Positions 1 through 64,000 of a stretch of DNA of 64,000 bases are shown here, in pieces. The stretch's first letter is position 1. Each line of letters opens with the position of its first letter. The stretch is taken from contig NZ_JHWH01000010.1 in NCBI RefSeq assembly GCF_000622145.1, positions 13,395 to 77,394 of the forward strand. The letters are read 5' to 3'. A program made the translations under genes and the position numbers. The notes under the pieces are model-generated. The model saw only the letters and a list, made by a program, of their open reading frames with translations, was not told where the DNA came from and made no database searches. The stretch comes from Paracoccus yeei ATCC BAA-599 (GTDB lineage Bacteria; Pseudomonadota; Alphaproteobacteria; Rhodobacterales; Rhodobacteraceae).

Positions 1-335
1 GGAGGCCTCCAGAGCCATCATGTTCACATGATGTTCTCAAAAGCCCACTGCGTCAACGCTATGGTGCGTTTGCTCCTAAGACCGCGCTTCTGAACGAGGA
101 GATCTTCGATACCCTGGACGACGCCCGTCGCAAGTTGGCGCTCTGGCGCTACGATTACAACACCGTCAGGCCGCATTCATCGCTCGGCAACCAGACGCCG
201 CTCGAGGCGCGCCGGACGCTTGAGCAATTTGAGAGCTCCGCGCCCGGCGCGCTTGCCCAGAACCACCGGCCCGACTACCAATCTCAAACCCGTAGACCCT
301 CGTTGTGAACGAGGAACCACCCGGGGGGCAGGTCA
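1..335 (+). mobile_element. Right end of an IS3-family insertion sequence (partial)
   Basis: The stretch ends with a transposase C-terminus followed by a terminal inverted-repeat-like sequence at 321-335. The reverse complement of that sequence begins TGACCTGCCCCC, a common type of end for IS3-group elements. The element is cut by the left window edge, so its other end, target-site duplication and completeness cannot be judged. Unrelated chromosomal sequence leading to the TerC gene starts right after 335. The family is inferred from the transposase tail and the terminal repeat; the exact group is not established. Confidence 0.7.
3..308 (+). pseudogene. IS3-family transposase (OrfB), C-terminal remnant
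   Basis: The reading frame is open from the left edge and stops with TGA at 306-308. From about position 90 it has the end of an rve/DDE integrase core: LNEEIFDTLDDARRKL, then a WRYDYN segment and the hallmark NTVRPHSSLGNQTPLEA. The part before position 90 does not read like the expected FNGRLRDE segment. The copy may therefore be rearranged or fused to other sequence just upstream, and I treat it as a remnant. In an intact element this protein would catalyse strand transfer together with OrfA; the catalytic acidic residues lie mostly outside the window. Confidence 0.7.
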
Positions 336-459
336 AATCCAATTCACATAGCTGTGGGTTCGTTCTCGACCCGGCGCACCGGGCGGGATGAACGTTATCC
401 TGGTTCAGCAAACGACATTACGGCCGATCTCCGGGCAACGCAGCCCAGACCAACGCGCA

Positions 460-491
460 GAAAGCAAAGGCTGGCCCCGAAAGACCAGCCT
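460..491 (-). terminator. Intrinsic terminator of the TerC-family gene
   Basis: On the minus strand a 7-bp stem (AGGCTGG/CCAGCCT) with a loop of about 10 nt is followed by the T-rich TTGCTTT. It lies about 30 bp past the stop codon of the TerC gene, where an intrinsic terminator is expected. The short T-run with interruptions makes it a moderate-strength candidate. Confidence 0.55.
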
Positions 492-522
492 GCGGCACCC
501 GCGATCAAGTCGGCACGAACGA

Positions 523-1167
523 TCAATGCGCCATGCAGAGCGCGGGAAGGATGCCGGCGCAGGCGACTTCTTCGCTGCCTTCATAGATCATGCGCAGCGC
601 GACGAACAGGATCACGGCAAGGCCGATCCAGGCGATGAAGCGATACTTGTTCAGCACCCGCGCGATCAGCGTGGCGGCCGCCCCCATCAGCACGACCGAG
701 ATGAGCAGCCCGATCACCAGCACGCCCACATGTTCGCGCGCCGCGCCGGCCACCGCCAGGACGTTGTCGAGCGACATCGACACATCCGCGATGATGATCT
801 GGATCATCGCCTGCCAGAAGCCCTTCTTGGGCGCGCGCTCGGCGTCGGACAAGGCGTCGTCGGCGTCGTTATGTTCGCGGATCTCGCGATACATCTTCCA
901 GCAGACCCACAGCAGCAGGATCCCGCCGGCCAGTGTCAGGCCGACGATGGCCAGCAGTTGCACGGCGATCAGGGCGAACAGGATGCGCAGGACGACGGCG
1001 CCGCCGATGCCCCAGAAGATGACGCGGCGGCGGATCGACGGATCGACCCCCGCGGCCGCCATGCCGACGACGACGGCATTGTCGCCAGCCAGGACGACGT
1101 CGATGAAGAGCACTTGCAGCAAGGCATAGAACTCTGCGGCCATAAAGGATTCGGTCAAGGCGAGCAC
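523..1167 (-). CDS. TerC-family integral membrane protein
   Basis: A 214-residue polytopic membrane protein of the TerC family. It shows both acidic family motifs: DVVLAGDN near residues 23-30 and a second DVSMSLDN near residues 127-134, each inside a predicted membrane helix. A short charged cytosolic loop with EHNDADDALSDAE separates the halves. TerC-like proteins are linked to metal efflux, mainly manganese, and to metalation of exported proteins; the substrate here is inferred only from the family. The GTG at 1167 is the longest start, and the ATG at 1143 (MAAEFY) is an equally plausible start giving 206 residues. Neither has a strong ribosome site. The gene is followed by a terminator-like hairpin and then the IS end. 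Confidence 0.8.
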   Translation of the reverse strand: MLALTESFMAAEFYALLQVLFIDVVLAGDNAVVVGMAAAGVDPSIRRRVIFWGIGGAVVLRILFALIAVQLLAIVGLTLAGGILLLWVCWKMYREIREHNDADDALSDAERAPKKGFWQAMIQIIIADVSMSLDNVLAVAGAAREHVGVLVIGLLISVVLMGAAATLIARVLNKYRFIAWIGLAVILFVALRMIYEGSEEVACAGILPALCMAH

Positions 1168-1356
1168 CCGTCGTTATCAAGGACAAGACATCCGCGACTG
1201 AGCCTGCTGCGCACACCCTGTCGAGCGATTTCCTGCGACGGGCGCCGCACCTGCCGACCAGCGCGGGAACGTGGCGGGGATGAGCCAAGATCCCGTGAAG
1301 GTCAAGGTCCGCCGTGCGCGTCGGCCGGAATGGGACGCGCGGCCGTCCGCCGCATC

Positions 1357-1374
1357 GGGGGGCAACTGCCCCCT
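1357..1374 (-). terminator. GC hairpin downstream of the phosphatase-like gene
   Basis: GGGGGCA and TGCCCCC face each other almost without a loop, about 20 bp past the stop of the phosphatase-like gene and upstream of the TerC gene. No T-run follows on the minus strand, so it may be a Rho-assisted or processing structure and not a classical terminator. Confidence 0.3.
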
Positions 1375-1394
1375 GCTGACAGCAAGGGCCGCGC

Positions 1395-1949
1395 TCAGGA
1401 CGGGAAACCCAGCCAGCCCTCCAAGGCCTCCCAGCTTTGATCCATGGGCCATGCCGCGGTATGGGGAATGGCGATATGGCCGTAACGGAACGAGATCTGG
1501 CGTTCCGCCGCCTTTTCATCGTGGTCCAGGTCGGCCAGCAGCAGGGCGGATGCCAGCCCGGTGCGGTCCGCCCCCGACAGGCAGTGGATCAGGACCGGCT
1601 TGGGCACGGAGCGCATCAACGCGACCAGGGCGGCCGCGTGGTCGCGGTCCAGTTGCCGCCCGGCCGACATGCCGAAATCGCGGTGCACGATGCCAAGCGC
1701 GCGCGAGGCGGCGATCTCGGCGTCGTACCAGGCCGCGCCGTCGTGGCGCCCGCGCAGGTTGATGACGCTGCGGATGCCGTGGCCCGCGACCCATCGCGCC
1801 AGATCGTCGGCACTGGGCTGGGCGGAGCGATAGGCGACGCCTTCGACCACCGTATGAAAGTTTCCGCGCAGTTGCAGGCTGGCAAGATATCCCCCCGGCA
1901 GGGCAAGGCAGACGAAGGCGACGAGGACAAGGCGAAGAAGGGTTTTCAT
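1395..1949 (-). CDS. Exported dual-specificity/tyrosine phosphatase-like protein
   Basis: A 184-residue protein whose N-terminus (MKTLLRLVLVAFVCLALPG) is a signal peptide or membrane anchor. The rest has the fold signs of the dual-specificity phosphatase superfamily: YRSAQP, VINLRGR, and the P-loop HCLSGADRTG at residues 122-131 with catalytic Cys123 and Arg129. An acidic residue of the general-acid loop is plausible in HRDFGMSAGR. Proteins of this type are often found near membrane-stress genes in alphaproteobacteria; the substrate is unknown. The frame extends upstream to 2075, but the ATG at 1949 starts the signal sequence and is chosen. It reads in the same direction as TerC with about 230 bp between them. 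Confidence 0.8.
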   Translation of the reverse strand: MKTLLRLVLVAFVCLALPGGYLASLQLRGNFHTVVEGVAYRSAQPSADDLARWVAGHGIRSVINLRGRHDGAAWYDAEIAASRALGIVHRDFGMSAGRQLDRDHAAALVALMRSVPKPVLIHCLSGADRTGLASALLLADLDHDEKAAERQISFRYGHIAIPHTAAWPMDQSWEALEGWLGFPS

Positions 1950-2219
1950 GGGCAACCGTGGCAGTGGATCTGCCCACCCCTCGCGCCCCAACCTGACGCC
2001 AACCTGAGCATTGGCGGAAGGCGTGCGATCTCTTTCGCTTCGGCCCCGGGGGCAGATGCGGACAATGGTGATCAAGGATGATGCATTGCGGCAGGGACCG
2101 ATCCGCGGCGCGGATGACGGCCCGAACCATGACGTGAACGACGATCATGGCCGCCGCGGCGGCAAGGGCCGAGGTCGGGGCCGCGACGACGACCCCCGCC
2201 ACGGGTGACCGAAGGGGCC

Positions 2220-2420
2220 ATGAAAACGCTGACGACGCCTGCCGCGATGGTGCTGTCCACCACCTCGGCCTTCGCCCAGCCCGCGATGGTCGCCAGGACC
2301 GACAAGGGCGAGGTGCTGGTCGATAGCCGGGGCATGTCGCTTTACACCTTCGAAAAGGAAGTCGGCCTGTGAGGGCAAGTGCGCCGCGAACTGGCCGCAT
2401 AGGCCGGCCCGTTCCGGAAA
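2220..2420 (+). pseudogene. Frameshifted small exported protein (COG4315-type repeat lipoprotein family)
   Basis: The ATG at 2220 opens a signal peptide (MKTLTTPAAMVLSTTSAFAQ) followed by DKGEVLVDSRGMSLYTFEKEV and a TGA at 2370. Shifting frame at 2371 restores GKCAANWP, the segment that follows SLYTF.KD in this family of short secreted proteins. A frameshift plus loss of the rest therefore seems to have broken the gene, and no recognisable second repeat follows. The function of the family is not known. The two-frame match to one short family pattern is the evidence, and no alignment was run. Confidence 0.6.
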
Positions 2421-2688
2421 ATGGACAGGCCTTTGCGTCAGACCGCAATGCCGGCAAGGGGCTGCCTCGGATCCAAAGCACATGAATGCAGGGGGAATTT
2501 CCAGCCGAGCGGCGGAACTCGGAAACACAATACAGGGCCGCTCGGCTGATGGGCTTTATCTAGCGGAATGTTGACGTGAACGGCAACTTGTCCTTTTGGT
2601 CAGTTCGTCGCCTTCGCGGGTTGGACGCAGCCTTGCGCGATCCCGGGACGAACGCCTCTCCGCTGTCGCTTGGCGCTGCGTCTTCCCC
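2421..2688. other. Non-coding stretch, no feature seen
   Basis: Between the broken exported-protein gene and the stop codon of the glucose dehydrogenase gene I see no convincing open frame, repeat or hairpin with a T-run. It is the 3' flank of the leftward dehydrogenase gene. Confidence 0.4.
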
Positions 2689-5052
2689 TCATTCCAGCGC
2701 ATAGGCGACGAAATAATCCCCGATCGGCGTCTCCATGAAGTCATGGCCTCCGGCGTTGATGACCAGGAACTGCCGGCCCCCCGCCTCATAGACCATGGGC
2801 CCGGCCTGGCCGCCGGCGGGCAGCACGTCCTGCCACAGGACCTTGCCGCTGCGGATGTCGATGGCGCGGATCAGGTCGTCGGTGGCGGCGGCGACAAAGA
2901 CCAGCCCGCTTGCGGTCACGACCGAGCCGCCGTTGTTCGGCGTCCCGATGTCAAGGGGCAGCATCGAGGGCAGGCCGAAGGGTCCGTTGCGGCGCGCCGT
3001 GCCCAACGGCCGGTCCCACAGGACCTGACGCGTCCGCAGGTCGATCGCCATGATCCCGCCATAGGGCGGCTGGGTGCACAGCACCCCGGTCAGCGGCGCG
3101 CGCCAGCCCGGGTTCAGTCGGATGGCCCAGGGGGTGTCGCCCTGGGGGTTGATGTTCTCGGGCGTTTCCTGCCCCGGCTCCAGCTGGTCGATGGGCGCGG
3201 CCCCCAGGGCGTCGGCCTTTTCGCGCGGTATCAGTTGGTTGCGGTTGGCGGTGATGTTGTAGTTCGCGACCATGATGCCGCGCGCCGGATCGACCGCAAC
3301 CCCGCCCCAGTCCGAGCCGCCGTTGTAGCCCGGGAACTGGATCCAGGGGCGCTCGGCCGAGGGCGGCGTATACATGCCGCGATAGTCCGAGCGGCGGAAC
3401 TCGATGCGGCACCAAAGCTGGTCCAGGGGCGTCGTGCCCCACATGTGGCGCTCTTGCAGGTCGGGCTTCAGCACATTCGGGAAATCGGTGACGAAGGGTT
3501 GGGTCGGGGACAGGCGGTCCGGCTCGACCCCGCCCTGGGGAACCGGGCGCTCCTCGGTTTCGACCAGCAGGGCGCCGGTGCGGCGGTCGAAGATCCAGAA
3601 CATGCCCTGCTTCGTCGGCAGGATCAGCGCCGGCACCGGCCCGTCCTGGGTCGGAAAATCGACCAGCGTCCCTTGGGAGCCCAGGTCATAATCCCAGACG
3701 TCATAATGCACGGTCTGGTAATGCCAGACCACATCGCCAGTCGTCACGTCCAGCGCCACCAGCGCGGTGGAATAGGTGTTCTCGGCCTCGGACCGCAAGC
3801 TGCCCCAATAGTCCACCGCCGAATTGCCCAGGGGCAGATAGACCTGTCCCAGCGCGTCGTCGCCCGAGGCGATGGTCCAGACATTCGGCGTGCCGCGGGT
3901 ATAGGTCTCGCCCTCGGGCGGCAGGCCCTTTTCTCCGGGCCGGCCCATGTCCCAGGCCCAAAGCAGAGCCCCGCTTTGCACGTCATAGCCACGCACCACG
4001 CCCGAGGGCGCGTCGCGGCGCTGGTTGTCTCGCACCTGGGAATTGACGACCGCGACATTGCGCACCACCGTCGGCGGAGAGGTCGGCGCGTACCAGCCGG
4101 GCACGGTATGCCCGATGCCCTGGGTCAGATCGACGCTGCCCCCCTGGCCGAAATCGGCGCAGGGCTGGCCGGTGCGGACGTCCAGCGCGATCAGCCGCGC
4201 ATCCAGCGTGTTCATCAGGACCCGCTGGGCGCAGACGCCATCGGCCTGGGGCGCCGCGTGATAGGCGAGCCCCCGGCAGGTGGCGTTATAGGGGATGGCG
4301 TCGGTCGAGACCTGCGGATCATGGCGCCAGTTCTCGCGCCCGGTGGCGGCATCCAGGGCGATGACCTTGTTCATCGCCGAGCAGATCAGCAGCTGGTCGC
4401 CGATCTTCAGCGGCGTGTTCTGGTTGGAAAAGCGCTCGTCCCCGGCAGGCATGTCGCCGGTGCGAAAGGTCCAGACCGGCCTGAGGTCCGCGACATTCTC
4501 GGGGGTGATCTGGCCCAGGGTGGAATAGCGCCGCGCCTGGTGCGTGCCGCCATAGGCGGGCCAGTCCGCCCCGGCGTCCGGTGCCGATTGCGGGGCAAGG
4601 GGCTCGGGTTCGACCGCCGCAACGGCGTCGCCGCGCCCGCCGGCGAGATAGGCAAGCGCACCTCCGCCCAGCAGCGCCAGCGCGATCCTCGCAAGCCACG
4701 TTCCGCGCCGGCGCAAGCCCGGCGCGGCCAGAATCACCAGCACCAGAACGACCGTCGGCGCGACCAGCCGGGGCACCTGCGCCCAGCCGTTCAACCCCGC
4801 CTCCCACAGGGCCCAAAGGACCGTCGCCCCATAGACCAGCAGATAGACCCACAGCGCGCCGCCCCGTCCCCGGAACAGCAGCCAGGCCGTGACGATCAGC
4901 CCGATCCCCGCCGGCAGATAGTACCATGAGCCTCCAAGCAGGATCAGCCACAACCCGCCCGCGGCAATGGCCGCGCCGAACACCCCGATCAGCGCCGCGA
5001 CAAAGGCCCGCCACCAGAACCATGATCCTCTTGCAACCTGTCCTTGCGGCAT
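2689..5052 (-). CDS. gcd: Membrane-bound PQQ-dependent glucose (aldose) dehydrogenase
   Basis: A 787-residue quinoprotein with the domain order of membrane glucose dehydrogenase. About five N-terminal membrane helices (residues 10-140, including FWWRAFVAALIG and YYLPAGIGLIV) come first. An eight-bladed PQQ propeller follows, starting near DWPAYGGTHQARRYSTLGQI and ending with QFLVINAGGHDF. It oxidises aldoses in the periplasm and passes electrons to ubiquinone. Landmarks include DARLIALD, the tryptophan-docking repeats such as GDVVWHYQTVHYDVWDYDL, and WGTTPLDQLWCR. The ATG at 5052 is preceded by a GGAAAG ribosome site and starts the anchor; the frame continues upstream without homology. No pqq biosynthesis gene is present in the window. 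Divergent from the oxidase cluster. Confidence 0.9.
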   Translation of the reverse strand: MPQGQVARGSWFWWRAFVAALIGVFGAAIAAGGLWLILLGGSWYYLPAGIGLIVTAWLLFRGRGGALWVYLLVYGATVLWALWEAGLNGWAQVPRLVAPTVVLVLVILAAPGLRRRGTWLARIALALLGGGALAYLAGGRGDAVAAVEPEPLAPQSAPDAGADWPAYGGTHQARRYSTLGQITPENVADLRPVWTFRTGDMPAGDERFSNQNTPLKIGDQLLICSAMNKVIALDAATGRENWRHDPQVSTDAIPYNATCRGLAYHAAPQADGVCAQRVLMNTLDARLIALDVRTGQPCADFGQGGSVDLTQGIGHTVPGWYAPTSPPTVVRNVAVVNSQVRDNQRRDAPSGVVRGYDVQSGALLWAWDMGRPGEKGLPPEGETYTRGTPNVWTIASGDDALGQVYLPLGNSAVDYWGSLRSEAENTYSTALVALDVTTGDVVWHYQTVHYDVWDYDLGSQGTLVDFPTQDGPVPALILPTKQGMFWIFDRRTGALLVETEERPVPQGGVEPDRLSPTQPFVTDFPNVLKPDLQERHMWGTTPLDQLWCRIEFRRSDYRGMYTPPSAERPWIQFPGYNGGSDWGGVAVDPARGIMVANYNITANRNQLIPREKADALGAAPIDQLEPGQETPENINPQGDTPWAIRLNPGWRAPLTGVLCTQPPYGGIMAIDLRTRQVLWDRPLGTARRNGPFGLPSMLPLDIGTPNNGGSVVTASGLVFVAAATDDLIRAIDIRSGKVLWQDVLPAGGQAGPMVYEAGGRQFLVINAGGHDFMETPIGDYFVAYALE

Positions 5053-5076
5053 CGGCTTTCCTTTCGCGATTTCGGT

Positions 5077-5166
5077 GGCTGTTCCATCGGAACAGCCCTT
5101 GGCCGGGATGGTTCCGACCGAACGCCATTCCTTAGCCTGTCGCAGGGCCCGCGCATGGAACCATCC
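5077..5166. promoter_or_regulatory. Divergent control region with palindromes between gcd and ctaG
   Basis: A 21-bp perfect palindrome occupies 5077-5097 (arms GGCTGTTCC/GGAACAGCC, 3-base centre), 25 bp upstream of the gcd start. A second pair, GGATGGTTCC at 5106-5115 and its exact reverse complement GGAACCATCC at 5157-5166, brackets the middle of the spacer. All copies share a GGAAC/GTTCC core, as expected for multiple sites of one dimeric regulator. Which regulator binds is unknown. Confidence 0.55.
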
Positions 5167-5207
5167 GCCCCCGCAAGTCATTCATCCCCCAGAACAAAGG
5201 GCGGACC

Positions 5208-5915
5208 ATGCAGCAAGGCCAGATAACGTATTGCGGTCCCGCGCCGCTGCCGGGGGAACTCTGGACGGCGTGGAACGGCGATCCGTGGCTGATCGCGGCG
5301 CTGGTCCTGGCGGCGCTGGCGGGCTGGCGGGCGCCGTCGCGGGCGGCGTGGCTCGCGGGCGTGGCGGTGCTGGCGGTCGCCTTCATCTCTCCGCTTTGCG
5401 CCTTGGCCAGCGCGCTTTTTTCGACCCGGGTGCTGCACCATGTCCTGATCGTCGCCGTCGCGGCGCCCTTGCTGGCCCGGGGCGCGGGCTGGCAGGCGCG
5501 GGCCGGGGGCGCCGCCTTCCTGGCCCATATGGGCGCCGTCTGGCTGTGGCACCTGCCCCAGCCCTATGCGGCGGCGCTGGCCTCGGTCCCGGTCTACTGG
5601 CTGATGGAGATCACGCTGCTGGCCAGCGCCCTGTGGCTGTGGTCCGCGATGCTGCATGCCGCGCGCGCGGGACAGGCGGTGGCGCTGGCCCTGGGAACGC
5701 TGCTGCAGATGGGCATGCTGGGCGCGCTTCTGACCTTTGCCCGCCGCCCACTGTATGAGGCGCATTTCGCCACAACCCAGCCCTTCGGCCTCACTGCGCT
5801 GGCCGACCAGCAGCTTGCCGGCCTGATGATGTGGGTGCCGGCGGCGCTGCCTTATCTGGGGCTCGCGCTCTGGCGGCTGACGGGGCATCTGCTGCCCGCC
5901 GGCGAGCGCGCATGA
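5208..5915 (+). CDS. ctaG: Cytochrome c oxidase assembly protein, CtaG (Caa3-type) family
   Basis: A 235-residue protein with about seven membrane helices, matching the CtaG_caa3 family (COG3336), not the periplasmic Cox11 type. Family landmarks are the N-terminal YCGPAPLPGELWTAWNGDPWL, FSTRVLHHVLIVAVAAPLLA, VWLWHLP, YEAHF and LADQQLAGLMMWVPA. Histidines in HHV, WHLP and AHF are probably involved in copper or haem handling, which is an inference from the family. It opens a rightward oxidase gene set and overlaps the next gene by four bases (ATGA), so the two are translationally coupled. Confidence 0.85.
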   Translation: MQQGQITYCGPAPLPGELWTAWNGDPWLIAALVLAALAGWRAPSRAAWLAGVAVLAVAFISPLCALASALFSTRVLHHVLIVAVAAPLLARGAGWQARAGGAAFLAHMGAVWLWHLPQPYAAALASVPVYWLMEITLLASALWLWSAMLHAARAGQAVALALGTLLQMGMLGALLTFARRPLYEAHFATTQPFGLTALADQQLAGLMMWVPAALPYLGLALWRLTGHLLPAGERA

Positions 5916-6409
5916 TCGAGATCCTCAAGGCCCTGCACATCGCCGCCATCGCCGGATGGAGCGCGGGCCTGCTGTGCCTGCCGTCGCTTTACGTCCAGCG
6001 CTGCCACGTCGGCAGCCGGGACGAACTGCACCGCCTGCAGGCGCTGGTCCGCTTTGCCTATATCAACCTGGTCTCGCCCCTGGCCTTCGTCGCCGTCGCC
6101 AGCGGCACGGCGCTGATCTTCGCCCGCTCGGTCGTGGCGCCCTGGTTCGCGCTCAAGCTGGCGCTGGTGCTGGGCATGAGCTTTCTGCACGTCCTGACCG
6201 GCCTTGTGGTGATCCGCCTGTTCCGTGAGGGCGAGCGTTACCCCACCTGGCGCTTCGTGCTGGCCACGCTGGTCGCGGCGGCGCTGGTCCTGGGCATCCT
6301 GTGGCTGGTGCTGGCCAAGCCCGCCCTGCCCCCGGCACCGGCCGCGTTCTTTCGGCCCGGCGCGCTGCAGGACCTGCTGGTCCCCCTCAATCCTTGGGCG
6401 ACACCATGA
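5912..6409 (+). CDS. CopD-like four-helix membrane protein
   Basis: A 165-residue membrane protein with about four helices, starting MIEILKALHIAAIAGWSAGLLCLPSLY. The early histidine in LKALHI and later FLHVLTG are typical of the CopD/YkoY-like haem- or copper-associated membrane superfamily. The start overlaps the ctaG stop in an ATGA junction. Its position directly after ctaG and before coxB suggests a role in oxidase assembly or copper supply. The family assignment is at superfamily level only. Its 3' end overlaps the convergent DUF2231 gene by 23 bp. Confidence 0.7.
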   Translation: MIEILKALHIAAIAGWSAGLLCLPSLYVQRCHVGSRDELHRLQALVRFAYINLVSPLAFVAVASGTALIFARSVVAPWFALKLALVLGMSFLHVLTGLVVIRLFREGERYPTWRFVLATLVAAALVLGILWLVLAKPALPPAPAAFFRPGALQDLLVPLNPWATP

Positions 6410-6950
6410 GGCCGATGCCGTGATCGAAGATCAGCTTGCCGCCATGCCAGCCCGCGATGGCCGTCGTCAGCACCCCCACGACCGACAGGGCCAGCCCCTG
6501 GGGCAGCACCGCCTGCGGATCGGCCAGCCGCAGGCCCCAGTTCGCCCCGGCGATGGCGACCAGGGTCATGCCGGCGATGCCATGGGCCCAGCTTGCCGCG
6601 CGCGCCCGGATGCCGGGCACGGCCAGCAGTTCGACCGTGCCGACCAGCGCCGCCCCTGCCCCGGCCACGAAGGTCCCGCCCGAGGACCACAGCCCCACCC
6701 GCAGCCAGAACGGATCGCCCCCCCACCAATAGATCAGGTCGACCCCCAGGGTGCAGATCATCAGCGCGATGGGGAAATGCACGGCCATGGCGTGCAGCGG
6801 ATGGCCGGCGACCGCGATGGCCGAGTCGGTGGACTTTTCCTCGACCTTGGCGATCACCGGGTTCTCGTCGCTGCCATGGGTCTCGTCCGCGATGTCGCCA
6901 AGGGTGCTCCCGCGTTCCTCGTCGGTGTTCCCGGTCGTCTCGCGGCTCAT
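6387..6950 (-). CDS. DUF2231-type membrane protein
   Basis: A 187-residue protein with an acidic, soluble N-terminal segment of about 45 residues (MSRETTGNTDEERGSTLGD) and then four membrane helices beginning HPLHAMAVHFPIALMICTLGVDL. That HPLH..VHFPIAL motif is the signature of the DUF2231 family, whose members often sit beside oxidase genes and contain conserved histidines that might bind haem. It is on the opposite strand to the surrounding oxidase genes and convergent with the CopD-like gene. The molecular role is unknown. Confidence 0.75.
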   Translation of the reverse strand: MSRETTGNTDEERGSTLGDIADETHGSDENPVIAKVEEKSTDSAIAVAGHPLHAMAVHFPIALMICTLGVDLIYWWGGDPFWLRVGLWSSGGTFVAGAGAALVGTVELLAVPGIRARAASWAHGIAGMTLVAIAGANWGLRLADPQAVLPQGLALSVVGVLTTAIAGWHGGKLIFDHGIGLMVSPKD

Positions 6951-6980
6951 GGCGGCCCCCTTGCTGGCAGATGCGTTCCC

Positions 6981-7655
6981 CTGACAAGGCCGGGCCGGGC
7001 GTTGGGGTTCCTTGGGCTGCTGCTGGCCCCGAACCTTGCCGGAGCGGCCGACCTGTCGGTGTTGGCCCCCGCAGGCCCGGCGGCGCGGGGCATCGCGACG
7101 CTCTGGTGGTGGATGTTCTGGGGCGCGGCGGCAATCTTTGCCGGGGTGATGGCACTGTTCCTGCTGCTGCTGTTCCGCCCCGAGGCGCTGCGCCGCACCA
7201 GCCCGCGCCTGTGGCTGCTGGGCGGCGGTGTGGTCTTTCCGTTGCCCGTCGTCACCGTGCTGACCCTTGCCGCGCTGGTCCAGGGCGGCACCCTGCTGGG
7301 CGACAGCCTGACCGGCGCCACCCCCCTGCGCATCGAGGCCGAGGCCCGCATGTGGGAATGGCGCTTCCGCTATCCCGGCACCGACATGCCCGAGACGGTG
7401 AACCGCCTGCACCTGCCCGTCGGCCGTGATGTCGAGATCCGGGTGACCAGCCTCGACGTCATCCACAGCTTCTGGATTCCGCGCCTGGGCGGCAAGATCG
7501 ACGCCATCCCGGGCCATGACAACCGCATCCTGCTGCATGCCGACCAGGCGGGGGAATTCGGCGGCGTCTGTTCGGAATACTGCGGCATCGGCCATGCCGA
7601 GATGCTGTTCACCGCCCAGGCGCATGACGCATGGCCGGCGGACCTGCCACGATGA
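6981..7655 (+). CDS. coxB: Cytochrome c oxidase subunit II
   Basis: A subunit II of the haem-copper oxidase with an export signal (ALGFLGLLLAPNLAGA), two membrane helices (LWWWMFWGAAAIFAGVMALF and VVFPLPVVTVLTLAALV) and a periplasmic cupredoxin domain. The dinuclear CuA site is complete: the histidine of VIHSFWIP, then CSEYCGIGHAEM giving Cys, Glu, Cys, His and Met. There is no fused cytochrome c domain. No ATG opens this frame near the signal peptide. Candidate starts are CTG 6981 and TTG 7002, while an ATG at 6971 lies in another frame, so the 5' end is uncertain. It overlaps the next gene by ATGA. Confidence 0.85.
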   Translation: MTRPGRALGFLGLLLAPNLAGAADLSVLAPAGPAARGIATLWWWMFWGAAAIFAGVMALFLLLLFRPEALRRTSPRLWLLGGGVVFPLPVVTVLTLAALVQGGTLLGDSLTGATPLRIEAEARMWEWRFRYPGTDMPETVNRLHLPVGRDVEIRVTSLDVIHSFWIPRLGGKIDAIPGHDNRILLHADQAGEFGGVCSEYCGIGHAEMLFTAQAHDAWPADLPR

Positions 7656-10090
7656 CGGAACGCCCCATGACCCCTGCGCCGCCACCCCTGTCCCCCATCC
7701 GCCGCCACAAGCAGCTGGAACGCATCTGGGCGACGGCGCCCGGTTGGGGGCGGCTGGCGGCGGTGAACCATACCGTGATCGGTCGGCGCTTCATGGCGGT
7801 GGCGCTGGTCTTTTTCACCATCGGCGGGCTTCTGGCGATGCTTCTGCGCACGCAGCTTGCCTCGCGCGCCAGCCCCTTCATGGAGCCGGGGACCTATGCG
7901 CAGGTCTTTACCATGCACGGGACGGTGATGATGTTCCTGTTCGCCATCCCGTTCTTCGAGGGGCTGGCGATGTATTTGCTGCCCAAGATGCTGGGCACCC
8001 GCGACATGGCCTTTCCGCGGCTCTCGGCCTATGGCTTCTGGTGTTACCTGTTCGGCGGCCTCATCCTGATCGCGGCCCTGCTTCTGGGCGTCGCGCCCGA
8101 CGCGGGCTGGTTCATGTACACGCCGCTGTCCTCGGGCACCTACAGCCCCGGGATCAACGCGGATGTCTGGCTGCTGGGCATCACCTTCGTCGAGATCTCG
8201 GCCCTGTCCGCCGCCATCGAGCTGATCGTGACCATCCTCAAGTCCCGCGCCGCGGGCATGTCGCTGGACCGGATGCCGATCCTGGCCTGGGCGATGCTGG
8301 TCGTGGGCGGCATGATGCTGCTGGGCTTTCCGCCGCTGATCCTGGGCTCGATCCTGCTCGAGGTCGAACGCGCCTTCGGCCTGCCCTTCTTCGACCCGAC
8401 GCGCGGGGGCGATCCGCTGCTGTGGCAGCACCTGTTCTGGCTGTTCGGCCACCCCGAGGTCTATATCATCTTCCTGCCCGCCGCCGGGGTGCTCTCGACC
8501 GTCATCCCGGTGTTCTCGGCCCCGCCGGGGGCACGCCAGCCGCTGGTCGGATACCGGGCGGTGGTGGCGGCGATGGTGGCCACGGGCTTTCTGTCCTTCG
8601 GCCTGTGGGTGCACCACATGTTCGCCACCGGCATCCCGCATCTGGGACTGGCGGTGTTCTCGATCGCCAGCGCGCTGATCGCCGTGCCGACGGCGGTGCA
8701 GCTTTTCGCCTGGCTTGCGACCATGGCGGCGGGGCGGCCGCGCTTTTCCATTCCGATGCTGCATGTCGGCGGCTTCATGGCCGTCTTTGTCTGCGGCGGG
8801 CTGACCGGGGTCATGCTGGCCATGGTGCCCTTCGATCTGCAGGCGCACGATACCCATTTCGTGGTCGCGCATCTGCATTACGTCCTGATCGGAGGCTTCG
8901 TCTTTCCGATGATGGCCGCAGCCTATTACTGGCTGCCGCACCTCAGCGGCCGCCAGCCCATCTGGCACCTGTCCCATGCCGCCTTCTGGACCGTCTTTGC
9001 CGGAATCAACATCACCTTCCTGGGGATGCACCTGACCGGGCTCTGGGGCATGACGCGGCGGCTTGACCGCTATACCGACCCGGGGTGGGAGGTGCTGAAC
9101 TTCATCTCGTCGATGGGCGGCTTCGTCACCACCATCGGTTTCGCGCTGGTGGCGCTGGACCTGATCCTGCTGGCGCGGTTCGGCCGCACCTTCCGCCGCG
9201 ATCCCTGGGGCGCGGGGACGCTGGAATGGGCGATGCCAACGCCGCCGCCCTCCTATGCCTTCGCCGCGGTGCCCGTGCTCGGGCCGGACGGCGCGCTGCC
9301 CTCGGGCCGGGCACTGGCGGCCGGCCAGGGCCTGCTGGCCCAGCCGCGCGGCGAGATGGAGATCCTGGGCGTCGACCCGCTGTCCGGGGCGCCGCGCCAG
9401 ATCATCATCCTGCCGAAGCCCACCTTCCTGCCGCTCTGGACCGCGCTCGCGACCGGGGGGTTCTTCCTGTGCCTGCTTTTCAAGATCTACGCTCTTGCGC
9501 CGCTGATGGTGCTGGCGGTGACGGCGCTGTTCCTGCGGTGGACCCGGACCACGCCCGCGCCCGCGACGCTGGACGCGGGCGGCGGGCTGATGCTGCCGAA
9601 CCACGTCGCCAGCGGCGATGCCCCCTCGCTTTGGGCCATGCGGCTGGCGATCGCGGCGGATGCGACGGCCTTTGCCTCGCTGGTCTTCGGGGCGGCCTTC
9701 CTGGCGCTGTCCGCCCCCGGCTGGCCGCCGCCCGCATGGCCCCAGCCGGGCTGGCCGGCGCTGCTGCCGGGCGCGCTTGCCCTGCTGGTCCTTCTTCTGC
9801 CGGCCGAGCGTGTGGCGATCCCCGCCCAGGCCCTGATCTTGGCGCTGTTCGCCTGGGTGCTGTGGCAGACCACCGGCACGACCCGGCACGCCGCGCCGGC
9901 GGCGCTGGCAGCGGTCTGGGCCTATGCCGCGATCCATGCCGGCCTGGGCCTGGTCCTTGCCGGCTGGGCCAGCCGCGTGCCCCCGGACCAGCGCCACCTG
10001 TCCCGCCTCTGGCAACGCTACGCCGCGCTTCTGACCCTGGCGGCGGCGGGTTTTCCCACGGCGCTGCGCCTGCTGGCCGAGGTCGCCTGA
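7652..10090 (+). CDS. ctaD: Cytochrome c oxidase subunit I fused to a subunit III-like domain
   Basis: An 812-residue terminal oxidase catalytic subunit. The first 540 or so residues are subunit I. The low-spin haem histidine lies in HGTVMMF, the CuB histidine and cross-linked tyrosine in GHPEVYI (whose Glu marks an A1-type D-channel), the CuB pair is HHMF, and the haem ligands lie in THFVVAHLHYV. A linker with another membrane helix precedes a C-terminal portion of about 200 residues (LWAMRLAIAADATAFASLVF onward) resembling a shortened subunit III. The protein resembles the CoxN type of rhizobial coxMNOP clusters. Start ATG 7652 is coupled to coxB. Confidence 0.88.
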   Translation: MTERPMTPAPPPLSPIRRHKQLERIWATAPGWGRLAAVNHTVIGRRFMAVALVFFTIGGLLAMLLRTQLASRASPFMEPGTYAQVFTMHGTVMMFLFAIPFFEGLAMYLLPKMLGTRDMAFPRLSAYGFWCYLFGGLILIAALLLGVAPDAGWFMYTPLSSGTYSPGINADVWLLGITFVEISALSAAIELIVTILKSRAAGMSLDRMPILAWAMLVVGGMMLLGFPPLILGSILLEVERAFGLPFFDPTRGGDPLLWQHLFWLFGHPEVYIIFLPAAGVLSTVIPVFSAPPGARQPLVGYRAVVAAMVATGFLSFGLWVHHMFATGIPHLGLAVFSIASALIAVPTAVQLFAWLATMAAGRPRFSIPMLHVGGFMAVFVCGGLTGVMLAMVPFDLQAHDTHFVVAHLHYVLIGGFVFPMMAAAYYWLPHLSGRQPIWHLSHAAFWTVFAGINITFLGMHLTGLWGMTRRLDRYTDPGWEVLNFISSMGGFVTTIGFALVALDLILLARFGRTFRRDPWGAGTLEWAMPTPPPSYAFAAVPVLGPDGALPSGRALAAGQGLLAQPRGEMEILGVDPLSGAPRQIIILPKPTFLPLWTALATGGFFLCLLFKIYALAPLMVLAVTALFLRWTRTTPAPATLDAGGGLMLPNHVASGDAPSLWAMRLAIAADATAFASLVFGAAFLALSAPGWPPPAWPQPGWPALLPGALALLVLLLPAERVAIPAQALILALFAWVLWQTTGTTRHAAPAALAAVWAYAAIHAGLGLVLAGWASRVPPDQRHLSRLWQRYAALLTLAAAGFPTALRLLAEVA

Positions 10091-10102
10091 CGCCGGCCAT
10101 GG

Positions 10103-10138
10103 AAAAAGGGGCGCGACCCGCCGGCCGCGCCCCCTTGT
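10103..10138. terminator. Bidirectional intrinsic terminator between ctaD and katG
   Basis: An 8-bp GC stem (GGGGCGCG at 10108-10115 with CGCGCCCC at 10126-10133) is flanked by AAAAA on the left and CTTGTT on the right. Read leftward it gives the stem followed by TTTTT, a strong terminator for katG. Read rightward it gives a weaker terminator for the oxidase genes. It lies in the 66-bp convergent gap. Confidence 0.8.
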
Positions 10139-10156
10139 TCGTCACCGCACCCTGCT

Positions 10157-12516
<2,360 letters not shown>

Positions 12517-13455
12517 ATGATGAACATTACCCTCAGGCAGTTGCGCTATTTCGATGCGCTGGCGCGGCACGGCCATTTCGGACGCGCCGCCGACGACTGC
12601 GCGATTTCCCAGCCGGCCCTGTCCATGCAGATCAAGGAGCTTGAGGAATCCGTCGGCGTACCCCTGTTCGAACGCGGCGGCCGCCGGCTGCGGATGACGG
12701 CCTTTGGCGAGCTTTTCGCCGAACGCGCCCGCGACATCCTGCGCGGCATGGACGAATTGCACGACCTGGCCCGGACCGCGCGCGTCCACCTGACGGGGCG
12801 GCTGCGCATCGGCATCATTCCGACCATCGCCCCCTATCTGCTGCCCGGGATCATCGCCAAGCTGACGGCGCGCTTCCCCTATCTGGAACTCGGCCTGCGC
12901 GAGGCGGTGACGACCCGCCTGCTGGACGAACTGCGCGAGGGGCAGCTTGACGCGGTGATCCTGGCGCTGCCCATCTCGGACCCGGGCCTGACCGAAGTGC
13001 CGCTGTTTGCCGAACGCTTCGTCCTGGTGCGCCCCGACAGCGACCGCGACAAGCCGGTTCCCAGTCGCGACAAGCTGCACGAGATGCGGCTTTTGCTGCT
13101 TGAGGAGGGGCACTGCTTTCGCGATCAGGCGCTGTCCTTTTGCAACATGCGCCCGGCCCGCCCGCGCGAACTGCTGGACGGCAGTTCGCTGTCCACGCTG
13201 GTCCAGATGGTCGGCGCGGGCATCGGCGTGACCCTGATCCCGGAAATGGCGGTTCCGGTCGAAACCCACTCGGCCCCGGTGTCGGTCGCCCGCTTCCCCG
13301 ATCCCCAGCCCGCGCGGACCATCGGGCTGATCTGGCGCAAGACGAACCCGTTGGCCGGACGGCTGGCGGAACTGGCCGAGGTGGTGCGCGAGGCGGCCGA
13401 GGCGCAGGGCCTGGCGGCGCGCGGTCCCGTCCCGGACCCGGCGGACACGCCCTAG
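12517..13455 (+). CDS. oxyR: Hydrogen-peroxide sensing LysR-type regulator OxyR
   Basis: A 312-residue LysR-type regulator. The N-terminal winged helix-turn-helix runs through FGRAADDCAISQPALSMQIKEL. The C-terminal periplasmic-binding-like sensor contains GHCFRDQALSFC. If translation starts at the second Met (12520), these cysteines are 199 and 208, the same numbers as the redox pair of E. coli OxyR. Oxidation by peroxide forms the disulfide that activates transcription; katG, divergent across a 137-bp spacer, is the obvious target. Its stop overlaps the kduD stop by four bases, so the two operons converge with no room for a terminator. Confidence 0.93.
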   Translation: MMNITLRQLRYFDALARHGHFGRAADDCAISQPALSMQIKELEESVGVPLFERGGRRLRMTAFGELFAERARDILRGMDELHDLARTARVHLTGRLRIGIIPTIAPYLLPGIIAKLTARFPYLELGLREAVTTRLLDELREGQLDAVILALPISDPGLTEVPLFAERFVLVRPDSDRDKPVPSRDKLHEMRLLLLEEGHCFRDQALSFCNMRPARPRELLDGSSLSTLVQMVGAGIGVTLIPEMAVPVETHSAPVSVARFPDPQPARTIGLIWRKTNPLAGRLAELAEVVREAAEAQGLAARGPVPDPADTP

Positions 13456-14177
13456 CGGGCCAGCCAGCCCCCGTCCACGTTCAGGACCGCGCCGTTGACA
13501 TAGTCCGAGGCGGGGGCCGCCAGATAGACGGCGCTTTGGCCGATATCCTCGGGCCGGCCCCAGCGGCCGGCGGGGATGCGGTCGAGGATGGCGCGCGACC
13601 GGTCCGGGTCGGCGCGCAGGGCCTCGGTGTTGTTCGTCTCGATATAGCCCGGGGCGATGGCGTTCACGTTCAGCCCCTTTGCGGCCCATTCGTTGGCCAG
13701 CAGCTTGGTCAGCCCGGCCACGCCATGCTTGCTGGCGGTATAGGACGGCACCCGGATGCCGCCCTGGAACGACAGCAGCGAGGCGATGTTGACGATCTTG
13801 CCACGCCCGCGCGGGATCGCAGCGCGGGCGAAGGCCTGGCAGGTGAAGAACACCGCCTTCAGGTTCACGTCCATCACCGCGTCCCAGTCGGCCTCGCTGA
13901 AATCCACCGCATCGTCGCGGCGGATGATGCCGGCGTTGTTGACCAGGATGTCGATGCGTTCGGCGGCAAAGACATCCCGCGCCGCCATCGGGTCGCTGAA
14001 ATCCAGCCGCAAGCCGCGCCCGGACCCCATCAGCGCCAGCGTCTGATCGCAGTCGCGGCGGCCTGCGGCGATGACCTCGGCGCCGGCCTGGGCCATGGCG
14101 ACGGCGATGGCCTGCCCGATCCCGGTGTTCGCGCCCGTGACCAGCGCCACCTGCCCCTGCAGCGAAAACGGGTTCAT
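13452..14177 (-). CDS. kduD: 2-dehydro-3-deoxy-D-gluconate 5-dehydrogenase KduD (SDR)
   Basis: A 241-residue classical short-chain dehydrogenase. It shows TGANTGIGQAIA for cofactor binding, NNAGI, the catalytic serine in NIASL and the YTASKHG Tyr-Lys pair, ending with LNVDGGWLAR. In pectin and alginate breakdown KduD reduces 2,5-diketo-3-deoxygluconate to 2-keto-3-deoxygluconate (KDG). It is the last gene of the uronate operon and its start overlaps the kduI stop (ATGA). The close SDR relatives are hard to separate by sequence alone, but adjacency to kduI settles the call. Confidence 0.9.
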   Translation of the reverse strand: MNPFSLQGQVALVTGANTGIGQAIAVAMAQAGAEVIAAGRRDCDQTLALMGSGRGLRLDFSDPMAARDVFAAERIDILVNNAGIIRRDDAVDFSEADWDAVMDVNLKAVFFTCQAFARAAIPRGRGKIVNIASLLSFQGGIRVPSYTASKHGVAGLTKLLANEWAAKGLNVNAIAPGYIETNNTEALRADPDRSRAILDRIPAGRWGRPEDIGQSAVYLAAPASDYVNGAVLNVDGGWLAR

Positions 14178-14998
14178 CGCAGATCCTCCGGCTGGACGAA
14201 GTCCATGTCCGTGTAATCCACGTTGTCGCCCGCCATCGCCCAGATGAAGGTATAGCCGCCGATCCCCGCCCCCGCATGGATCGACCAGGGCGGAGAGATC
14301 ACCGCCTGTTCATTGGCGACGAACAGGTGGCGGGTCTCCTGCGGCTCGCCCATCAGGTGCAGGACGCGGGCCTGCGGCTCCATGCCGTGATAAAGATAGG
14401 CCTCCATCCGCCGGTCGTGGACATGGGCCGGCATGGTGTTCCAGACCGACCCGTCCTCCAGCGTGGTATAGCCCAGGACCAGCTGGCAGCTTTCCATGAC
14501 CAGCGGGTGGATGAACTGGCGGATCGTGCGCTTGTTCGAGGTCTCGACCGCGCCGGTCTTCATCTCCTTGGCATCGGCCACGGTCACCAGCCGCGCGGGC
14601 AGCGCCCGGTGCGCCGGGCAGGAGGTGATGTAGAACCGCCCCTGCCCCGAGAACGTCACCGGCCCCGCGCCCATGCCCAGGTAAAGCACGTCGCCCTGCG
14701 CCATGTCCCAGGCCTGTCCCCCGGCCTCGACCCGGCCGGGGCCGCCGATGTTGACGACGCCGATCTCGCGCCGCTCCAGGAAGGTGGCGGTCTTCGTCTC
14801 GGCGATCCGGTCCAGCACCAGGGCCGCGCCGTCCGGCACCGCGGCCCCGACGACGAAACGGTCGTAATGGGTATAGACCAGCCGGATCTCGCCGGGGGCA
14901 AAGATGCCCTCGGCCAGGAAATGGCGGCGCAGGGCGGCGGTGTCCATCGCGCGGGCATGATCGGGATGGACCGCCTGGCGGGTTTCGACATGGATCAT
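14174..14998 (-). CDS. kduI: 5-dehydro-4-deoxy-D-glucuronate isomerase KduI
   Basis: A 274-residue cupin-fold isomerase of full family length, with LVYTHYDRFVVGAAVP, NIGGPG, MPAHVHDRRMEAYLYH and the terminal FVQPEDLR. KduI converts 5-keto-4-deoxyuronate (DKI) to 2,5-diketo-3-deoxygluconate, the substrate of KduD. The metal-binding histidines lie in HVHDRRMEAY. The ATG at 14998 starts MIHVETRQAVHP and is preceded by a purine-rich CAAG; the longer frame upstream has no family similarity. It follows kdgF by 11 bp and is coupled to kduD. Confidence 0.93.
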   Translation of the reverse strand: MIHVETRQAVHPDHARAMDTAALRRHFLAEGIFAPGEIRLVYTHYDRFVVGAAVPDGAALVLDRIAETKTATFLERREIGVVNIGGPGRVEAGGQAWDMAQGDVLYLGMGAGPVTFSGQGRFYITSCPAHRALPARLVTVADAKEMKTGAVETSNKRTIRQFIHPLVMESCQLVLGYTTLEDGSVWNTMPAHVHDRRMEAYLYHGMEPQARVLHLMGEPQETRHLFVANEQAVISPPWSIHAGAGIGGYTFIWAMAGDNVDYTDMDFVQPEDLR

Positions 14999-15009
14999 CT
15001 TGGGGCCTT

Positions 15010-15291
15010 TCACAGGAAATCGTCGCGGCGGGGCGTGAAGCTGTCGATCAGCGTCCCGGCCTCCAGGCATTCGCAGCCATGTTCGGCGCCCGAGGGGATG
15101 ACGAACGCATCCCCCGGGCCCACCTCAAGGCTGCGGCCGTCCACCGAAAAGCGGTAGCGCCCGGATTGCACATAGGTCGATTGCACATGCGGGTGGCTGT
15201 GCAGATCGCCCCGGTCGCCGGTCCGGAAATCAAAGCGGACGACCATCAGGTCTGGCGCGTGGGCCAGCACGGTGCGGACAGGCGCGCTCAT
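15010..15291 (-). CDS. kdgF: KdgF, cupin that linearises unsaturated uronates
   Basis: A 93-residue single-domain cupin. The metal-binding motif is visible as HSHPHVQSTYV (two histidines and the glutamine position) with the fourth ligand in PSGAEHGC. Its length and motif spacing match KdgF, which converts 4,5-unsaturated monouronates to the linear ketouronate DKI used by KduI. The start ATG at 15291 overlaps the TRAP large-permease stop by ATGA. Position between the TRAP genes and kduI supports the role strongly. Confidence 0.85.
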   Translation of the reverse strand: MSAPVRTVLAHAPDLMVVRFDFRTGDRGDLHSHPHVQSTYVQSGRYRFSVDGRSLEVGPGDAFVIPSGAEHGCECLEAGTLIDSFTPRRDDFL

Positions 15292-16568
15292 CGGAACACC
15301 CCCGGCAGCCACAGCGACAGGGCGGGGATATAGGTCACCATCAGCAGCACGACCAGCCCGGCGGCATAGAACGGCCAGACGCTGCGCATCGCCTCCCAGA
15401 TCGAGATGCGGGCGACGGCGGCGGCGACGAACTGGACCGGACCCAGCGGCGGGGTGTTCAGCCCGATGCCCAGGTTCAGGATCATGATGACGCCGAAATG
15501 CACCGGATCGACGCCGAAGGCGCTGACGACGGGCAGAAAGATCGGCGTGGTGATGATGATCAGCGGGCTCATGTCCATGAAGGTGCCCAGCACCAGCAGG
15601 ACGATGTTGATCATCAGCAGGATCACGAAGGGATTGTCCGAAACCGACTGCATCCAGTTCAGCGAGATCTGCGCCACATGCAGATAGGCCATCAGCCAGC
15701 CGAAGGCCCCGGCCATGCCGATGATCAGCAGGACCATGGCGGTGGTGCGCACCGCCTGCTGGGTCGCATGGACGAAATCGCGCCAGGACATGCTGCGATA
15801 GACCAGCGCCGTGACCAGCAGCGCATAGACTACCGCCACGCAGGAGCTTTCCGTCGCCGTGAACATGCCCGAACGCACGCCGCCGAAGATGATAGCGATC
15901 AGCAGCATCCCGGGCAGCGATTGCAGCAGGTAATAGCCGACGCGGCCGAAACCCGGAAACGGCTCGGTCGGATAGCCGCGCTTGCGGGCGACCAGCCAGG
16001 CGGTGATCGACAGCGCCAGCGCCAGCAGCAGGCCCGGGATGATCCCCGCCGTGAACAGGTCGGCGATGGAAATCCGCCCCCCGCCCGAGATCGAATAGAT
16101 GATCATGTTGTGGCTGGGCGGCAGCAGCAGCGCGATCAGCGCCGCCATCGAGGTCACGTTGACCGCGTAATCCGCGCCATAGCCGCGCGCCTTCATCTGC
16201 GGGATCATGATGCCGCCGACCGCCGCCGCCTCGGCCACGGCGGAGCCCGAAATGCCGCCGAACAGGGTCGATGCGGCGATGTTGACCTGCCCCAGCCCGC
16301 CCCGCACATGGCCGATCAGCGAGCCGGCAAAGGCCACGATCTTGGCCGCGATGCCTCCGCGCACCATCAGGTCGCCCGCGAAGATGAAGAAGGGGATCGC
16401 CATCAGCGTGAAGACCGAGATCCCGGCCGACACGCGCTGGAACACCACCAGGGGCGGCAGGCCCAGCCAGGCCACGGTCGCGAGGCTCGAGATGCCGAGG
16501 CAAAAGGCGATCGGCGTGCCGATCAGCATGAGCGCGGTGAAGACGCCGAACAGGATCAGGTATTCCAT
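15288..16568 (-). CDS. dctM: TRAP transporter large permease (DctM type)
   Basis: A 426-residue protein with about 12 membrane helices, of normal DctM length, starting MEYLILFGVFTALMLIGTPIAFCLG. Conserved features include GGISGSAVAEAAAVGG, LLLPPSHNMIIY and LNTPPLGPVQF. With DctQ and DctP it forms a sodium-coupled, binding-protein-dependent importer. The operon context of uxaC, kdgF, kduI and kduD indicates uptake of (unsaturated) uronates or short oligouronides. Three bases separate it from dctQ and it overlaps kdgF. Confidence 0.92.
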   Translation of the reverse strand: MEYLILFGVFTALMLIGTPIAFCLGISSLATVAWLGLPPLVVFQRVSAGISVFTLMAIPFFIFAGDLMVRGGIAAKIVAFAGSLIGHVRGGLGQVNIAASTLFGGISGSAVAEAAAVGGIMIPQMKARGYGADYAVNVTSMAALIALLLPPSHNMIIYSISGGGRISIADLFTAGIIPGLLLALALSITAWLVARKRGYPTEPFPGFGRVGYYLLQSLPGMLLIAIIFGGVRSGMFTATESSCVAVVYALLVTALVYRSMSWRDFVHATQQAVRTTAMVLLIIGMAGAFGWLMAYLHVAQISLNWMQSVSDNPFVILLMINIVLLVLGTFMDMSPLIIITTPIFLPVVSAFGVDPVHFGVIMILNLGIGLNTPPLGPVQFVAAAVARISIWEAMRSVWPFYAAGLVVLLMVTYIPALSLWLPGVFR

Positions 16569-16571
16569 GGT

Positions 16572-17108
16572 TCAGGCCTCGCTCATCAGGACGTCTTCGG
16601 CGTCGGGGGCTTCGTCGGCGCGCGCCCGCCCGGTCAGCCGGTTCAGGACATGTTCGGTGATGAACAGGGTGATCAGCACGCCACCCACGAACAGCGGCAT
16701 GTAGCCGAAGCCTCCGGGCAGGCGGATCACCGGCAGGGTCGTGCCCCAGGTCCTGGACATCAGCTGCCAGCCATAGACCGTCATGCCGACGCCAAAGACC
16801 AGCACGGCCAGGTCCGAGCCGAGGCGCAGCCATTTTCCCGCCCCCTCGGGCAGGAAATGCAGCAGCACGTCGAAGCCCATGTGGAAATTCTCGTGCACGC
16901 CGACGGCCGAACCCAGGAAGATGAACCAGCTCATCAACAGGATGGCGGTGGGCTCGACCCATAGCAGGCTGTGGTTCAGCACATAGCGCGCAAAGACCTG
17001 CGCAAAGACGATGACGGTCATGGCGATCAGCCCGGACCCGGCCAGCCACAGGCTGGCGCGGGACAGCAGGCGGTTCAGCCGGGACAATGCGGCAATGCTG
17101 CGACGCAT
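16572..17108 (-). CDS. dctQ: TRAP transporter small permease (DctQ type)
   Basis: A 178-residue protein with four membrane helices, including VIVFAQVFARYVLNHSLLWVEP, the family-typical first loop, and FLGSAVGVHENFHMGFDVL. DctQ subunits pair with DctM and help dock the periplasmic binding protein. A strong AGGAGG ribosome site lies at about 17116-17124. It is separated from dctP by a 64-bp gap containing a stable hairpin. Confidence 0.9.
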   Translation of the reverse strand: MRRSIAALSRLNRLLSRASLWLAGSGLIAMTVIVFAQVFARYVLNHSLLWVEPTAILLMSWFIFLGSAVGVHENFHMGFDVLLHFLPEGAGKWLRLGSDLAVLVFGVGMTVYGWQLMSRTWGTTLPVIRLPGGFGYMPLFVGGVLITLFITEHVLNRLTGRARADEAPDAEDVLMSEA

Positions 17109-17142
17109 GGCGGCGCCCCCTCCTTTTGTCTCAAGGAACCAA

Positions 17143-17166
17143 GGCCCGCGGACGATGCCGCGGGCC
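17143..17166 (-). terminator. Intercistronic hairpin after the TRAP binding-protein gene
   Basis: A perfect 9-bp stem (GGCCCGCGG/CCGCGGGCC) with a 6-nt loop lies 6 bp past the dctP stop. On the minus strand it is followed only by TTGG, so it is likely a partial terminator or an mRNA-stabilising structure. Such a structure would favour dctP over the permease genes. Confidence 0.55.
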
Positions 17167-17172
17167 GGGCGA

Positions 17173-18156
17173 TCACTGGGCTTCCTGGATGCGCTTGACC
17201 AGGTCGCGCGCCTCGGGGGTGGTCACGTATTTCTCATAGACCGGGGCCATCGCCTCGATGAATGCGGTCTTGTCCACGTCCTTGATGATTTCCGCGCCGG
17301 CGGCGGCAACCTTGTCCTCGCTGGCCTTTTCCTGCTCCGCCCAGAGCCTGCGTTGCAGCGTGGCCGAGTTCTGCGCCGCCTCGCGCATGATGGCCTGATC
17401 CTCGGGCGAAAGCTTGTCCCAGCTGGTCTTGGCCACGGCGACCAGCTCGGGCACCATCAGGTGCTGGTCCAGCGTGAAATACTTGGCGACCTCGGCGTGA
17501 CCCGAGCTGTCGTAGCTGGGGAAGTTGTTTTCCGCCCCGTCGATCACGCCGGTCTGGATCGAGGAATAGACCTCGCCATAGGGCATCGGCGTCGCCGTGG
17601 CGCCAAGCGCCGTCATCATGTCCACGAAAACGTCGTTCTGCATGACGCGGAACTTCAGGCCCTTGAGGTCCTCGACCGTCCTGATCGGCTTCTTGGCGTT
17701 GTAGAAGCTGCGCGCGCCGCCGTCGTAATAGGCCAGCGGCACCAGCCCGTGCTCCTCGAAGCCCTTGGCGATTTCCTGCCCGATGGGGCCGTCCATCACC
17801 TTGTGCAGGTGCTCGTCGGATTTGTACAGATAGGGCAGCGACACCGTCTGCGTAATCGGCACGATATCGTTGAACGACCCGAAGCTGGCGCGGATCATGT
17901 CGATCACGCCGAACTGGGTCTGTTCGATGGTGTCCTTTTCCTCGCCCAACTGGGACGACGGAAAGACCTCGATGCAGATGCGACCCTGGGTCTTTTCCTT
18001 GACCTCGGCAGCCATCGCCTTGACGCCCTCGACGGTCGGATAGCCGTCGGGGTGGGTGTCCGAGGACCGCAGCGTGATTTCGCATTCCGCGCTGGCGGCA
18101 CCGGCCAGCGCGGCGGTGGCCAGCAGGGCGGCAAGGGTGGTCTTCAGCACTTTCAT
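17173..18156 (-). CDS. dctP: TRAP transporter periplasmic binding protein (DctP type)
   Basis: A 327-residue secreted binding protein with signal peptide [23 protein letters not shown]. DctP hallmarks include [35 protein letters not shown], the ligand-carboxylate region [10 protein letters not shown] with its arginine, and [18 protein letters not shown]. It delivers the substrate to DctQM. The ligand is probably a uronate or unsaturated uronide, inferred from the neighbouring catabolic genes. It lies 21 bp after uxaC in the same operon. Confidence 0.92.
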
Positions 18157-18177
18157 TTCATCCTCCCCGATGAAAGT

Positions 18178-19578
18178 TCAAAGGTTATAGGCCCTCTTGA
18201 CGAGGCCGTAGGTGAGTTCGTGGGCCAGTTCGGGCGCCTCGTCCGCGTCCAGCCGGCCAGTGGCAACCAGCGTGGCGAGAAAGGCGCAGTCCACCCGCCG
18301 CGCCACGTCATGGCGCGCCGGAATCGAGCAGAAGGCGCGGGTGTCGTCGTTGAAGCCGACGGTGTTGTAGAAGCCCGCCGTCTCGGTCGTCATCTCGCGG
18401 AACCGGCGCATGCCCTCGGGGCTGTCGTAAAACCACCAGGGCGGCCCCAGGCGCAGGCAGGGATAGACCCCCGCCAGGGGGGCGAGTTCGCGCGCATAGC
18501 TCGTCTCGTCCAGCGTGAACAGGATCACGGTCAGGTCGGGCCGCATGCCCACCGCGTTCAGCAGCGGGCGCAGCGCCGCGACGTAATCGGTGGGGCCCGG
18601 GATGTCGAAGCCCTTGTCGCGGCCAAACATCGCCATGACCGGGTCCGAATGGTTGCGCCGCGCGCCGGGATGGATCTGCAGGACCAGCCCGTCCTCCAGG
18701 CTCATCCGCGCCATCTCGGTCAGCATCTGGCCGCGAAACGCGTCCGCTTCGCCAGCCGAGCACGCACCGCGCAGGGCCTTCTGGAACAGCGCCGCCGCCT
18801 CGGCCTGCGGCAGGTCTTCGGTCCGGGCACTGGGGTGGCCGTGGTCGCTGGAGGTCGCGCCGAACTCTTTGAAATACGCCCGCCGCGCCCGATGCGCGTC
18901 CAGATAGCCCGCCCAGGTCGCGGTGTCGAACCCGGTCTGCTGGCCCATCAGGGCGACGTTCCCGGCAAAGCCCGCCATCTCGGGGTCGATCACCCCGTCG
19001 GGGCGATAGGCCGTCACCACCCGGCCCCGCCAGCCGCTGTCGCGGATCATCCGGTGCCAGCGCAGGTCGTCGGTGGCGGGTTCGGTGGTGGCGATGACCT
19101 CGATGTTGAAGCGTTCGTAAAGCGCGCGAGGCCGGAATTCGGGCCGCGACAGGCAGTCGGCGATGTGGTCGTAATACCAGTCCGCCGTATCCGGCCCCAG
19201 CCGGCGGTCGATGCCGAAGACGTGGTGAAAGCTGTGGTCCAGCCACAACCGCGAGGGCGTCCCCCGCAGCAGGTGGTAATGCCGCGCGAACAGGCGCCAG
19301 ATCCTGCGCCCGTCCGTCTCGGACGGCCCGCCGTCGGCGCGCGGCACGCCCAGATCCGTCAGCGCCACGCCCTGCGAACACAGCATCCGAAAGACATAAT
19401 GATCCGGCGTCACGAACAGCTGCGCGGGGTCGGGAAACGGCTGATCCTCGGCGAACCAGCGCGGGTCGGTGTGTCCATGCGGGCTGACGATCGGCAGGTC
19501 GCGGATGTCGTCGTAAAGGCCCCGCGCCAGATCGCGCAGGGCAGGTTCGACGGGAAACAGCCGGTCCTGGTCCAACAT
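18178..19578 (-). CDS. uxaC: Glucuronate/galacturonate isomerase UxaC
   Basis: A 466-residue member of the amidohydrolase-superfamily uronate isomerases. Landmarks are ISPHGHTDPRWF-like SPHGHTDPRWFAEDQPF near the N-terminus, VTPDHYVFRMLCSQG, EVIATTEPATDDLRWH and the C-terminal GFNDDTRAFCSIPARHDVARR. It converts D-glucuronate to fructuronate and D-galacturonate to tagaturonate. It is the first gene of the uronate operon and has its own promoter and operator upstream. A GGGGAGGG ribosome site precedes the ATG at 19578. The later uxaB/uxuB-type enzymes are not in the window. Confidence 0.93.
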   Translation of the reverse strand: MLDQDRLFPVEPALRDLARGLYDDIRDLPIVSPHGHTDPRWFAEDQPFPDPAQLFVTPDHYVFRMLCSQGVALTDLGVPRADGGPSETDGRRIWRLFARHYHLLRGTPSRLWLDHSFHHVFGIDRRLGPDTADWYYDHIADCLSRPEFRPRALYERFNIEVIATTEPATDDLRWHRMIRDSGWRGRVVTAYRPDGVIDPEMAGFAGNVALMGQQTGFDTATWAGYLDAHRARRAYFKEFGATSSDHGHPSARTEDLPQAEAAALFQKALRGACSAGEADAFRGQMLTEMARMSLEDGLVLQIHPGARRNHSDPVMAMFGRDKGFDIPGPTDYVAALRPLLNAVGMRPDLTVILFTLDETSYARELAPLAGVYPCLRLGPPWWFYDSPEGMRRFREMTTETAGFYNTVGFNDDTRAFCSIPARHDVARRVDCAFLATLVATGRLDADEAPELAHELTYGLVKRAYNL

Positions 19579-19622
19579 GCGTCAATCCCTCCCCGAATCG
19601 CGCTTGTCACGTTGCTGATCAT

Positions 19623-19650
19623 CTAATATGCTAGATTACTAGCTTGTCAA
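19623..19650 (-). promoter_or_regulatory. uxaC promoter with operator in its spacer
   Basis: Read on the minus strand, TTGACA (complement of 19645-19650) is followed after 16 bases by TATTAG (complement of 19623-19628), a near-consensus housekeeping promoter firing toward uxaC. Its spacer holds a perfect inverted repeat, GCTAG-ATTA-CTAGC, at 19630-19643. A repressor bound there would block RNA polymerase. The FCD-type GntR regulator encoded divergently 15 bp away is the likely ligand-responsive repressor. Confidence 0.75.
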
Positions 19651-19664
19651 CGCAAAGGTGAACC

Positions 19665-20360
19665 ATGATCCCGACCCCCGCGATTTTGCCGACGCTTGAC
19701 GATGCCCGCCCGCCCAGCATCACCGATCAGGTCTATGAGGCGCTTTACGACCGGGTGGTGAACCTGACCCTGCCACCCGGCGCCCGCCTGTCCGAGGCCG
19801 AGGTCGCGGCCCAGATGGGCGTGTCGCGCCAGCCGGTGCGCGACGCCTTCTATCGCCTGTCGCAGATGGGATTCGTGCTGATCCGGCCGCAGCGCGCCAC
19901 CACGGTCACGCCGATTTCCGAACAGGCGGTGCTGCAGGCCTATTTCATCCGCTGCGCGCTTGAGGAAAGCTGCCTGCGCCACGCCACCCACCGTCTGTCG
20001 GACCAGCACCTGGACGCGCTGGATGCGCTGATCGCGCGTCAGGACCAGGCGGTCCGGGCCGATGACCGCGGCCTGTTCCACGCGCTGGACGACCAGTTCC
20101 ACCACGACATCTGCCATTATGCGGGGCTGGGCTTCTTCTGGGCCCTGGTCAAGGAAAACAAGGGCCACATGGACCGCGCCCGGTTCCTCAGCCTCAGCTA
20201 TAACGGGGCCAGCGCGGTGCGCGAGCATCGCCAGATCCTGCTGGCGCTGCGCCAGCGTGACAGCGATGCGGCCGTGGCCGCGATCCGCCACCACCTGGGC
20301 CAGATCAAAGGGATCATCGGCCGCGTCCGCCAGGAACGGCCGGGCCTGTTCGGCGAATAG
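19665..20360 (+). CDS. GntR-family regulator with FCD domain (uronate operon regulator)
   Basis: A 231-residue FadR-subfamily regulator. The winged helix is at about residues 18-80 (YEALYDRVVNLTLPPGARLSE, MGVSRQPVRDAFYRLSQMGF). The FCD effector domain carries metal-binding histidine positions in DDQFHHDICHYAG and VREHRQIL. It is divergent from uxaC and the operator in the spacer supports local repression relieved by a uronate catabolite, by analogy with ExuR/UxuR. The specific effector is inferred only. It is followed by an inverted repeat and ada. Confidence 0.87.
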   Translation: MIPTPAILPTLDDARPPSITDQVYEALYDRVVNLTLPPGARLSEAEVAAQMGVSRQPVRDAFYRLSQMGFVLIRPQRATTVTPISEQAVLQAYFIRCALEESCLRHATHRLSDQHLDALDALIARQDQAVRADDRGLFHALDDQFHHDICHYAGLGFFWALVKENKGHMDRARFLSLSYNGASAVREHRQILLALRQRDSDAAVAAIRHHLGQIKGIIGRVRQERPGLFGE

Positions 20361-20398
20361 CCGGGTTTGAAAGCAAGCGGCGGAGTGCGGACGCCCCC

Positions 20399-20426
20399 GG
20401 TTCGCGCCATAATGGCGGGGCGAACC
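20399..20426. promoter_or_regulatory. Nested inverted repeat upstream of ada
   Basis: GGTTCGC at 20399-20405 pairs with GCGAACC at 20420-20426. Inside these arms CGCCAT-A-ATGGCG (20405-20417) is a second perfect inverted repeat. No T-run follows. It could act as a weak terminator for the GntR gene or as an operator for ada, whose start is 18 bp further on. Confidence 0.4.
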
Positions 20427-20444
20427 AGGGAAAGGGCCGGACCG

Positions 20445-21491
20445 ATGCCGCAGACCACCGCACTTGACCCCCGCTGGCAGGCCGTGCTGGACCGCAGCCC
20501 GGCGGCGGATTTCGTCTTTGCCGTCCGCACCACCGGCATCTATTGCCGCCCGTCCTGTCCGGCCCGCCGGCCCCGGCCCGAAAACGTCAGCTTCCACGCC
20601 AATGCGGCCGAGGCCGAGGCGCAGGGCTATCGCCCCTGCCTGCGCTGCCATCCGACAGGGATCGCGCCCGCGCAGGCCAATGCCGATCTGGTGGCGGCGG
20701 CCTGCCGCATCCTCGACAGCGCCGATCCGGTCCCGACCCTGCCCGAACTGGCCCGCCGCATCGGGCTGAGCCCGTCGCATCTGCACCGGCAGTTCCGCGC
20801 CGCAACCGGCCTGACGCCGGCCGGCTGGGCCAGGGCCGCGCGCGCCCGGCGGCTGCGGGCCGGCCTGGGCGACGGGGCCTCGGTCACCCAGGCCATGCAT
20901 CAGGCGGGCTATGGCTCGTCCAGCCGGTTCTATGAGCGCGCGGACGAGGTGCTGGGCAGGGCCCCCCGCGCCTATCGCGACGGCGGACGCGGAATGGTGA
21001 TCCGCCATGCGCTGGACCGCTGCTCGCTGGGGCTGGTTCTGGTCGCCCAAAGCGAACGCGGCATCTGCGCCATTGCCCTGGGAGACGATCCGCAGGCGCT
21101 GGCCCACGACCTGCAGGCGTGCTTTCCCCAGGCCACCCTGATCGCCGAGGACGCGGCCCTGGCCGCCGTCCTGGGCCAGGTGGTCGCCCTGATCGAGACG
21201 CCGGGCGCGGGCCTGGACCTGCCGCTGGACCTGCGCGGCACGGGGTTCCAGCAACGGGTCTGGCAGGCGCTGCGCGGCATTCGTCCGGGGCAGACGGTCA
21301 GCTATGCCGAGCTCGCCCGCCGGATCGGCGCACCGGGGTCGGCCCGGGCGGTGGCCGGGGCCTGCGCGGCGAACCCCGTGGCGGTCGCCGTGCCCTGCCA
21401 CCGCGTCCTGCGCGGCGACGGCAGCCTGTCGGGCTATCGCTGGGGCGTGGCGCGCAAGCGTGCACTGCTGGATCGCGAATCCCGGGATTAG
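20445..21491 (+). CDS. ada: Ada: methyl-phosphotriester sensor and O6-methylguanine-DNA methyltransferase
   Basis: A 348-residue three-domain protein. The N-terminal Ada zinc domain has its four cysteines at 34, 38, 65 and 68 (CRPSC and CLRC). An AraC-type helix-turn-helix (TLPELARRIGLSPSHLHRQF, then QAGYGSSSRFYERADEVLG) follows. The C-terminal methyltransferase carries the acceptor cysteine at about 318 in AVPCHRV. It repairs O6-methylguanine by self-methylation and, once methylated on the N-terminal cysteine, activates the adaptive response. The ATG at 20445 starts just before the zinc domain; the frame is open further upstream without homology. Confidence 0.93.
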   Translation: MPQTTALDPRWQAVLDRSPAADFVFAVRTTGIYCRPSCPARRPRPENVSFHANAAEAEAQGYRPCLRCHPTGIAPAQANADLVAAACRILDSADPVPTLPELARRIGLSPSHLHRQFRAATGLTPAGWARAARARRLRAGLGDGASVTQAMHQAGYGSSSRFYERADEVLGRAPRAYRDGGRGMVIRHALDRCSLGLVLVAQSERGICAIALGDDPQALAHDLQACFPQATLIAEDAALAAVLGQVVALIETPGAGLDLPLDLRGTGFQQRVWQALRGIRPGQTVSYAELARRIGAPGSARAVAGACAANPVAVAVPCHRVLRGDGSLSGYRWGVARKRALLDRESRD

Positions 21492-21509
21492 ATGTGTGGA
21501 TACAGTCTC

Positions 21510-22325
21510 TTAATAAGACTTCCCAGATTTCCTCGAGGTTCGGAAATACTGCGAGCCTGCGGCGGCCTCGGCCAATTCCGACGCCGCGGCCTGAAGCAGA
21601 GGGGCCAGGTCCCGCATCCGCGCCGGTGTCAGGCGCACGGCAGGCCCCGCGATCGACAGGCACCCCAGCGCGGCACCCCCGTCCGGCGGGCACAGCGGAA
21701 CTGCCATCGCGGCCATGCCGGGGATATAGCTGTCCACGGCCAGCGCATAGCCGCGGTCCCGCGCCTCGGCCAGCACCTGGGGCAGGCCGGTCAGGGAAAC
21801 GGGCGCCGCCCCGGGACGCGCCTCTTGCCCGGTTTCGTCCCGTTGCTGGGCGGCAGCCAGCGCCAGGGCGCGGTCGTCGTCCAGGCTGGAGAGCCAGGCC
21901 AGCCCGCTGGCGGAACTCGCCAGCCCCGCCACCACGCCCTGTTCCTGCCCGGGATCATAGCGCAGCCCGCCCCTGGCCCCCTGCGCCACCGCGACCCAGA
22001 CCAGCGTGTCGCCATCGGCCACCGACAGCCGCACCAGCTCGCCGCTGTCGGCGGCCAGCCGGTCCAGCACCGGCTGAGCGACGTCAGTGATCCCGGCCCG
22101 GCCCAGAAAGCCCAGGCCCATCGCGGGCAGCTTGATGGTCAGCCTGTAGTCGCCCTGCGCCTGGACCTGCCGGACATAGCCCAGCCGCGCCAGTTCCCGC
22201 AGCAGGCGGTGCACGCCGCTGGCCGGCTGGCCCAGCCGTCCGGCAAGGGTCGACACCGACAACCCTTCGGGGTGTCGGGCCAGCAAGGCGATGACGGCAA
22301 GGGATTTCTCCAGAAGGCTGCTCAT
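21510..22325 (-). CDS. IclR-family transcriptional regulator
   Basis: A 271-residue IclR-type regulator. The winged helix-turn-helix is MSSLLEKSLAVIALLARHPEGLSVSTLAGRLGQPASGVHRLLREL, and the effector domain contains VAVAQGARGGLRYDPG and GYALAVDSYIPGMAAMAVPL. Start ATG 22325 is chosen because it opens the helix-turn-helix; the frame runs 16 codons further. No catabolic gene is adjacent in a way that reveals the target: ada converges from one side and the AI-2E fusion gene lies upstream on the same strand. Confidence 0.85.
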   Translation of the reverse strand: MSSLLEKSLAVIALLARHPEGLSVSTLAGRLGQPASGVHRLLRELARLGYVRQVQAQGDYRLTIKLPAMGLGFLGRAGITDVAQPVLDRLAADSGELVRLSVADGDTLVWVAVAQGARGGLRYDPGQEQGVVAGLASSASGLAWLSSLDDDRALALAAAQQRDETGQEARPGAAPVSLTGLPQVLAEARDRGYALAVDSYIPGMAAMAVPLCPPDGGAALGCLSIAGPAVRLTPARMRDLAPLLQAAASELAEAAAGSQYFRTSRKSGKSY

Positions 22326-22397
22326 GGTCCGGGCTCCGTGACGGCACACCCAGATGCCGCGACGAGGGAGCAAAGGTCAACAGCGACGGGCCCTGCC

Positions 22398-24752
22398 TTA
22401 CTTCGGCACCGGCTGCGCGGTCGTCGCCGAATTCTCCTCGGTCTCGCTTTCCTCGGGATGCTCGGCCGCGTCCTCGCCGGTGATCAGGGCGGCCACGTCG
22501 TCGGCCATGTCGCGCAGCAACTCCATCTCTTCCTCCTCGAGCGCGCGGGGCTGGGTGTCGAGCAGGCACAGCGCCCCCAGCACCAGTCCGTCGGCCGTGC
22601 GCAGCGGCGCGCCGGCATAGAACCGGGTGCGCCACATGGTGATCGCGGGCAGATCGGCAAAGCGCGGGTCGCGGCGCGTGTCCTTGATGACCAGCGTGCT
22701 GTCGGTCGAAATGACGTGGTCGCAGACCGCGTCCTCGCGCGGCAGGGTGATCATGTTGGTGCCGTCCTGGGTCACCTCTCCCGGCAGCTCCATGCTTTGG
22801 CCGATGATGAATTCATGGTCGGCGTCGATGGCGGTGATGACGGCGAATTCGACGTCGAAGACCTCGGCGGCGCGGGCGGCAAGGGCATCCAGTTCCTCGC
22901 GCGCGTGGCCATCCAGCACATTCGTCGCCTCGAGCGCGGCCACGCGTTCGGCGTCGTTTTCCGGACGCGGCGCGGTCTGGCGTTCGCGGGCAAGGTCGGG
23001 GGTCAGCATCTGTTCGATGCGCTGCACCGCCTCGGCCATCGAGGCCACGACGGCATCGGCCCCCCATTCGCGGGCCTTGTCGTTCCCGGTCAGGTCGTCC
23101 GGCGCGTTCCACAATGCCAGCACGATCTTCACCTCGGGCCAGCGGTTGCGCAGCCGGCGGCAGAAGGATCGCGCCGACAGCATCGGCTCGCGGCTGAAAT
23201 AGCTCAGGCAGACCAGTTCGACCCCCTCGAGATCCAGCTTGTCCACATAGCGCGCGGTCAGCACGCCGGCCGGGCGCTGGCTGGCCGCGATGCCGCCAAA
23301 GGCCAGGGCATGGACCATCATCTCGCAGGCGACGTTGTCGATTTCCCACTTGCCGCCGATGCAGGCCACGCGCGGCGGGCCCTGGGGCGGATCGGGCGGG
23401 GTGTAATCCTCACGCAGGTCGTCCAGCAGCACGTCCATGCCGTTGACCACGCGCAGCCGATGTTCGGCCCGCGCCTGGGTCAGGAAGTCGACGCTGGCCT
23501 GGCGCAGCACCTCGATGCCGTGGCTGTCGTAGAATTCGATCACCGAACTGTCGTCGATGGCTTCGCTGGCGATCTCGATGGCTTCCTGGGGATCGTCCGC
23601 GATCAGCCGCTGGTAGATGCGCGTCGGCACGTCCAGGACCGGGGTCGAGCCGAGCAGCGTGTCCAGAAACTGCAACTGCGGCAGGTTGCGCCCGATGACC
23701 AGCAGGCAGACGGTCAGGGGCGTGGACAGGATCAGCCCCACCGGACCCCAGAGCGCGGTCCAGAAGGTCGCGGCCGCGATCAGCGACAGGGCTGAAAGAC
23801 CCGTCGAGGTGCCGTAAAGCACGGGCTCGACGATATTGCTGCTGATAAGCTCCAGAATGACGACCAGTGCCAGGGTCAGCAGGACCATGTTCCAGCCCGG
23901 ATCGACCGCGAAGGCCAGGGCCAGCGGAAAGACCGCCGACAGGACCGGCCCGACATAGGGGATGAAGCGCATGACCGCGGCCAGCGTCCCCCACAGGATC
24001 CAGCCCGGCACGCCGATCAGCCACAGGCCCGCAGCCATCGGGATGGCGTAGGTCACGTTCACGACCAGCTGCATCAGCAGATATTTCGAGATGCGGCTGC
24101 CCGCCTCTTCCATGGCATCGGTCGAGCGGTGCAGGTTGCCGCCCAGCATGCGGATCAGCCGGTCGCGCAGGTCGCCCCGGTCGAGCAGCGCCAGAAACAC
24201 AAAGACCAGCACGATGCCCGCGGTGGCCACCGGCGCCAGCACCGGGACCAGCCAGGCCACCGCCGTGCGGAACGGGCTTTCGGGCTGGGCCACGACCTGC
24301 ACGCGTTCGGCGGGCAGGCTTTCCTCGTTCTGGGCGATGGCCTTTTCGACCTCTTCCTGGACGGTCGTGACCATCTGCCAGGCGCCGTCGAAGATGCCCG
24401 GACCGCGCATCGAATCGCCCAAGGCATCGATCTTGTCGCGCACCGTGCTTTGGTAGGTCGGCAGCTGCACCGCCAGCAGCCTGACCTGGGACCCGACCAG
24501 AACGCCAAGCCCTAGGATCACCGTCACGACCGTCGCCATGACGACGATCACCGACAGCACCCGGGGCAGGCCGCGGCGGCACAGCCAGACGACCAGCGGG
24601 CTCAGCGCAAAGCTGATGAGGAAGGCGATGGCCAGCGGGATCAGGACGTCCTGGCCCAGGTAAAGGCCCGACAGGATGGCGGCCGCCGTGACGAACCACG
24701 CGGCCAGCCGGACGATATCGGGCTGCGGCCCCGGCGTAACCGGACTTTCCAT
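22398..24752 (-). CDS. AI-2E/PerM-family transporter fused to B12-binding-like and GAF domains
   Basis: A 784-residue multidomain protein. Residues 1-355 form an AI-2E (PerM/TqsA) module with about eight membrane helices and the family segment FIPYVGPVLSAVFPLALA. Residues 460-585 read like a Rossmann-type cobalamin-binding-like domain (VACIGGKWEIDNVACEMMVHALAFGG, VELVCLSYFS, VKIVLALWNAP) but lack the DxHxxG B12-ligating motif. Residues 610-760 form a GAF domain (FDVEFAVITAIDADHEF, DAVCDHVI, FYAGAPLRTADGLVLGALCLLD). An acidic tail ends the protein. The fusion suggests transport or export gated by cytosolic sensing. Ordinary family members have only the membrane module. Confidence 0.85.
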   Translation of the reverse strand: MESPVTPGPQPDIVRLAAWFVTAAAILSGLYLGQDVLIPLAIAFLISFALSPLVVWLCRRGLPRVLSVIVVMATVVTVILGLGVLVGSQVRLLAVQLPTYQSTVRDKIDALGDSMRGPGIFDGAWQMVTTVQEEVEKAIAQNEESLPAERVQVVAQPESPFRTAVAWLVPVLAPVATAGIVLVFVFLALLDRGDLRDRLIRMLGGNLHRSTDAMEEAGSRISKYLLMQLVVNVTYAIPMAAGLWLIGVPGWILWGTLAAVMRFIPYVGPVLSAVFPLALAFAVDPGWNMVLLTLALVVILELISSNIVEPVLYGTSTGLSALSLIAAATFWTALWGPVGLILSTPLTVCLLVIGRNLPQLQFLDTLLGSTPVLDVPTRIYQRLIADDPQEAIEIASEAIDDSSVIEFYDSHGIEVLRQASVDFLTQARAEHRLRVVNGMDVLLDDLREDYTPPDPPQGPPRVACIGGKWEIDNVACEMMVHALAFGGIAASQRPAGVLTARYVDKLDLEGVELVCLSYFSREPMLSARSFCRRLRNRWPEVKIVLALWNAPDDLTGNDKAREWGADAVVASMAEAVQRIEQMLTPDLARERQTAPRPENDAERVAALEATNVLDGHAREELDALAARAAEVFDVEFAVITAIDADHEFIIGQSMELPGEVTQDGTNMITLPREDAVCDHVISTDSTLVIKDTRRDPRFADLPAITMWRTRFYAGAPLRTADGLVLGALCLLDTQPRALEEEEMELLRDMADDVAALITGEDAAEHPEESETEENSATTAQPVPK

Positions 24753-24833
24753 CACGTTCCCCCTGACACGCGATCCGGCCTTGGCGCCGCACGGCAAGGG
24801 AACGCGGCGCGGCGGGGGCGGTTCCGGGGGAAC

Positions 24834-25976
24834 CTAGCCCCAGCGCCAGTCGCCCGCGCCCAGGGCCGGGGCGGCGCGGGCCGTGTCCAGCGTGCTGCGC
24901 GAGAACAGGATCGGCGTGCGCAGGCCCGCGATGCCTTCGGGCGCGATGCGCAGGCCGCGGGCGGCGATCTGCGGATCGGCCAGTCCCTCGGCCACGTCGT
25001 TGACGGGTCCGACCGGCACCCCGGCCGCGTCCAGCGCGGCGATCAGCGCGGCTCGGGTCATCCGGCCCGTGGCCTGGGCCAGCAGCGGCACCAGCGCCGC
25101 GCGATTGGCGACGCGGGCGGGGTTCGTGGCGTAATCGGGGTCCTGCGCCAGCCCGTACAGCCCCAACACCCGGCAGAGCGCCGCGAATTGCCGGTCGTTG
25201 CCGCAGGCGATGATCGCGTGCCCGTCGGCGGTGGGAAACAGCTGATAGGGGACGATATTGGGATGCGCATTGCCCAGCCGGTGCGGCACCGTCCCGCCCA
25301 GCAGATAGTTCGTCGCCTGGTTCGCCAGCACCGCCGTGCCGCAATCCAGCAGCGACAGGTCCAGGTGCTGCCCCCGGCCCGAACGCGCGCGCTCGGCCAG
25401 CGCCGCCTGCACGGCGATGGTGCCGTAAAGCCCGGTGAAGATGTCGATCCAGGCCACGCCGACCTTCTGCGGTTCGCCGGACGGGTCGCCGGTCAGGTCC
25501 ATGATGCCGCACATGCCCTGGATCAGGAAATCGTATCCGGGCTGGCTGGCGCGCGGCCCGTCCTGGCCGAAGCCCGTGATCGAGGCGTAGACCAGCCCCG
25601 GATTGTCCGCCGCCAGCGTCGGATAGTCCAGCCCGAAGCGGGCCAGCCCCCCGACCTTGAAATTCTCGATCACCACATCCGCGTCGCGGACCAACGCGCG
25701 CAGCCGTGCCAGATCCTCGGCATCGTTGAAATCGCAGGTGACCGAGGTCTTGCCCCGATTGGCCGCGTGGAAATAGGCGGCGACGCGCTCGGCCGTGCCG
25801 TCTGGCCGGGACCGGTCGATGAAGGGCGGGCCCCAGCGGCGGGTGTCGTCGCCCTCGGGCGCCTCGACCTTGATGACCTGGGCGCCAAGGTCGGCCAGGG
25901 TCTGCCCGATCCAGGGCCCGGCCAGGATGCGGGCCAGTTCGACCACCCGCAGCCCCTTCAGCGGCGGCTCAGCCAA
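24834..25976 (-). CDS. CaiB/BaiF family CoA-transferase (type III), glutarate-linked
   Basis: A 380-residue type III CoA-transferase: [33 protein letters not shown] at the N-terminus, the catalytic aspartate region in [29 protein letters not shown], and [16 protein letters not shown]. It is coupled to the glutaryl-CoA dehydrogenase gene by an 8-bp overlap. The likely reaction is therefore CoA transfer from succinyl-CoA to glutarate, as in succinate-hydroxymethylglutarate CoA-transferase relatives. The substrate is inferred from context. Confidence 0.87.
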
Positions 25977-27168
25977 AGGCCTGGTGCCCGGTCTGCGCGC
26001 GGCCCAGGATCAGGGCGTGCACGTCGTGGGTGCCTTCGTAGGTGTTCACCGTCTCCAAGTTCTGGGCGTGGCGCATGACGTGGTATTCGATGGAGATCCC
26101 GTTGCCGCCGTGCATGTCGCGGGCCATGCGGGCGATCTCCAGCGCCTTGCCGCAGTTGTTGCGCTTGACGATGGAAATCATCTCGGGCGCGAAGCGGCCT
26201 TCGTCCAGCAGCCGCCCGACGCGGAGGGAGGCTTGCAGGCCAAGCGCGATCTCGGTCTGCATGTCGGCCAGTTTCTTCTGGAAAAGCTGTGTCGCGGCCA
26301 GCGGGCGGCCAAACTGCTGGCGGTCCAGCCCGTATTGGCGGGCGCGGAACCAGCAATCCTCGGCCGCGCCCATCGCGCCCCAGCTGATGCCATAGCGCGC
26401 GCGGTTCAGGCAGCCAAAGGGACCGCCCATGCCCTCGACGCCGGGCAGGATCGCATCCTCGGGGAGTTCGACATCCTCCATCACGATCCCACCCGTGACC
26501 GAGGCGCGCAGGCTCAGCTTGCCCTCGATCCTGGGGGCGCTGAGGCCGGGCGTGCCCTTGTCCAGCACAAAGCCGCGCACCTTGCCGCCATGCGCGTCCG
26601 ATTTCGCCCAGACCACGAAGACATCGGCGATGGGGGCGTTGGTGATCCAGGTCTTGGTGCCCGACAGCACATAGCCGCCATCGACCTTGCGGGCCCGCGT
26701 CCGCATCCCGGCCGGGTCGGAGCCGGCATCGGGCTCGGTCAGGCCAAAGCAGCCGATCCATTCGCCGCTGGCCAGCCGGGGCAGGTATGTGCGCTTCTGT
26801 TCCGCGCTGCCATAGGCCTCGATCGGGAACATCACCAGCGACGACTGGACCGAGGCCATGCTGCGATAGCCGCTGTCGATGCGTTCGATTTCGCGCGCGA
26901 CCAGCCCGTAGGCCACATAGGACGCGCCCGCGCCGCCATGTTCGTCGGCCACGGTGACGCCCAGCAGCCCCGCCTGCCCCATTTCGGAAAAGATCGCGGG
27001 GTCGGTCGTTTCGTGCAGATAGGCGTCCTTGATGCGCGGGGCCAGCCGCTCGGCGGCAAAGGCGGCCGCGCTGTCGCGGATCATCCGCTCTTCCTCGGTC
27101 AGCTGATCCTCAAGCAGAAACGGGTCGGCCCATGAAAACGGCGCGCCCTTGTGTGATCCGGTCGCCAT
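25969..27168 (-). CDS. gcdH: Glutaryl-CoA dehydrogenase (acyl-CoA dehydrogenase family)
   Basis: A 399-residue flavoprotein with full acyl-CoA dehydrogenase architecture. GCDH-typical stretches are [36 protein letters not shown] and the end [22 protein letters not shown], where the YEGTHD glutamate is the catalytic base. It oxidises and decarboxylates glutaryl-CoA to crotonyl-CoA in lysine/tryptophan or glutarate degradation. First gene of a two-gene operon with the CoA-transferase, divergent from a LysR gene. Confidence 0.92.
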
Positions 27169-27232
27169 CGCGGCCCCCCTTCCTGTCCTGTGCTCGGGTC
27201 ATGCAATACCAGCTTTCCCTTGCCCCGAAAAA

Positions 27233-27268
27233 GCGGATAATCCGCATGACTTGATGCATAGGATGCAT
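27233..27268. promoter_or_regulatory. Palindromes between gcdH and its LysR regulator
   Basis: GCGGAT-A-ATCCGC at 27233-27245 is a perfect inverted repeat. Two ATGCAT copies separated by AGG (27254-27259 and 27263-27268) follow, the second overlapping the ATG of the regulator. They lie in the 98-bp divergent spacer, where a LysR regulator would bind and also autoregulate. Confidence 0.45.
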
Positions 27269-28169
27269 GAACATGCGGCAACGGCGCTACCTGCCGGGCC
27301 TTGGCCTGCTGACGGCCTTCGACGCGGTGATGCGCACCGGATCGGTGACGCGGGCGGCCCAGGACCTCGCGCTGACGCAAAGCACGGTCAGCCGCCTGGT
27401 CCAGACGCTCGAGGCACAGTTGGGCCAGCCCCTGTTCCTTCGCCGCCGCAAGCGCCTGCACCCGACCGAGGCCGCGCTGCGCTATCATCGCGACATCGCG
27501 GCGGCGCTGGGCAGTATCCAGCGCGCAACCATGGCGCTGGTCGCCAATCCCGACGGCGGGACGCTGGACCTGGCCGTCCTGCCGACCTTCGGCACGCGCT
27601 GGCTGGCGCCGCGGCTGCCCGATTTCCTGTCGGCCAATCCGGGCGTCACGGTGAACCTGACGACCCGCTTCACCCGCTTCGACTTTGCCACGGAACGCTT
27701 TGACGCGATGATCTATTACGGCAGCGACGGCTGGCCGGGGGCGGCGCATCTGAAACTGTTCGACGAACGCCTGACGGCCTGCGCCAGCCCCGCGCTGCTG
27801 ACGGCCCATCCGGTCGCGGGCCCCGCCGACCTGCACGGCATGGTGCTGCTGCAACTGGCGACCCGGTCCGATGCCTGGGCGGCCTGGTTCCGGGGACAAG
27901 GGGCGGCGCCCCCCGCCCGGATCGACGGGATGGTGATGGACCAGTTTTCCATGATGGTGCAGGCGGCGATCTCGGGGCTGGGGGTGGCGTTGCTGCCCGA
28001 CTATCTGGCGCGCCCCGAGATCGCCGAGGGGCGGCTTCTGCCGATCCTGCGGCCCGGCGTCGCGGGACCCGGCGCCTATTGGCTGGCGTGGCCCGAAGAC
28101 CGGGCCGAGGGAAAACCTCTGCAGGCCTTCCGCGACTGGCTGGGGCGCAGCATCGCTGCCGCGCCCTGA
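27267..28169 (+). CDS. LysR-type regulator of the GcvA/glutaryl-CoA type
   Basis: A 300-residue LysR regulator with the winged helix LLTAFDAVMRTGSVTRAAQDL and TQSTVSRLVQTLEAQLGQPLF, of the GcvA subgroup (LAVLPTFGTRWLAPRLPDF). It is divergent from gcdH across a 98-bp spacer with palindromes, so control of the glutaryl-CoA genes is likely. Two starts are possible, ATG 27267 and ATG 27273. It converges on the outer-membrane factor gene with a 4-bp gap. Confidence 0.88.
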   Translation: MNMRQRRYLPGLGLLTAFDAVMRTGSVTRAAQDLALTQSTVSRLVQTLEAQLGQPLFLRRRKRLHPTEAALRYHRDIAAALGSIQRATMALVANPDGGTLDLAVLPTFGTRWLAPRLPDFLSANPGVTVNLTTRFTRFDFATERFDAMIYYGSDGWPGAAHLKLFDERLTACASPALLTAHPVAGPADLHGMVLLQLATRSDAWAAWFRGQGAAPPARIDGMVMDQFSMMVQAAISGLGVALLPDYLARPEIAEGRLLPILRPGVAGPGAYWLAWPEDRAEGKPLQAFRDWLGRSIAAAP

Positions 28170-28173
28170 GCCG

Positions 28174-29556
28174 TCAGTTCAGCCCCACGCCCCCGGCCGA
28201 GGCCGCGCTGAGCGCGATGAAGTTCAGCGCCTGCTGGCGCACCGCGCCGGCCAGTTCCTGCCGCGCCGACAGCAGGGTGCGCTCGGCATCCAGCACCGGG
28301 AAGAAGCCGGCCTCGCCCAGTTCATAGGAGGTCTGGGTCAGGCTGACGGATTCGCTGGCATTGCTGACCAGCCGGCTTTGCGCATCGACGGCGCGGGCAT
28401 CGCGGTTATAGCCGGCCAGGGCGTTCTCGACCTCTTCCACCGCCTTCAGCACCGATGCCTGCCAGGCCAGCCGCGCCTGTTCGGCCCGGGCCTGGGCCGC
28501 CGACAGCCGGGCCTGGTTGGCGCCGCCGGAAAACAGCGGCACCGAAAGCTGCGGGCCAAAGCCCCAGGTCTTGGCGCTGCCGCCGCCCGAGATGTTGATG
28601 GGCGTGACAGTCCCCGACAGCGTCAGCTTGGGATAGAAGGCGGCGCGCGCCTCGCCCACGGCGGCGACGGCGGCGGCCAGGTTCGCCTCGGCCACGCGGA
28701 CGTCGGGGCGGGCGCGGACCACATCGGCCGGAACGCCGACGCTGGCGCGATAGCGGGCGCGGGGCTGACCCCCGCCGCGCCGCAGCTGGGCGGCGATGTC
28801 GGCGCTGCGCCCGGCGGTCAGCGTCGCCAGCCGGTTGATGGCCTGATCGCGCCCGACTTCCAGTGCAGGCAGCGCGGCCTCGGCCTGGGTGACGAGCTGT
28901 TCGGCCTGCAGCACCTCGATGCGCGACACGCTGCCCAGCACGTCCTGTTCGCGGGTCAGGGCCAGGGTGCGCTTGCGGCTTTCCAGGCTTTGCCGGGTCA
29001 GGGCCAGGGCCTCCTGGTAATAGCGCGCGTCGACATAGGCCGAGGCGATGGCGCTGGCGACCGTCAGCCGCGCCACTTCGGCCGAGGAATAGGCCGCGTC
29101 CAGCTGCGCCGCCGCGCCCTGCCGCGCCGCGCGGTTCTGGCCGAAGATGTCGATCAGCCAGGACACGCCCAGCGTGGCCGAGGTGGTGTCGGAAACGATG
29201 CCGGTGCCTTCGCTGTCGCCCCGGTTCGCGGCGCCCGAAACGGTCGCCTGCGGCAGGTCGTTCGCACCGACCAGCCGGGCATTGGCCTGCGCCTCGCGGA
29301 TCACCGAGACGGCGGTCTGCACGTCCAGGTTCCGCTTCAGCCCGGCGGCGATCAGCCCGTCCAGCCGGCTGTCGCGGAAGGCCGCCCACCAGATGTTGCT
29401 GCCGGCGCGGCGGGCAGGGCTGTCGGCGGCGAAGCGTTCGGGCAGATCGGCCTTGGGCGCGGTCAGGCCGCCCCCGCCCGGCGCGCAGGCCGCCAGCGCA
29501 AGCGTCGAGGCCATGGCGCCCAGCATCATGCGGCGCGAAAGGGTATGTTGTCTCAT
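28174..29556 (-). CDS. RND efflux outer-membrane factor (OprM/NodT family lipoprotein)
   Basis: A 460-residue outer-membrane channel. The signal sequence ends in a lipobox (LALAAC) at about residues 18-23, and two OEP repeats follow with long helices (YQEALALTRQSLESRKRTLALTREQ and LSAAQARAEQARLAWQASVLK). The GVPADVVRARPDVRVAEANLAAA segment is typical of the NodT/OprM family. It is the last gene of the efflux operon, 58 bp after the pump gene. ATG 29556 opens the signal peptide; the longer frame upstream lacks homology. Confidence 0.93.
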   Translation of the reverse strand: MRQHTLSRRMMLGAMASTLALAACAPGGGGLTAPKADLPERFAADSPARRAGSNIWWAAFRDSRLDGLIAAGLKRNLDVQTAVSVIREAQANARLVGANDLPQATVSGAANRGDSEGTGIVSDTTSATLGVSWLIDIFGQNRAARQGAAAQLDAAYSSAEVARLTVASAIASAYVDARYYQEALALTRQSLESRKRTLALTREQDVLGSVSRIEVLQAEQLVTQAEAALPALEVGRDQAINRLATLTAGRSADIAAQLRRGGGQPRARYRASVGVPADVVRARPDVRVAEANLAAAVAAVGEARAAFYPKLTLSGTVTPINISGGGSAKTWGFGPQLSVPLFSGGANQARLSAAQARAEQARLAWQASVLKAVEEVENALAGYNRDARAVDAQSRLVSNASESVSLTQTSYELGEAGFFPVLDAERTLLSARQELAGAVRQQALNFIALSAASAGGVGLN

Positions 29557-29614
29557 GTCAGGTCTCGGATGGAGTGAGGGGGCGCGCAGGCCCGAAGGCC
29601 CGCGCGAAGGCCGG

Positions 29615-32600
29615 TCATTCGGCCGGCTGGGGACCCGCCGCGCGGCCGCGCGCCCGGCTGAACAGGCCCAGCACAAAGACGAAGAACACCGGCACGAAGA
29701 AGATCGCCAGAACGGTGGCCGCGATCATGCCGCCGATGACCCCGGTGCCGATGGCGTTCTGGCTGGCGGCCGAGGGACCGGTGGCAATGGCCAGCGGCAC
29801 CACGCCCAGCGTGAAGGCCAGCGAAGTCATCAGGATCGGGCGGAAGCGCAGCTTCGCGGCCGTCACCGCCGCCTCGATCAGGCTTTGGCCCTGTTCGCGC
29901 AGGTCCTTGGCGAACTCGACGATCAGGATGGCGTTCTTGGCCGACAGCCCGATGATCGCGATCAGCCCCACCTTGAAGTAGATGTCGTTCGGCATGTCGC
30001 GCAGCAGGACGGCGACCACGCAGCCAAGGACGCCCAACGGCACCACCAGCATCACCGACAAGGGGATCGACCAGCTTTCGTAAAGCCCCGACAGCAGCAG
30101 GAAGACGAACAGGATGCTCATGGCATAAAGCAGCGTCGCCTGCGACCCGGCCTGGATCTCCTCGAGTGACTGGCCGGTCCATTCATAGCCGAAGCCCTGC
30201 GGCAGCTGCTCGGCCAGGCGCTCCATCTCGGCCATGGCGGCCCCGGAGCTGTAGCCCGGCGCGGCGTTGCCGGCGATGCGGATCGACGGATAGCCATTAT
30301 AGCCCACCACCTGCGACGGCCCCTGTTCCCAGGTCACGCTGGCAAAGGACGAAAAGGGCACCATGCCGCCGTTCGTGTTGCGCACGGTCAGGGCCAGGAT
30401 GTCCTCGGTGCTCATGCGGGCATTGTCGTCGGCCTGGACCATGACGCGCTGCATCTTGCCGGCGTTGGGGAAGTCGTTGACATAGGCCGAGCCCAGGTAC
30501 TGCGAGATCGTGGCCGAGATGTCGGCGAAGGTCACGCCGAAGGCATTGGCCTTTTCCCGGTCGATGGTGACGAAGACCTGCGCGGCCGAAGGCAGTCCCT
30601 CGATCCGCAGGCCGGTGACGATGCCGCCCTTCTGGGCCTCGGCCATGATCTGCCCTGCGGCAGCCAGCAGCGCCTCTTGCCCCTGCCCGCCGCGGTCCTG
30701 CAGGCGGAAGCTGAAGCCCCCCGTGGTGCCGAAGCCGGGGATCGGCGGCGGGGACAGCGCGAAGGCCTGCGCGTCCTGATAGCCGAAAAGCTGCATGTTC
30801 GCCGCCATCGCGATGTCCTCGGCGCTGCGCTCGCGCTCGCCCCAGTCCTTGAAGGTGGTGAAGATCAGCCCCGCGTTCGGCCCCTGCCCCGAAAAGCTGA
30901 AGCCCCGGATCGAGACGGTGTTTTCCACCTCGGGCATGGCGGCATACATCTGGGTCGCGGCAGCCAGCACCTGGTCGGTGCGGTTCGAGCTGGCGGCAGG
31001 CGGCGTCTGCACGTCCGTGATGATGAAGCCCTGGTCCTCGTTCGGCAGGAAGCTGGTGGGCAGGCGCAGGAAGCCGAAGGCCGTGGCCCCGACCAGCACC
31101 AGATAGAACACCATCATCACCAGCCGCCGCCGCGTCACCAGCGACACGGACCGGCCATAACGCGCGGTCAGGCGGTCGAAGTTGCGGTTGAACCAGCCAA
31201 AGAAGCCGCGCCGTTCGTGATGGCCCTTGATCGGCTTGAGGAAGGTCGCGCAGAGCGCCGGGGTCAGCGTCAGCGCCAGGAAGGCCGAGAACAGGATCGC
31301 CGTGACCATGGTCAGCGCGAACTGGCGATAGATGATCCCGGACGAGCCCGGGAAGAACGCCATCGGCACGAACACCGCCGCCAGCACCAGCGTGATGCCG
31401 ACGATGGCGCCGGAAATCTGGCCCATGGCCTTTTGCGTGGCTTCCTTGGGCGGCAGCCCTTCGGTCGCCATGATGCGCTCGACGTTCTCGATCACCACGA
31501 TGGCGTCATCGACCAGGATGCCGATGGCCAGCACCATGGCGAACATGGTCAGCACGTTGATCGAGAACCCCGCCACCAGCATGACGGCGACGGTGCCGGC
31601 CAGCGCGATGGGCACCACGATGGTCGGGATGATCGTATAGCGGAAGTTCTGCAGGAACAGGAACATCACCGCAAAGACCAGCACCATCGCCTCGACCAGG
31701 GTGTGCAGCACCTTTTCGATCGAGGCCTCGACGAAGGGCGTGGTGTCGTAGGGAATCTGGTAGCTCACGCCCTGCGGAAAGAACTGGGACAGCTCCTCCA
31801 TCTTGGCATGCACCGCCTCGGAGGTGTTCAGCGCGTTGCCGGTGGTCGACAGCTGGATGCCCATCGCCGCCGCCGGCTTGCCGTTGATGCGCGAGCCGAA
31901 GCTGTAGGTTTCGGCCCCGATCTCGATGCGGGCCACGTCGCGTAGCAGGACGGCCGATCCGTCCGGGTTAGCGCGCAGCACGATCTTGCCGAACTCCTCG
32001 GGGTCGGAAAGCTGTCCCTTGATCAGCACGTTCGCGGTCAGTTGCTGGCCCACGGGGTTCGGGTCCGCGCCGACCTTGCCGGCGGACACCTGGGCGTTCT
32101 GCGCCCGCACCGCCGCCACCACATCGGCGCTGGACAGGTTCAGGCCGGTCATCTTGGCCGGGTCGATCCAGATGCGCAACGCCCGTTCGGGGGCAAAGAC
32201 CTGCGCCCGGCCCACGCCCTCGATCCGGCGGATTTCGCCCGCGACGTTGCGGTTGATGTAGTCCCCCAGCGCGATGTCGTTCAGCGATCCGTCGTCCGAG
32301 GTCAGCGCGACCATCATCAGAAAGCCCGAACCGGCCTCCTCGACCAGCACGCCCTGGTCCACCACGCTTTGCGGCAGCAGCGGTTCGACCCGCGCGACGG
32401 CGTTCTGCACATCGACCTGGGCGCGCGCGACGTCGGTTCCGGGCTCGAAGGTTGCGGTGATCGACATGGCGCCGGAACTGTCCGAGACGGATTCGTAATA
32501 GGCGAGCCCCTCGACACCGTTCAGCTCATCCTCGATGGGTTGGGCGACGGACTGGTTGATCTCGCCCGGTGCGGCGCCGGTGTAGCTGGTCGAGATGGTG

Positions 32601-32728
32601 ATCTGCGGCCAGGCGACCTGCGGATATTGCGCCACCGGAATGCTGGGCAGCGAGATCAGCCCCGCAATGACGATGAAGATCGAGATCACCCAGGCCAGGA
32701 CCGGGCGGGTGATGAAGAATTGTGCCAT
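29615..32728 (-). CDS. RND multidrug efflux pump (AcrB/MexB type, HAE1)
   Basis: A 1037-residue inner-membrane pump of normal length, with 12 membrane helices and two large periplasmic loops. Proton-relay aspartates are visible in helix 4 (GILVDDAIVVIENVERIM), and HAE1 hallmarks include the start MAQFFITRPVLAWVISIFIVIAGLISL and FLPNEDQGFI. It exports hydrophobic compounds using the proton gradient together with the adaptor and outer-membrane factor encoded on either side. Only 3 bp separate it from the adaptor gene. Confidence 0.95.
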   Translation of the reverse strand: MAQFFITRPVLAWVISIFIVIAGLISLPSIPVAQYPQVAWPQITISTSYTGAAPGEINQSVAQPIEDELNGVEGLAYYESVSDSSGAMSITATFEPGTDVARAQVDVQNAVARVEPLLPQSVVDQGVLVEEAGSGFLMMVALTSDDGSLNDIALGDYINRNVAGEIRRIEGVGRAQVFAPERALRIWIDPAKMTGLNLSSADVVAAVRAQNAQVSAGKVGADPNPVGQQLTANVLIKGQLSDPEEFGKIVLRANPDGSAVLLRDVARIEIGAETYSFGSRINGKPAAAMGIQLSTTGNALNTSEAVHAKMEELSQFFPQGVSYQIPYDTTPFVEASIEKVLHTLVEAMVLVFAVMFLFLQNFRYTIIPTIVVPIALAGTVAVMLVAGFSINVLTMFAMVLAIGILVDDAIVVIENVERIMATEGLPPKEATQKAMGQISGAIVGITLVLAAVFVPMAFFPGSSGIIYRQFALTMVTAILFSAFLALTLTPALCATFLKPIKGHHERRGFFGWFNRNFDRLTARYGRSVSLVTRRRLVMMVFYLVLVGATAFGFLRLPTSFLPNEDQGFIITDVQTPPAASSNRTDQVLAAATQMYAAMPEVENTVSIRGFSFSGQGPNAGLIFTTFKDWGERERSAEDIAMAANMQLFGYQDAQAFALSPPPIPGFGTTGGFSFRLQDRGGQGQEALLAAAGQIMAEAQKGGIVTGLRIEGLPSAAQVFVTIDREKANAFGVTFADISATISQYLGSAYVNDFPNAGKMQRVMVQADDNARMSTEDILALTVRNTNGGMVPFSSFASVTWEQGPSQVVGYNGYPSIRIAGNAAPGYSSGAAMAEMERLAEQLPQGFGYEWTGQSLEEIQAGSQATLLYAMSILFVFLLLSGLYESWSIPLSVMLVVPLGVLGCVVAVLLRDMPNDIYFKVGLIAIIGLSAKNAILIVEFAKDLREQGQSLIEAAVTAAKLRFRPILMTSLAFTLGVVPLAIATGPSAASQNAIGTGVIGGMIAATVLAIFFVPVFFVFVLGLFSRARGRAAGPQPAE

Positions 32729-32731
32729 GGT

Positions 32732-33907
32732 TTAGCCCCGCGCTTCCTGCACCGCCGGAGCGGTCTCGGCCTCGGCCTTCTCGTCGGCCGCCTCGACGGG
32801 CTGGGGCACGACCTTGGCGTCGGGGTAAAGCTTCTGCGCGCCGGCGACGACGACCTTGTCGCCCGGCTCGAGGCCGCTTTCGACCAGCCAGCGGTTGCCG
32901 GTGGTCTGGCCCAGGGTCACGTCGCGGCGCTCGACCGTGTCGGCATCCTTCAGCGCATAGACATAGGCCCGGCCCGACTGGTCGCGCTGCACCGCCATCT
33001 GCGGGATGGTCAGGGCGTTTTCGCGCACCGCCTGTTCGACGCGGGCGCGAACGTAAAGCCCGGGCAGCAACACGCCGTCGGGGTTCGGGAATTCCGCCCG
33101 CAGCGTGATCTGCCCGGTCGTGCTGTCGACGCTGGCTTCCGAGAACAGCAGCCGGCCCGGATGGGGATATTCGCTGCCGTCGTCGAAGATCAGCTGGACC
33201 CGCGCCTCGTTCTCGCTGGCCATCACCAGCCGGCCGGCGTCGCGCGCCCGGCGCAGCGCGAACAGTTCCGACGCCGATTGCGTCACGTCCACATAGACCG
33301 GATCCAGTTGCTGGATCGTCGCCATCACGTCGGACTGGGCATTGACCAGCGCCCCCTCGGTCACCAGGGCGCGGCCGACCACGCCCGAGATCGGCGCGGT
33401 GACGTCGGTATAGCCCAGGTTCAACTCGGCCTCTTGCAGGGCGGCGCGGGCGATGGCCACGTCCGCCTCGGCCTGGGCCAGGGTGGTGGCGGCGTTTTCC
33501 AGATCGACGCCCGCGGTCACGCGGCGTTCGCGCAGCGCCTCGGCCCGGGCCATCTGGTCCCTGGCGTTGTCGCGCGTGGCCTCGGCCCGGGCGAGCGTCG
33601 CCTGGGCGCTGGCGACGCGGACCGCGAAGGGCGCCGGGTCGATCTTGTAAAGAACCGCGCCTTCCTCGATGCGGCTGCCCTGTTCAAAGACACGGCTGAC
33701 CACGATGCCGCCCACGCGCGGACGCACCTCGGCGGTGCGGGTGGCGGCGACCCGGCCCGGCAGCTCGTTCACGATGGGCAGCGCCTCGGGGGTCATGGTC
33801 TGGACGCTGACCACGGGCGGGGGAAGCTCTTGCGCCAGGGCCGGGGGCGCCAGCAGGAAAAGGGCGGCCAGCCAGGCGATGCGGCCTGGAAATCTGTCGG
33901 AATGCAT
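32732..33907 (-). CDS. RND efflux periplasmic adaptor (AcrA/MexA type)
   Basis: A 391-residue membrane-fusion protein: signal peptide FPGRIAWLAALFLLAPPALA, then the lipoyl half-motif RVAATRTAEVRPRVGGIV, a coiled-coil hairpin (ASAQATLARAEATRDNARDQ to VAIARAALQEAELNLGYT), APISGVVGRALVTEGALV and the beta-barrel segment. The last 25 residues are unusually acidic (VEAADEKAEAETAPAVQEARG). No lipobox cysteine is obvious. It lies between the TetR repressor and the pump in one operon. Confidence 0.93.
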   Translation of the reverse strand: MHSDRFPGRIAWLAALFLLAPPALAQELPPPVVSVQTMTPEALPIVNELPGRVAATRTAEVRPRVGGIVVSRVFEQGSRIEEGAVLYKIDPAPFAVRVASAQATLARAEATRDNARDQMARAEALRERRVTAGVDLENAATTLAQAEADVAIARAALQEAELNLGYTDVTAPISGVVGRALVTEGALVNAQSDVMATIQQLDPVYVDVTQSASELFALRRARDAGRLVMASENEARVQLIFDDGSEYPHPGRLLFSEASVDSTTGQITLRAEFPNPDGVLLPGLYVRARVEQAVRENALTIPQMAVQRDQSGRAYVYALKDADTVERRDVTLGQTTGNRWLVESGLEPGDKVVVAGAQKLYPDAKVVPQPVEAADEKAEAETAPAVQEARG

Positions 33908-33917
33908 GGTCTGTCTT

Positions 33918-34502
33918 TCAGTCTGAGGAGGGCTTTTCGGTCAGGTCGGCGCCGGGATCGCGTTCCGCGAGCGCCATCAGGTCATCCAGGATTTCGTTGC
34001 GGGTCACGTCGTCGAAGCGGTGAAAACCGAAACGTTCGACGAACATCATGCCGTGCAGCGTCAACAGGACGCGCAGCATCTGGCGCGGCTCAGCCGCTTC
34101 GGCGGCGATGCGCCTGGCGTCGGTGGACAGGGCCTGCTGCATGATCTCGCGGCATTCGGCATTCTCGCCCATGCAGGCGCTGATCAGCATCGTGATGGCG
34201 ATGTCGTCGTCGGTGGGCGCGGTGCGGAATTCGTCGATCAGGGCCCGCAGGAAGGCGTTGGACTGGCCCTGGCGGCGGTTCAGCGCATCCTCGACCCGGT
34301 CGTGGAACTGCGCGATCTGCGAGCGCGTGAATTCGGCCAGCAGGCCGGCCTTGCCCTGGCAGTCATAGACCACGCTGGACTTGCTGACGCCCGCCTCCTT
34401 GGCGACGGCGTCGATGGACAGGCCGCTGACGCCGGCGCGGCGGGCGACCGCGTCGACGGCCCGCATCAGTTCGTCGCGGTCGATGCTGCGCTTGCGTCCC
34501 AC
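33918..34502 (-). CDS. TetR-family repressor of the efflux operon
   Basis: A 194-residue TetR regulator with the helix-turn-helix at residues 8-50 (IDRDELMRAVDAVARRAGVSGLSIDAVAKEAGVSKSSVVYDC) and a helical ligand-binding domain. It is the first gene of the efflux operon, 10 bp upstream of the adaptor, and a long imperfect palindrome lies directly upstream of its start. Self-repression relieved by pump substrates is the expected logic. The recognition helix contains VVYDCQGK in place of the more common YRHF/YYHF ending. Confidence 0.9.
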   Translation of the reverse strand: MGRKRSIDRDELMRAVDAVARRAGVSGLSIDAVAKEAGVSKSSVVYDCQGKAGLLAEFTRSQIAQFHDRVEDALNRRQGQSNAFLRALIDEFRTAPTDDDIAITMLISACMGENAECREIMQQALSTDARRIAAEAAEPRQMLRVLLTLHGMMFVERFGFHRFDDVTRNEILDDLMALAERDPGADLTEKPSSD

Positions 34503-34514
34503 GGTCTGCCTCGA

Positions 34515-34542
34515 TTATTTCCGTACGACCGTTCGTAAATAA
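34515..34542. promoter_or_regulatory. TetR-type operator upstream of the efflux operon
   Basis: A 28-bp imperfect palindrome with outer arms TTATTT/AAATAA and inner matching CG and ACG/CGT elements around the centre. It lies 12 bp upstream of the tetR start. Length and symmetry suit two TetR-family dimers or one long operator. It also lies between divergent genes and could affect the GntR gene. Confidence 0.65.
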
Positions 34543-34630
34543 ATCGCTGCGGCGCGTCAACCCGCCCCGGCAACTTGCCCAGGCCCCCGCGATGCGTCAC
34601 AGTTCCCTCGCAAGGGGTCAGGGGGAAGGC

Positions 34631-35323
34631 GTGCAGGACTGGCTGGACGAAAAGCTGCCGATCAGCCGCAAGAATGCGGCCGAGGTCGTGTTCGAGGACC
34701 TGCGCCGTGCCATCCTGTCGGGCCGCATTCCCGTGGGCAGCCGCCTGCCGTCCGAGGAAAAGCTGGGCCGCAGCTACGGCGTCAGCCGCCCCATCATCCG
34801 CGAGGCGATGCGGTCGCTGCAGACGCTGGGCCTGACCCGCGCGCGGTCGGGCAGCGGCAGCTTTGTCATCTCGGACCGGCAGCAGGCGGACCTGGCCTTC
34901 GGCGACGTGACCGCGCGCGACCTGATCGAGGCACGCCCCCATATCGAGATCCCCGCCGCCGGCCTTGCCGCGCTGCGCCGCACCCCGGAACAGCTTTCCC
35001 GCCTGCTTGCGCTGTGCGACCAGATGGAGCGGCAGGTCGCCAGCCTGACCTGGGTCGGGCTCGATTCCGAGTTCCACGGGCTGATCGCCCAGGCGGGGCA
35101 GAACGCCCTGTTCGCCCGGATCGTCGCGGAATCGCGCGATGCGCTGCAAAAGCAGTCCGAATTGGTGAACATGATGGCCGACCGCCGCATGGCCTCGAAC
35201 GCCGAGCATCGCCTGATCGCCGCCGCCATCGCCGACGGGGACGAGGCCGCGGCCCAGGACGCGATGCAGCGCCACCTGGACCGCGTGGCCCGGGCGGTCG
35301 CGGGCATCACCGGCGGGGCCTGA
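34631..35323 (+). CDS. GntR-family regulator (FadR/FCD subfamily)
   Basis: A 230-residue GntR regulator. The winged helix (AAEVVFEDLRRAILSGRIPVGSRLPSEEKLGRSYGVSRPIIREAMRSLQTLG) occupies about residues 14-70 and an FCD helical domain follows (RPHIEIPAAGLAAL, DSEFHGLIAQAG, NAEHRLIAAAIADGD). The GTG at 34631 has a good AGGGGG ribosome site and is preferred; the frame also allows a start at 34592. Its target is not evident: the following four-gene operon is codirectional and could be its target, but no catabolic enzymes are beside it. Confidence 0.85.
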   Translation: MQDWLDEKLPISRKNAAEVVFEDLRRAILSGRIPVGSRLPSEEKLGRSYGVSRPIIREAMRSLQTLGLTRARSGSGSFVISDRQQADLAFGDVTARDLIEARPHIEIPAAGLAALRRTPEQLSRLLALCDQMERQVASLTWVGLDSEFHGLIAQAGQNALFARIVAESRDALQKQSELVNMMADRRMASNAEHRLIAAAIADGDEAAAQDAMQRHLDRVARAVAGITGGA

Positions 35324-35337
35324 GCCCTGGGACCCCG

Positions 35338-35353
35338 GCCCGACCTCTCGGGC
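35338..35353 (+). terminator. Small hairpin after the GntR gene
   Basis: GCCCGA-CCTC-TCGGGC forms a perfect 6-bp stem with a 4-nt loop 15 bp past the stop codon. No T-run follows, so termination strength is doubtful. Confidence 0.3.
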
Positions 35354-35431
35354 ATGTGAAACGCGCCGGACTTTCAACTTCCGCCCATTCCCCGCATTCT
35401 GACAGGCGCTTAACCGATTATCCCCCGGGCG

Positions 35432-35460
35432 TTGGACGTCGGGTGAACGAATTTGTTAAC
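35432..35460 (+). promoter_or_regulatory. Possible promoter of the four-gene membrane operon
   Basis: TTGGAC (35432-35437) and GTTAAC (35455-35460) are separated by 17 bases in the only AT-richer part of the 203-bp gap before the operon. The -10 match is weak. The first gene starts 67 bp downstream after a GAAGGAAA ribosome site. Confidence 0.35.
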
Positions 35461-35526
35461 TTGCGGCGGCCCGCCGTCCCCGGACATTAGGGCCCCTCAC
35501 CACCACGCCCGATTCGAAGGAAACCC

Positions 35527-36939
35527 ATGCTAGAGCGCCTGAAGGCCATGTTCCGGTCGGACGATGTGATCTCGACCCTGTCGGTTTTCCCCGAGATCGA
35601 CGAGGAAAAGATCCAGCGCGAGCTGGCGCTTGAATCCCAGGGCCGCGACCGGGGGGCCCGCAACCAGCCCGAGCCTTCCGCGCAGGAGCCCGATCATATC
35701 GAGACCGCGATCATCACCCGGATCGAGGCGCTGCGCCGCACCGGGCTGGAGAACTACGAACAGTATCGCCGCGTCTACAACGAACGCCTGGCCCGCGCGG
35801 GCGACGCCAAGAAAGAGGTCGAGATCGTCGCGGGCCGCGCGCGCAACGAATTCGGCGCCTCGGTCCAGGGATGGAAGACGACGATGACGCCGACCATCGA
35901 GCGGCTGAACGAAACCTATACCTATCGCCGCCATTTCCGCGACCGGCACCGGCTGATCCGCCCCGCCCGACAGTTCGAGGGCTGGGTCAAGTTCGCCGCG
36001 CTGGCGGTCATCTACATCGTCATCGAATCGGCGATGAACAGCTTCATGTTCTCGCGCGGGAACGAATCCGGGCTGCTGGGCGGGCTGCTGACCGCCTTCA
36101 TCTTTTCGGCGCTGAACGTTCTGGTCAGCATCCTGATGGGCTATTTCGCGCGCTATGTGAACCACACCAACCTGCTGAAAAAGCTGTTCGGCCTGCTGGT
36201 GATCCTGGCCTGGATCGGGTTCGCGGTCGCGCTGAACCTGATGATCGCCCATTTTCGCGACCTGATCGACGCCGGCGCGACATGGGAGGCCGCGTTGCGC
36301 CAGGCGGTCCCGAACCTGACCGCCGGCCCCGTGGCGCTGACCGGCATGGACAGCTGGATCCTGGTGGGGATCGGCGGCTTCATCTCGACCCTCGCCTTTC
36401 TCAAGGGCTGGACTGCCGAGGACCCGTTCCCCGGCTATTCCCAGGTCGAAGGCGAATTGGCCCGCGCCCGCCGCCGGCACGAGATCGACATGACCCGTGC
36501 GCTGGACGAACTGACCGACCGCCGCGACGAAGCGATCGAGGAGCTGCGCGACGCCGACCGCCAGGTGCGCGACGGCATCACCGAGGCCATCGACGCGCTG
36601 TTCGGCCAAAGCGCGCTGAACGCGCATCTGGAAACCTTCCTGGAACAGTGCGATCTGAAGCTGGCGCATCTGCTGGCGGTCTATCGCGACGCGAACCGCA
36701 ACGCCCGGACCGAACCCGCGCCGCCCAGCTTTGCCCGCGTCCACCGCTTTGCCGCCTTCACCCCCGCCCGGATCGAGGACGGGCGCAAGACCAATGCCGA
36801 GGCCGAGGCCGCCAAGGTCACCGAGACCGTCGATGCCGCCATCGCCGACATCTTTGCGCAGTTCGAAAACGCCCGCCGCGAGTTTCGCCTGCCCGAAGAA
36901 ATCCAGCGCGGCGACCACCTGGCGGCGGGGCGGGCCTGA
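35527..36939 (+). CDS. Unknown membrane protein with coiled coils, first gene of a MotAB/ZorAB-like operon
   Basis: A 470-residue protein I do not recognise. Residues 1-145 are soluble, charged and largely helical. Four membrane helices follow at about 153-173, 183-208, 219-242 and 277-295. Residues 300-470 form a second long charged helical region (VEGELARARRRHEIDMTRALDE-like spacing) rich in Arg, Glu and Asp. Start ATG 35527 has a GAAGGAAA ribosome site. It overlaps the next gene by one base (TGATG). Codon use looks like its neighbours, with no sign of recent transfer. Its role is inferred only from the operon: a membrane partner of the MotA/ExbB-like and OmpA-like proteins. Confidence 0.75.
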   Translation: MLERLKAMFRSDDVISTLSVFPEIDEEKIQRELALESQGRDRGARNQPEPSAQEPDHIETAIITRIEALRRTGLENYEQYRRVYNERLARAGDAKKEVEIVAGRARNEFGASVQGWKTTMTPTIERLNETYTYRRHFRDRHRLIRPARQFEGWVKFAALAVIYIVIESAMNSFMFSRGNESGLLGGLLTAFIFSALNVLVSILMGYFARYVNHTNLLKKLFGLLVILAWIGFAVALNLMIAHFRDLIDAGATWEAALRQAVPNLTAGPVALTGMDSWILVGIGGFISTLAFLKGWTAEDPFPGYSQVEGELARARRRHEIDMTRALDELTDRRDEAIEELRDADRQVRDGITEAIDALFGQSALNAHLETFLEQCDLKLAHLLAVYRDANRNARTEPAPPSFARVHRFAAFTPARIEDGRKTNAEAEAAKVTETVDAAIADIFAQFENARREFRLPEEIQRGDHLAAGRA

Positions 36940-37772
36940 TGGCGGCGCGGTCCAGACGCCGCCGCCACAGCCGCGGCCGGGGCCATGGCGGCGGCCTCAA
37001 GACCGCGGGCATCGTGATCCTGGCCGTGCTGCTGTCGGCCGGCATGGGCGCCGCCGCCTGGTGGCACAGCCGCCAGCAGCGCGCCGCGGCCATCGACCAG
37101 ACCACGCTTTGCCCCACGGCCACCGGCCCCGTCGGCATGACGGCGATCCTGCTGGACCTGACCGACGCCCTGTCGCCCGCGCAGAAATCCCAGCTTCTGG
37201 GCTATCTGGAACAAGAGATCGACGATGCGCCGCAGGGAACCCAGTTTACCCTGGGGGTGGTCAGCGCCGACCCGGACCAATGGGGCGCGACGCCGCCGCT
37301 CTGCAAGCCGCAGGACGTCAGCACCGCCAGCGCCCTGACCCAGAACCCGGGCCTGATCGCCAAGCGCTATCGCGACCGCTTCCTGCAGCCCCTGCAGGAC
37401 AACATCGCCCGGATGACGGCGGCCAGCGGCGCCAAGCAGTCCCCCATCATGGAATCCCTGCAGGCGCTGATCGCGGACACGCCGGGCTTTGTCACCTATG
37501 ACGGGCCGCGCCGGGTCCTGCTGGTGTCGGACCTGCTGCAACACAGCGACGCGCTCAGCTTCTATCGCGGGAACGACTGGCAAAGCTTTGCGAAATCCCC
37601 GGCCTACCAGCGGCTGGGGGCGACGCTCGGCGATGCCGAGATCCGCATCTTCCAGGTGCCGCGCCCGCTGGAGGGCGTCGACGACCCCGCCGTGCTGGAG
37701 GATTTCTGGGCGCGCTATTTCGACGTCCAGGGGGCGCATCTGCCGGTCTTGAAACGCCTGGGGGACCTTTAG
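36939..37772 (+). CDS. Membrane-anchored VWA-like protein of unknown function
   Basis: A 277-residue protein with a very basic N-terminus (MAARSRRRRHSRGRG), one membrane helix at about 23-42 and an exported domain. The domain has alternating strand/helix character that resembles a von Willebrand A fold: AILLDLTDALSP at 69-80 is a DxT-type first metal motif, KQSPIMESLQALI follows in the middle, and RVLLVSDLLQHS at 192-203 ends a strand. Cysteines at about 58 and 122 could form a disulfide. I call the fold from pattern only; no family name is claimed. Start at 36939 overlaps the upstream stop, so translation is coupled. Confidence 0.7.
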   Translation: MAARSRRRRHSRGRGHGGGLKTAGIVILAVLLSAGMGAAAWWHSRQQRAAAIDQTTLCPTATGPVGMTAILLDLTDALSPAQKSQLLGYLEQEIDDAPQGTQFTLGVVSADPDQWGATPPLCKPQDVSTASALTQNPGLIAKRYRDRFLQPLQDNIARMTAASGAKQSPIMESLQALIADTPGFVTYDGPRRVLLVSDLLQHSDALSFYRGNDWQSFAKSPAYQRLGATLGDAEIRIFQVPRPLEGVDDPAVLEDFWARYFDVQGAHLPVLKRLGDL

Positions 37773-38798
37773 ATGGCGCGCGGCGACCCCGACCGGCTGT
37801 ATGGCCGGGGGCCCCGGCCGATGCTGGACAGCCTGCCGCTGGCGCTGGCCTTCCTGGCAGGCACCGTTGGCGGCATCGCGTTGAAGCTGGCCCAGGCGCC
37901 GGCGCTGCTGACCGCGGGCTTCGCCGCCGCCGTCCTGGTCGCCTATGCGCTGTTCAGCTATGCCGCGACCCGGCTGCGGCTGGATACGGAAACCATCGGC
38001 GACAACTGCTATTACCTCGGCTTCCTGTTCACGCTGACCAGCCTGGCCGTGACGCTGTATTTCGTGGTCGAGGCCGCGCCGGAGACGCGCGCCGACCTGA
38101 TCCCGCAGGTGATCTCGGGCTTTGGGGTGGCACTGTCGTCCACCATCGTGGGGGTGTTCCTGCGGGTGCTGATGATGCAACTGCGCGTCGATCTGGACCT
38201 GCGCGAACGCCGCACGAGGATCGAGCTGGATGAGGCCGCCCGGCGCTTCCGGTCCGAACTGGGCGTCAGCCTGGGCCGGGTCAAGAACTTCTCGACCGAA
38301 AGCCTGCAACACGCCTCCGAGCGCGAGGACAGGATGCGCGAGGCGATGGATCGGCTGATGGCCCAGATGCAGGCCGAACTGCTGAAATCGGCCGCCGACT
38401 TCGGCCCGGCGCTGCGCGACACCATGCGCGCCCAGACCGATCAGGTCATGGCCGACGTGACCGAGGCGGTGCGCGAAAGCTCGACCGCCGCCTGCGAGGC
38501 GATCCGCCAGGCCATGACCGAACTGGCGCAGGTCGCGCAGACCTTCAGCCGCGACCAGGCCGGGGCGGCGCAGGCCGTGGCGCAAAGCGTGGACAGCCTG
38601 AAAGCCAGCGCCGAGGCCCTGGCCCTGGGCACGGAACAAAGCCTTGCCCGGCTGAACGCCGCCGCGACCGGCGGGGCGGACTGGGCCGAAAGCCTCGGCG
38701 CCCGGATCGAGGCCGAGACCGAGGCCCTGGGCGCCGCCCTGTCGAACGCCGCCCGCCGCCTGGACCAGGTCGCGCCCCAAGGCTCGGGCGATGCCTAG
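37773..38798 (+). CDS. MotA/TolQ/ExbB-like (ZorA-like) membrane protein with long helical tail
   Basis: A 341-residue protein with helices at about 21-37, 44-66, 80-99 and 110-135, then a 200-residue polar, alanine-rich helical tail. Helices 3 and 4 (YYLGFLFTLTSLAV and VISGFGVALSSTIVGVFLRV) follow the small-residue pattern of the MotA/TolQ/ExbB channel, where the last helices line the proton path. A long cytosolic tail after that module is a feature of ZorA. It starts directly after the previous stop and overlaps the OmpA-like gene by 8 bp. The superfamily assignment is by pattern and genomic partner, not by search. Confidence 0.65.
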   Translation: MARGDPDRLYGRGPRPMLDSLPLALAFLAGTVGGIALKLAQAPALLTAGFAAAVLVAYALFSYAATRLRLDTETIGDNCYYLGFLFTLTSLAVTLYFVVEAAPETRADLIPQVISGFGVALSSTIVGVFLRVLMMQLRVDLDLRERRTRIELDEAARRFRSELGVSLGRVKNFSTESLQHASEREDRMREAMDRLMAQMQAELLKSAADFGPALRDTMRAQTDQVMADVTEAVRESSTAACEAIRQAMTELAQVAQTFSRDQAGAAQAVAQSVDSLKASAEALALGTEQSLARLNAAATGGADWAESLGARIEAETEALGAALSNAARRLDQVAPQGSGDA

Positions 38799-39831
38799 GA
38801 TCGCGCCCCGCCCCGGCGGCAGCCGCGACTACAAGCGCGGCGCGATCATGGGCCTGACCGTGGCCGAGGCCTTCATCCTGCTGGCCTTCTGCCTGCTTCT
38901 GCTGTTCACCTGGTGGCAAGTGGACACCGAGAAACGCTCGATCACCGTGGCCGACCGCCTCGGCGAACTGACCGAGCAGCAAAAGCAGGATCTGGTCGCC
39001 GGCCTGTCCGACGGCACCTTCGACTTGGCCCGCACGCTGCGCGAGGCGGGCATCGTCGGCGGCGAACAGGCCTTGGCCGAAACCAGCCAATACAGCCGCT
39101 TCATGCGCGAGGAAGATCTGAAGCGCCTGATGCAGGCCACGGTGGAGCTGTCCCCCGACACCCGCCTGACCCTGGCCGACGCGGTCGAGGTCACGCCCGA
39201 AGCCGAGCTGCGCGATGCCTTGCGGAAACTGGCCGCGCGCGAGGACAGCGTCGAACAGGCCAGCCGCCGCCTGGCCGAGGCGACCGAGACCCAGGACCGC
39301 GCCGTCGCCATGCTGGACCGCGCCCTTGGCCAGGACATCCGCGCGGCCGGCGGGCAGATCGACGGGAACGGCACGATCACCCTGCCCCAGAACGTCCTGT
39401 TCGACCCCGGCAGCGACCGCATTCGCAACCTGCCCTTCCTGCGCGACTTCTGCACCGCCTGGATCGGCACGCTCCGCGATTCGGGACTGGACATCGCGAA
39501 CCTCAAGATCGAGGGCCATGCCTCGAGCGAGGGGCGGCCGGGCGAGACGCCCGAGCAGGCCTATCTGTCGAACCTGGACCTGTCGCAGCGCCGTGCGCAG
39601 AACGCGCTGACGACCTGCCTGAACGGCATCCGCGACCCCCGGACGCTGGCCTGGGCGCGCGAACACCTGTCGGCGGCGGGCTATTCCTCGGCCCGGCCGG
39701 TGGTGCAGGCCGACGGCAGCGAAGACCGCGAAAAATCCCGCCGCGTGATGTTTGCCATGGACGTGGACCGCGAGGCGCTGATCGACGGCATCCGCGAGGA
39801 CCTGACAAGCACCCCGCCCGCCTTGCCCTGA
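38791..39831 (+). CDS. MotB/ZorB-like protein with C-terminal OmpA-like domain
   Basis: A 346-residue protein with a short basic N-terminus, one membrane helix at about 21-42 (LTVAEAFILLAFCLLLLFTW), a helical periplasmic linker to about residue 195, and an OmpA/MotB-like domain. The domain runs from NVLFDPGSDRI through LKIEGHASSEG to LSQRRAQNAL. Glu26 inside the helix lies where MotB/ZorB/ExbD carry their proton-accepting Asp. The domain keeps the arginine of LS.RRA, but the usual GHTD aspartate is replaced (GHAS), so peptidoglycan binding may differ. Last gene of the operon. Confidence 0.75.
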   Translation: MPRIAPRPGGSRDYKRGAIMGLTVAEAFILLAFCLLLLFTWWQVDTEKRSITVADRLGELTEQQKQDLVAGLSDGTFDLARTLREAGIVGGEQALAETSQYSRFMREEDLKRLMQATVELSPDTRLTLADAVEVTPEAELRDALRKLAAREDSVEQASRRLAEATETQDRAVAMLDRALGQDIRAAGGQIDGNGTITLPQNVLFDPGSDRIRNLPFLRDFCTAWIGTLRDSGLDIANLKIEGHASSEGRPGETPEQAYLSNLDLSQRRAQNALTTCLNGIRDPRTLAWAREHLSAAGYSSARPVVQADGSEDREKSRRVMFAMDVDREALIDGIREDLTSTPPALP

Positions 39832-39900
39832 CCCGTGCGGGTCATGCTGCACATGCAGAAACTTTTTCACCGCAAGATTACACTTGCTCATGCAGCAGTT
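39829..39900 (+). promoter_or_regulatory. Hairpin and repeats between the membrane operon and the DeoR-led operon
   Basis: TGACCC-GTGC-GGGTCA (39829-39844) forms a hairpin on the stop codon of the OmpA-like gene. CTGCA-CA-TGCAG (39847-39858) is a perfect inverted repeat, and its CATGCAG half recurs at 39889-39895. The repeated element in an otherwise AT-richer spacer suggests operator sites for the DeoR-type regulator. Promoter elements could not be fixed. Confidence 0.35.
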
Positions 39901-39967
39901 GCGGGCTTACACTTTGTCTGTCCTGCAATGCCGATCTGTGCAGGATCCGCGCAACTCGGGGGGAGCG

Positions 39968-40737
39968 TTGAGCGATTTCGTGCGTCAGGACAGGATTGTC
40001 GCCCTGCTGGATGAGCGACCTTTCGCATCGGTGCGCGATCTTCAAAAGCTGATCGGCGTGTCGGGCGCCACCATCCGCCGCGACATCGAAAAACTGAACG
40101 ACGCCGGACGGGCCCGCAAGGTCTATGGCGGGGTCGCGGCGATCGAACGCGGTACCCGCACGGCCGCGCTGCCCTTCGTGGAAAACCGCGACATCGCAGT
40201 CGCCGCCAAGCGGGCCATCGCGCGCGAGGCCGAGCGGCTGGTCCAGGACGGCACCGCCATCATGATCCACGGCGGATCGACCTGCTTTCACTTCGGCTGC
40301 CGCATCGCACATCGCAACCTGCGCGTCTTCACGAACTCGATGCCACTGGCCGCCTACCTGTCGGAATACGGCACCTGCCTTCTGACCGTGGGCGGGGGCG
40401 ACCTGCATCGCGATCCGGGCATCCTTTACGATGTGTCGGACCACCTGTCGCGCTTCTATGCGGCGCAGTTCTTTGTCGGCGCGCTGGGGGTCAGCGACCA
40501 GGGCATCCTGGAACAGCACCCGCTGCTGGTGCGCCTGGCCGACGAGATGAGCCGGACCGCCTCCGAGGTGATCCTGCTGGCCGACAGCCGCAAGTTCAGC
40601 GTCCGCCCCCCGACCGTCGCCCTGCCCTTTTCCCGCATCAGCCGCGTCGTCACCGACGACGGCCTCAGCGACGCCCATGCCCGGATGCTGGAGCGGGCGG
40701 GCGTCGAGGTCATCGTCGCCCAGATCGAGAGGGAACC

Positions 40738-40741
<4 letters not shown>
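39968..40741 (+). CDS. DeoR-family transcriptional regulator
   Basis: A 257-residue DeoR-type sugar regulator. The helix-turn-helix is [38 protein letters not shown], and the sugar-phosphate-binding domain contains [27 protein letters not shown] and LLADSRKF. The TTG at 39968 has a GGGGGGAG ribosome site and places the helix-turn-helix at the N-terminus as usual; the frame extends to 39884 without homology. It overlaps the ABC ATPase gene by four bases, so it is cotranscribed with, and probably controls, the pentose operon. Confidence 0.87.
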
Positions 40742-42285
<1,544 letters not shown>

Positions 42286-42286
42286 A

Positions 42287-43261
42287 ATGACCGACCAGAC
42301 CAGCCCCGCCGCCCGCCAGCGCCTGCGCACCATGATGAGCGTGGTGGGCATGTTGCCCGTGCTGATCCTGCTTGCCGTGATTTTCGAGGTCATGAGCGGC
42401 CGGTTCATGTCGGTCAACAACCTGTCGAACGTCATGCAGCAGGCCTCGATCAACATCGTCCTGGCCTCGGGGATGACCTTCGTGATCCTGACCGGGGGGA
42501 TCGACCTGTCGGTGGGCTCGATCCTGGCCACCTCGGCGATGGTCGCGGTCATCGTCTCGCTGATCCCCGAGGTCGGCTGGCTGGGCGTCCCGGCGGCGAT
42601 GGGGGTGGGACTGGCCTGCGGGCTTGCGAACGGCATCCTGATATCGGCGTTGAAGCTGCCGCCCTTCATCGTGACGCTGGGATCGCTGACCGCCGTCCGG
42701 GGCATAGCCCGGCTTCTGGGCAACGACACCACCGTCTTCAACCCCGACCTGCCCTTCGACGTGATCGGCAACGGCAGCCTGTTCGGCATCCCCTGGCTTG
42801 CGATCATCGCCTTCGTGGTGGTGCTGGCCTCCTGGTTCGTCCTGAAACGCACCGTGCTTGGCACCTGGATCTATGCCACCGGCGGCAACCCCGAGGCGGC
42901 GCGCCTGACCGGCATCAAGGTGCCGCTGGTGCTGCTGTTCGTCTATGGCATCTCGGGCCTGTTCGCGGGCCTGGGCGGCGCGATGGCGGCGGCGCGGCTT
43001 TACGCGGCGAACGGGCTGCAACTGGGCCAGGCCTATGAACTGGACGCCATCGCCGCGGTGATCCTGGGCGGCACCAGTTTCGTCGGCGGCATCGGCTCGA
43101 TCTGGGGAACGCTCGTGGGCGCGCTCATCATCGCGGTGCTGTCGAACGGGCTGATCCTGATCGGGGTCAGCGACATCTGGCAATATATCGTCAAGGGCCT
43201 CGTCATCATCGCGGCCGTGGCGCTGGACCGCTATCGCCAGAAGGGCGGCGCGCGGACCTGA
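42287..43261 (+). CDS. Sugar ABC transporter permease (RbsC/AraH type)
   Basis: A 324-residue polytopic permease of the CUT2 family with about 10 helices. Family motifs are VLASGMTFVILTGGIDLSVGSI and LDAIAAVILGGTSFVGGIGS. It forms the membrane channel for the RbsA-type ATPase encoded directly upstream (one base between the genes). Confidence 0.93.
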   Translation: MTDQTSPAARQRLRTMMSVVGMLPVLILLAVIFEVMSGRFMSVNNLSNVMQQASINIVLASGMTFVILTGGIDLSVGSILATSAMVAVIVSLIPEVGWLGVPAAMGVGLACGLANGILISALKLPPFIVTLGSLTAVRGIARLLGNDTTVFNPDLPFDVIGNGSLFGIPWLAIIAFVVVLASWFVLKRTVLGTWIYATGGNPEAARLTGIKVPLVLLFVYGISGLFAGLGGAMAAARLYAANGLQLGQAYELDAIAAVILGGTSFVGGIGSIWGTLVGALIIAVLSNGLILIGVSDIWQYIVKGLVIIAAVALDRYRQKGGART

Positions 43262-43297
43262 ACCCTTTCACAACGCATATAACGGGAGGAAAACCAC

Positions 43298-44236
43298 ATG
43301 CGTTTCACGAAAACCCTGGCCTCGGCGCTTGCCCTGGCGGCGGTCTCGGCGGTGCCGGTCGCGGCCAAGGACCTCAACAGCGTCGGCATCTCGGTCGGGC
43401 TTCTGGGCAACCCCTTCTTCGTCGCCACCATCAAGGGGATCGAGGATGCGGCCAAGAAGATCAACCCGAACGTCAAGGTCACCTCGGTTTCGGCCGACTA
43501 CGACCTGAACAAGCAGGTCAGCCAGATCGACAGCTTCGTCGCGGCGGGCGTGGACATCATCATGCTGAACGCGGTCGACGCCCAGGCCATCGGCCCGGCC
43601 GTCAAGCGCGCGACCGACGCCGGCGTGATCGTCGCGGCCTTTGACGTGTCGGCCCCCGGCGCGACCGTCACCGTGATGACGAACAACGTCCAGGCCGGCG
43701 AAAAGGCCTGCGCCTATCTGGCCGAAAAGCTGGGCGGCAAGGGCGACATCGTCATCGTGAACGGCCCCTCGTCGTCCTCGATCCTGGACCGGGTCAAGGG
43801 CTGCAAGGACGAGCTGACCAAGCACCCCGACATGAAGATCCTGTCCGACGACCAGAACGCGCAGGGCTCGCGCGATGGCGGGCTGAACGTGGGCCAGACC
43901 CTGCTGACCCGCTTCGACAAGATCGACGGGGTGTTCGCGATCAACGACCCGACCGCCATCGGCTTTTCGCTGGCGGCCAAGCAGGCCAACCGCAACGAAT
44001 TCATCATCACCGCGGTCGATGGCGCCCCCGACATCGAGAACGAGCTGAAATCCGGCGATGGGCTGATCAAGGCCTCGGCCTCGCAGGACCCCTACACCAT
44101 GGCGGGCCAGGCGCTGGAAATGGGCTATCAGGCGCTGCAGGGCACCGTGCCCGACCCCGACACCGTCCTGCTGGAGCCCGAGTTGATCACCCATGACAAC
44201 ATCGGCGAATACAAGGGCTGGACCTCGCCCCGCTAA
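43298..44236 (+). CDS. Sugar ABC transporter periplasmic binding protein (RbsB type)
   Basis: A 312-residue periplasmic binding protein (Peripla_BP_4 type) with signal peptide MRFTKTLASALALAAVSAVPVAA. It shows GISVGLLGNPFFVATIKGIEDAAK, QIDSFVAAGVDIIMLNAVDAQAIGPAVK, and DGVFAINDPTAIG. A strong GGGAGGAAAA ribosome site precedes it. It sets the specificity of the ABC importer; a pentose is inferred from the downstream araDB genes. A long stable hairpin follows its stop. Confidence 0.92.
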   Translation: MRFTKTLASALALAAVSAVPVAAKDLNSVGISVGLLGNPFFVATIKGIEDAAKKINPNVKVTSVSADYDLNKQVSQIDSFVAAGVDIIMLNAVDAQAIGPAVKRATDAGVIVAAFDVSAPGATVTVMTNNVQAGEKACAYLAEKLGGKGDIVIVNGPSSSSILDRVKGCKDELTKHPDMKILSDDQNAQGSRDGGLNVGQTLLTRFDKIDGVFAINDPTAIGFSLAAKQANRNEFIITAVDGAPDIENELKSGDGLIKASASQDPYTMAGQALEMGYQALQGTVPDPDTVLLEPELITHDNIGEYKGWTSPR

Positions 44237-44244
44237 GGACCAAC

Positions 44245-44272
44245 GGGCCGTGCGGCGCGCGCCGCGCGGCCC
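44245..44272 (+). terminator. Long GC hairpin after the binding-protein gene
   Basis: A 14-bp stem with one G-T wobble (arms starting GGGCCGTGCGGCGC) and essentially no loop lies 8 bp after the stop, followed by TTT. Its position between binding-protein and enzyme genes of one operon suggests partial termination or 3' stabilisation. Either would raise binding-protein mRNA over the enzyme part. Confidence 0.6.
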
Positions 44273-44293
44273 TTTCCCAGAGGAACCCGACCC

Positions 44294-44989
44294 ATGACCG
44301 ACGACGAGCTGCGCCGCGCCGTCCTTGACGCCAATCTGGACACCGTGCGCCACGGGCTGGTGATCTCGACCTTCGGCAACGCCAGCGGCATCGACCGCGA
44401 TGCCGGCCGCATCCTGATCAAGCCCAGCGGCGTGGCCTATGACCGCCTGGCCCCTGCCGACATGGTGCCCTGCGACCTTGACGGGCGCAGCCTGGACAAC
44501 CGGCTGCGCCCCTCCTCGGACCTGGCGACCCATGCGGTGCTGTATCGGGCGTTCGCGGACATCGGCGGCGTGGTCCATACCCATTCGACCTATGCGACCA
44601 TCATGGCCCAGTCCCACCGGCCGATCCCCTGCCTGGGCACCACCCATGCCGATTACTTCCATGGCACGATCCCGGTGACGCGCGACCTGACGGCCGAGGA
44701 GATCGCACAGGATTACGTCGGCAACACCGGCACCGTCATCGTGGAAACCTTTGCCGACCTCGACCCGCTGGCGATGCCCGCCGTCCTGGTCGCGGGCCAT
44801 GGCCCCTTCACCTGGGGCCGCACCCCGGCCGAGGCCGTCCACAACGCCCTGATCCTGGAGCAGGTCGCGAAAATGGCATGGCATGCCATGGTCTTGAACC
44901 CGGATCCTCAACCGATTTCGCAGGCGCTTCTGGACCGCCACTTCCTGCGCAAGCACGGTGCGCAGGCCACTTACGGACAGGATGGCTAG
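44294..44989 (+). CDS. araD: L-ribulose-5-phosphate 4-epimerase
   Basis: A 231-residue class II aldolase/epimerase with FGNASGIDRD, IKPSGVAYD and the zinc ligands in VVHTHSTYATIMAQS (His-x-His) and VAGHGPF. Length equals E. coli AraD. It epimerises L-ribulose 5-phosphate to D-xylulose 5-phosphate, feeding the pentose phosphate pathway. It follows the ABC genes and overlaps the kinase gene. Confidence 0.92.
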   Translation: MTDDELRRAVLDANLDTVRHGLVISTFGNASGIDRDAGRILIKPSGVAYDRLAPADMVPCDLDGRSLDNRLRPSSDLATHAVLYRAFADIGGVVHTHSTYATIMAQSHRPIPCLGTTHADYFHGTIPVTRDLTAEEIAQDYVGNTGTVIVETFADLDPLAMPAVLVAGHGPFTWGRTPAEAVHNALILEQVAKMAWHAMVLNPDPQPISQALLDRHFLRKHGAQATYGQDG

Positions 44990-46568
44990 GATGATCGTCG
45001 CAGGCGTCGACTTCGGCACGCTCAGCGTGCGCGTTACCCTGATGGATTGCGACGACGGCGCGACGCTGGGCGGCGCGGTCGCCTCATATCCGCTGAAACG
45101 CAGCGCCGCCGATCCGCTGCTGGGCGCGCAGTCCCACGACGACCAGATGGACGCGCTGGCCCGCGCCATGCGCGAGGCGGTGGCCAAGGCGGGCATCCGG
45201 GGCGAGGCGGTGGCGGCGCTGGCCTGCGACACCACCGGATCAAGCGTCGTGATGGTCGACCGGGACCTGCGCCCGCTGGCCGACCATTACCTGTGGTGCG
45301 ACCACCGCGCCCATCGCGAAGCCGAGGAGATCACCGCCCTTGGCCGCGCCGAGGGGCTCGAGGCGCTGAAATGGTGCGGCGGGACCTATTCGCACGAATG
45401 GGGCTATGCCAAGGTCCTGCATTTCCTGCGCCACAACCCGGACCTGCGGGACCGCTTCGCCACCGCGCTGGAACATTGCGACATGGTGGCGGCGACGCTG
45501 TGCGGCATCCACGATCCGGCCGATCTGCCGCGCAGCATCTGCGCGGCCGGGCACAAGTGGATGTATGGCGCCGCCTGGGGTGGGCTGCCGCCGCAGGATT
45601 TCCTGAGCCGCGTCGATCCGCTGCTGGACGGCATCAACGACCGCCTCGCGGGGCGCTTCCTGACCTCGGATGCCATCGCCGGGCACCTGTCGCCAGAATG
45701 GGCCGAACGGCTGGGGCTGCGGGCCGGCATCCCGATCCCGGTCGGCGCCTTTGACGCGCATTGGGACGCGGTGGGCGCGGGCGCGCGGCCCGGCGACATC
45801 GTGAACGTGGTCGGCACCTCGACCTGCATCATCGCCATGGGACCGCTGGGCTTTCCGCCGGTGCCGGGCCTGTGCGGCGTGGTGCCGGGCAGCGTCCTGC
45901 CCGGCTGGACCGGGATCGAGGCCGGCCAGTCCGCCACCGGCGACGTCTTCGACGCCATCGCCCGGCGCGCCGGACGCGACGTGGCGGGGCTATGTGCCGA
46001 GGTCGCCCACCTGCCCCCCGGCGGCAGCGGGCTGATGCGGCTGAACTGGGACAATGGCGACCGCACGGTGCTGGTGCGCCCGGACCTGGGCGCGGTCACG
46101 CTGGGCTGGGACCTGAACCACACCGCCGCGGACGAGATGCACGCCGCGATCGAGGGCATGGCCATGCATGTCCGCATCATCACCGAGCGCATCGAGCAGG
46201 GCGGGATGGAAACCGCCCGCATCGTCAATGCCGGCGGCATCCCGCAGCGCAACGACCTGCTGAACCAGGTCTATGCCGATGTGCTGGGGCGCGAAGTGCA
46301 TGTCCCCGCCCAGTCCCCCGTGGGCACCGGCTCGTGCATCTTTGCCGCGATGGCGGCGGGGGCCTTCGACACGTTCCAGGCGGCACAGCAGGTCCTGTGC
46401 CCGCCCACCCGGGTGTTTTTCCCGCGTGGCGGCTATGACGCTCTGAACGCCCTGTTCCGCGACCTTTACTTCGGCCTGGGCGAAGGGCGGCCGCTGGACC
46501 TGGCGGGGGTTCTGCCGCAGCTGCGGGCCTTTCGCCTGCAAGGCGCCGGGGCGCGCGGCCATGGCTAG
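44982..46568 (+). CDS. araB: Ribulokinase
   Basis: A 528-residue FGGY-family kinase: ATP-site start AGVDFGTLSVRVTLMD, ACDTTGSSVVMVD, KWCGGTYSHEWGYAKVLH, and the C-terminal NAGGIPQRNDLLNQVYADVLGREV, VGTGSCIFAAMAAGAFD. It phosphorylates ribulose, probably L-ribulose for AraD. Starts at ATG 44982 (overlapping the araD stop) or ATG 44991 are both possible. No arabinose isomerase gene araA is present, so the ribulose must come from another step. Confidence 0.92.
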   Translation: MARMIVAGVDFGTLSVRVTLMDCDDGATLGGAVASYPLKRSAADPLLGAQSHDDQMDALARAMREAVAKAGIRGEAVAALACDTTGSSVVMVDRDLRPLADHYLWCDHRAHREAEEITALGRAEGLEALKWCGGTYSHEWGYAKVLHFLRHNPDLRDRFATALEHCDMVAATLCGIHDPADLPRSICAAGHKWMYGAAWGGLPPQDFLSRVDPLLDGINDRLAGRFLTSDAIAGHLSPEWAERLGLRAGIPIPVGAFDAHWDAVGAGARPGDIVNVVGTSTCIIAMGPLGFPPVPGLCGVVPGSVLPGWTGIEAGQSATGDVFDAIARRAGRDVAGLCAEVAHLPPGGSGLMRLNWDNGDRTVLVRPDLGAVTLGWDLNHTAADEMHAAIEGMAMHVRIITERIEQGGMETARIVNAGGIPQRNDLLNQVYADVLGREVHVPAQSPVGTGSCIFAAMAAGAFDTFQAAQQVLCPPTRVFFPRGGYDALNALFRDLYFGLGEGRPLDLAGVLPQLRAFRLQGAGARGHG

Positions 46569-46584
46569 CGCGTCTTGCGCCCTG

Positions 46585-47373
46585 CTACTTGACCGCCAGC
46601 CCGGCGGTCAGCCCGCCGTCGATGCCATAGTCGGCGCCGGTGATGAAGCCCGCGCGGTCCGAGCACAGGAAGGCCACCAGTTCGGCCACCTCCTCGGGCT
46701 CGCCGATCCGTCCCAGGGGATGGGCCGCGCCGAAGCGGGCAAAGACCTCGTCCTGCGGCAGTTCGGCGCCCAGCTTGCGCGCCGCCAACTCCAGGATCGG
46801 CGTGCGGACCGACCCGGGCGAGACCGAGTTCACCCGCACCCCGGCCGCCGCATGGTCCAGCGCCATCGCGCGGGTCAGCGCATGGATCGCCCCCTTGCTT
46901 GCGACATAGGCCGCGACGCCCTGCTGGCAGGCGTGACCCTGGGCCGAGGACAGGTTGACGATGGCGCCGCCGCCCCGCCGCGCCATTTCCGGGATGCCGA
47001 AGCGGCCGGTCAGCACGATGCCACCCACGTTGACCGCCATGCAGCGCGTGAAATCGTCCCAGTCCGTGTCCAGCGCCGTGCCATAGGGATGGACGGCGGC
47101 GGCGTTCACGATGATGTCGAGCCCGCCGAACAGATCGACCGCCTCGGCCACCGCAGCCTCGACCGAGGTGTCGTCGGCCACGTCCAACGCCAGCGCCGTG
47201 ATCGACAGGCCCCGCGCGACCGCCATGGCCGCAAGCTCCTGGTTGGCGGCGATGTCGATGCCGCCGGCCAGCACTTCGGCCCCGCCCTGCGCCAGCCGGA
47301 TCGCGCTGGCCCGCCCGATCCCCGTGGTCCCCGTCACCAGCGCGACCTTGCCCGCAAATTCACGCTCTGCCAT
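46585..47373 (-). CDS. Short-chain dehydrogenase/reductase
   Basis: A 262-residue classical SDR: TGTTGIGRASAIRLA for NAD(P) binding, NAAAVHPYG, catalytic serine in NLSSAQG and the tyrosine-lysine pair in YVASKG, then the family end DYGIDGGLTAG. The acidic residue after the second strand (GGIDIAANQ) favours NAD. It is encoded on the strand opposite to, and convergent with, araB. A sugar-alcohol or sugar dehydrogenase role is plausible beside pentose genes but not shown. Confidence 0.82.
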   Translation of the reverse strand: MAEREFAGKVALVTGTTGIGRASAIRLAQGGAEVLAGGIDIAANQELAAMAVARGLSITALALDVADDTSVEAAVAEAVDLFGGLDIIVNAAAVHPYGTALDTDWDDFTRCMAVNVGGIVLTGRFGIPEMARRGGGAIVNLSSAQGHACQQGVAAYVASKGAIHALTRAMALDHAAAGVRVNSVSPGSVRTPILELAARKLGAELPQDEVFARFGAAHPLGRIGEPEEVAELVAFLCSDRAGFITGADYGIDGGLTAGLAVK

Positions 47374-47468
47374 CCGCCCGTCTCCCTGTCCTGCCCGGCA
47401 ATCCTATCGGTTTCGCGCGGGAATTGAAGGGGGCGGCCGACACCATCCAAAGCCATGGAAAGCACTTC

Positions 47469-48149
47469 ATGAAACGCTCGGAAGTCAATGATATCCTTCG
47501 CCAGGGCCAGGCCTTCATCCAGTCCTTCGGCTGGCATCTGCCGCCCTTTGCCGACTGGACGCCCGACCAGTTCCGCGCACGCGCCGATCAGGCGCAAGCC
47601 ATCCTGTCGGCCGGTCTGGGCTGGGACCTGACCGATTTCGGACAGGGCCACTATGCGCGCACCGGGCTTTTCCTGTTCACGGCGCGCAATGGGTCCGCGG
47701 CCGACCTGCAGGCCGGGCGCGGCATGTGCTATGCCGAAAAGATCATGTGGGTGCGCGACGGCCAGGTGACCCCCATGCACCGCCACATCGTCAAGGCCGA
47801 GGACATCATCAACCGCGGCGGCGGCGATCTGGTGCTGAAGGTCCACGGCGCGCAAGCCGACGGCACGGTCTGCCGCGACCGGCCCGTGACGGTGGCCTGC
47901 GACGGCCTGCCCCGGCAGATCGGGCCCGACCAGCACCTGCGGCTGAAGCCCGGCGAAAGCGTCACCCTGCTGCCCGGCGTCTGGCACAGCTTCTGGGCCG
48001 AGGCGGGCGACGCGCTGGTGGGCGAGGTCTCGACCGTGAACGACGATATGACCGACAATGTCTTCGAGGCCCCTGTCGGCCGCTTCGCCCGCATCGACGA
48101 GGACGAGGCGCCCTGGCGGCTGCTGGTGTCGGACTATGGGGGATTCTGA
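47469..48149 (+). CDS. D-lyxose ketol-isomerase-like cupin enzyme
   Basis: A 226-residue protein matching the D-lyxose/D-mannose ketol-isomerase family: MKRSEVNDILRQGQAFIQSFGWHLPPFA, YAEKIMWVRDGQVTPMHRH with metal-binding Glu and His residues, KPGESVTLLPGVWHSFWAE and EVSTVNDD. Such enzymes interconvert D-lyxose and D-xylulose and act on related sugars. The ATG at 47469 starts the recognisable N-terminus. It is divergent from the SDR gene and adds an entry point to the pentose phosphate pathway. Confidence 0.82.
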   Translation: MKRSEVNDILRQGQAFIQSFGWHLPPFADWTPDQFRARADQAQAILSAGLGWDLTDFGQGHYARTGLFLFTARNGSAADLQAGRGMCYAEKIMWVRDGQVTPMHRHIVKAEDIINRGGGDLVLKVHGAQADGTVCRDRPVTVACDGLPRQIGPDQHLRLKPGESVTLLPGVWHSFWAEAGDALVGEVSTVNDDMTDNVFEAPVGRFARIDEDEAPWRLLVSDYGGF

Positions 48150-48218
48150 CGGGTTCCGCCTTGCGCGACTGGCGGTCTTGTTGGATAACGCCCGCAAGCA
48201 AGAACAGAGGTTCCCGCC

Positions 48219-48530
48219 ATGCGAGTCCGTATCTACAAGCCTGCGCGCAACGCGATGCAATCCGGCATCGCCCGCACCAAGCTTTGGGTGCTTGAATTTC
48301 CGGCAGACGATTCGCGCGAGATCGACCCGCTGATGGGCTGGACCAGCAGCGACGACACACAAAGCCAGGTCCGCCTGCGGTTCGAGACGCGCAAGCAGGC
48401 CGAGGACTATGCCCGCGAGAAGGGCCTGGAGTTCGAGGTGATCGAGCCCCACTCTCGCGCCCCGAACGTCCGTCCCCGCGGCTACGGCGAAAACTTCGCC
48501 CCCGACCGCCGCGCGCCCTGGACGCACTAA
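48219..48530 (+). CDS. NDUFS4-like complex I accessory subunit (ETC complex I conserved region)
   Basis: A 103-residue protein of the NDUS4 family: [52 protein letters not shown] core, and [23 protein letters not shown]. Alphaproteobacterial complex I, notably of Paracoccus, carries homologues of this mitochondrial accessory subunit. The gene stands alone, away from the nuo operon, as is common. Its presence supports an alphaproteobacterial host. Confidence 0.9.
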
Positions 48531-48595
48531 CAGGCGCAGGTCCAAGGCTGGGCCCAGCGGCCCGGGATCGGGCGCGGGCTTGTCGCGTTGTTAGC

Positions 48596-48990
48596 CAGAA
48601 TTCGCACAACGTCATCCCCGGCGAGGTACGGGCGACCATCGACCTGCCCCACCCCTTGGACGCGGTGCTGGAGCGGATGCAGGCCGAGGTCGGGGCGCTG
48701 GTGCAGAACGTCGCCGCAGCGGTCTGGCTTGCACACCGCGCCGGTGGTGTTCGACGCCGGATGCATCGCCTCGGTCAGGGCGGGAGCGACGATGGGGCTT
48801 TAGATGCGTGACCTCGTCTCGGGCGCCGGCCATGATGCGGCCCATGCGGCGGCCGTGGCGCCGACGACGATGATCTTCGTGCCCTGCAAGGATGGGCTGT
48901 CCCACAACCCCGCGGAATCGACCAGGCCCAAGGAATGTGCCGCCGGGACGCAGGTGCTGCTGAACGTGGTGCTGGGCTGTGATCGCCGCA
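48596..48990 (+). pseudogene. Broken Zn-dependent N-carbamoyl amidohydrolase (AllC/HyuC, M20 family)
   Basis: Two frames carry pieces of one enzyme. At 48599-48715 NSHNVIPGEVRATIDLPHP and the following ERMQAEVGAL match the middle of M20 N-carbamoyl-amino-acid/allantoate amidohydrolases. At 48744-48990, in another frame, are VVFDAGCIASVRAGATMGL, a TAG stop at 48801, then SGAGHDAAHAAAVAPTTMIF, KDGLSHNPAE and VLLNVVL, the conserved end of the family. There is thus at least one frameshift, one nonsense codon and a missing N-terminal half. An intact enzyme would hydrolyse N-carbamoyl amino acids to free amino acids. Confidence 0.75.
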
Positions 48991-49209
48991 TGGCCGAGGC
49001 CCGCAAGGAGGCCGTCGCCATGCCGCGCCGGGGTATCCGTCGCCTACCCTGCATCGCTTCACCGCCATCATCCGCACTCCTGGCACTTTTCCGGATACCG
49101 CGAGTTACAACCTCAGGTTCAGATCGTCAGGGTCGCGAACCATGTGAGATGAACGATTGCACGACAGGTTGCTTGCGACTTTCATGAGCTTCCGCGGGAG
49201 GCGGATCCA

Positions 49210-50421
49210 ATGTCCTTTGCATCTGCATATGAACGCTATTTCGTCGGTCTGGTGAACCAGGCCCGTCAGGCCGAGGGGCACTCGGCTTTGCGCATCGACA
49301 AAAGGCTGAACGACTCGTCCGAGGGCCACAGCCGCTGGATGCTGCAGGCCGACGTCTTCTCGCATACCGGCCAGGGTGGCTCATCCTCGCGCGAGCGGAT
49401 CGAGGCGGCGGGCTTTCCGCTGGTCGGCGACTGGCACACCGCCGAAAACATCGCCTATGTCGGCATCTCGGGCGAGGGTGACCTGAAGGACGAGATCCGG
49501 GCCCTGCACCGGATGTTGCTGGAAAGCCCCGGCCACTATGCCAATATCTTGGGCGACAGCGCCTATATCGGCATCGGTCTTGAAGTTGGCTATCTTCGTG
49601 TCAACGGCCAGAACCATCGGGTCCTGATGGCGACGCAGAATTTCGGTGACACCGATGGCCAGCTGCGCGTCGATACCGGAACCTTCACCAAGGTTCCGGA
49701 CCCCGGTTCCAGCCTGACCATGTCCACCCGGGCGCAATGGTTGCAGGGCTTTGACGGCAATGTCTTTGTAACCCCTGGCCCATCGCAGGCGACGGTCCGG
49801 AACGACGACTATCGCCTGACCGCGCGCAATGACGTGGCCTGGGCGGCCGCGGGCAATGACTGGATAGATGGAGGGGCGGGAAATGATCGCCTGGCAGGCG
49901 GGGCGGGAAATGACCGCCTGATCGGCGGGCTGGGCTTTGACACCCTTCAGGGCGGCGCCGGGAAAGACACGCTGCAGGGCGATTATGGCAATGACAACCT
50001 GGGCGGAAACGACGGGAACGACCAACTGCGGGGCGGTGCGGGCGAGGACCTTATGGCGGGCCACGCCGGAAACGACTGGCTGATCGGCAATGAAGGGCGT
50101 GACACGCTTTATGGCGGTGACGACAATGACACCCTGCAGGGCGGGCCGGGTAACGACATGCTGATCGGAGGGCCGGGGGCGGACGTGTTCATCTTTCGCG
50201 CGGGCCAAGGCGCCGACACGATCAGCGGCTATCAGCGCGGTGTCGACCGCCTGCTGATCGGCGATGCGCTGCTGGATGACAACCCTGCTGCATTCATCCG
50301 GGACCACATGTCAAAAACCGCCACAGGGGTGGTCCTTGACTTTGGCAACGCCGGGCGCATCGTCGTCAACGGGCCGAACCTGACAGTGGCGGGAGTGGCA
50401 GACGACATCTTCTCGATCTGA
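49210..50421 (+). CDS. Secreted CAP-domain protein with RTX calcium-binding repeats
   Basis: A 403-residue protein with an N-terminal CAP/SCP-like domain at residues 5-160 (LVNQARQAEGHSALRIDKRLND, FSHTGQGGSSSRERIEAAGF, AENIAYVG and SPGHYANIL). A linker follows, then about 12 glycine-rich nonapeptides of the GGAGNDRL type at about 209-320 and a C-terminal segment (DVFIFRAGQGADTISGY, ADDIFSI). There is no N-terminal signal peptide; RTX repeats with a hydrophobic C-terminus indicate type I secretion. No transporter genes are beside it. A GGGAGG ribosome site precedes ATG 49210. The biological target is unknown. Confidence 0.87.
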   Translation: MSFASAYERYFVGLVNQARQAEGHSALRIDKRLNDSSEGHSRWMLQADVFSHTGQGGSSSRERIEAAGFPLVGDWHTAENIAYVGISGEGDLKDEIRALHRMLLESPGHYANILGDSAYIGIGLEVGYLRVNGQNHRVLMATQNFGDTDGQLRVDTGTFTKVPDPGSSLTMSTRAQWLQGFDGNVFVTPGPSQATVRNDDYRLTARNDVAWAAAGNDWIDGGAGNDRLAGGAGNDRLIGGLGFDTLQGGAGKDTLQGDYGNDNLGGNDGNDQLRGGAGEDLMAGHAGNDWLIGNEGRDTLYGGDDNDTLQGGPGNDMLIGGPGADVFIFRAGQGADTISGYQRGVDRLLIGDALLDDNPAAFIRDHMSKTATGVVLDFGNAGRIVVNGPNLTVAGVADDIFSI

Positions 50422-50540
50422 GGCGCGACCGCCAGAGCCTGGCCGGGGGCTGGAGGACCGAACCTGGATGTTTCTACTGCCCTCGGCCGCACCGGACCAG
50501 GGCGCGCGGCACGTTTCTGACCAATCCCCGACACGAGCCG

Positions 50541-50790
50541 TTGCGCTTCACGTTCCTGCTCGCGCCGAACTTTTCGATGATGAGCCCGAGTTCGGAAATC
50601 GAGCCGATCCGGGTCGCAAATCGCTTGCTCGGCAGACCCGCCTTTGAATGGAGCACCAGCAGCATCGACGGCAGAGCGTCCATCGCATCGAACGGCCTGC
50701 CGCTTGCCGCCGAACGCATCGAGGATGTGATCTCCAGGACCGATGCCATGATCCTGTGCGGCGGCACGCGGCTGCCCGAGGCTGACGAAG
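50541..50790 (+). pseudogene. Truncated GlxA/GbdR-type AraC regulator (DJ-1/PfpI-like domain only)
   Basis: The frame from about 50541 reads LRFTFLLAPNFSMM, EIEPIRVANRLLGRPAFEWST, IASNGLPLAAERIEDV and DAMILCGGTRLPE. This is the N-terminal amidotransferase-like domain of GlxA-family AraC regulators, which include betaine/carnitine regulators. Similarity stops near 50780, where the opposite strand enters the betaine-binding-protein remnant. The helix-turn-helix half is absent, so this is a fragment. No start codon with a ribosome site is obvious. Confidence 0.55.
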
Positions 50791-51550
50791 GTCCGGCCCG
50801 AGATGTCCTTGAGAAGGGCCTCAAGTTCGGGATGGGCGGCCAGCACCTCTTCGGTCGCAACCGAGGCCATTACCTGCGGGATATGACAGGTCCTGTCATC
50901 CTCAAGCAGCACGAAGTCGAAAGCCGGAATGCGGCCATCGATGAAAAAGACCAGCCCCACCTCGACCTGTCCGTCGCGCAGCGCCTGATAGATCAGCCCC
51001 GAACCCATGCGGGCAATGGTCCTGCGCGGGAACTTGCGGCCATATGCATCCTGCATCGGCATCAACCCGTCCTTGCGTCCGTAGAATTCGGCATTGCAGC
51101 CCAAGGTGATGTCCATGCCCGCGTTGATTGCCGCAGCCAGATCGCTGGTGGTGCGCAGGCCGAGCCTTTGGGCCGTTTCGCGGCACATAGGTGTCGTTCA
51201 CCGCTGAACTGTCCAACCATGCGAGGTGTTGGCCGCATCAAGTTCACTCAGCTTCGCATCTCATCCCGTGGCACGCTGGCGTCTCGTGATAGTTCACAAG
51301 GTCCGGCCCGGTATATTTTCAGTAAAGATCGATCTGTCGCGACACGATCGCCTCACGGATGACGGTGCTGCCAAGGCCAGAACGAAGATCGGCCTCAAAT
51401 CCCTTCGCCTCCAGATACTGCTTGGTGATCTCGGCAACCAGAATGTTCTCGGTGAACGCCTTTGATCCCAGCTTGATCGGTCCAGCATCTGCGCCGACGG
51501 GCGACGGTGGACAGCATTGCCGCGACGATGGCAGAAGGAAATCTGCGCAT
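50780..51550 (-). pseudogene. Broken osmoprotectant (glycine betaine-type) ABC binding protein
   Basis: Pieces of one OpuAC/OsmX-type binding protein occur in order on the minus strand. ATG 51550, after an AGGA site, opens a signal peptide (MRRFPSAIVAAMLSTVA). A shifted frame gives KLGSKAFTENILVAEITKQY and GLGSTVIREAIVSRQIDLY, then an in-frame TGA near 51320 and KYTGPDLVNYH. A further shift leads to AQRLGLRTTSDLAAAINAG and SGLIYQALRDGQVEVGLVFF at 51190-50900. Several frameshifts and stops, and a lost C-terminus, show decay. The intact protein would capture betaine-like solutes for an ABC importer. Confidence 0.7.
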
Positions 51551-51974
51551 TTCAACTTCCTGTTCTGATTTATCACCTAATCCCGTCAAGCACCGGAATG
51601 CATCGATTGGAAGGCGGCGCCGGGGGCTGTCGGTCGTGTCGGAGGGGCATGTTCTGGCATCGCAAGCCTTCGCTTGTCCTGCGAATCTCGCTTTTCTTGC
51701 AGCCGGATGCACTACGAAAATCGTCAATCTCGTCTCATGAATCGACATCGCAAGGATGATCGCCACACCAGGGGCGTATGAGCCAGCCCGCCGCCGCTGA
51801 GCGAGGGGGTGATCTGGCCACGACCAACGCCTTTACACCGACATGATCGGATTGCCCCTCAGGCAGAAGTATTTCGCGCGCCACGGCAGCCATCCCGGAA
51901 ATTCGCAGGCGGGGCTGGCCTACGACCGGATCTGGTTGGGCGGATAGGCCGCTCTCCCACACGCCGCGCGGAGA
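51551..51974. other. Mostly uninformative stretch with one short coding-like fragment
   Basis: No intact gene is visible. A 34-codon plus-strand frame at 51843-51947 reads LPLRQKYFARHGSHPGNSQ and AGLAYDRIWLGG. It vaguely resembles a LivK-type binding protein or another solute-binding protein, but it is too short to assign. The stretch continues the decayed zone that begins at 48.6 kb. Confidence 0.3.
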
Positions 51975-53417
51975 TCACAATGCCAGGTTGAGATACTTGA
52001 TCTCCATATACTCCTCCAACCCGTATTTCGATCCCTCGCGCCCCAGGCCCGAGGCCTTCACCCCGCCGAAGGGGGCGACCTCGTTCGAGATGGCGCCCGA
52101 ATTGACCCCGACCATGCCGTATTCCAGCGCCTCCGCCACGCGAAAGATCCGGCCCAGGTCACGGGTGTAGAAATAGGCGGCCAGCCCGAATTCGGTGTCA
52201 TTGGCATGGCCGATCGCCTCGGCCTCGTCAGAGAAACGCAGCAGCGGTGCCAGGGGGCCAAAGGTCTCCTCGCGCGCGACCAGGGCATCCGGCGGAACCT
52301 CGGTCAGGATGGTCGGCTGAAAGAAGGTGCCGCCCAGATCGTGGGGCCTGCCGCCGGCAAGGACCCGGGCGCCCTTGGCCACGGCGTCGTCGATGTGCGA
52401 CTGGATTTTCCGGACCGCACCGGCATCGATCAGCGGGCCTATCGTCACGCCATCCTGCAGCCCGTCGCCGACCCGGAGCCTCGCCACCGCCGCCACCAGC
52501 TTTTCCGCGAAAGCGTCGTAAACCCGCTCATGGACGTAAAACCGATTGGCGCAGACGCAGGTCTGGCCGTTGTTGCGGTATTTCGCTATCAGCGCGCCCT
52601 CGACCGCGGCGTCCAGGTCGGCATCCTCGAAGACGATGAAGGGCGCGTTGCCACCAAGCTCCAGCGACAGTTTCTTGATGTCATGCGCGCATTGCGCCAT
52701 CAGCAGCCGGCCCACGTCGGTCGAGCCGGTGAAGCTCAGCTTGCGCACGGCGGGATTGCCGGTCAGCTCGCCGCCGATCTCGACCGCCGCGCCGGTGACG
52801 ACGTTGAGGACGCCCGCCGGGATGCCGGCGCGCTCGGCCAGGTCGGCAAGCGCCAGCGCGGAAAAAGGCGTCTGCGGCGCGGGCTTCAGGACCATGGTGC
52901 AGCCCGCCGCCAGCGCCGGCGCCGCCTTGCGCGTCACCATGGCCGCAGGGAAGTTCCACGGCGTGATCGCGGCGGTAACGCCGATGGGCTGCTTCAGCAC
53001 CAGGATGCGCCGGTCGGCCTGCGGCGCGGGGATGATGTCGCCGTACGCCCGCTTGGCCTCTTCCGCGAACCATTCGACAAAGCTCGCGGCATAGACGATC
53101 TCGCCCCGTGCCTCGGCCAGCGGCTTGCCCTGTTCCAGCACCATCAGATGCGCCAGGTCGTCCCGATGCGCGATCATCAGTTCGAACCAGCGGCGCAGCC
53201 GCGCGGCGCGGTCCTTGGCCGCAAGCGCCCGCCAGGGGCCAAGCGCGCGCTCGGCCGCGGCAATCGCCCGCCGGGTTTCCGCCGCGCCCATGACGGGCAC
53301 CGTGCCGACGGGTCGGCCATTCGCGGGGTTGCGGATGTTCTGGACCTCGCCGCTGTCGGCATCAGTCCAGCTGCCATCGACATAGGCCTGCCGGCGCAAG
53401 AGGGCGGGATCAGTCAT
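51975..53417 (-). CDS. NAD(P)-dependent aldehyde dehydrogenase (succinate-semialdehyde dehydrogenase type)
   Basis: A 480-residue aldehyde dehydrogenase of the GabD subgroup: GVTAAITPWNFPAAMVTRK, catalytic glutamate in LELGGNAPFIVFED, the catalytic cysteine in NNGQTCVCANRF, and REETFGPLAP and FGGVKASGLGREG. It probably oxidises succinate or glutarate semialdehyde or a related omega-aldehyde made by the upstream amine oxidase. Start ATG 53417 overlaps the PucR stop by 8 bp, so both are coexpressed. Confidence 0.88.
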   Translation of the reverse strand: MTDPALLRRQAYVDGSWTDADSGEVQNIRNPANGRPVGTVPVMGAAETRRAIAAAERALGPWRALAAKDRAARLRRWFELMIAHRDDLAHLMVLEQGKPLAEARGEIVYAASFVEWFAEEAKRAYGDIIPAPQADRRILVLKQPIGVTAAITPWNFPAAMVTRKAAPALAAGCTMVLKPAPQTPFSALALADLAERAGIPAGVLNVVTGAAVEIGGELTGNPAVRKLSFTGSTDVGRLLMAQCAHDIKKLSLELGGNAPFIVFEDADLDAAVEGALIAKYRNNGQTCVCANRFYVHERVYDAFAEKLVAAVARLRVGDGLQDGVTIGPLIDAGAVRKIQSHIDDAVAKGARVLAGGRPHDLGGTFFQPTILTEVPPDALVAREETFGPLAPLLRFSDEAEAIGHANDTEFGLAAYFYTRDLGRIFRVAEALEYGMVGVNSGAISNEVAPFGGVKASGLGREGSKYGLEEYMEIKYLNLAL

Positions 53418-54948
53418 GCGGGGATATCCTTTTCTTGGCGTCGGGTTTTCTGCCCGCGACCTGCGGCAGTCCCAGGATCTCGGCGGCCTGAAGCGCCAGC
53501 CACAGCGCCGCCACATCCGCCGTGCTGGACAGCGAGCGTCCGGTCAGCGCCTCGATTCGGCGGATGCGATAGGTCAGGCTGGCCTTGTGGATGTTGAGCC
53601 GCGCCGCCGCCTCTTTCCACGACCGGTTCTGTTCCAGAAACACCTTGAGCGTATGCAGCAGGGCGGCGCGGGATTCCTCGTCATGTTCGGCCAGGGGGCC
53701 GAGGACGCGGCGAAAGGTCTCGCGCGCCTCATCAAGGTTCTGCGGCAGCCAGGGCAGATTGTCGGCCACGTCGGCATAGGCGACCAGCGGCTGGCCGGCA
53801 TCGGCATGGGTGACGGCCAGCCGTGCCTCGCGCAGCGATTCCGCCAGCCGCTCGAAATAGCCGACCGGGGCGCTCAGCCCCATGTCGGCGCCCAGGATCG
53901 CCTGCACGCCCTCGGCGCTGCCCGCGGGCAGCAGCAGGAACAACTCCGTGCCCTGCGGCGACAGCAGCAAGGGGCGATCCCAGCGTTCGAACAGCACCGC
54001 CCCCTCGGGCAGAGAGAGCCCGCCGCGTCGGGCGACTGCCATATGGGCGCCGTCCAGCCGCATTCCGAATTGCGCCAGCTGCTTGCCCGCCTGCTGCCGG
54101 GTCAGGCGTTGGTTCAACAGATCCTCGAGCAGTTCCGACCCAAGGCGGATCGCGCGTTCATGTTCGACATGCCGGCGTTCCATGGCGATGCCGAGCACCG
54201 CCGAGATATGGTTCAGCAGGCTGTAGTCCAGCAGGTCGCGGCCGCGCCGGTGCGCCAGCAGCACGCAGCGCCGACGCGACGGGATCAGCACGCCCAGCAT
54301 CTCGCCATCCTCCAGCGCAAAGCGACGCACCAGAGGCTGGGCCTTGCCGGCATCGGGCTTTTGCTGGCGCAGCATGTCGTGCAGCTGCGTCGGCAGGTCG
54401 CAGTCGCGCGGCAGCCAGACCTGCTGCGCCTGCGGGTCCCACAGGATCAGGTCGGCACGGACATCCGCCGACAGCCGTGCCAGCAGCGCGTCCAGGCCCA
54501 TGCCCTCGATGGCAAGCCGCGCGCTGGCATAGATGCGGGTGATGGCGTTCCTGCGTTCGAATTCCTCGGCGCGCTGCGCGTCGATGACGGCGCGGGTAAC
54601 GCTGGCAAAGGGCACGCCGTATTCCGTCATCAGCACGGGAAAGCCCAGATCCTCGGCGGTGTCCTGCAGGGCGTGCAGGTCGGCCGGGGCCTGCATGTTC
54701 TCGCCGATCATCATGCCCGCCAACCCGGCCTGCGCCAGCGCGCGGGCATAGTCGCGCTGCGCCTGGCCGTCGCGCGGGATGCCAAGGCCGGTGGTCATCA
54801 GCAGGTCGCCCTCGCCCAGCCATTCGGTCGGGTCGGCCAGTTCACAGACATGGGCCCAGCGGACCGGGCGGCCGGCCCCTGCGGCGCCGCTCAGCAGCCG
54901 GGTGCCAAGTTCGGGCATGTTGATGATATCCATGATGCTGAGGGTCAT
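53410..54948 (-). CDS. PucR-family transcriptional regulator
   Basis: A 512-residue regulator with an N-terminal PucR (purine catabolism regulator-like) domain (VRWAHVCELADPTEWLGEGDLLMTTGLG, residues 29-56), a central GGDEF-like/unknown region and the C-terminal CdaR/PucR helix-turn-helix (LLHTLKVFLEQNRSWKEAAARLNIHKASLTYRI). Members control nitrogen-compound catabolism such as purines or GABA. Gene order amine oxidase, pucR, aldehyde dehydrogenase suggests it senses a substrate or intermediate of this pathway. Confidence 0.87.
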   Translation of the reverse strand: MTLSIMDIINMPELGTRLLSGAAGAGRPVRWAHVCELADPTEWLGEGDLLMTTGLGIPRDGQAQRDYARALAQAGLAGMMIGENMQAPADLHALQDTAEDLGFPVLMTEYGVPFASVTRAVIDAQRAEEFERRNAITRIYASARLAIEGMGLDALLARLSADVRADLILWDPQAQQVWLPRDCDLPTQLHDMLRQQKPDAGKAQPLVRRFALEDGEMLGVLIPSRRRCVLLAHRRGRDLLDYSLLNHISAVLGIAMERRHVEHERAIRLGSELLEDLLNQRLTRQQAGKQLAQFGMRLDGAHMAVARRGGLSLPEGAVLFERWDRPLLLSPQGTELFLLLPAGSAEGVQAILGADMGLSAPVGYFERLAESLREARLAVTHADAGQPLVAYADVADNLPWLPQNLDEARETFRRVLGPLAEHDEESRAALLHTLKVFLEQNRSWKEAAARLNIHKASLTYRIRRIEALTGRSLSSTADVAALWLALQAAEILGLPQVAGRKPDAKKRISPHD

Positions 54949-55058
54949 TGCGCGGCTCGTCTGTGGGCGGGAACAACCGGAGTGTAGGGCCGCGCCTGCA
55001 AAAGGACAGGACCGCGTGGGTCAGCGCAGGATCAGGGTCGGGTTCATCGGAAGCTCCC

Positions 55059-56462
55059 TTACGGCTTGTCTTCAAGTCCGGCAGGGGCAAGGCGGGCCAG
55101 AAGCCGGTCCAGCATGGCCGGGGCCCGGCCGCGCAACTCGGCCCGTTCCTTGCGGATCACCGCCTGGCGCACCATGCGGCCGCCAAGATAGCGGAAGGGC
55201 TCGGGCGGGAAGGCCTTGCAGCGGCGCCCGACCAGCGGGCTGCGCGCCCATTCGTCGTCGCGACCCAGCGCAAGGCTGGCCAGGATGCGCCCGCCCAGGC
55301 GGCTGGGGCCGACGCCATTGCCGCTCCAGCCGATGCCGTAAAGGATGTTCGGGTGGTGCTTGAGATGGCCCAGGACCGGCAGGCTGTCATAGGTGCGGTC
55401 GATCGGACCTGACCAGCCATGGCTGATCGCGCCCTGGTCCAGCATCGGATAGGTCGCCAGCAGGTCGGCGCGGGTCAGGGCGATGCTGTCGGCATCCTCG
55501 CTGAACCGCCCGTCAATGGCCGAGCCCCAGGACAGCGCCCCGGTCCCCTTGCCAAAGGCGATGCGCCCTTCGCGCGTGGTGCGATAGTAATCGACCAGAA
55601 GCTGCGAGTCGGTGATGGATTCGCCGCCGGTCCAGCCGATCCGGTCGAGCTGCGCGCCCAAGGGCCGCGTCACCACGATCGAGCTGTTGACCGGCGTGAA
55701 CAGCCGGGCCAGTTCGGGGATCGCCGCCGCCCAGGCATTGGTCGCCAGAACCACCCGGTCGGCCAAGACCGTGCCGCCCGCCGTTTCCAGCCGAACCGGA
55801 GCGCCGGGCAGAATGCGCCGGACGGCGGTGTCTTCGTGGATCGCGACACCCGCCTGCAAGGCGACGCGGCGCATCCCCTGCACCAGCGCAAAGGGCTGCA
55901 CGGTGGCGTTCGACGCCTCGAACACGCCGGCCAGATGGGTGGGCGAACCGGTGCGGCGGCGCAGCGCCTCGGCCTCGACGCGCTGGAACGGGGTGACGCC
56001 CAGGGCCGCGCAGGCCTTCAGCGTGCCGTCCCAGCTGTCCACATGTGCCGGTGTGGTCGCGGTCCACAGCCAGCCTTTCTGCACGAAATGCGCGTCTATG
56101 GCGTTTTCGCGGCAGAATTCGCCGATCTCGGAAATCGCGCTTTCGGCGGCGCGGCCCAGGAAAAGCGCCTGGTCCGCGCTGCAGAACGCCCGCAAGGATG
56201 CGATCTTGGGCCACCAGGACATGACAAAGCCGCCATTCCTGCCCGAGGCCCCGCCCCCGCAGATATCCTGTTCCAGCACCACGACGCGGCAGTCGGGTTC
56301 GTTTTGTCTGATCGCCAGCGCGGTCCACAGCCCGACAAAGCCGCCGCCGATGATCGCCACATCGGCGCGCGCCTCGCCCGCAAGCGGTGTGCAAGGCACA
56401 CCCGCCGGGACGGAGTCCTGCCAATAGCTGCGCTTCAGAGGTTTCGAGATGCGAAGTTTCAT
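55059..56462 (-). CDS. FAD-dependent amine oxidase (DAO family, PuuB-like)
   Basis: A 467-residue DAO-superfamily flavoenzyme with Rossmann motif VAIIGGGFVGLWTALAIRQ near residues 35-53, GGGASGRNGGFVMSWW, and the C-terminal FAD segment NILYGIGWSGNGVGPSRLGGRILASLA. It resembles gamma-glutamylputrescine oxidoreductase, oxidising a substituted or methylated amine to an aldehyde plus amine. The following pucR and aldehyde dehydrogenase genes fit that chemistry. The exact substrate is unknown. The N-terminal SYWQDSVP is typical of the PuuB-like group. Confidence 0.85.
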   Translation of the reverse strand: MKLRISKPLKRSYWQDSVPAGVPCTPLAGEARADVAIIGGGFVGLWTALAIRQNEPDCRVVVLEQDICGGGASGRNGGFVMSWWPKIASLRAFCSADQALFLGRAAESAISEIGEFCRENAIDAHFVQKGWLWTATTPAHVDSWDGTLKACAALGVTPFQRVEAEALRRRTGSPTHLAGVFEASNATVQPFALVQGMRRVALQAGVAIHEDTAVRRILPGAPVRLETAGGTVLADRVVLATNAWAAAIPELARLFTPVNSSIVVTRPLGAQLDRIGWTGGESITDSQLLVDYYRTTREGRIAFGKGTGALSWGSAIDGRFSEDADSIALTRADLLATYPMLDQGAISHGWSGPIDRTYDSLPVLGHLKHHPNILYGIGWSGNGVGPSRLGGRILASLALGRDDEWARSPLVGRRCKAFPPEPFRYLGGRMVRQAVIRKERAELRGRAPAMLDRLLARLAPAGLEDKP

Positions 56463-56557
56463 AGGTCTCTTCCCTGTCCCTTGCCCGCGGGCAAAAGGCT
56501 TCTGCTGGCGGCGCGGGGGAACGCCCGCGCCGCCGGGATTGCAAGGAGGGGTCGGGG

Positions 56558-58318
56558 TCAGCCCCGCAGCGCGGCGGTGGCCTGCTGGTCCACGGTCAGC
56601 GTCGCGGGGTCGATGACCACGCCGTAAAGCGCCTTCGCCGCATCGATGCTGATGTATTCGTCGAGCACGTCTTCCAGCACGTCCTCGACCTTGCGCTTGT
56701 GCGGGTTGCCCCAGCCGCCGCCGCCGGTGCTTTCGAACATGAAGGTCTCGTTCGGGCCGAACTTGTGGGACGCAAGCAAGGGGTTGTGCCAGGTGCCGTC
56801 GGCGCCGGTGCCGCCGATCACCCGCAGGCTGCCGTCGGCGCCGATATGGCTGGACCGCTGCACCGCGCTTTCCAGGCCTCCCGCCGCGCCGGGGCTGCCC
56901 GACAGCGTTCGCGAGGTCTCCATCCCCAACTCGCCGCCGCCGAAGAAGCGCACCTTGAAGACCGAGCCCAAGCCGCCGCGATACTGCCCCGCGCCGGCGG
57001 AGTCCTGGCGCAGTTCGAAGGCTTCATAGGCGATGGGAAAGAACAGCTCGGCGGTTTCGGCCGCCATGTTCATGCAGTTGCCCAGGGGGTCCATGGTCAC
57101 GTTCATGCCGTCGGAATAGGGCGTGCCGCCCCAGCCGCCGGCCGGCAGGTCGGAAAACACGTCCGCCCGGCCCTGGTCGTCGACGCAGCTGGCGACGAAC
57201 CAGTTCGCATCGGCGCAGGTCGAGCCCGTCACCCGTTCGGGGATCGCCTTGGCCAGCGCCTGCCAGATCGCGCTGGTGATCTTCGATGCCGTCAGCGTGG
57301 TGCAGCCGATGGTCGGCGCGGGCCATGTCGCGTTCAGCCAGCAGCCTTCGGGCAGGACCACCTCGATGGGGTTGAACAGGCCCTGGTTCTGCGGCGCATC
57401 CGGCGCCAGGAAGAATTGCAGCGAATAGAGCGCCGCCGACATGGTATTGGCCTTGGGCGAGTTGATCGCGCCCTGGCACATCGGGTCGGTGCCGGTGAAA
57501 TCGACCTTGATCGCGTCGTCCAGGATTTCCAGCTTGACCCGGACCTTGACCCGGTTCTGGCTGATGCCGTCGGTGTCGGCGTAATCCTCGGCCTCGTAGA
57601 TGCCGTTCGGGATGGTGCGGATGCTCTCGCGCACCATCTTTTCGGTATAGGCCTGGATCTTCTTCATCGCCGCGCGGACGGTATCGACGCCGTAGCGGTC
57701 GCAGGCGCGCTGCATTTCCTGCTCGGCCGCCAGCAGGGCGCCCAGATGGGCCTGCACGTCGCCCTTGATGAAATGCGGCGTGCGCGAGTTGTTCAGGATG
57801 ATCGCCAGCAGGTCCTCGTTCAGCTTGCCGCCGGAATAGATCTTCAGCGGTGGCAGCCGCAGCCCCTCGGCGGCGATATGGGTGGAAAACGCCTGCCCGC
57901 CGGCACCGCCGCCGCCCAGGTCCATCCAGTGGCCGCGGCTGACGCCATAGCCGATCAGCGCGCCCTTGTAGAAGATCGGCTTGGTGAAGGTGATGTCGTT
58001 GATATGCGTGCCGCCCCGATAGGGGTCGTTCAGCACCAGCACGTCGCCTTCGTGCACGTTCTGCGGCCCGACACCCTTGACTGCCTCCTCGGCCGAGAAC
58101 TTCATCGCGGCCAGGTGCACCGGGCAGTTCGCCGCCTGGCTGAGCAGTTGTAGGTCAGCGTCATAGATCGCGTTCGAAAAGTCCAGCATGTCCGCCAGGA
58201 TCGGCGAAAAGGACGACCGTTGCAGCACCGTGGCCATCCGGTCCGAGGCGAATTCGAAGATGCTGCGCATGACCTCGAAGGTGATCGGGTCGATGTCGAT
58301 ATCGCTGTGTTGGCTCAT
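56558..58318 (-). CDS. hyuB: Hydantoinase B/oxoprolinase family protein (N-methylhydantoinase beta-type)
   Basis: A 586-residue hydantoinase B family protein: DPITFEVMRSIFEFASDRMATVLQRSSFSPILADM-type start, HEGDVLVLNDPYRGGTHINDITF, YGVSRGHWMDLGG, and GGWGGTPYSDG. With HyuA it forms an ATP-dependent cyclic-amide hydrolase (hydantoin, N-methylhydantoin or 5-oxoproline) or a related acetone/acetophenone carboxylase-type complex. It lies 14 bp after hyuA. ATG 58318 opens the conserved N-terminus. Confidence 0.9.
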   Translation of the reverse strand: MSQHSDIDIDPITFEVMRSIFEFASDRMATVLQRSSFSPILADMLDFSNAIYDADLQLLSQAANCPVHLAAMKFSAEEAVKGVGPQNVHEGDVLVLNDPYRGGTHINDITFTKPIFYKGALIGYGVSRGHWMDLGGGGAGGQAFSTHIAAEGLRLPPLKIYSGGKLNEDLLAIILNNSRTPHFIKGDVQAHLGALLAAEQEMQRACDRYGVDTVRAAMKKIQAYTEKMVRESIRTIPNGIYEAEDYADTDGISQNRVKVRVKLEILDDAIKVDFTGTDPMCQGAINSPKANTMSAALYSLQFFLAPDAPQNQGLFNPIEVVLPEGCWLNATWPAPTIGCTTLTASKITSAIWQALAKAIPERVTGSTCADANWFVASCVDDQGRADVFSDLPAGGWGGTPYSDGMNVTMDPLGNCMNMAAETAELFFPIAYEAFELRQDSAGAGQYRGGLGSVFKVRFFGGGELGMETSRTLSGSPGAAGGLESAVQRSSHIGADGSLRVIGGTGADGTWHNPLLASHKFGPNETFMFESTGGGGWGNPHKRKVEDVLEDVLDEYISIDAAKALYGVVIDPATLTVDQQATAALRG

Positions 58319-58332
58319 GTCTTTCCCCTCCC

Positions 58333-60363
58333 TCAGATTTCGATGTCGATGATCAGCGCGCCCATCGCGTTGACATGGGCCTGCGTCCTCGGTGGCAGCA
58401 CGGTGCAGGCGTGGTCGTATTCGATGATCGCCGGACCGGTGATGCGGTGATGCGTGGTCAGCGCCTCGCCTTCGTAGACGTCGCAGGGCGTCCATTCGCC
58501 GTCGAAATAGACCTCGCGCCGGCCCTTCAGCGCGGCCCGGTCGTCTTCGGAATAATGCAGCTCGACCGGCGGCGGATCGTCCATGCGGCCGATGGCGGTC
58601 ACGCTGAACGAGACGAAGGCCGGCGCGAAGTCGTCCGAGCTGACGCCGAATTCCTGGCGGTGGACATTGTGGAATTCATCCTCGATGCCGGGCAGATCGG
58701 CGGCGGTCAGGACGCCCCTGGGCAGCGGCGTGTCGACCTCGTAGGACTGGCCGACATAGCGCATCTGGGCGCTGCGGATGATCTCGATCCCCTCGGCATC
58801 GGCAAATCCCTGCTGGACCAGTTCCTTGCGGGCGCGGGATTCCAGGTCGTCCAGGATCGCGTTCACGCGGTCCAGATCGGCCTCCCTGACCGGGGCGTAA
58901 TAGAACTGCTCGATGTCCTGGCGCAGGTCCATGACCGTCGCGCCGAAGGCCGAGGCGACGCCGGCATGCGGCGGCACGATGACCCTGGGGATGTTCATCG
59001 AGCGGGCGACGAAACAGGCCGCCAGCGCGCCGGCGCCGCCGAAGCTCGCGTAAACGAAATCGCGCGGGTCGCGGCCGCGGGCGACCAGCACCTTCTTGAC
59101 CGCCTGCGCCATGTATTCGCAGCCGATGCGGATCATGCCCTCGGCGGTCGCCAGCATCGGCAGGCCGATCTCGGCGGCCAGCCGCTCCATCGCCGCGCGG
59201 GCGGCCTCGACGTCCAGGTCGATCTTGCCGTTCAGCGTCGGGTCCAGCCGGCCCAGCAGCAGGTTGGCGTCGGTGATGGTGGGCTGGGTGCCGCCGCGGC
59301 CATAGCAGACCGGGCCGGGGTCCGAGCCCGCGCTTTTCGGTCCGACGCGCAGCGAGCCACCGGCATCGACCCACCCGATGGACCCGCCGCCGGAACCGAC
59401 GCTGTGGATGTCCAGCATCGGCACGACGATCGGCACCTCCCATTCCAGCTGGTGGTCGCGGGTAATCAGGCCCTTGCCATGCTCGACGATCGAGACGTCG
59501 AAGCTGGTGCCGCCGACATCGGTGTGCAGGATGCGGTCGAAGCCGCTCTGCTCGGTCAGGTAGCCGGCATAGGCGACGCCGCCGGCGGGGCCGGATTCCA
59601 GCATGTCCTCGGGGTGCTGGCGCGCCGCTTCGGCCGACATGACGCCGCCGCTGCTTTTCAGGATCAACAGCTTGCCGGTGAACCCGTTGGCCGCGAGCCG
59701 CTTTTCCAGGTCGTCCATGTACTTGACCATGACCGGCATGCAGGCGGCGCGGACGGCGGTGGTGACGAACCGCCCATGTTCGCGAAAGATCGGCCGCGTT
59801 TCCGAGGACAGCACGATATGCACGTCCGGGCAGGTCTCGCGCAGGATGTCGCGCATCTGCTCCTCGTGCCGGCCGCTGGCATAGGAGTTGATGAAGCCGA
59901 TGGCGACCGACTGGATGCCGGCGGCCTTGATGCGCTCAGCCACCGCGCGGGCAGCCTCCACATCCAGCGGGCGCTCGGTCTGGCCGTGGACATTGGTGCG
60001 TTCCGGCACGGTGAAGCGGTAGCGGCGCTTGATGATCGGCTTGGGCTTGGTCTGATAGGGGTCATAGAGATGCTGGCGGTGCTGGCGCCCGATCTCGATG
60101 GTGTCGCGGAAACCCTCGGTGGTGATCAGCGCGGCATCCGGGTAGCTGCGTTCGATCAGCGCATTCGTCGCCGTCGTCGTGCCGTGCATCAGATAGGAAA
60201 TGTCCGAGATGGCAATGCCGGCCTTTTCGATCGATTCCAGAACGGCGATTGAGCGGTCCTGCCTTGTCGTCAGGACTTTCGCGGTGACCTGCCTGCCGGT
60301 TTTCTCCTCCCAGGCAAACAGGTCCGTAAACGTCCCGCCGACGTCGATTCCGACCCTCCACAT
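58333..60363 (-). CDS. hyuA: Hydantoinase A/oxoprolinase family protein (N-methylhydantoinase alpha-type)
   Basis: A 676-residue hydantoinase A family protein beginning with the ASKHA-type nucleotide motif VGIDVGGTFTDLFAW. It also has MHGTTTATNALIER, LKSSGGVMSAEAARQHPEDMLESGPAGG, HTDVGGTSFDVS and GSGGGSIGWVD. It supplies the ATP-binding half of a HyuAB complex that opens a cyclic amide or activates a carbonyl compound. ATG 60363 is chosen as it directly precedes the motif. The N-carbamoyl amidohydrolase that often completes hydantoin breakdown is present only as a pseudogene at 48.6 kb. Confidence 0.9.
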   Translation of the reverse strand: MWRVGIDVGGTFTDLFAWEEKTGRQVTAKVLTTRQDRSIAVLESIEKAGIAISDISYLMHGTTTATNALIERSYPDAALITTEGFRDTIEIGRQHRQHLYDPYQTKPKPIIKRRYRFTVPERTNVHGQTERPLDVEAARAVAERIKAAGIQSVAIGFINSYASGRHEEQMRDILRETCPDVHIVLSSETRPIFREHGRFVTTAVRAACMPVMVKYMDDLEKRLAANGFTGKLLILKSSGGVMSAEAARQHPEDMLESGPAGGVAYAGYLTEQSGFDRILHTDVGGTSFDVSIVEHGKGLITRDHQLEWEVPIVVPMLDIHSVGSGGGSIGWVDAGGSLRVGPKSAGSDPGPVCYGRGGTQPTITDANLLLGRLDPTLNGKIDLDVEAARAAMERLAAEIGLPMLATAEGMIRIGCEYMAQAVKKVLVARGRDPRDFVYASFGGAGALAACFVARSMNIPRVIVPPHAGVASAFGATVMDLRQDIEQFYYAPVREADLDRVNAILDDLESRARKELVQQGFADAEGIEIIRSAQMRYVGQSYEVDTPLPRGVLTAADLPGIEDEFHNVHRQEFGVSSDDFAPAFVSFSVTAIGRMDDPPPVELHYSEDDRAALKGRREVYFDGEWTPCDVYEGEALTTHHRITGPAIIEYDHACTVLPPRTQAHVNAMGALIIDIEI

Positions 60364-60530
60364 GGCGTCCTCCCTTGCGTGCTGTTGTAGGCTCGCCCGA
60401 GGATGTCCTTGTCGGAGACTTTTCGGCAATCATGCGAAAACAGGAATCGCGACGACCTGTTCATGCTTTCGCAGGATGCCGATCAGCGTCCGGAAGTCCT
60501 GTATGGGTCGTCCCTTGTGACCGCCATTGT

Positions 60531-61436
60531 TCAGGCCTTCGCTTCAAGGGCCCTGCCAGGCCGGACGAGCAAAGCTGCGCAGCCGCCGATGGCGATCAGC
60601 ATCATGCCAAGCACGGTCCACAGGTCGGGCACGTCCCCGAAAAAGACGAACCCCCACAGGATCGCGAAGATCATGTAGCAGTATTCCAGCGTTGCGATGA
60701 CCGCCGTCTGCGGCGACTGGTAGGCCATCGCCACGCCGATGGCGACGCCCACCATCAACAGCGCCAGCACCCCGATCACGCACCAGTCCTGCAGCGCCAT
60801 GGGGCGCCAGCCGGCCAGAAGGAATGGAAAGTCCATGCCGGCCGGCGACAACCCCGCCCGGATCGCAAGAAGCGCCAGCCCGCCAAGGCCGAGAAACGCG
60901 ACGTTCAGCCAGAACCCCATGACGACCGGGGTCATCGCCAGGCATCGGGCATTCGTGACGACGGCCGAGCAGGCATAGAAGAAGGCTGCCGCGACGGGCA
61001 GGATGACGACCGGGGTGAACGCCAGGCCGAACGGTCGCACGATCAGCAGCAGGCCGGCAAAGCCCAGCAGGATGGCAACCCCTTGAGACAGGGAAATCCT
61101 CTGTCCCAGAAACAGGGCCGACAGCGCGACGATGAAGAACGGCGCGGTATAGAATGCCGCCCCGGCCACCGACATGTCGATGAAGGCCAGCGCCGGATAC
61201 ATCGTAAGATACATCAGGATCAGCGCAAGGCTGCGGACGGCGACCCAGCCCGCGCCCGCCACCCGCACGCGCCCGCGGGCCAGCACCCACAGGATCGGCA
61301 GGACGACAAGCGACCTCAGTACCCATATCTGCCAAAGCGAGATGCCCGCGCTCCATTGCTTGATGATCGCATCGGTCAGTGCCATGGCGAAGACGGCCGG
61401 AACGATGGCGAGGGCCCCTTGCGGCAGGCGGTTCAT
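60531..61436 (-). CDS. EamA/DMT-superfamily transporter
   Basis: A 301-residue protein with about ten membrane helices in two EamA repeats (ALTDAIIKQWSAGISLWQIWVLRS and the second repeat starting near GLAFTPVVILPVAAAFFYA). Typical EamA features are AFIDMSVAGAAFYTAPFF and ATLEYCYMIFAILWGFVFFGDVPD. It is probably a metabolite exporter or importer of the drug/metabolite superfamily. The ATG at 61436 has an AAGGAAG ribosome site; a start at 61457 is also in frame but lacks one. Same direction as the surrounding catabolic genes. Confidence 0.88.
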   Translation of the reverse strand: MNRLPQGALAIVPAVFAMALTDAIIKQWSAGISLWQIWVLRSLVVLPILWVLARGRVRVAGAGWVAVRSLALILMYLTMYPALAFIDMSVAGAAFYTAPFFIVALSALFLGQRISLSQGVAILLGFAGLLLIVRPFGLAFTPVVILPVAAAFFYACSAVVTNARCLAMTPVVMGFWLNVAFLGLGGLALLAIRAGLSPAGMDFPFLLAGWRPMALQDWCVIGVLALLMVGVAIGVAMAYQSPQTAVIATLEYCYMIFAILWGFVFFGDVPDLWTVLGMMLIAIGGCAALLVRPGRALEAKA

Positions 61437-61528
61437 TGCAGCTTCCTTGTTGGACATGTGCTTGCGTCAGGGGTGTCCAGGCCGCCTGCGCAAGCGACCA
61501 GGACCTTGTCATGGATCCAGACCGGCGC

Positions 61529-62632
61529 CTATCCGAACGACAGGACGGGCGCGCCGAAATGGGAAAGGTCGGGCGTCACGCCCAGGCCCGGGCCGGAGGG
61601 AATCCGGATCTGCCCGCCTTCGACACGCGGGCCGCATTCCGCATCATAATGGTGCGCGATATAGGGCTTGGCAATCCACGCCCCCTCGAACAGCTTCGGT
61701 GCGACGGTCGCGCCGACATGCACGCAGGCCGCCGCGATGATGTCGCCGCCCCAGTTGTCATCGACCGTGTGGGGCAGGTTCCGCGCCTCGCACAGGTCGC
61801 GCACCGTCAGCATGGCCGAGATGCCGCCGATCCGGGTGATCTTCATGCCGAAGCCGTCGGCAAGCCGCTCGCCGATCGCGCGGGCGACGGTGCTCACGTC
61901 CTCGGTCACCTCGTCCAGATACAGCGGATGGCACAGATGGGACCGGATGTTGGCGATCTCGTCCAGCGTGGCGCAGGGCTGTTCAAGGATCAGCGGAATG
62001 TCCCGGCAGCGCTGCGACAGCAGGATCGTGTCGCGCCCGGTCATGCCGCGATTGCCGTCGGCGGCCAGGCGGGTTCCCGGCTGCAGCACCTCGCCCACGC
62101 GCCGCAGGGTCTCGATGTCCTCTTCGACCTCTCGGCCCCCGATCTTGATCTGCAGGCGGCGATAGCCCTCGCGCTGGCGCTCTGCCGCGATGCGGGCCTG
62201 CTCGTCGGGCGATGCTACGGCGACGGCGTAATAGCTGGAAACGCTGTCGGCTGCGGCGCCGCCCAGCAGATCGCATAGCCTGCGGTCATAACGCTTGCCG
62301 GCCAGATCCCAGGCCGCGATGTCGATGGCGGCCTTGGCATAGCGATGGCCGTCCAGGGCGGCGTTCATCGCACGATTGAGCTGCACGACCAGCGTCGGGT
62401 CCTGGCCGATCAGCTTGGGCGCCATTTCCGCGATCGCGGCTTTCGCACCCAGCACATGCTGCGGCTGGTAGACCGGGCCGAGGGGGCAGACCTCTCCGTA
62501 GCCGACCAGGCCCGTATCCGTGACCAGTTCGACGATGACGCTTGTCAGCCGCGTCATGGGACCAGAGGACATGCGGTAGGTGCCGACGACCGGCAGGTCG
62601 GCGTCATAGACATGGATTGCGACGAGCTTCAT
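61529..62632 (-). CDS. Enolase-superfamily enzyme of the hydroxyproline-betaine epimerase type
   Basis: A 367-residue mandelate-racemase/muconate-lactonizing-type enzyme. Catalytic lysines are visible in RLQIKIGG and [11 protein letters not shown], on opposite faces as in epimerases and racemases. Metal ligands lie in LAADGNRG (Asp), LILEQP (Glu) and LYLDEV (Asp). HDDNWGG-like [11 protein letters not shown] follows. The overall pattern, including [14 protein letters not shown] and [14 protein letters not shown], resembles 4-hydroxyproline betaine 2-epimerase (HpbD) and cis-hydroxyproline dehydratases. An AAGGAA site precedes ATG 62632. It follows dddP by 50 bp. Confidence 0.78.
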
Positions 62633-62682
62633 CGACTGTTCCTTGCGATGCCGTTCAGGGTGCGAAGATGCCTGTGCGCCGC

Positions 62683-64000
62683 CTAGCTCAGGCGTTCGTC
62701 GAACGGATAGCGGGTCAGGTTCTCGTGGCCTGTTTCGGTGATCAGCACCTGGTCCTCGAGCTTGATCGAGAAGTCCCCTCCCTCGGGTGAGATCAGTGCC
62801 TCGACACAGAGCACCATGCCGGCCTCCAGCGGATAGTCGAATGCCCCTTCGACATACTGGTCGGGATAGGCCACCATCGGCCATTCGTCGCACAGGCCGA
62901 CCCCGTGCATCATCAGCCCGTATTTCTGCTTCTGGCAGTTGTCGGGCAGCTTGTGGCCATTCATGACCACATCCCGGATCGCGACGCCGGGGCGCAGCAG
63001 GGACATGTTGTGGTCGATATGGGCGCGCGCCAGTTTCATGGCGTCGATCATGTCGGGACGGGGCGCCCGATCGCCGATCCACCAGGTGCGGCTGATATCG
63101 ACGCACATGCCGTATGACCCGATAAGGTCCGTGTCGAAGGCCACGATCTCGTTTGGCTGGACGATGCGGGGGCCGCATTCCTGGAACCACGGGTTCGTGC
63201 GCACGCCCGAGGTCAGCAGGCGCGTCTCGATCCATTCCCCGCCGCGCCGGATGTTGCCGGCATGCAGGCAGGCCCAGATGTCATCCTCGGACATGTTGCC
63301 CTGGGGTACGCCGGCACGGGCGGCCTCCTCCATCTCGGCCACGGCGGCCTCGCAGGCGTGGACGGCGCAGCGGATCGCCAGGATCTCATCGGGGCTTTTT
63401 ATGGCGCGGGCCTTTTCGGTCAGTTCCTCGCCGTCGACAACCTCGAAGCCCTGTGCCTCAAGGGCGCGCAGCCCGTGCAGCATGACCTTGTCCACGGCCA
63501 GGCGCCGGTTGTCGCCACCGTGTTCGCGCACAAGCGCGCGCACCTCGGCGGCAAAGCGGTCGGCCGCCGGGCCGATCTTGTCGCCGCGGTCGAAATAGAA
63601 CAGGTCCGCCCCCGACCGCTGTTCGCGCACAAGCGGGTTGAAGGCCGAGAGGAAGGGCGAGCTTTTATAGTCCCAGATGACCATGTAGCCATCGGCGCAG
63701 ACCAGCACGGCGCGGAACAGGTTGTGCGTGTTCCAAAGCTGCATGTTGGTCGAGTCGGTCGCATAGCGGATGTTCAGCGGATCGAACATCAGGACCGCGC
63801 CATAGTCGCGATCCACCACATGCCGGGTCAGCCGTTCCCAGCGATACTGGCGCATCCGTTCAAGGTTCGGGGCGGTCAGGCCCGCGCGGTCCCATTCCTC
63901 GAAGGCCAGGCGCGTGGGCCCGATTTCGATGCGGTCGGCGTTGTTCGGCGAACCGTCCGCCAGGGTGTCGCCGCGCTTAAGATCGATCTTGCCGGGGTCG
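62683..64000 (-). CDS. dddP: DddP-type DMSP lyase (M24 family), 5' end beyond the window
   Basis: The frame is open to the right window edge; about 439 codons are visible, beginning [16 protein letters not shown] and [10 protein letters not shown]. Residues such as [32 protein letters not shown] and [12 protein letters not shown] match the M24 metallopeptidase-fold DMSP lyase DddP of roseobacters. The metal ligands are all there: two Asp in FDTDLIG and CVDISRTWW, His in [13 protein letters not shown], and Glu in VLCVEALIS and IKLEDQVL. DddP cleaves dimethylsulfoniopropionate to dimethyl sulfide and acrylate. A related M24 enzyme with another onium substrate cannot be excluded. Confidence 0.78.

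Follow-up and report, generated by a model that had tools for sequence, protein, structure and literature searches.

A four-gene operon of Paracoccus yeei encoding a ZorA/ZorB-like motor pair and two membrane proteins of no known family

Related motor and nuclease systems

Motors composed of ZorA and ZorB are known from phage defence (PMC11890865). In Zorya types I and II, separate proteins (ZorC/ZorD and ZorE, respectively) are named as established or suspected effectors, and how a Zorya motor at the injection site brings about the attack on phage DNA is said to be unclear (PMC11890865, PMC13190303). According to a figure legend in PMC12505986, Zorya-type A subunits are marked by an extra beta-sheet. 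SNIPE is presented as a single protein with a DUF4041 and a GIY-YIG part; its nuclease side was shown to be cytoplasmic (PMC13190303). Inner-membrane vWA proteins beside TolQ-like motors are described in PMC12204202; one family is TolA/TonB-like, and the other is given as having no tolR/exbD/motB partner.

A set of four genes, designated A to D (Table 1), was analysed within a 64-kb stretch of DNA, referred to as the window. Profile and structure-model comparison identified C as a homologue of ZorA and D as a homologue of ZorB, both nearest to Zorya type II. Zorya types I and III (ZorC/ZorD and ZorF/ZorG) share the ZorA/ZorB-type core, but no PADLOC model, those of their partners included, matches A or B at E<=1. 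Flagellar MotAB, TolQR and ExbBD share the motor fold with C, and MotB shares the helix-plus-OmpA plan with D, whereas D matches them less than ZorB and the partner genes differ. The likeness to SNIPE, as portrayed in PMC13190303, lies in a membrane-anchored nuclease at the site of phage DNA entry, with location as the non-self cue; here, the nuclease of relatives is predicted to be periplasmic, is of the SNase or HNH type, and is part of a motor protein. The vWA/TolQ-like systems described in PMC12204202 are resembled by B, a TM-anchored, predicted periplasmic and possibly vWA-like protein in a motor operon. The present set differs from them by a ZorA/ZorB pair and a four-TM protein, and B is a putative vWA protein.

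Table 1. Features of the operon (positions within the window).
Feature	Length	Position	Strand	Description
Operon A-D		35527-39831	+	four ORFs
Gene A	470 aa	35527-36939	+	four-TM membrane protein, no known family
TM region of A		about 35983-36411		four hydrophobic segments
Gene B	277 aa	36939-37772	+	N-terminal TM and predicted periplasmic domain, possibly VWA-like
Gene C	341 aa	37773-38798	+	ZorA/ExbB/MotA-type motor subunit
Gene D	346 aa	38791-39831	+	ZorB/MotB-type subunit with OmpA/ZorB-type domain, without nuclease
Glu26 codon of D		38866-38868		acidic residue in the TM helix
C-terminal domain of D		about 39400-39741		OmpA/ZorB-type, predicted peptidoglycan binding

Gene order, distribution and neighbourhood

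All four ORFs were confirmed on the + strand. A and B share one base, B and C abut (TAG/ATG), and C and D overlap by 8 bases, in exact agreement with the tight coupling described in the initial annotation. All four genes were present in the same order and on the same strand in 38 of 40 loci of relatives; in the two exceptions the contig ended past A (L009) or D was undetected (L047). Since order and strand were kept in 38/40 relatives, the four-gene set is more than a chance arrangement. The hosts were mostly Rhodobacterales, with two Gammaproteobacteria. With the own genome counted, gene A was present in 4/295 genomes of the family (one match being weak) and in 11/292 genomes of the order. 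Gene D was carried by six Paracoccus plasmid records. The operon was found in two P. yeei plasmid records, where it is annotated as three hypothetical proteins and an 'OmpA family protein', and the window copy probably sits on a plasmid of this species.

For the analysis of the flanks, inner flank genes of at least 150 aa were used, with 3 of the 133 chosen ones left out of the counts. Outer flank genes and second control genes were of at least 200 aa, and the outer set excluded genes of more than 1,700 aa. Control stretches were used without their seventh gene, which brought the number of control genes in this set from 140 to 120. PADLOC matches were taken from the first 25 families per gene set, at the level of the set and not of its members. 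Many matches to known defence genes (CRISPR, BREX, Druantia, restriction, Lamassu) were obtained in the flanks, and very few in random stretches. The enrichment near homologues was significant at the gene level (0.0017; genes within one locus are not independent) but not per locus, where matches were pinned to 5/40 loci, compared to 0/20 of the first control stretches (Fisher 0.16) or 1/40 of all controls (Fisher 0.20). The neighbours of the window copy were metabolic and not defence genes; the matching plasmids show efflux, regulator and arabinose genes.

The encoded proteins

The four hydrophobic segments of A (aa 156-292) are flanked by long helices (57-141 and 304-393; AlphaFold model, mean pLDDT 87.3), which presumably lie in the cytoplasm. 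The motifs AHFRD, YRDAN and DPxPGY were conserved in the alignment of relatives. A gave no PDB match at E<=0.001. Neither A nor B matched a Pfam, NCBIfam or PADLOC family significantly, and none of the Pfam and NCBIfam families came near its cut-off. PADLOC models, including those of the Zorya partner genes ZorC/ZorD, ZorE and ZorF/ZorG, gave no match to either protein at E<=1, in keeping with the earlier statement that the partners are unlike these proteins. In Hyphomonas and Henriciella, A and B occurred without the motor genes and with stable neighbours kept, which looks like a housekeeping role of the A-B pair.

The MIDAS motif of VWA domains consists of DxSxS, T and D. B, which had been labelled an anchored VWA-like protein, has the anchor (TM at aa 22-40); for the VWA part, a Pfam search of B gave no match, and hhalign gave a weak match to the VWA profile (12.5%, E 0.0023). 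Among 91 sequences of B, Cys58, Cys122, Asp73, Asp76 and Ser168 were invariant and Asp198 nearly so. The first motif reads Dx(S/T)D, and the weak alignment places S168 and D198 close to the T and D positions of the VWA profile.

The start of C was set at ATG 37773 (341 aa), from which several relatives also align; the structure model comprises 326 aa from 37818, and residue numbers follow this model. AlphaFold predicted helices only, four of them N-terminal, and a tail reaching residue 318 of 326. Helices were predicted at 88-194 and 199-318, and the last hydrophobic segment ends near residue 120; the tail measures roughly 190-200 residues. Thr72, Ser108 and Thr109 were invariant. Type II ZorA was the top structural match (Foldseek, VIA; Foldseek E 0.07). 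Profile-profile comparison with ZorA gave 95.1%, and the PADLOC model ZorA2 1.3e-6. The TM part by itself gave a weak profile comparison (19%) and no match in a PDB sequence search. One N-terminal helix lies beyond the matched ZorA core. The predicted structure thus matches a MotA/ExbB-type pore subunit with a helical tail of about 200 residues, as the initial annotation had described C.

D was found to consist of a single TM helix, a linker and the C-terminal domain, which is predicted to bind peptidoglycan as in ZorB. It scored 25.8 bits against Pfam OmpA, just below the cut-off of 27.2, reached values down to 2.5e-25 with PADLOC ZorB models, and gave 64.3 bits with NCBIfam ZorB2, under the curated cut-off of 400. 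The matches to the ZorB structure 8vvi_A (1.9e-29) and to the ZorB profile (99.94%) both covered the C-terminal domain only. The match to MotB was weaker (6e-9), so that D was not closer to MotB or TolR than to ZorB. The MotB-like plan with an OmpA domain assigned previously was borne out, as was the suspected likeness of the C-D pair to Zorya. In the TM helix, the acidic residue was Glu in the window D, in all 38 locus D proteins and in the 120 listed of 252 homologues, whereas it was Asp in 6/6 comparison ZorB proteins. The ion-binding Asp of the ZorB helix is thus replaced by Glu in every D examined; the two residues were equated by their position in the single TM helix, because the D-ZorB profile alignment covers the C-terminal domain only.

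Past the peptidoglycan-binding domain, 54 of the 120 listed D homologues (252 found) carried a staphylococcal-type nuclease (SNase), 15 a GmrSD-type HNH nuclease, and 51 no fused nuclease. These nuclease kinds have been swapped many times, and by the topology of D the fused domain should be periplasmic. The nuclease domains of relatives were fused to D or encoded nearby; two of five nearby SNase genes were on the opposite strand, and such genes are frequent throughout the class. Operons with a nuclease include those of environmental relatives such as Rhodobacter sp. KR11 and Cypionkella. No SNase or HNH nuclease of the fused kinds was found in the 64-kb window, nor a nuclease remnant behind the stop codon of D, and the window copy may be a reduced form.

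Shared with Zorya type II (ZorA-ZorB-ZorE) are a ZorA homologue (C) and a ZorB homologue (D), together with the pore motifs, the helical tail and the peptidoglycan-binding domain. ZorA-like and ZorB-like proteins of six comparison loci (L200-L205), chosen because their ZorB matched the profile of D, also had the type II structure as best match. In contrast to type II, the present set has four genes, no ZorE, the new genes A and B, a C with an extra first helix and without strands in the model (unlike the extra beta-sheet given for Zorya-type A subunits in PMC12505986), Glu for Asp in the TM helix of D, and the nuclease, if present, joined to the end of D that is predicted to be periplasmic.

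Proposed function and alternatives

Many relatives carry a nuclease on the predicted outer end of the motor, so the set is likely a new kind of bacterial defence that would attack invading DNA before it enters the cell. We consider it probable that C and D act with A and B as an inner-membrane machine against phages or foreign DNA, which would be set off when the envelope is damaged at the site of injection. Five copies of C and two of D would build an ion channel, D would grip peptidoglycan by its OmpA domain, and ions passing Glu26 would rotate the C bundle. The tail of C would hand the torque on to the long helices flanking the TM region of A, and B would signal from the periplasmic side. 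In relatives having one, the fused nuclease would cut incoming DNA in the periplasm; as the own chromosome is absent from this compartment, nuclease location would take the place of self/non-self recognition. Having no nuclease of its own, the window copy would depend on A and B only, or else draw on a nuclease gene located elsewhere. An ion-driven envelope machine with a possible defence role, as suggested initially, is supported by the ZorA/ZorB homology, the order kept in 38/40 loci, the nucleases of relatives and the known defence genes beside several copies.

The same motor could serve the envelope itself, in the manner of Tol, Ton or vWA-like machines: the force generated by C and D would act on the outer membrane or the wall during normal growth or stress, B would transmit it in the periplasm, and the nucleases would have a role in nutrition or in removing extracellular DNA. 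We regard this as rather unlikely, given that D is much nearer to ZorB than to MotB, that presence in the family and order is as patchy as recorded above for A, and that the flanks hold many defence-gene matches and random stretches few. Exchange of unrelated nuclease domains is, moreover, typical of conflict systems. It would also be expected if D delivered its C-terminal nuclease to competitors as a polymorphic-toxin-like protein whose release is powered by the motor, and in P. aminovorans the operon is near a T6SS VgrG gene. This reading is judged very improbable: D is predicted to be held in the motor by its TM helix and on peptidoglycan by its OmpA domain, and no gene recurred behind D in the manner of an immunity gene; outside the cassette, only few clusters reached 3 or 4 of 40 loci, by a clustering that would miss short or diverse immunity genes.

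A periplasmic nuclease could strike any entering DNA, and on the Paracoccus plasmids carrying D the exclusion of other DNA could pay. A gate against plasmid or environmental DNA in transformation or conjugation, not against phages, is nevertheless considered improbable; free DNA has no obvious need for a peptidoglycan-sensing motor, and the setting described for ZorAB motors in PMC11890865 is phage defence. For the anti-phage or anti-foreign-DNA machine, a more specific form is offered tentatively. The operon would represent a fourth Zorya-like kind of defence, in which a peptidoglycan-gripping, Glu-gated ion motor bears exchangeable periplasmic nucleases that shred phage DNA in transit. Compartment would then be the sole criterion separating self from foreign DNA, and A and B, originally a free-standing module of the envelope, would link the motor to a response at the membrane.

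Nucleases of two unrelated kinds have repeatedly been fused to the end of the motor that would grip the wall, which places motor and nucleic-acid attack in one polypeptide, and the position of the nuclease on D predicts the site of DNA cutting. If the proposal is true, the operon would allow immunity by compartment to be put to the test and would provide a naturally occurring Asp-to-Glu substitution within a motor family, two new membrane protein families (A and B), and an extra type for defence-finding tools; PADLOC misses A and B and matches C and D partly.

The cassette and its motor pair

Genes A to D are arranged head-to-tail in the window, and the overlaps reported between them in the initial annotation were confirmed on the sequence. 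The pair described there as MotAB/ZorAB-like is ZorA/ZorB by descent (proteins C and D, respectively). Where the D transmembrane helix begins, the acidic residue is glutamate in the window protein, in all 38 D proteins of the related loci and in 120/120 listed homologues, whereas ZorB of six comparison loci carries aspartate there (6/6); this correspondence was judged by position in the helix, the D-ZorB profile alignments spanning the C-terminal domain only. According to PMC11890865, the transmembrane aspartate of ZorB is crucial for defence in Zorya types I and II.

The partners had been called unlike known Zorya partner proteins, and indeed A and B gave no PADLOC match at E<=1; in Pfam and NCBIfam, neither came near the cut-off of any family. 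Structure prediction yielded a four-transmembrane protein with two long helices for A. A search of A against the PDB returned no match at E<=0.001. Protein B combines one transmembrane segment with a domain in which two cysteines are invariant in 91/91 aligned sequences. A relationship of B to VWA proteins is possible, the match being weak.

Distribution and genomic neighbourhood

At least 79 loci were found in a scan that took a single genome from each species, among the best 80 of 84 entries. The order A-B-C-D on one strand was found in 38 of 40 loci (L008-L047); in L009 the contig stops after A, and in L047 D was not detected. The cassette is real and conserved. Hosts are mainly Rhodobacterales; in addition, Rhodospirillales and Hyphomonadaceae contribute one MAG each, and two hosts are Gammaproteobacteria (Vreelandella, L039; an Oceanospirillaceae MAG, L046). 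The distribution is patchy: A occurred in 4/25 genus genomes, 4/295 family genomes (single-sequence search, one match weak) and 11/292 order genomes (profile search), the own genome being included and few candidates scored per genome in each case. Among gene clusters outside the cassette, one recurred in four of the 40 loci and seven in three loci; four of the latter were common to three Jannaschia loci, and one was the staphylococcal nuclease (SNase) gene of L016, L019 and L036. Since few neighbours recur, the cassette occupies many different sites. It is apparently mobile. The genome carrying the window comprises 4.4 Mb in 70 contigs. Four Paracoccus yeei plasmids (268-482 kb) encode a protein 98-99% identical to window D. 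In the two plasmid records inspected, the cassette is annotated as three hypothetical proteins and an OmpA family protein, with a FadR/GntR regulator on one side and, on the other, sugar-transport and arabinose genes together with a DeoR regulator.

In the remaining 39 loci (L048-L086), mostly from Hyphomonas and Henriciella, a distant A was accompanied by B in 37 cases; neighbours were conserved within groups of loci. Neither C nor D was detected in these loci, and a search for D found no full-length copy in ten of the genomes. A-B is therefore able to exist without the motor, and may be an older, possibly housekeeping envelope pair.

Enrichment near defence genes had been proposed as a check. 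At E<=1e-20, the 130 genes nearest the cassette matched 81 PADLOC families. In seven genomes that carry the cassette, 20 randomly placed stretches supplied 120 control genes, and these matched two families (three matches). Thirty of the 130 genes were checked singly, of which ten were defence genes at E<=1e-40, spread over 5/40 loci; the other 100 may add loci. The next 103 genes outwards matched 40 families at E<=1e-40, including Lamassu LmuA and LmuB, PglX, DpdF, Cmr4 and a type IIG enzyme. A second control (120 genes, 20 further stretches, six of the seven genomes) matched one family at this threshold. At gene level there was an excess at E<=1e-40 (at least 10/130 versus 0/120 in the first control, Fisher 0.0017, with genes of the same locus not independent); per locus it was not significant (5/40 versus 0/20, 0.16; versus 1/40 with the second control added, 0.20), the control genomes being few and their stretches drawn from larger contigs. 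The window copy has no such defence genes among its neighbours.

Coordinates and features of the cassette, neighbouring genes and side loci
Locus	Coordinates	Feature	Strand	Basis
Window	35527-39831	Genes A, B, C, D	+	
L009		DruE, DruH (Druantia)		PADLOC E<=1e-40
L014		Cas9, Cas1, HEC-05		PADLOC E<=1e-40
L014	6577-18886	Cypionkella MAG; cassette flanked by HEC-05 candidate defence gene and Cas9-Cas1		
L020		Type II restriction pair		PADLOC E<=1e-40
L031		Cas10		PADLOC E<=1e-40
L035		BrxL, PglZ (BREX)		PADLOC E<=1e-40
L016, L028, L036		SNase gene immediately 3' of D	same as D	profile match
L011, L019		SNase gene within ~1 kb of D	opposite to D	profile match
L010	14820-15038	ORF after D at contig end, like a transposase start		label from reading
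L206	3698-11020	Paracoccus aminovorans plasmid IV cassette near type VI secretion VgrG gene	VgrG opposite	
L178	342-2979	Apparent plain type II Zorya trio (hypothetical, OmpA-family and HNH proteins), ~1/3 of a 7.5 kb mobilizable Psychrobacter plasmid		
L200	7510-8499	Zorya-like comparison locus near pqqB-like gene		label from reading
L201	6212-7156	As L200, different genome		label from reading

Nuclease domains on and near D

Beyond the OmpA domain, the D proteins of the loci run into an SNase domain in 15/38 cases and into a GmrSD_C/HNH domain in 5/38. Pfam was applied to seven of these 20, placing SNase above cut-off in four and slightly below in one, and GmrSD_C above cut-off in two. Five further loci carry a separate SNase gene within ~1 kb of D. 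Pfam was applied to the three on the same strand as D: those of L016 and L036 were confirmed, and both have a hydrophobic, signal-like N-terminus as judged by eye, whereas that of L028 was not confirmed. SNase genes are common in the class, so some of those adjacent to D may be coincidental.

A nuclease-free profile recovered 252 D homologues, of which 120 were listed (SNase 54, HNH 15, neither 51). A rapidly built tree of the D core requires at least 27 changes of nuclease state, versus 50 for shuffled labels; the state is therefore inherited, yet often lost, gained or exchanged. Both catalytic motif blocks of staphylococcal nuclease were intact in 46 of the 51 SNase parts examined, and all 51 contain exactly four cysteines. 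The fused nuclease should be periplasmic, because the preceding OmpA domain should bind peptidoglycan; the four cysteines agree with this placement. In its source record, one SNase-bearing homologue (P0346, Roseovarius sp. THAF8) bears the name 'Succinoglycan biosynthesis protein ExoI', which may be a misannotation taken from the nuclease domain.

Window D carries no fused nuclease. SNase and HNH profiles found no match in the 64-kb window, and no broken nuclease remnant was found behind D. The protein belongs to a well-supported set of 28 in the D-core tree, of which 13 carry SNase, which makes loss of the nuclease plausible. At least one free SNase is encoded elsewhere in the genome (contig C50).

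Classification and proposed mechanism

Zorya types I-III have defined partner genes and an aspartate in ZorB, whereas this cassette has A and B instead and a glutamate in D; it therefore lies outside these types as defined. The best description is that of a new, Zorya-like type whose nucleases are exchangeable and probably periplasmic. A role in defence is likely. No description of the four-gene system was found in titles and abstract openings of the listed papers on Zorya, on fused, periplasmic or membrane-anchored nucleases and on SNase-OmpA-MotB, subscription papers and preprints lying outside this scope.

Beyond the homology and the domain fusions, we infer the following course. Like ZorAB, C and D would assemble into an ion channel of 5:2 stoichiometry. 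Upon phage penetration, the OmpA domains of D would engage peptidoglycan and the channel would open; the passing ions would set the C bundle in motion, and its tail would act on the helices of A, while B could sense or brace from the periplasmic side. Where D bears a nuclease, the enzyme would stay in the periplasm at the point of injection, a place through which only foreign DNA passes. In PMC13190303, Zorya is described as localising to injection sites, and SNIPE, a membrane-bound anti-phage nuclease held at the entry site, as recognizing foreign DNA by place. SNIPE works from the cytoplasmic side, whereas the D-fused nuclease is predicted to be periplasmic.
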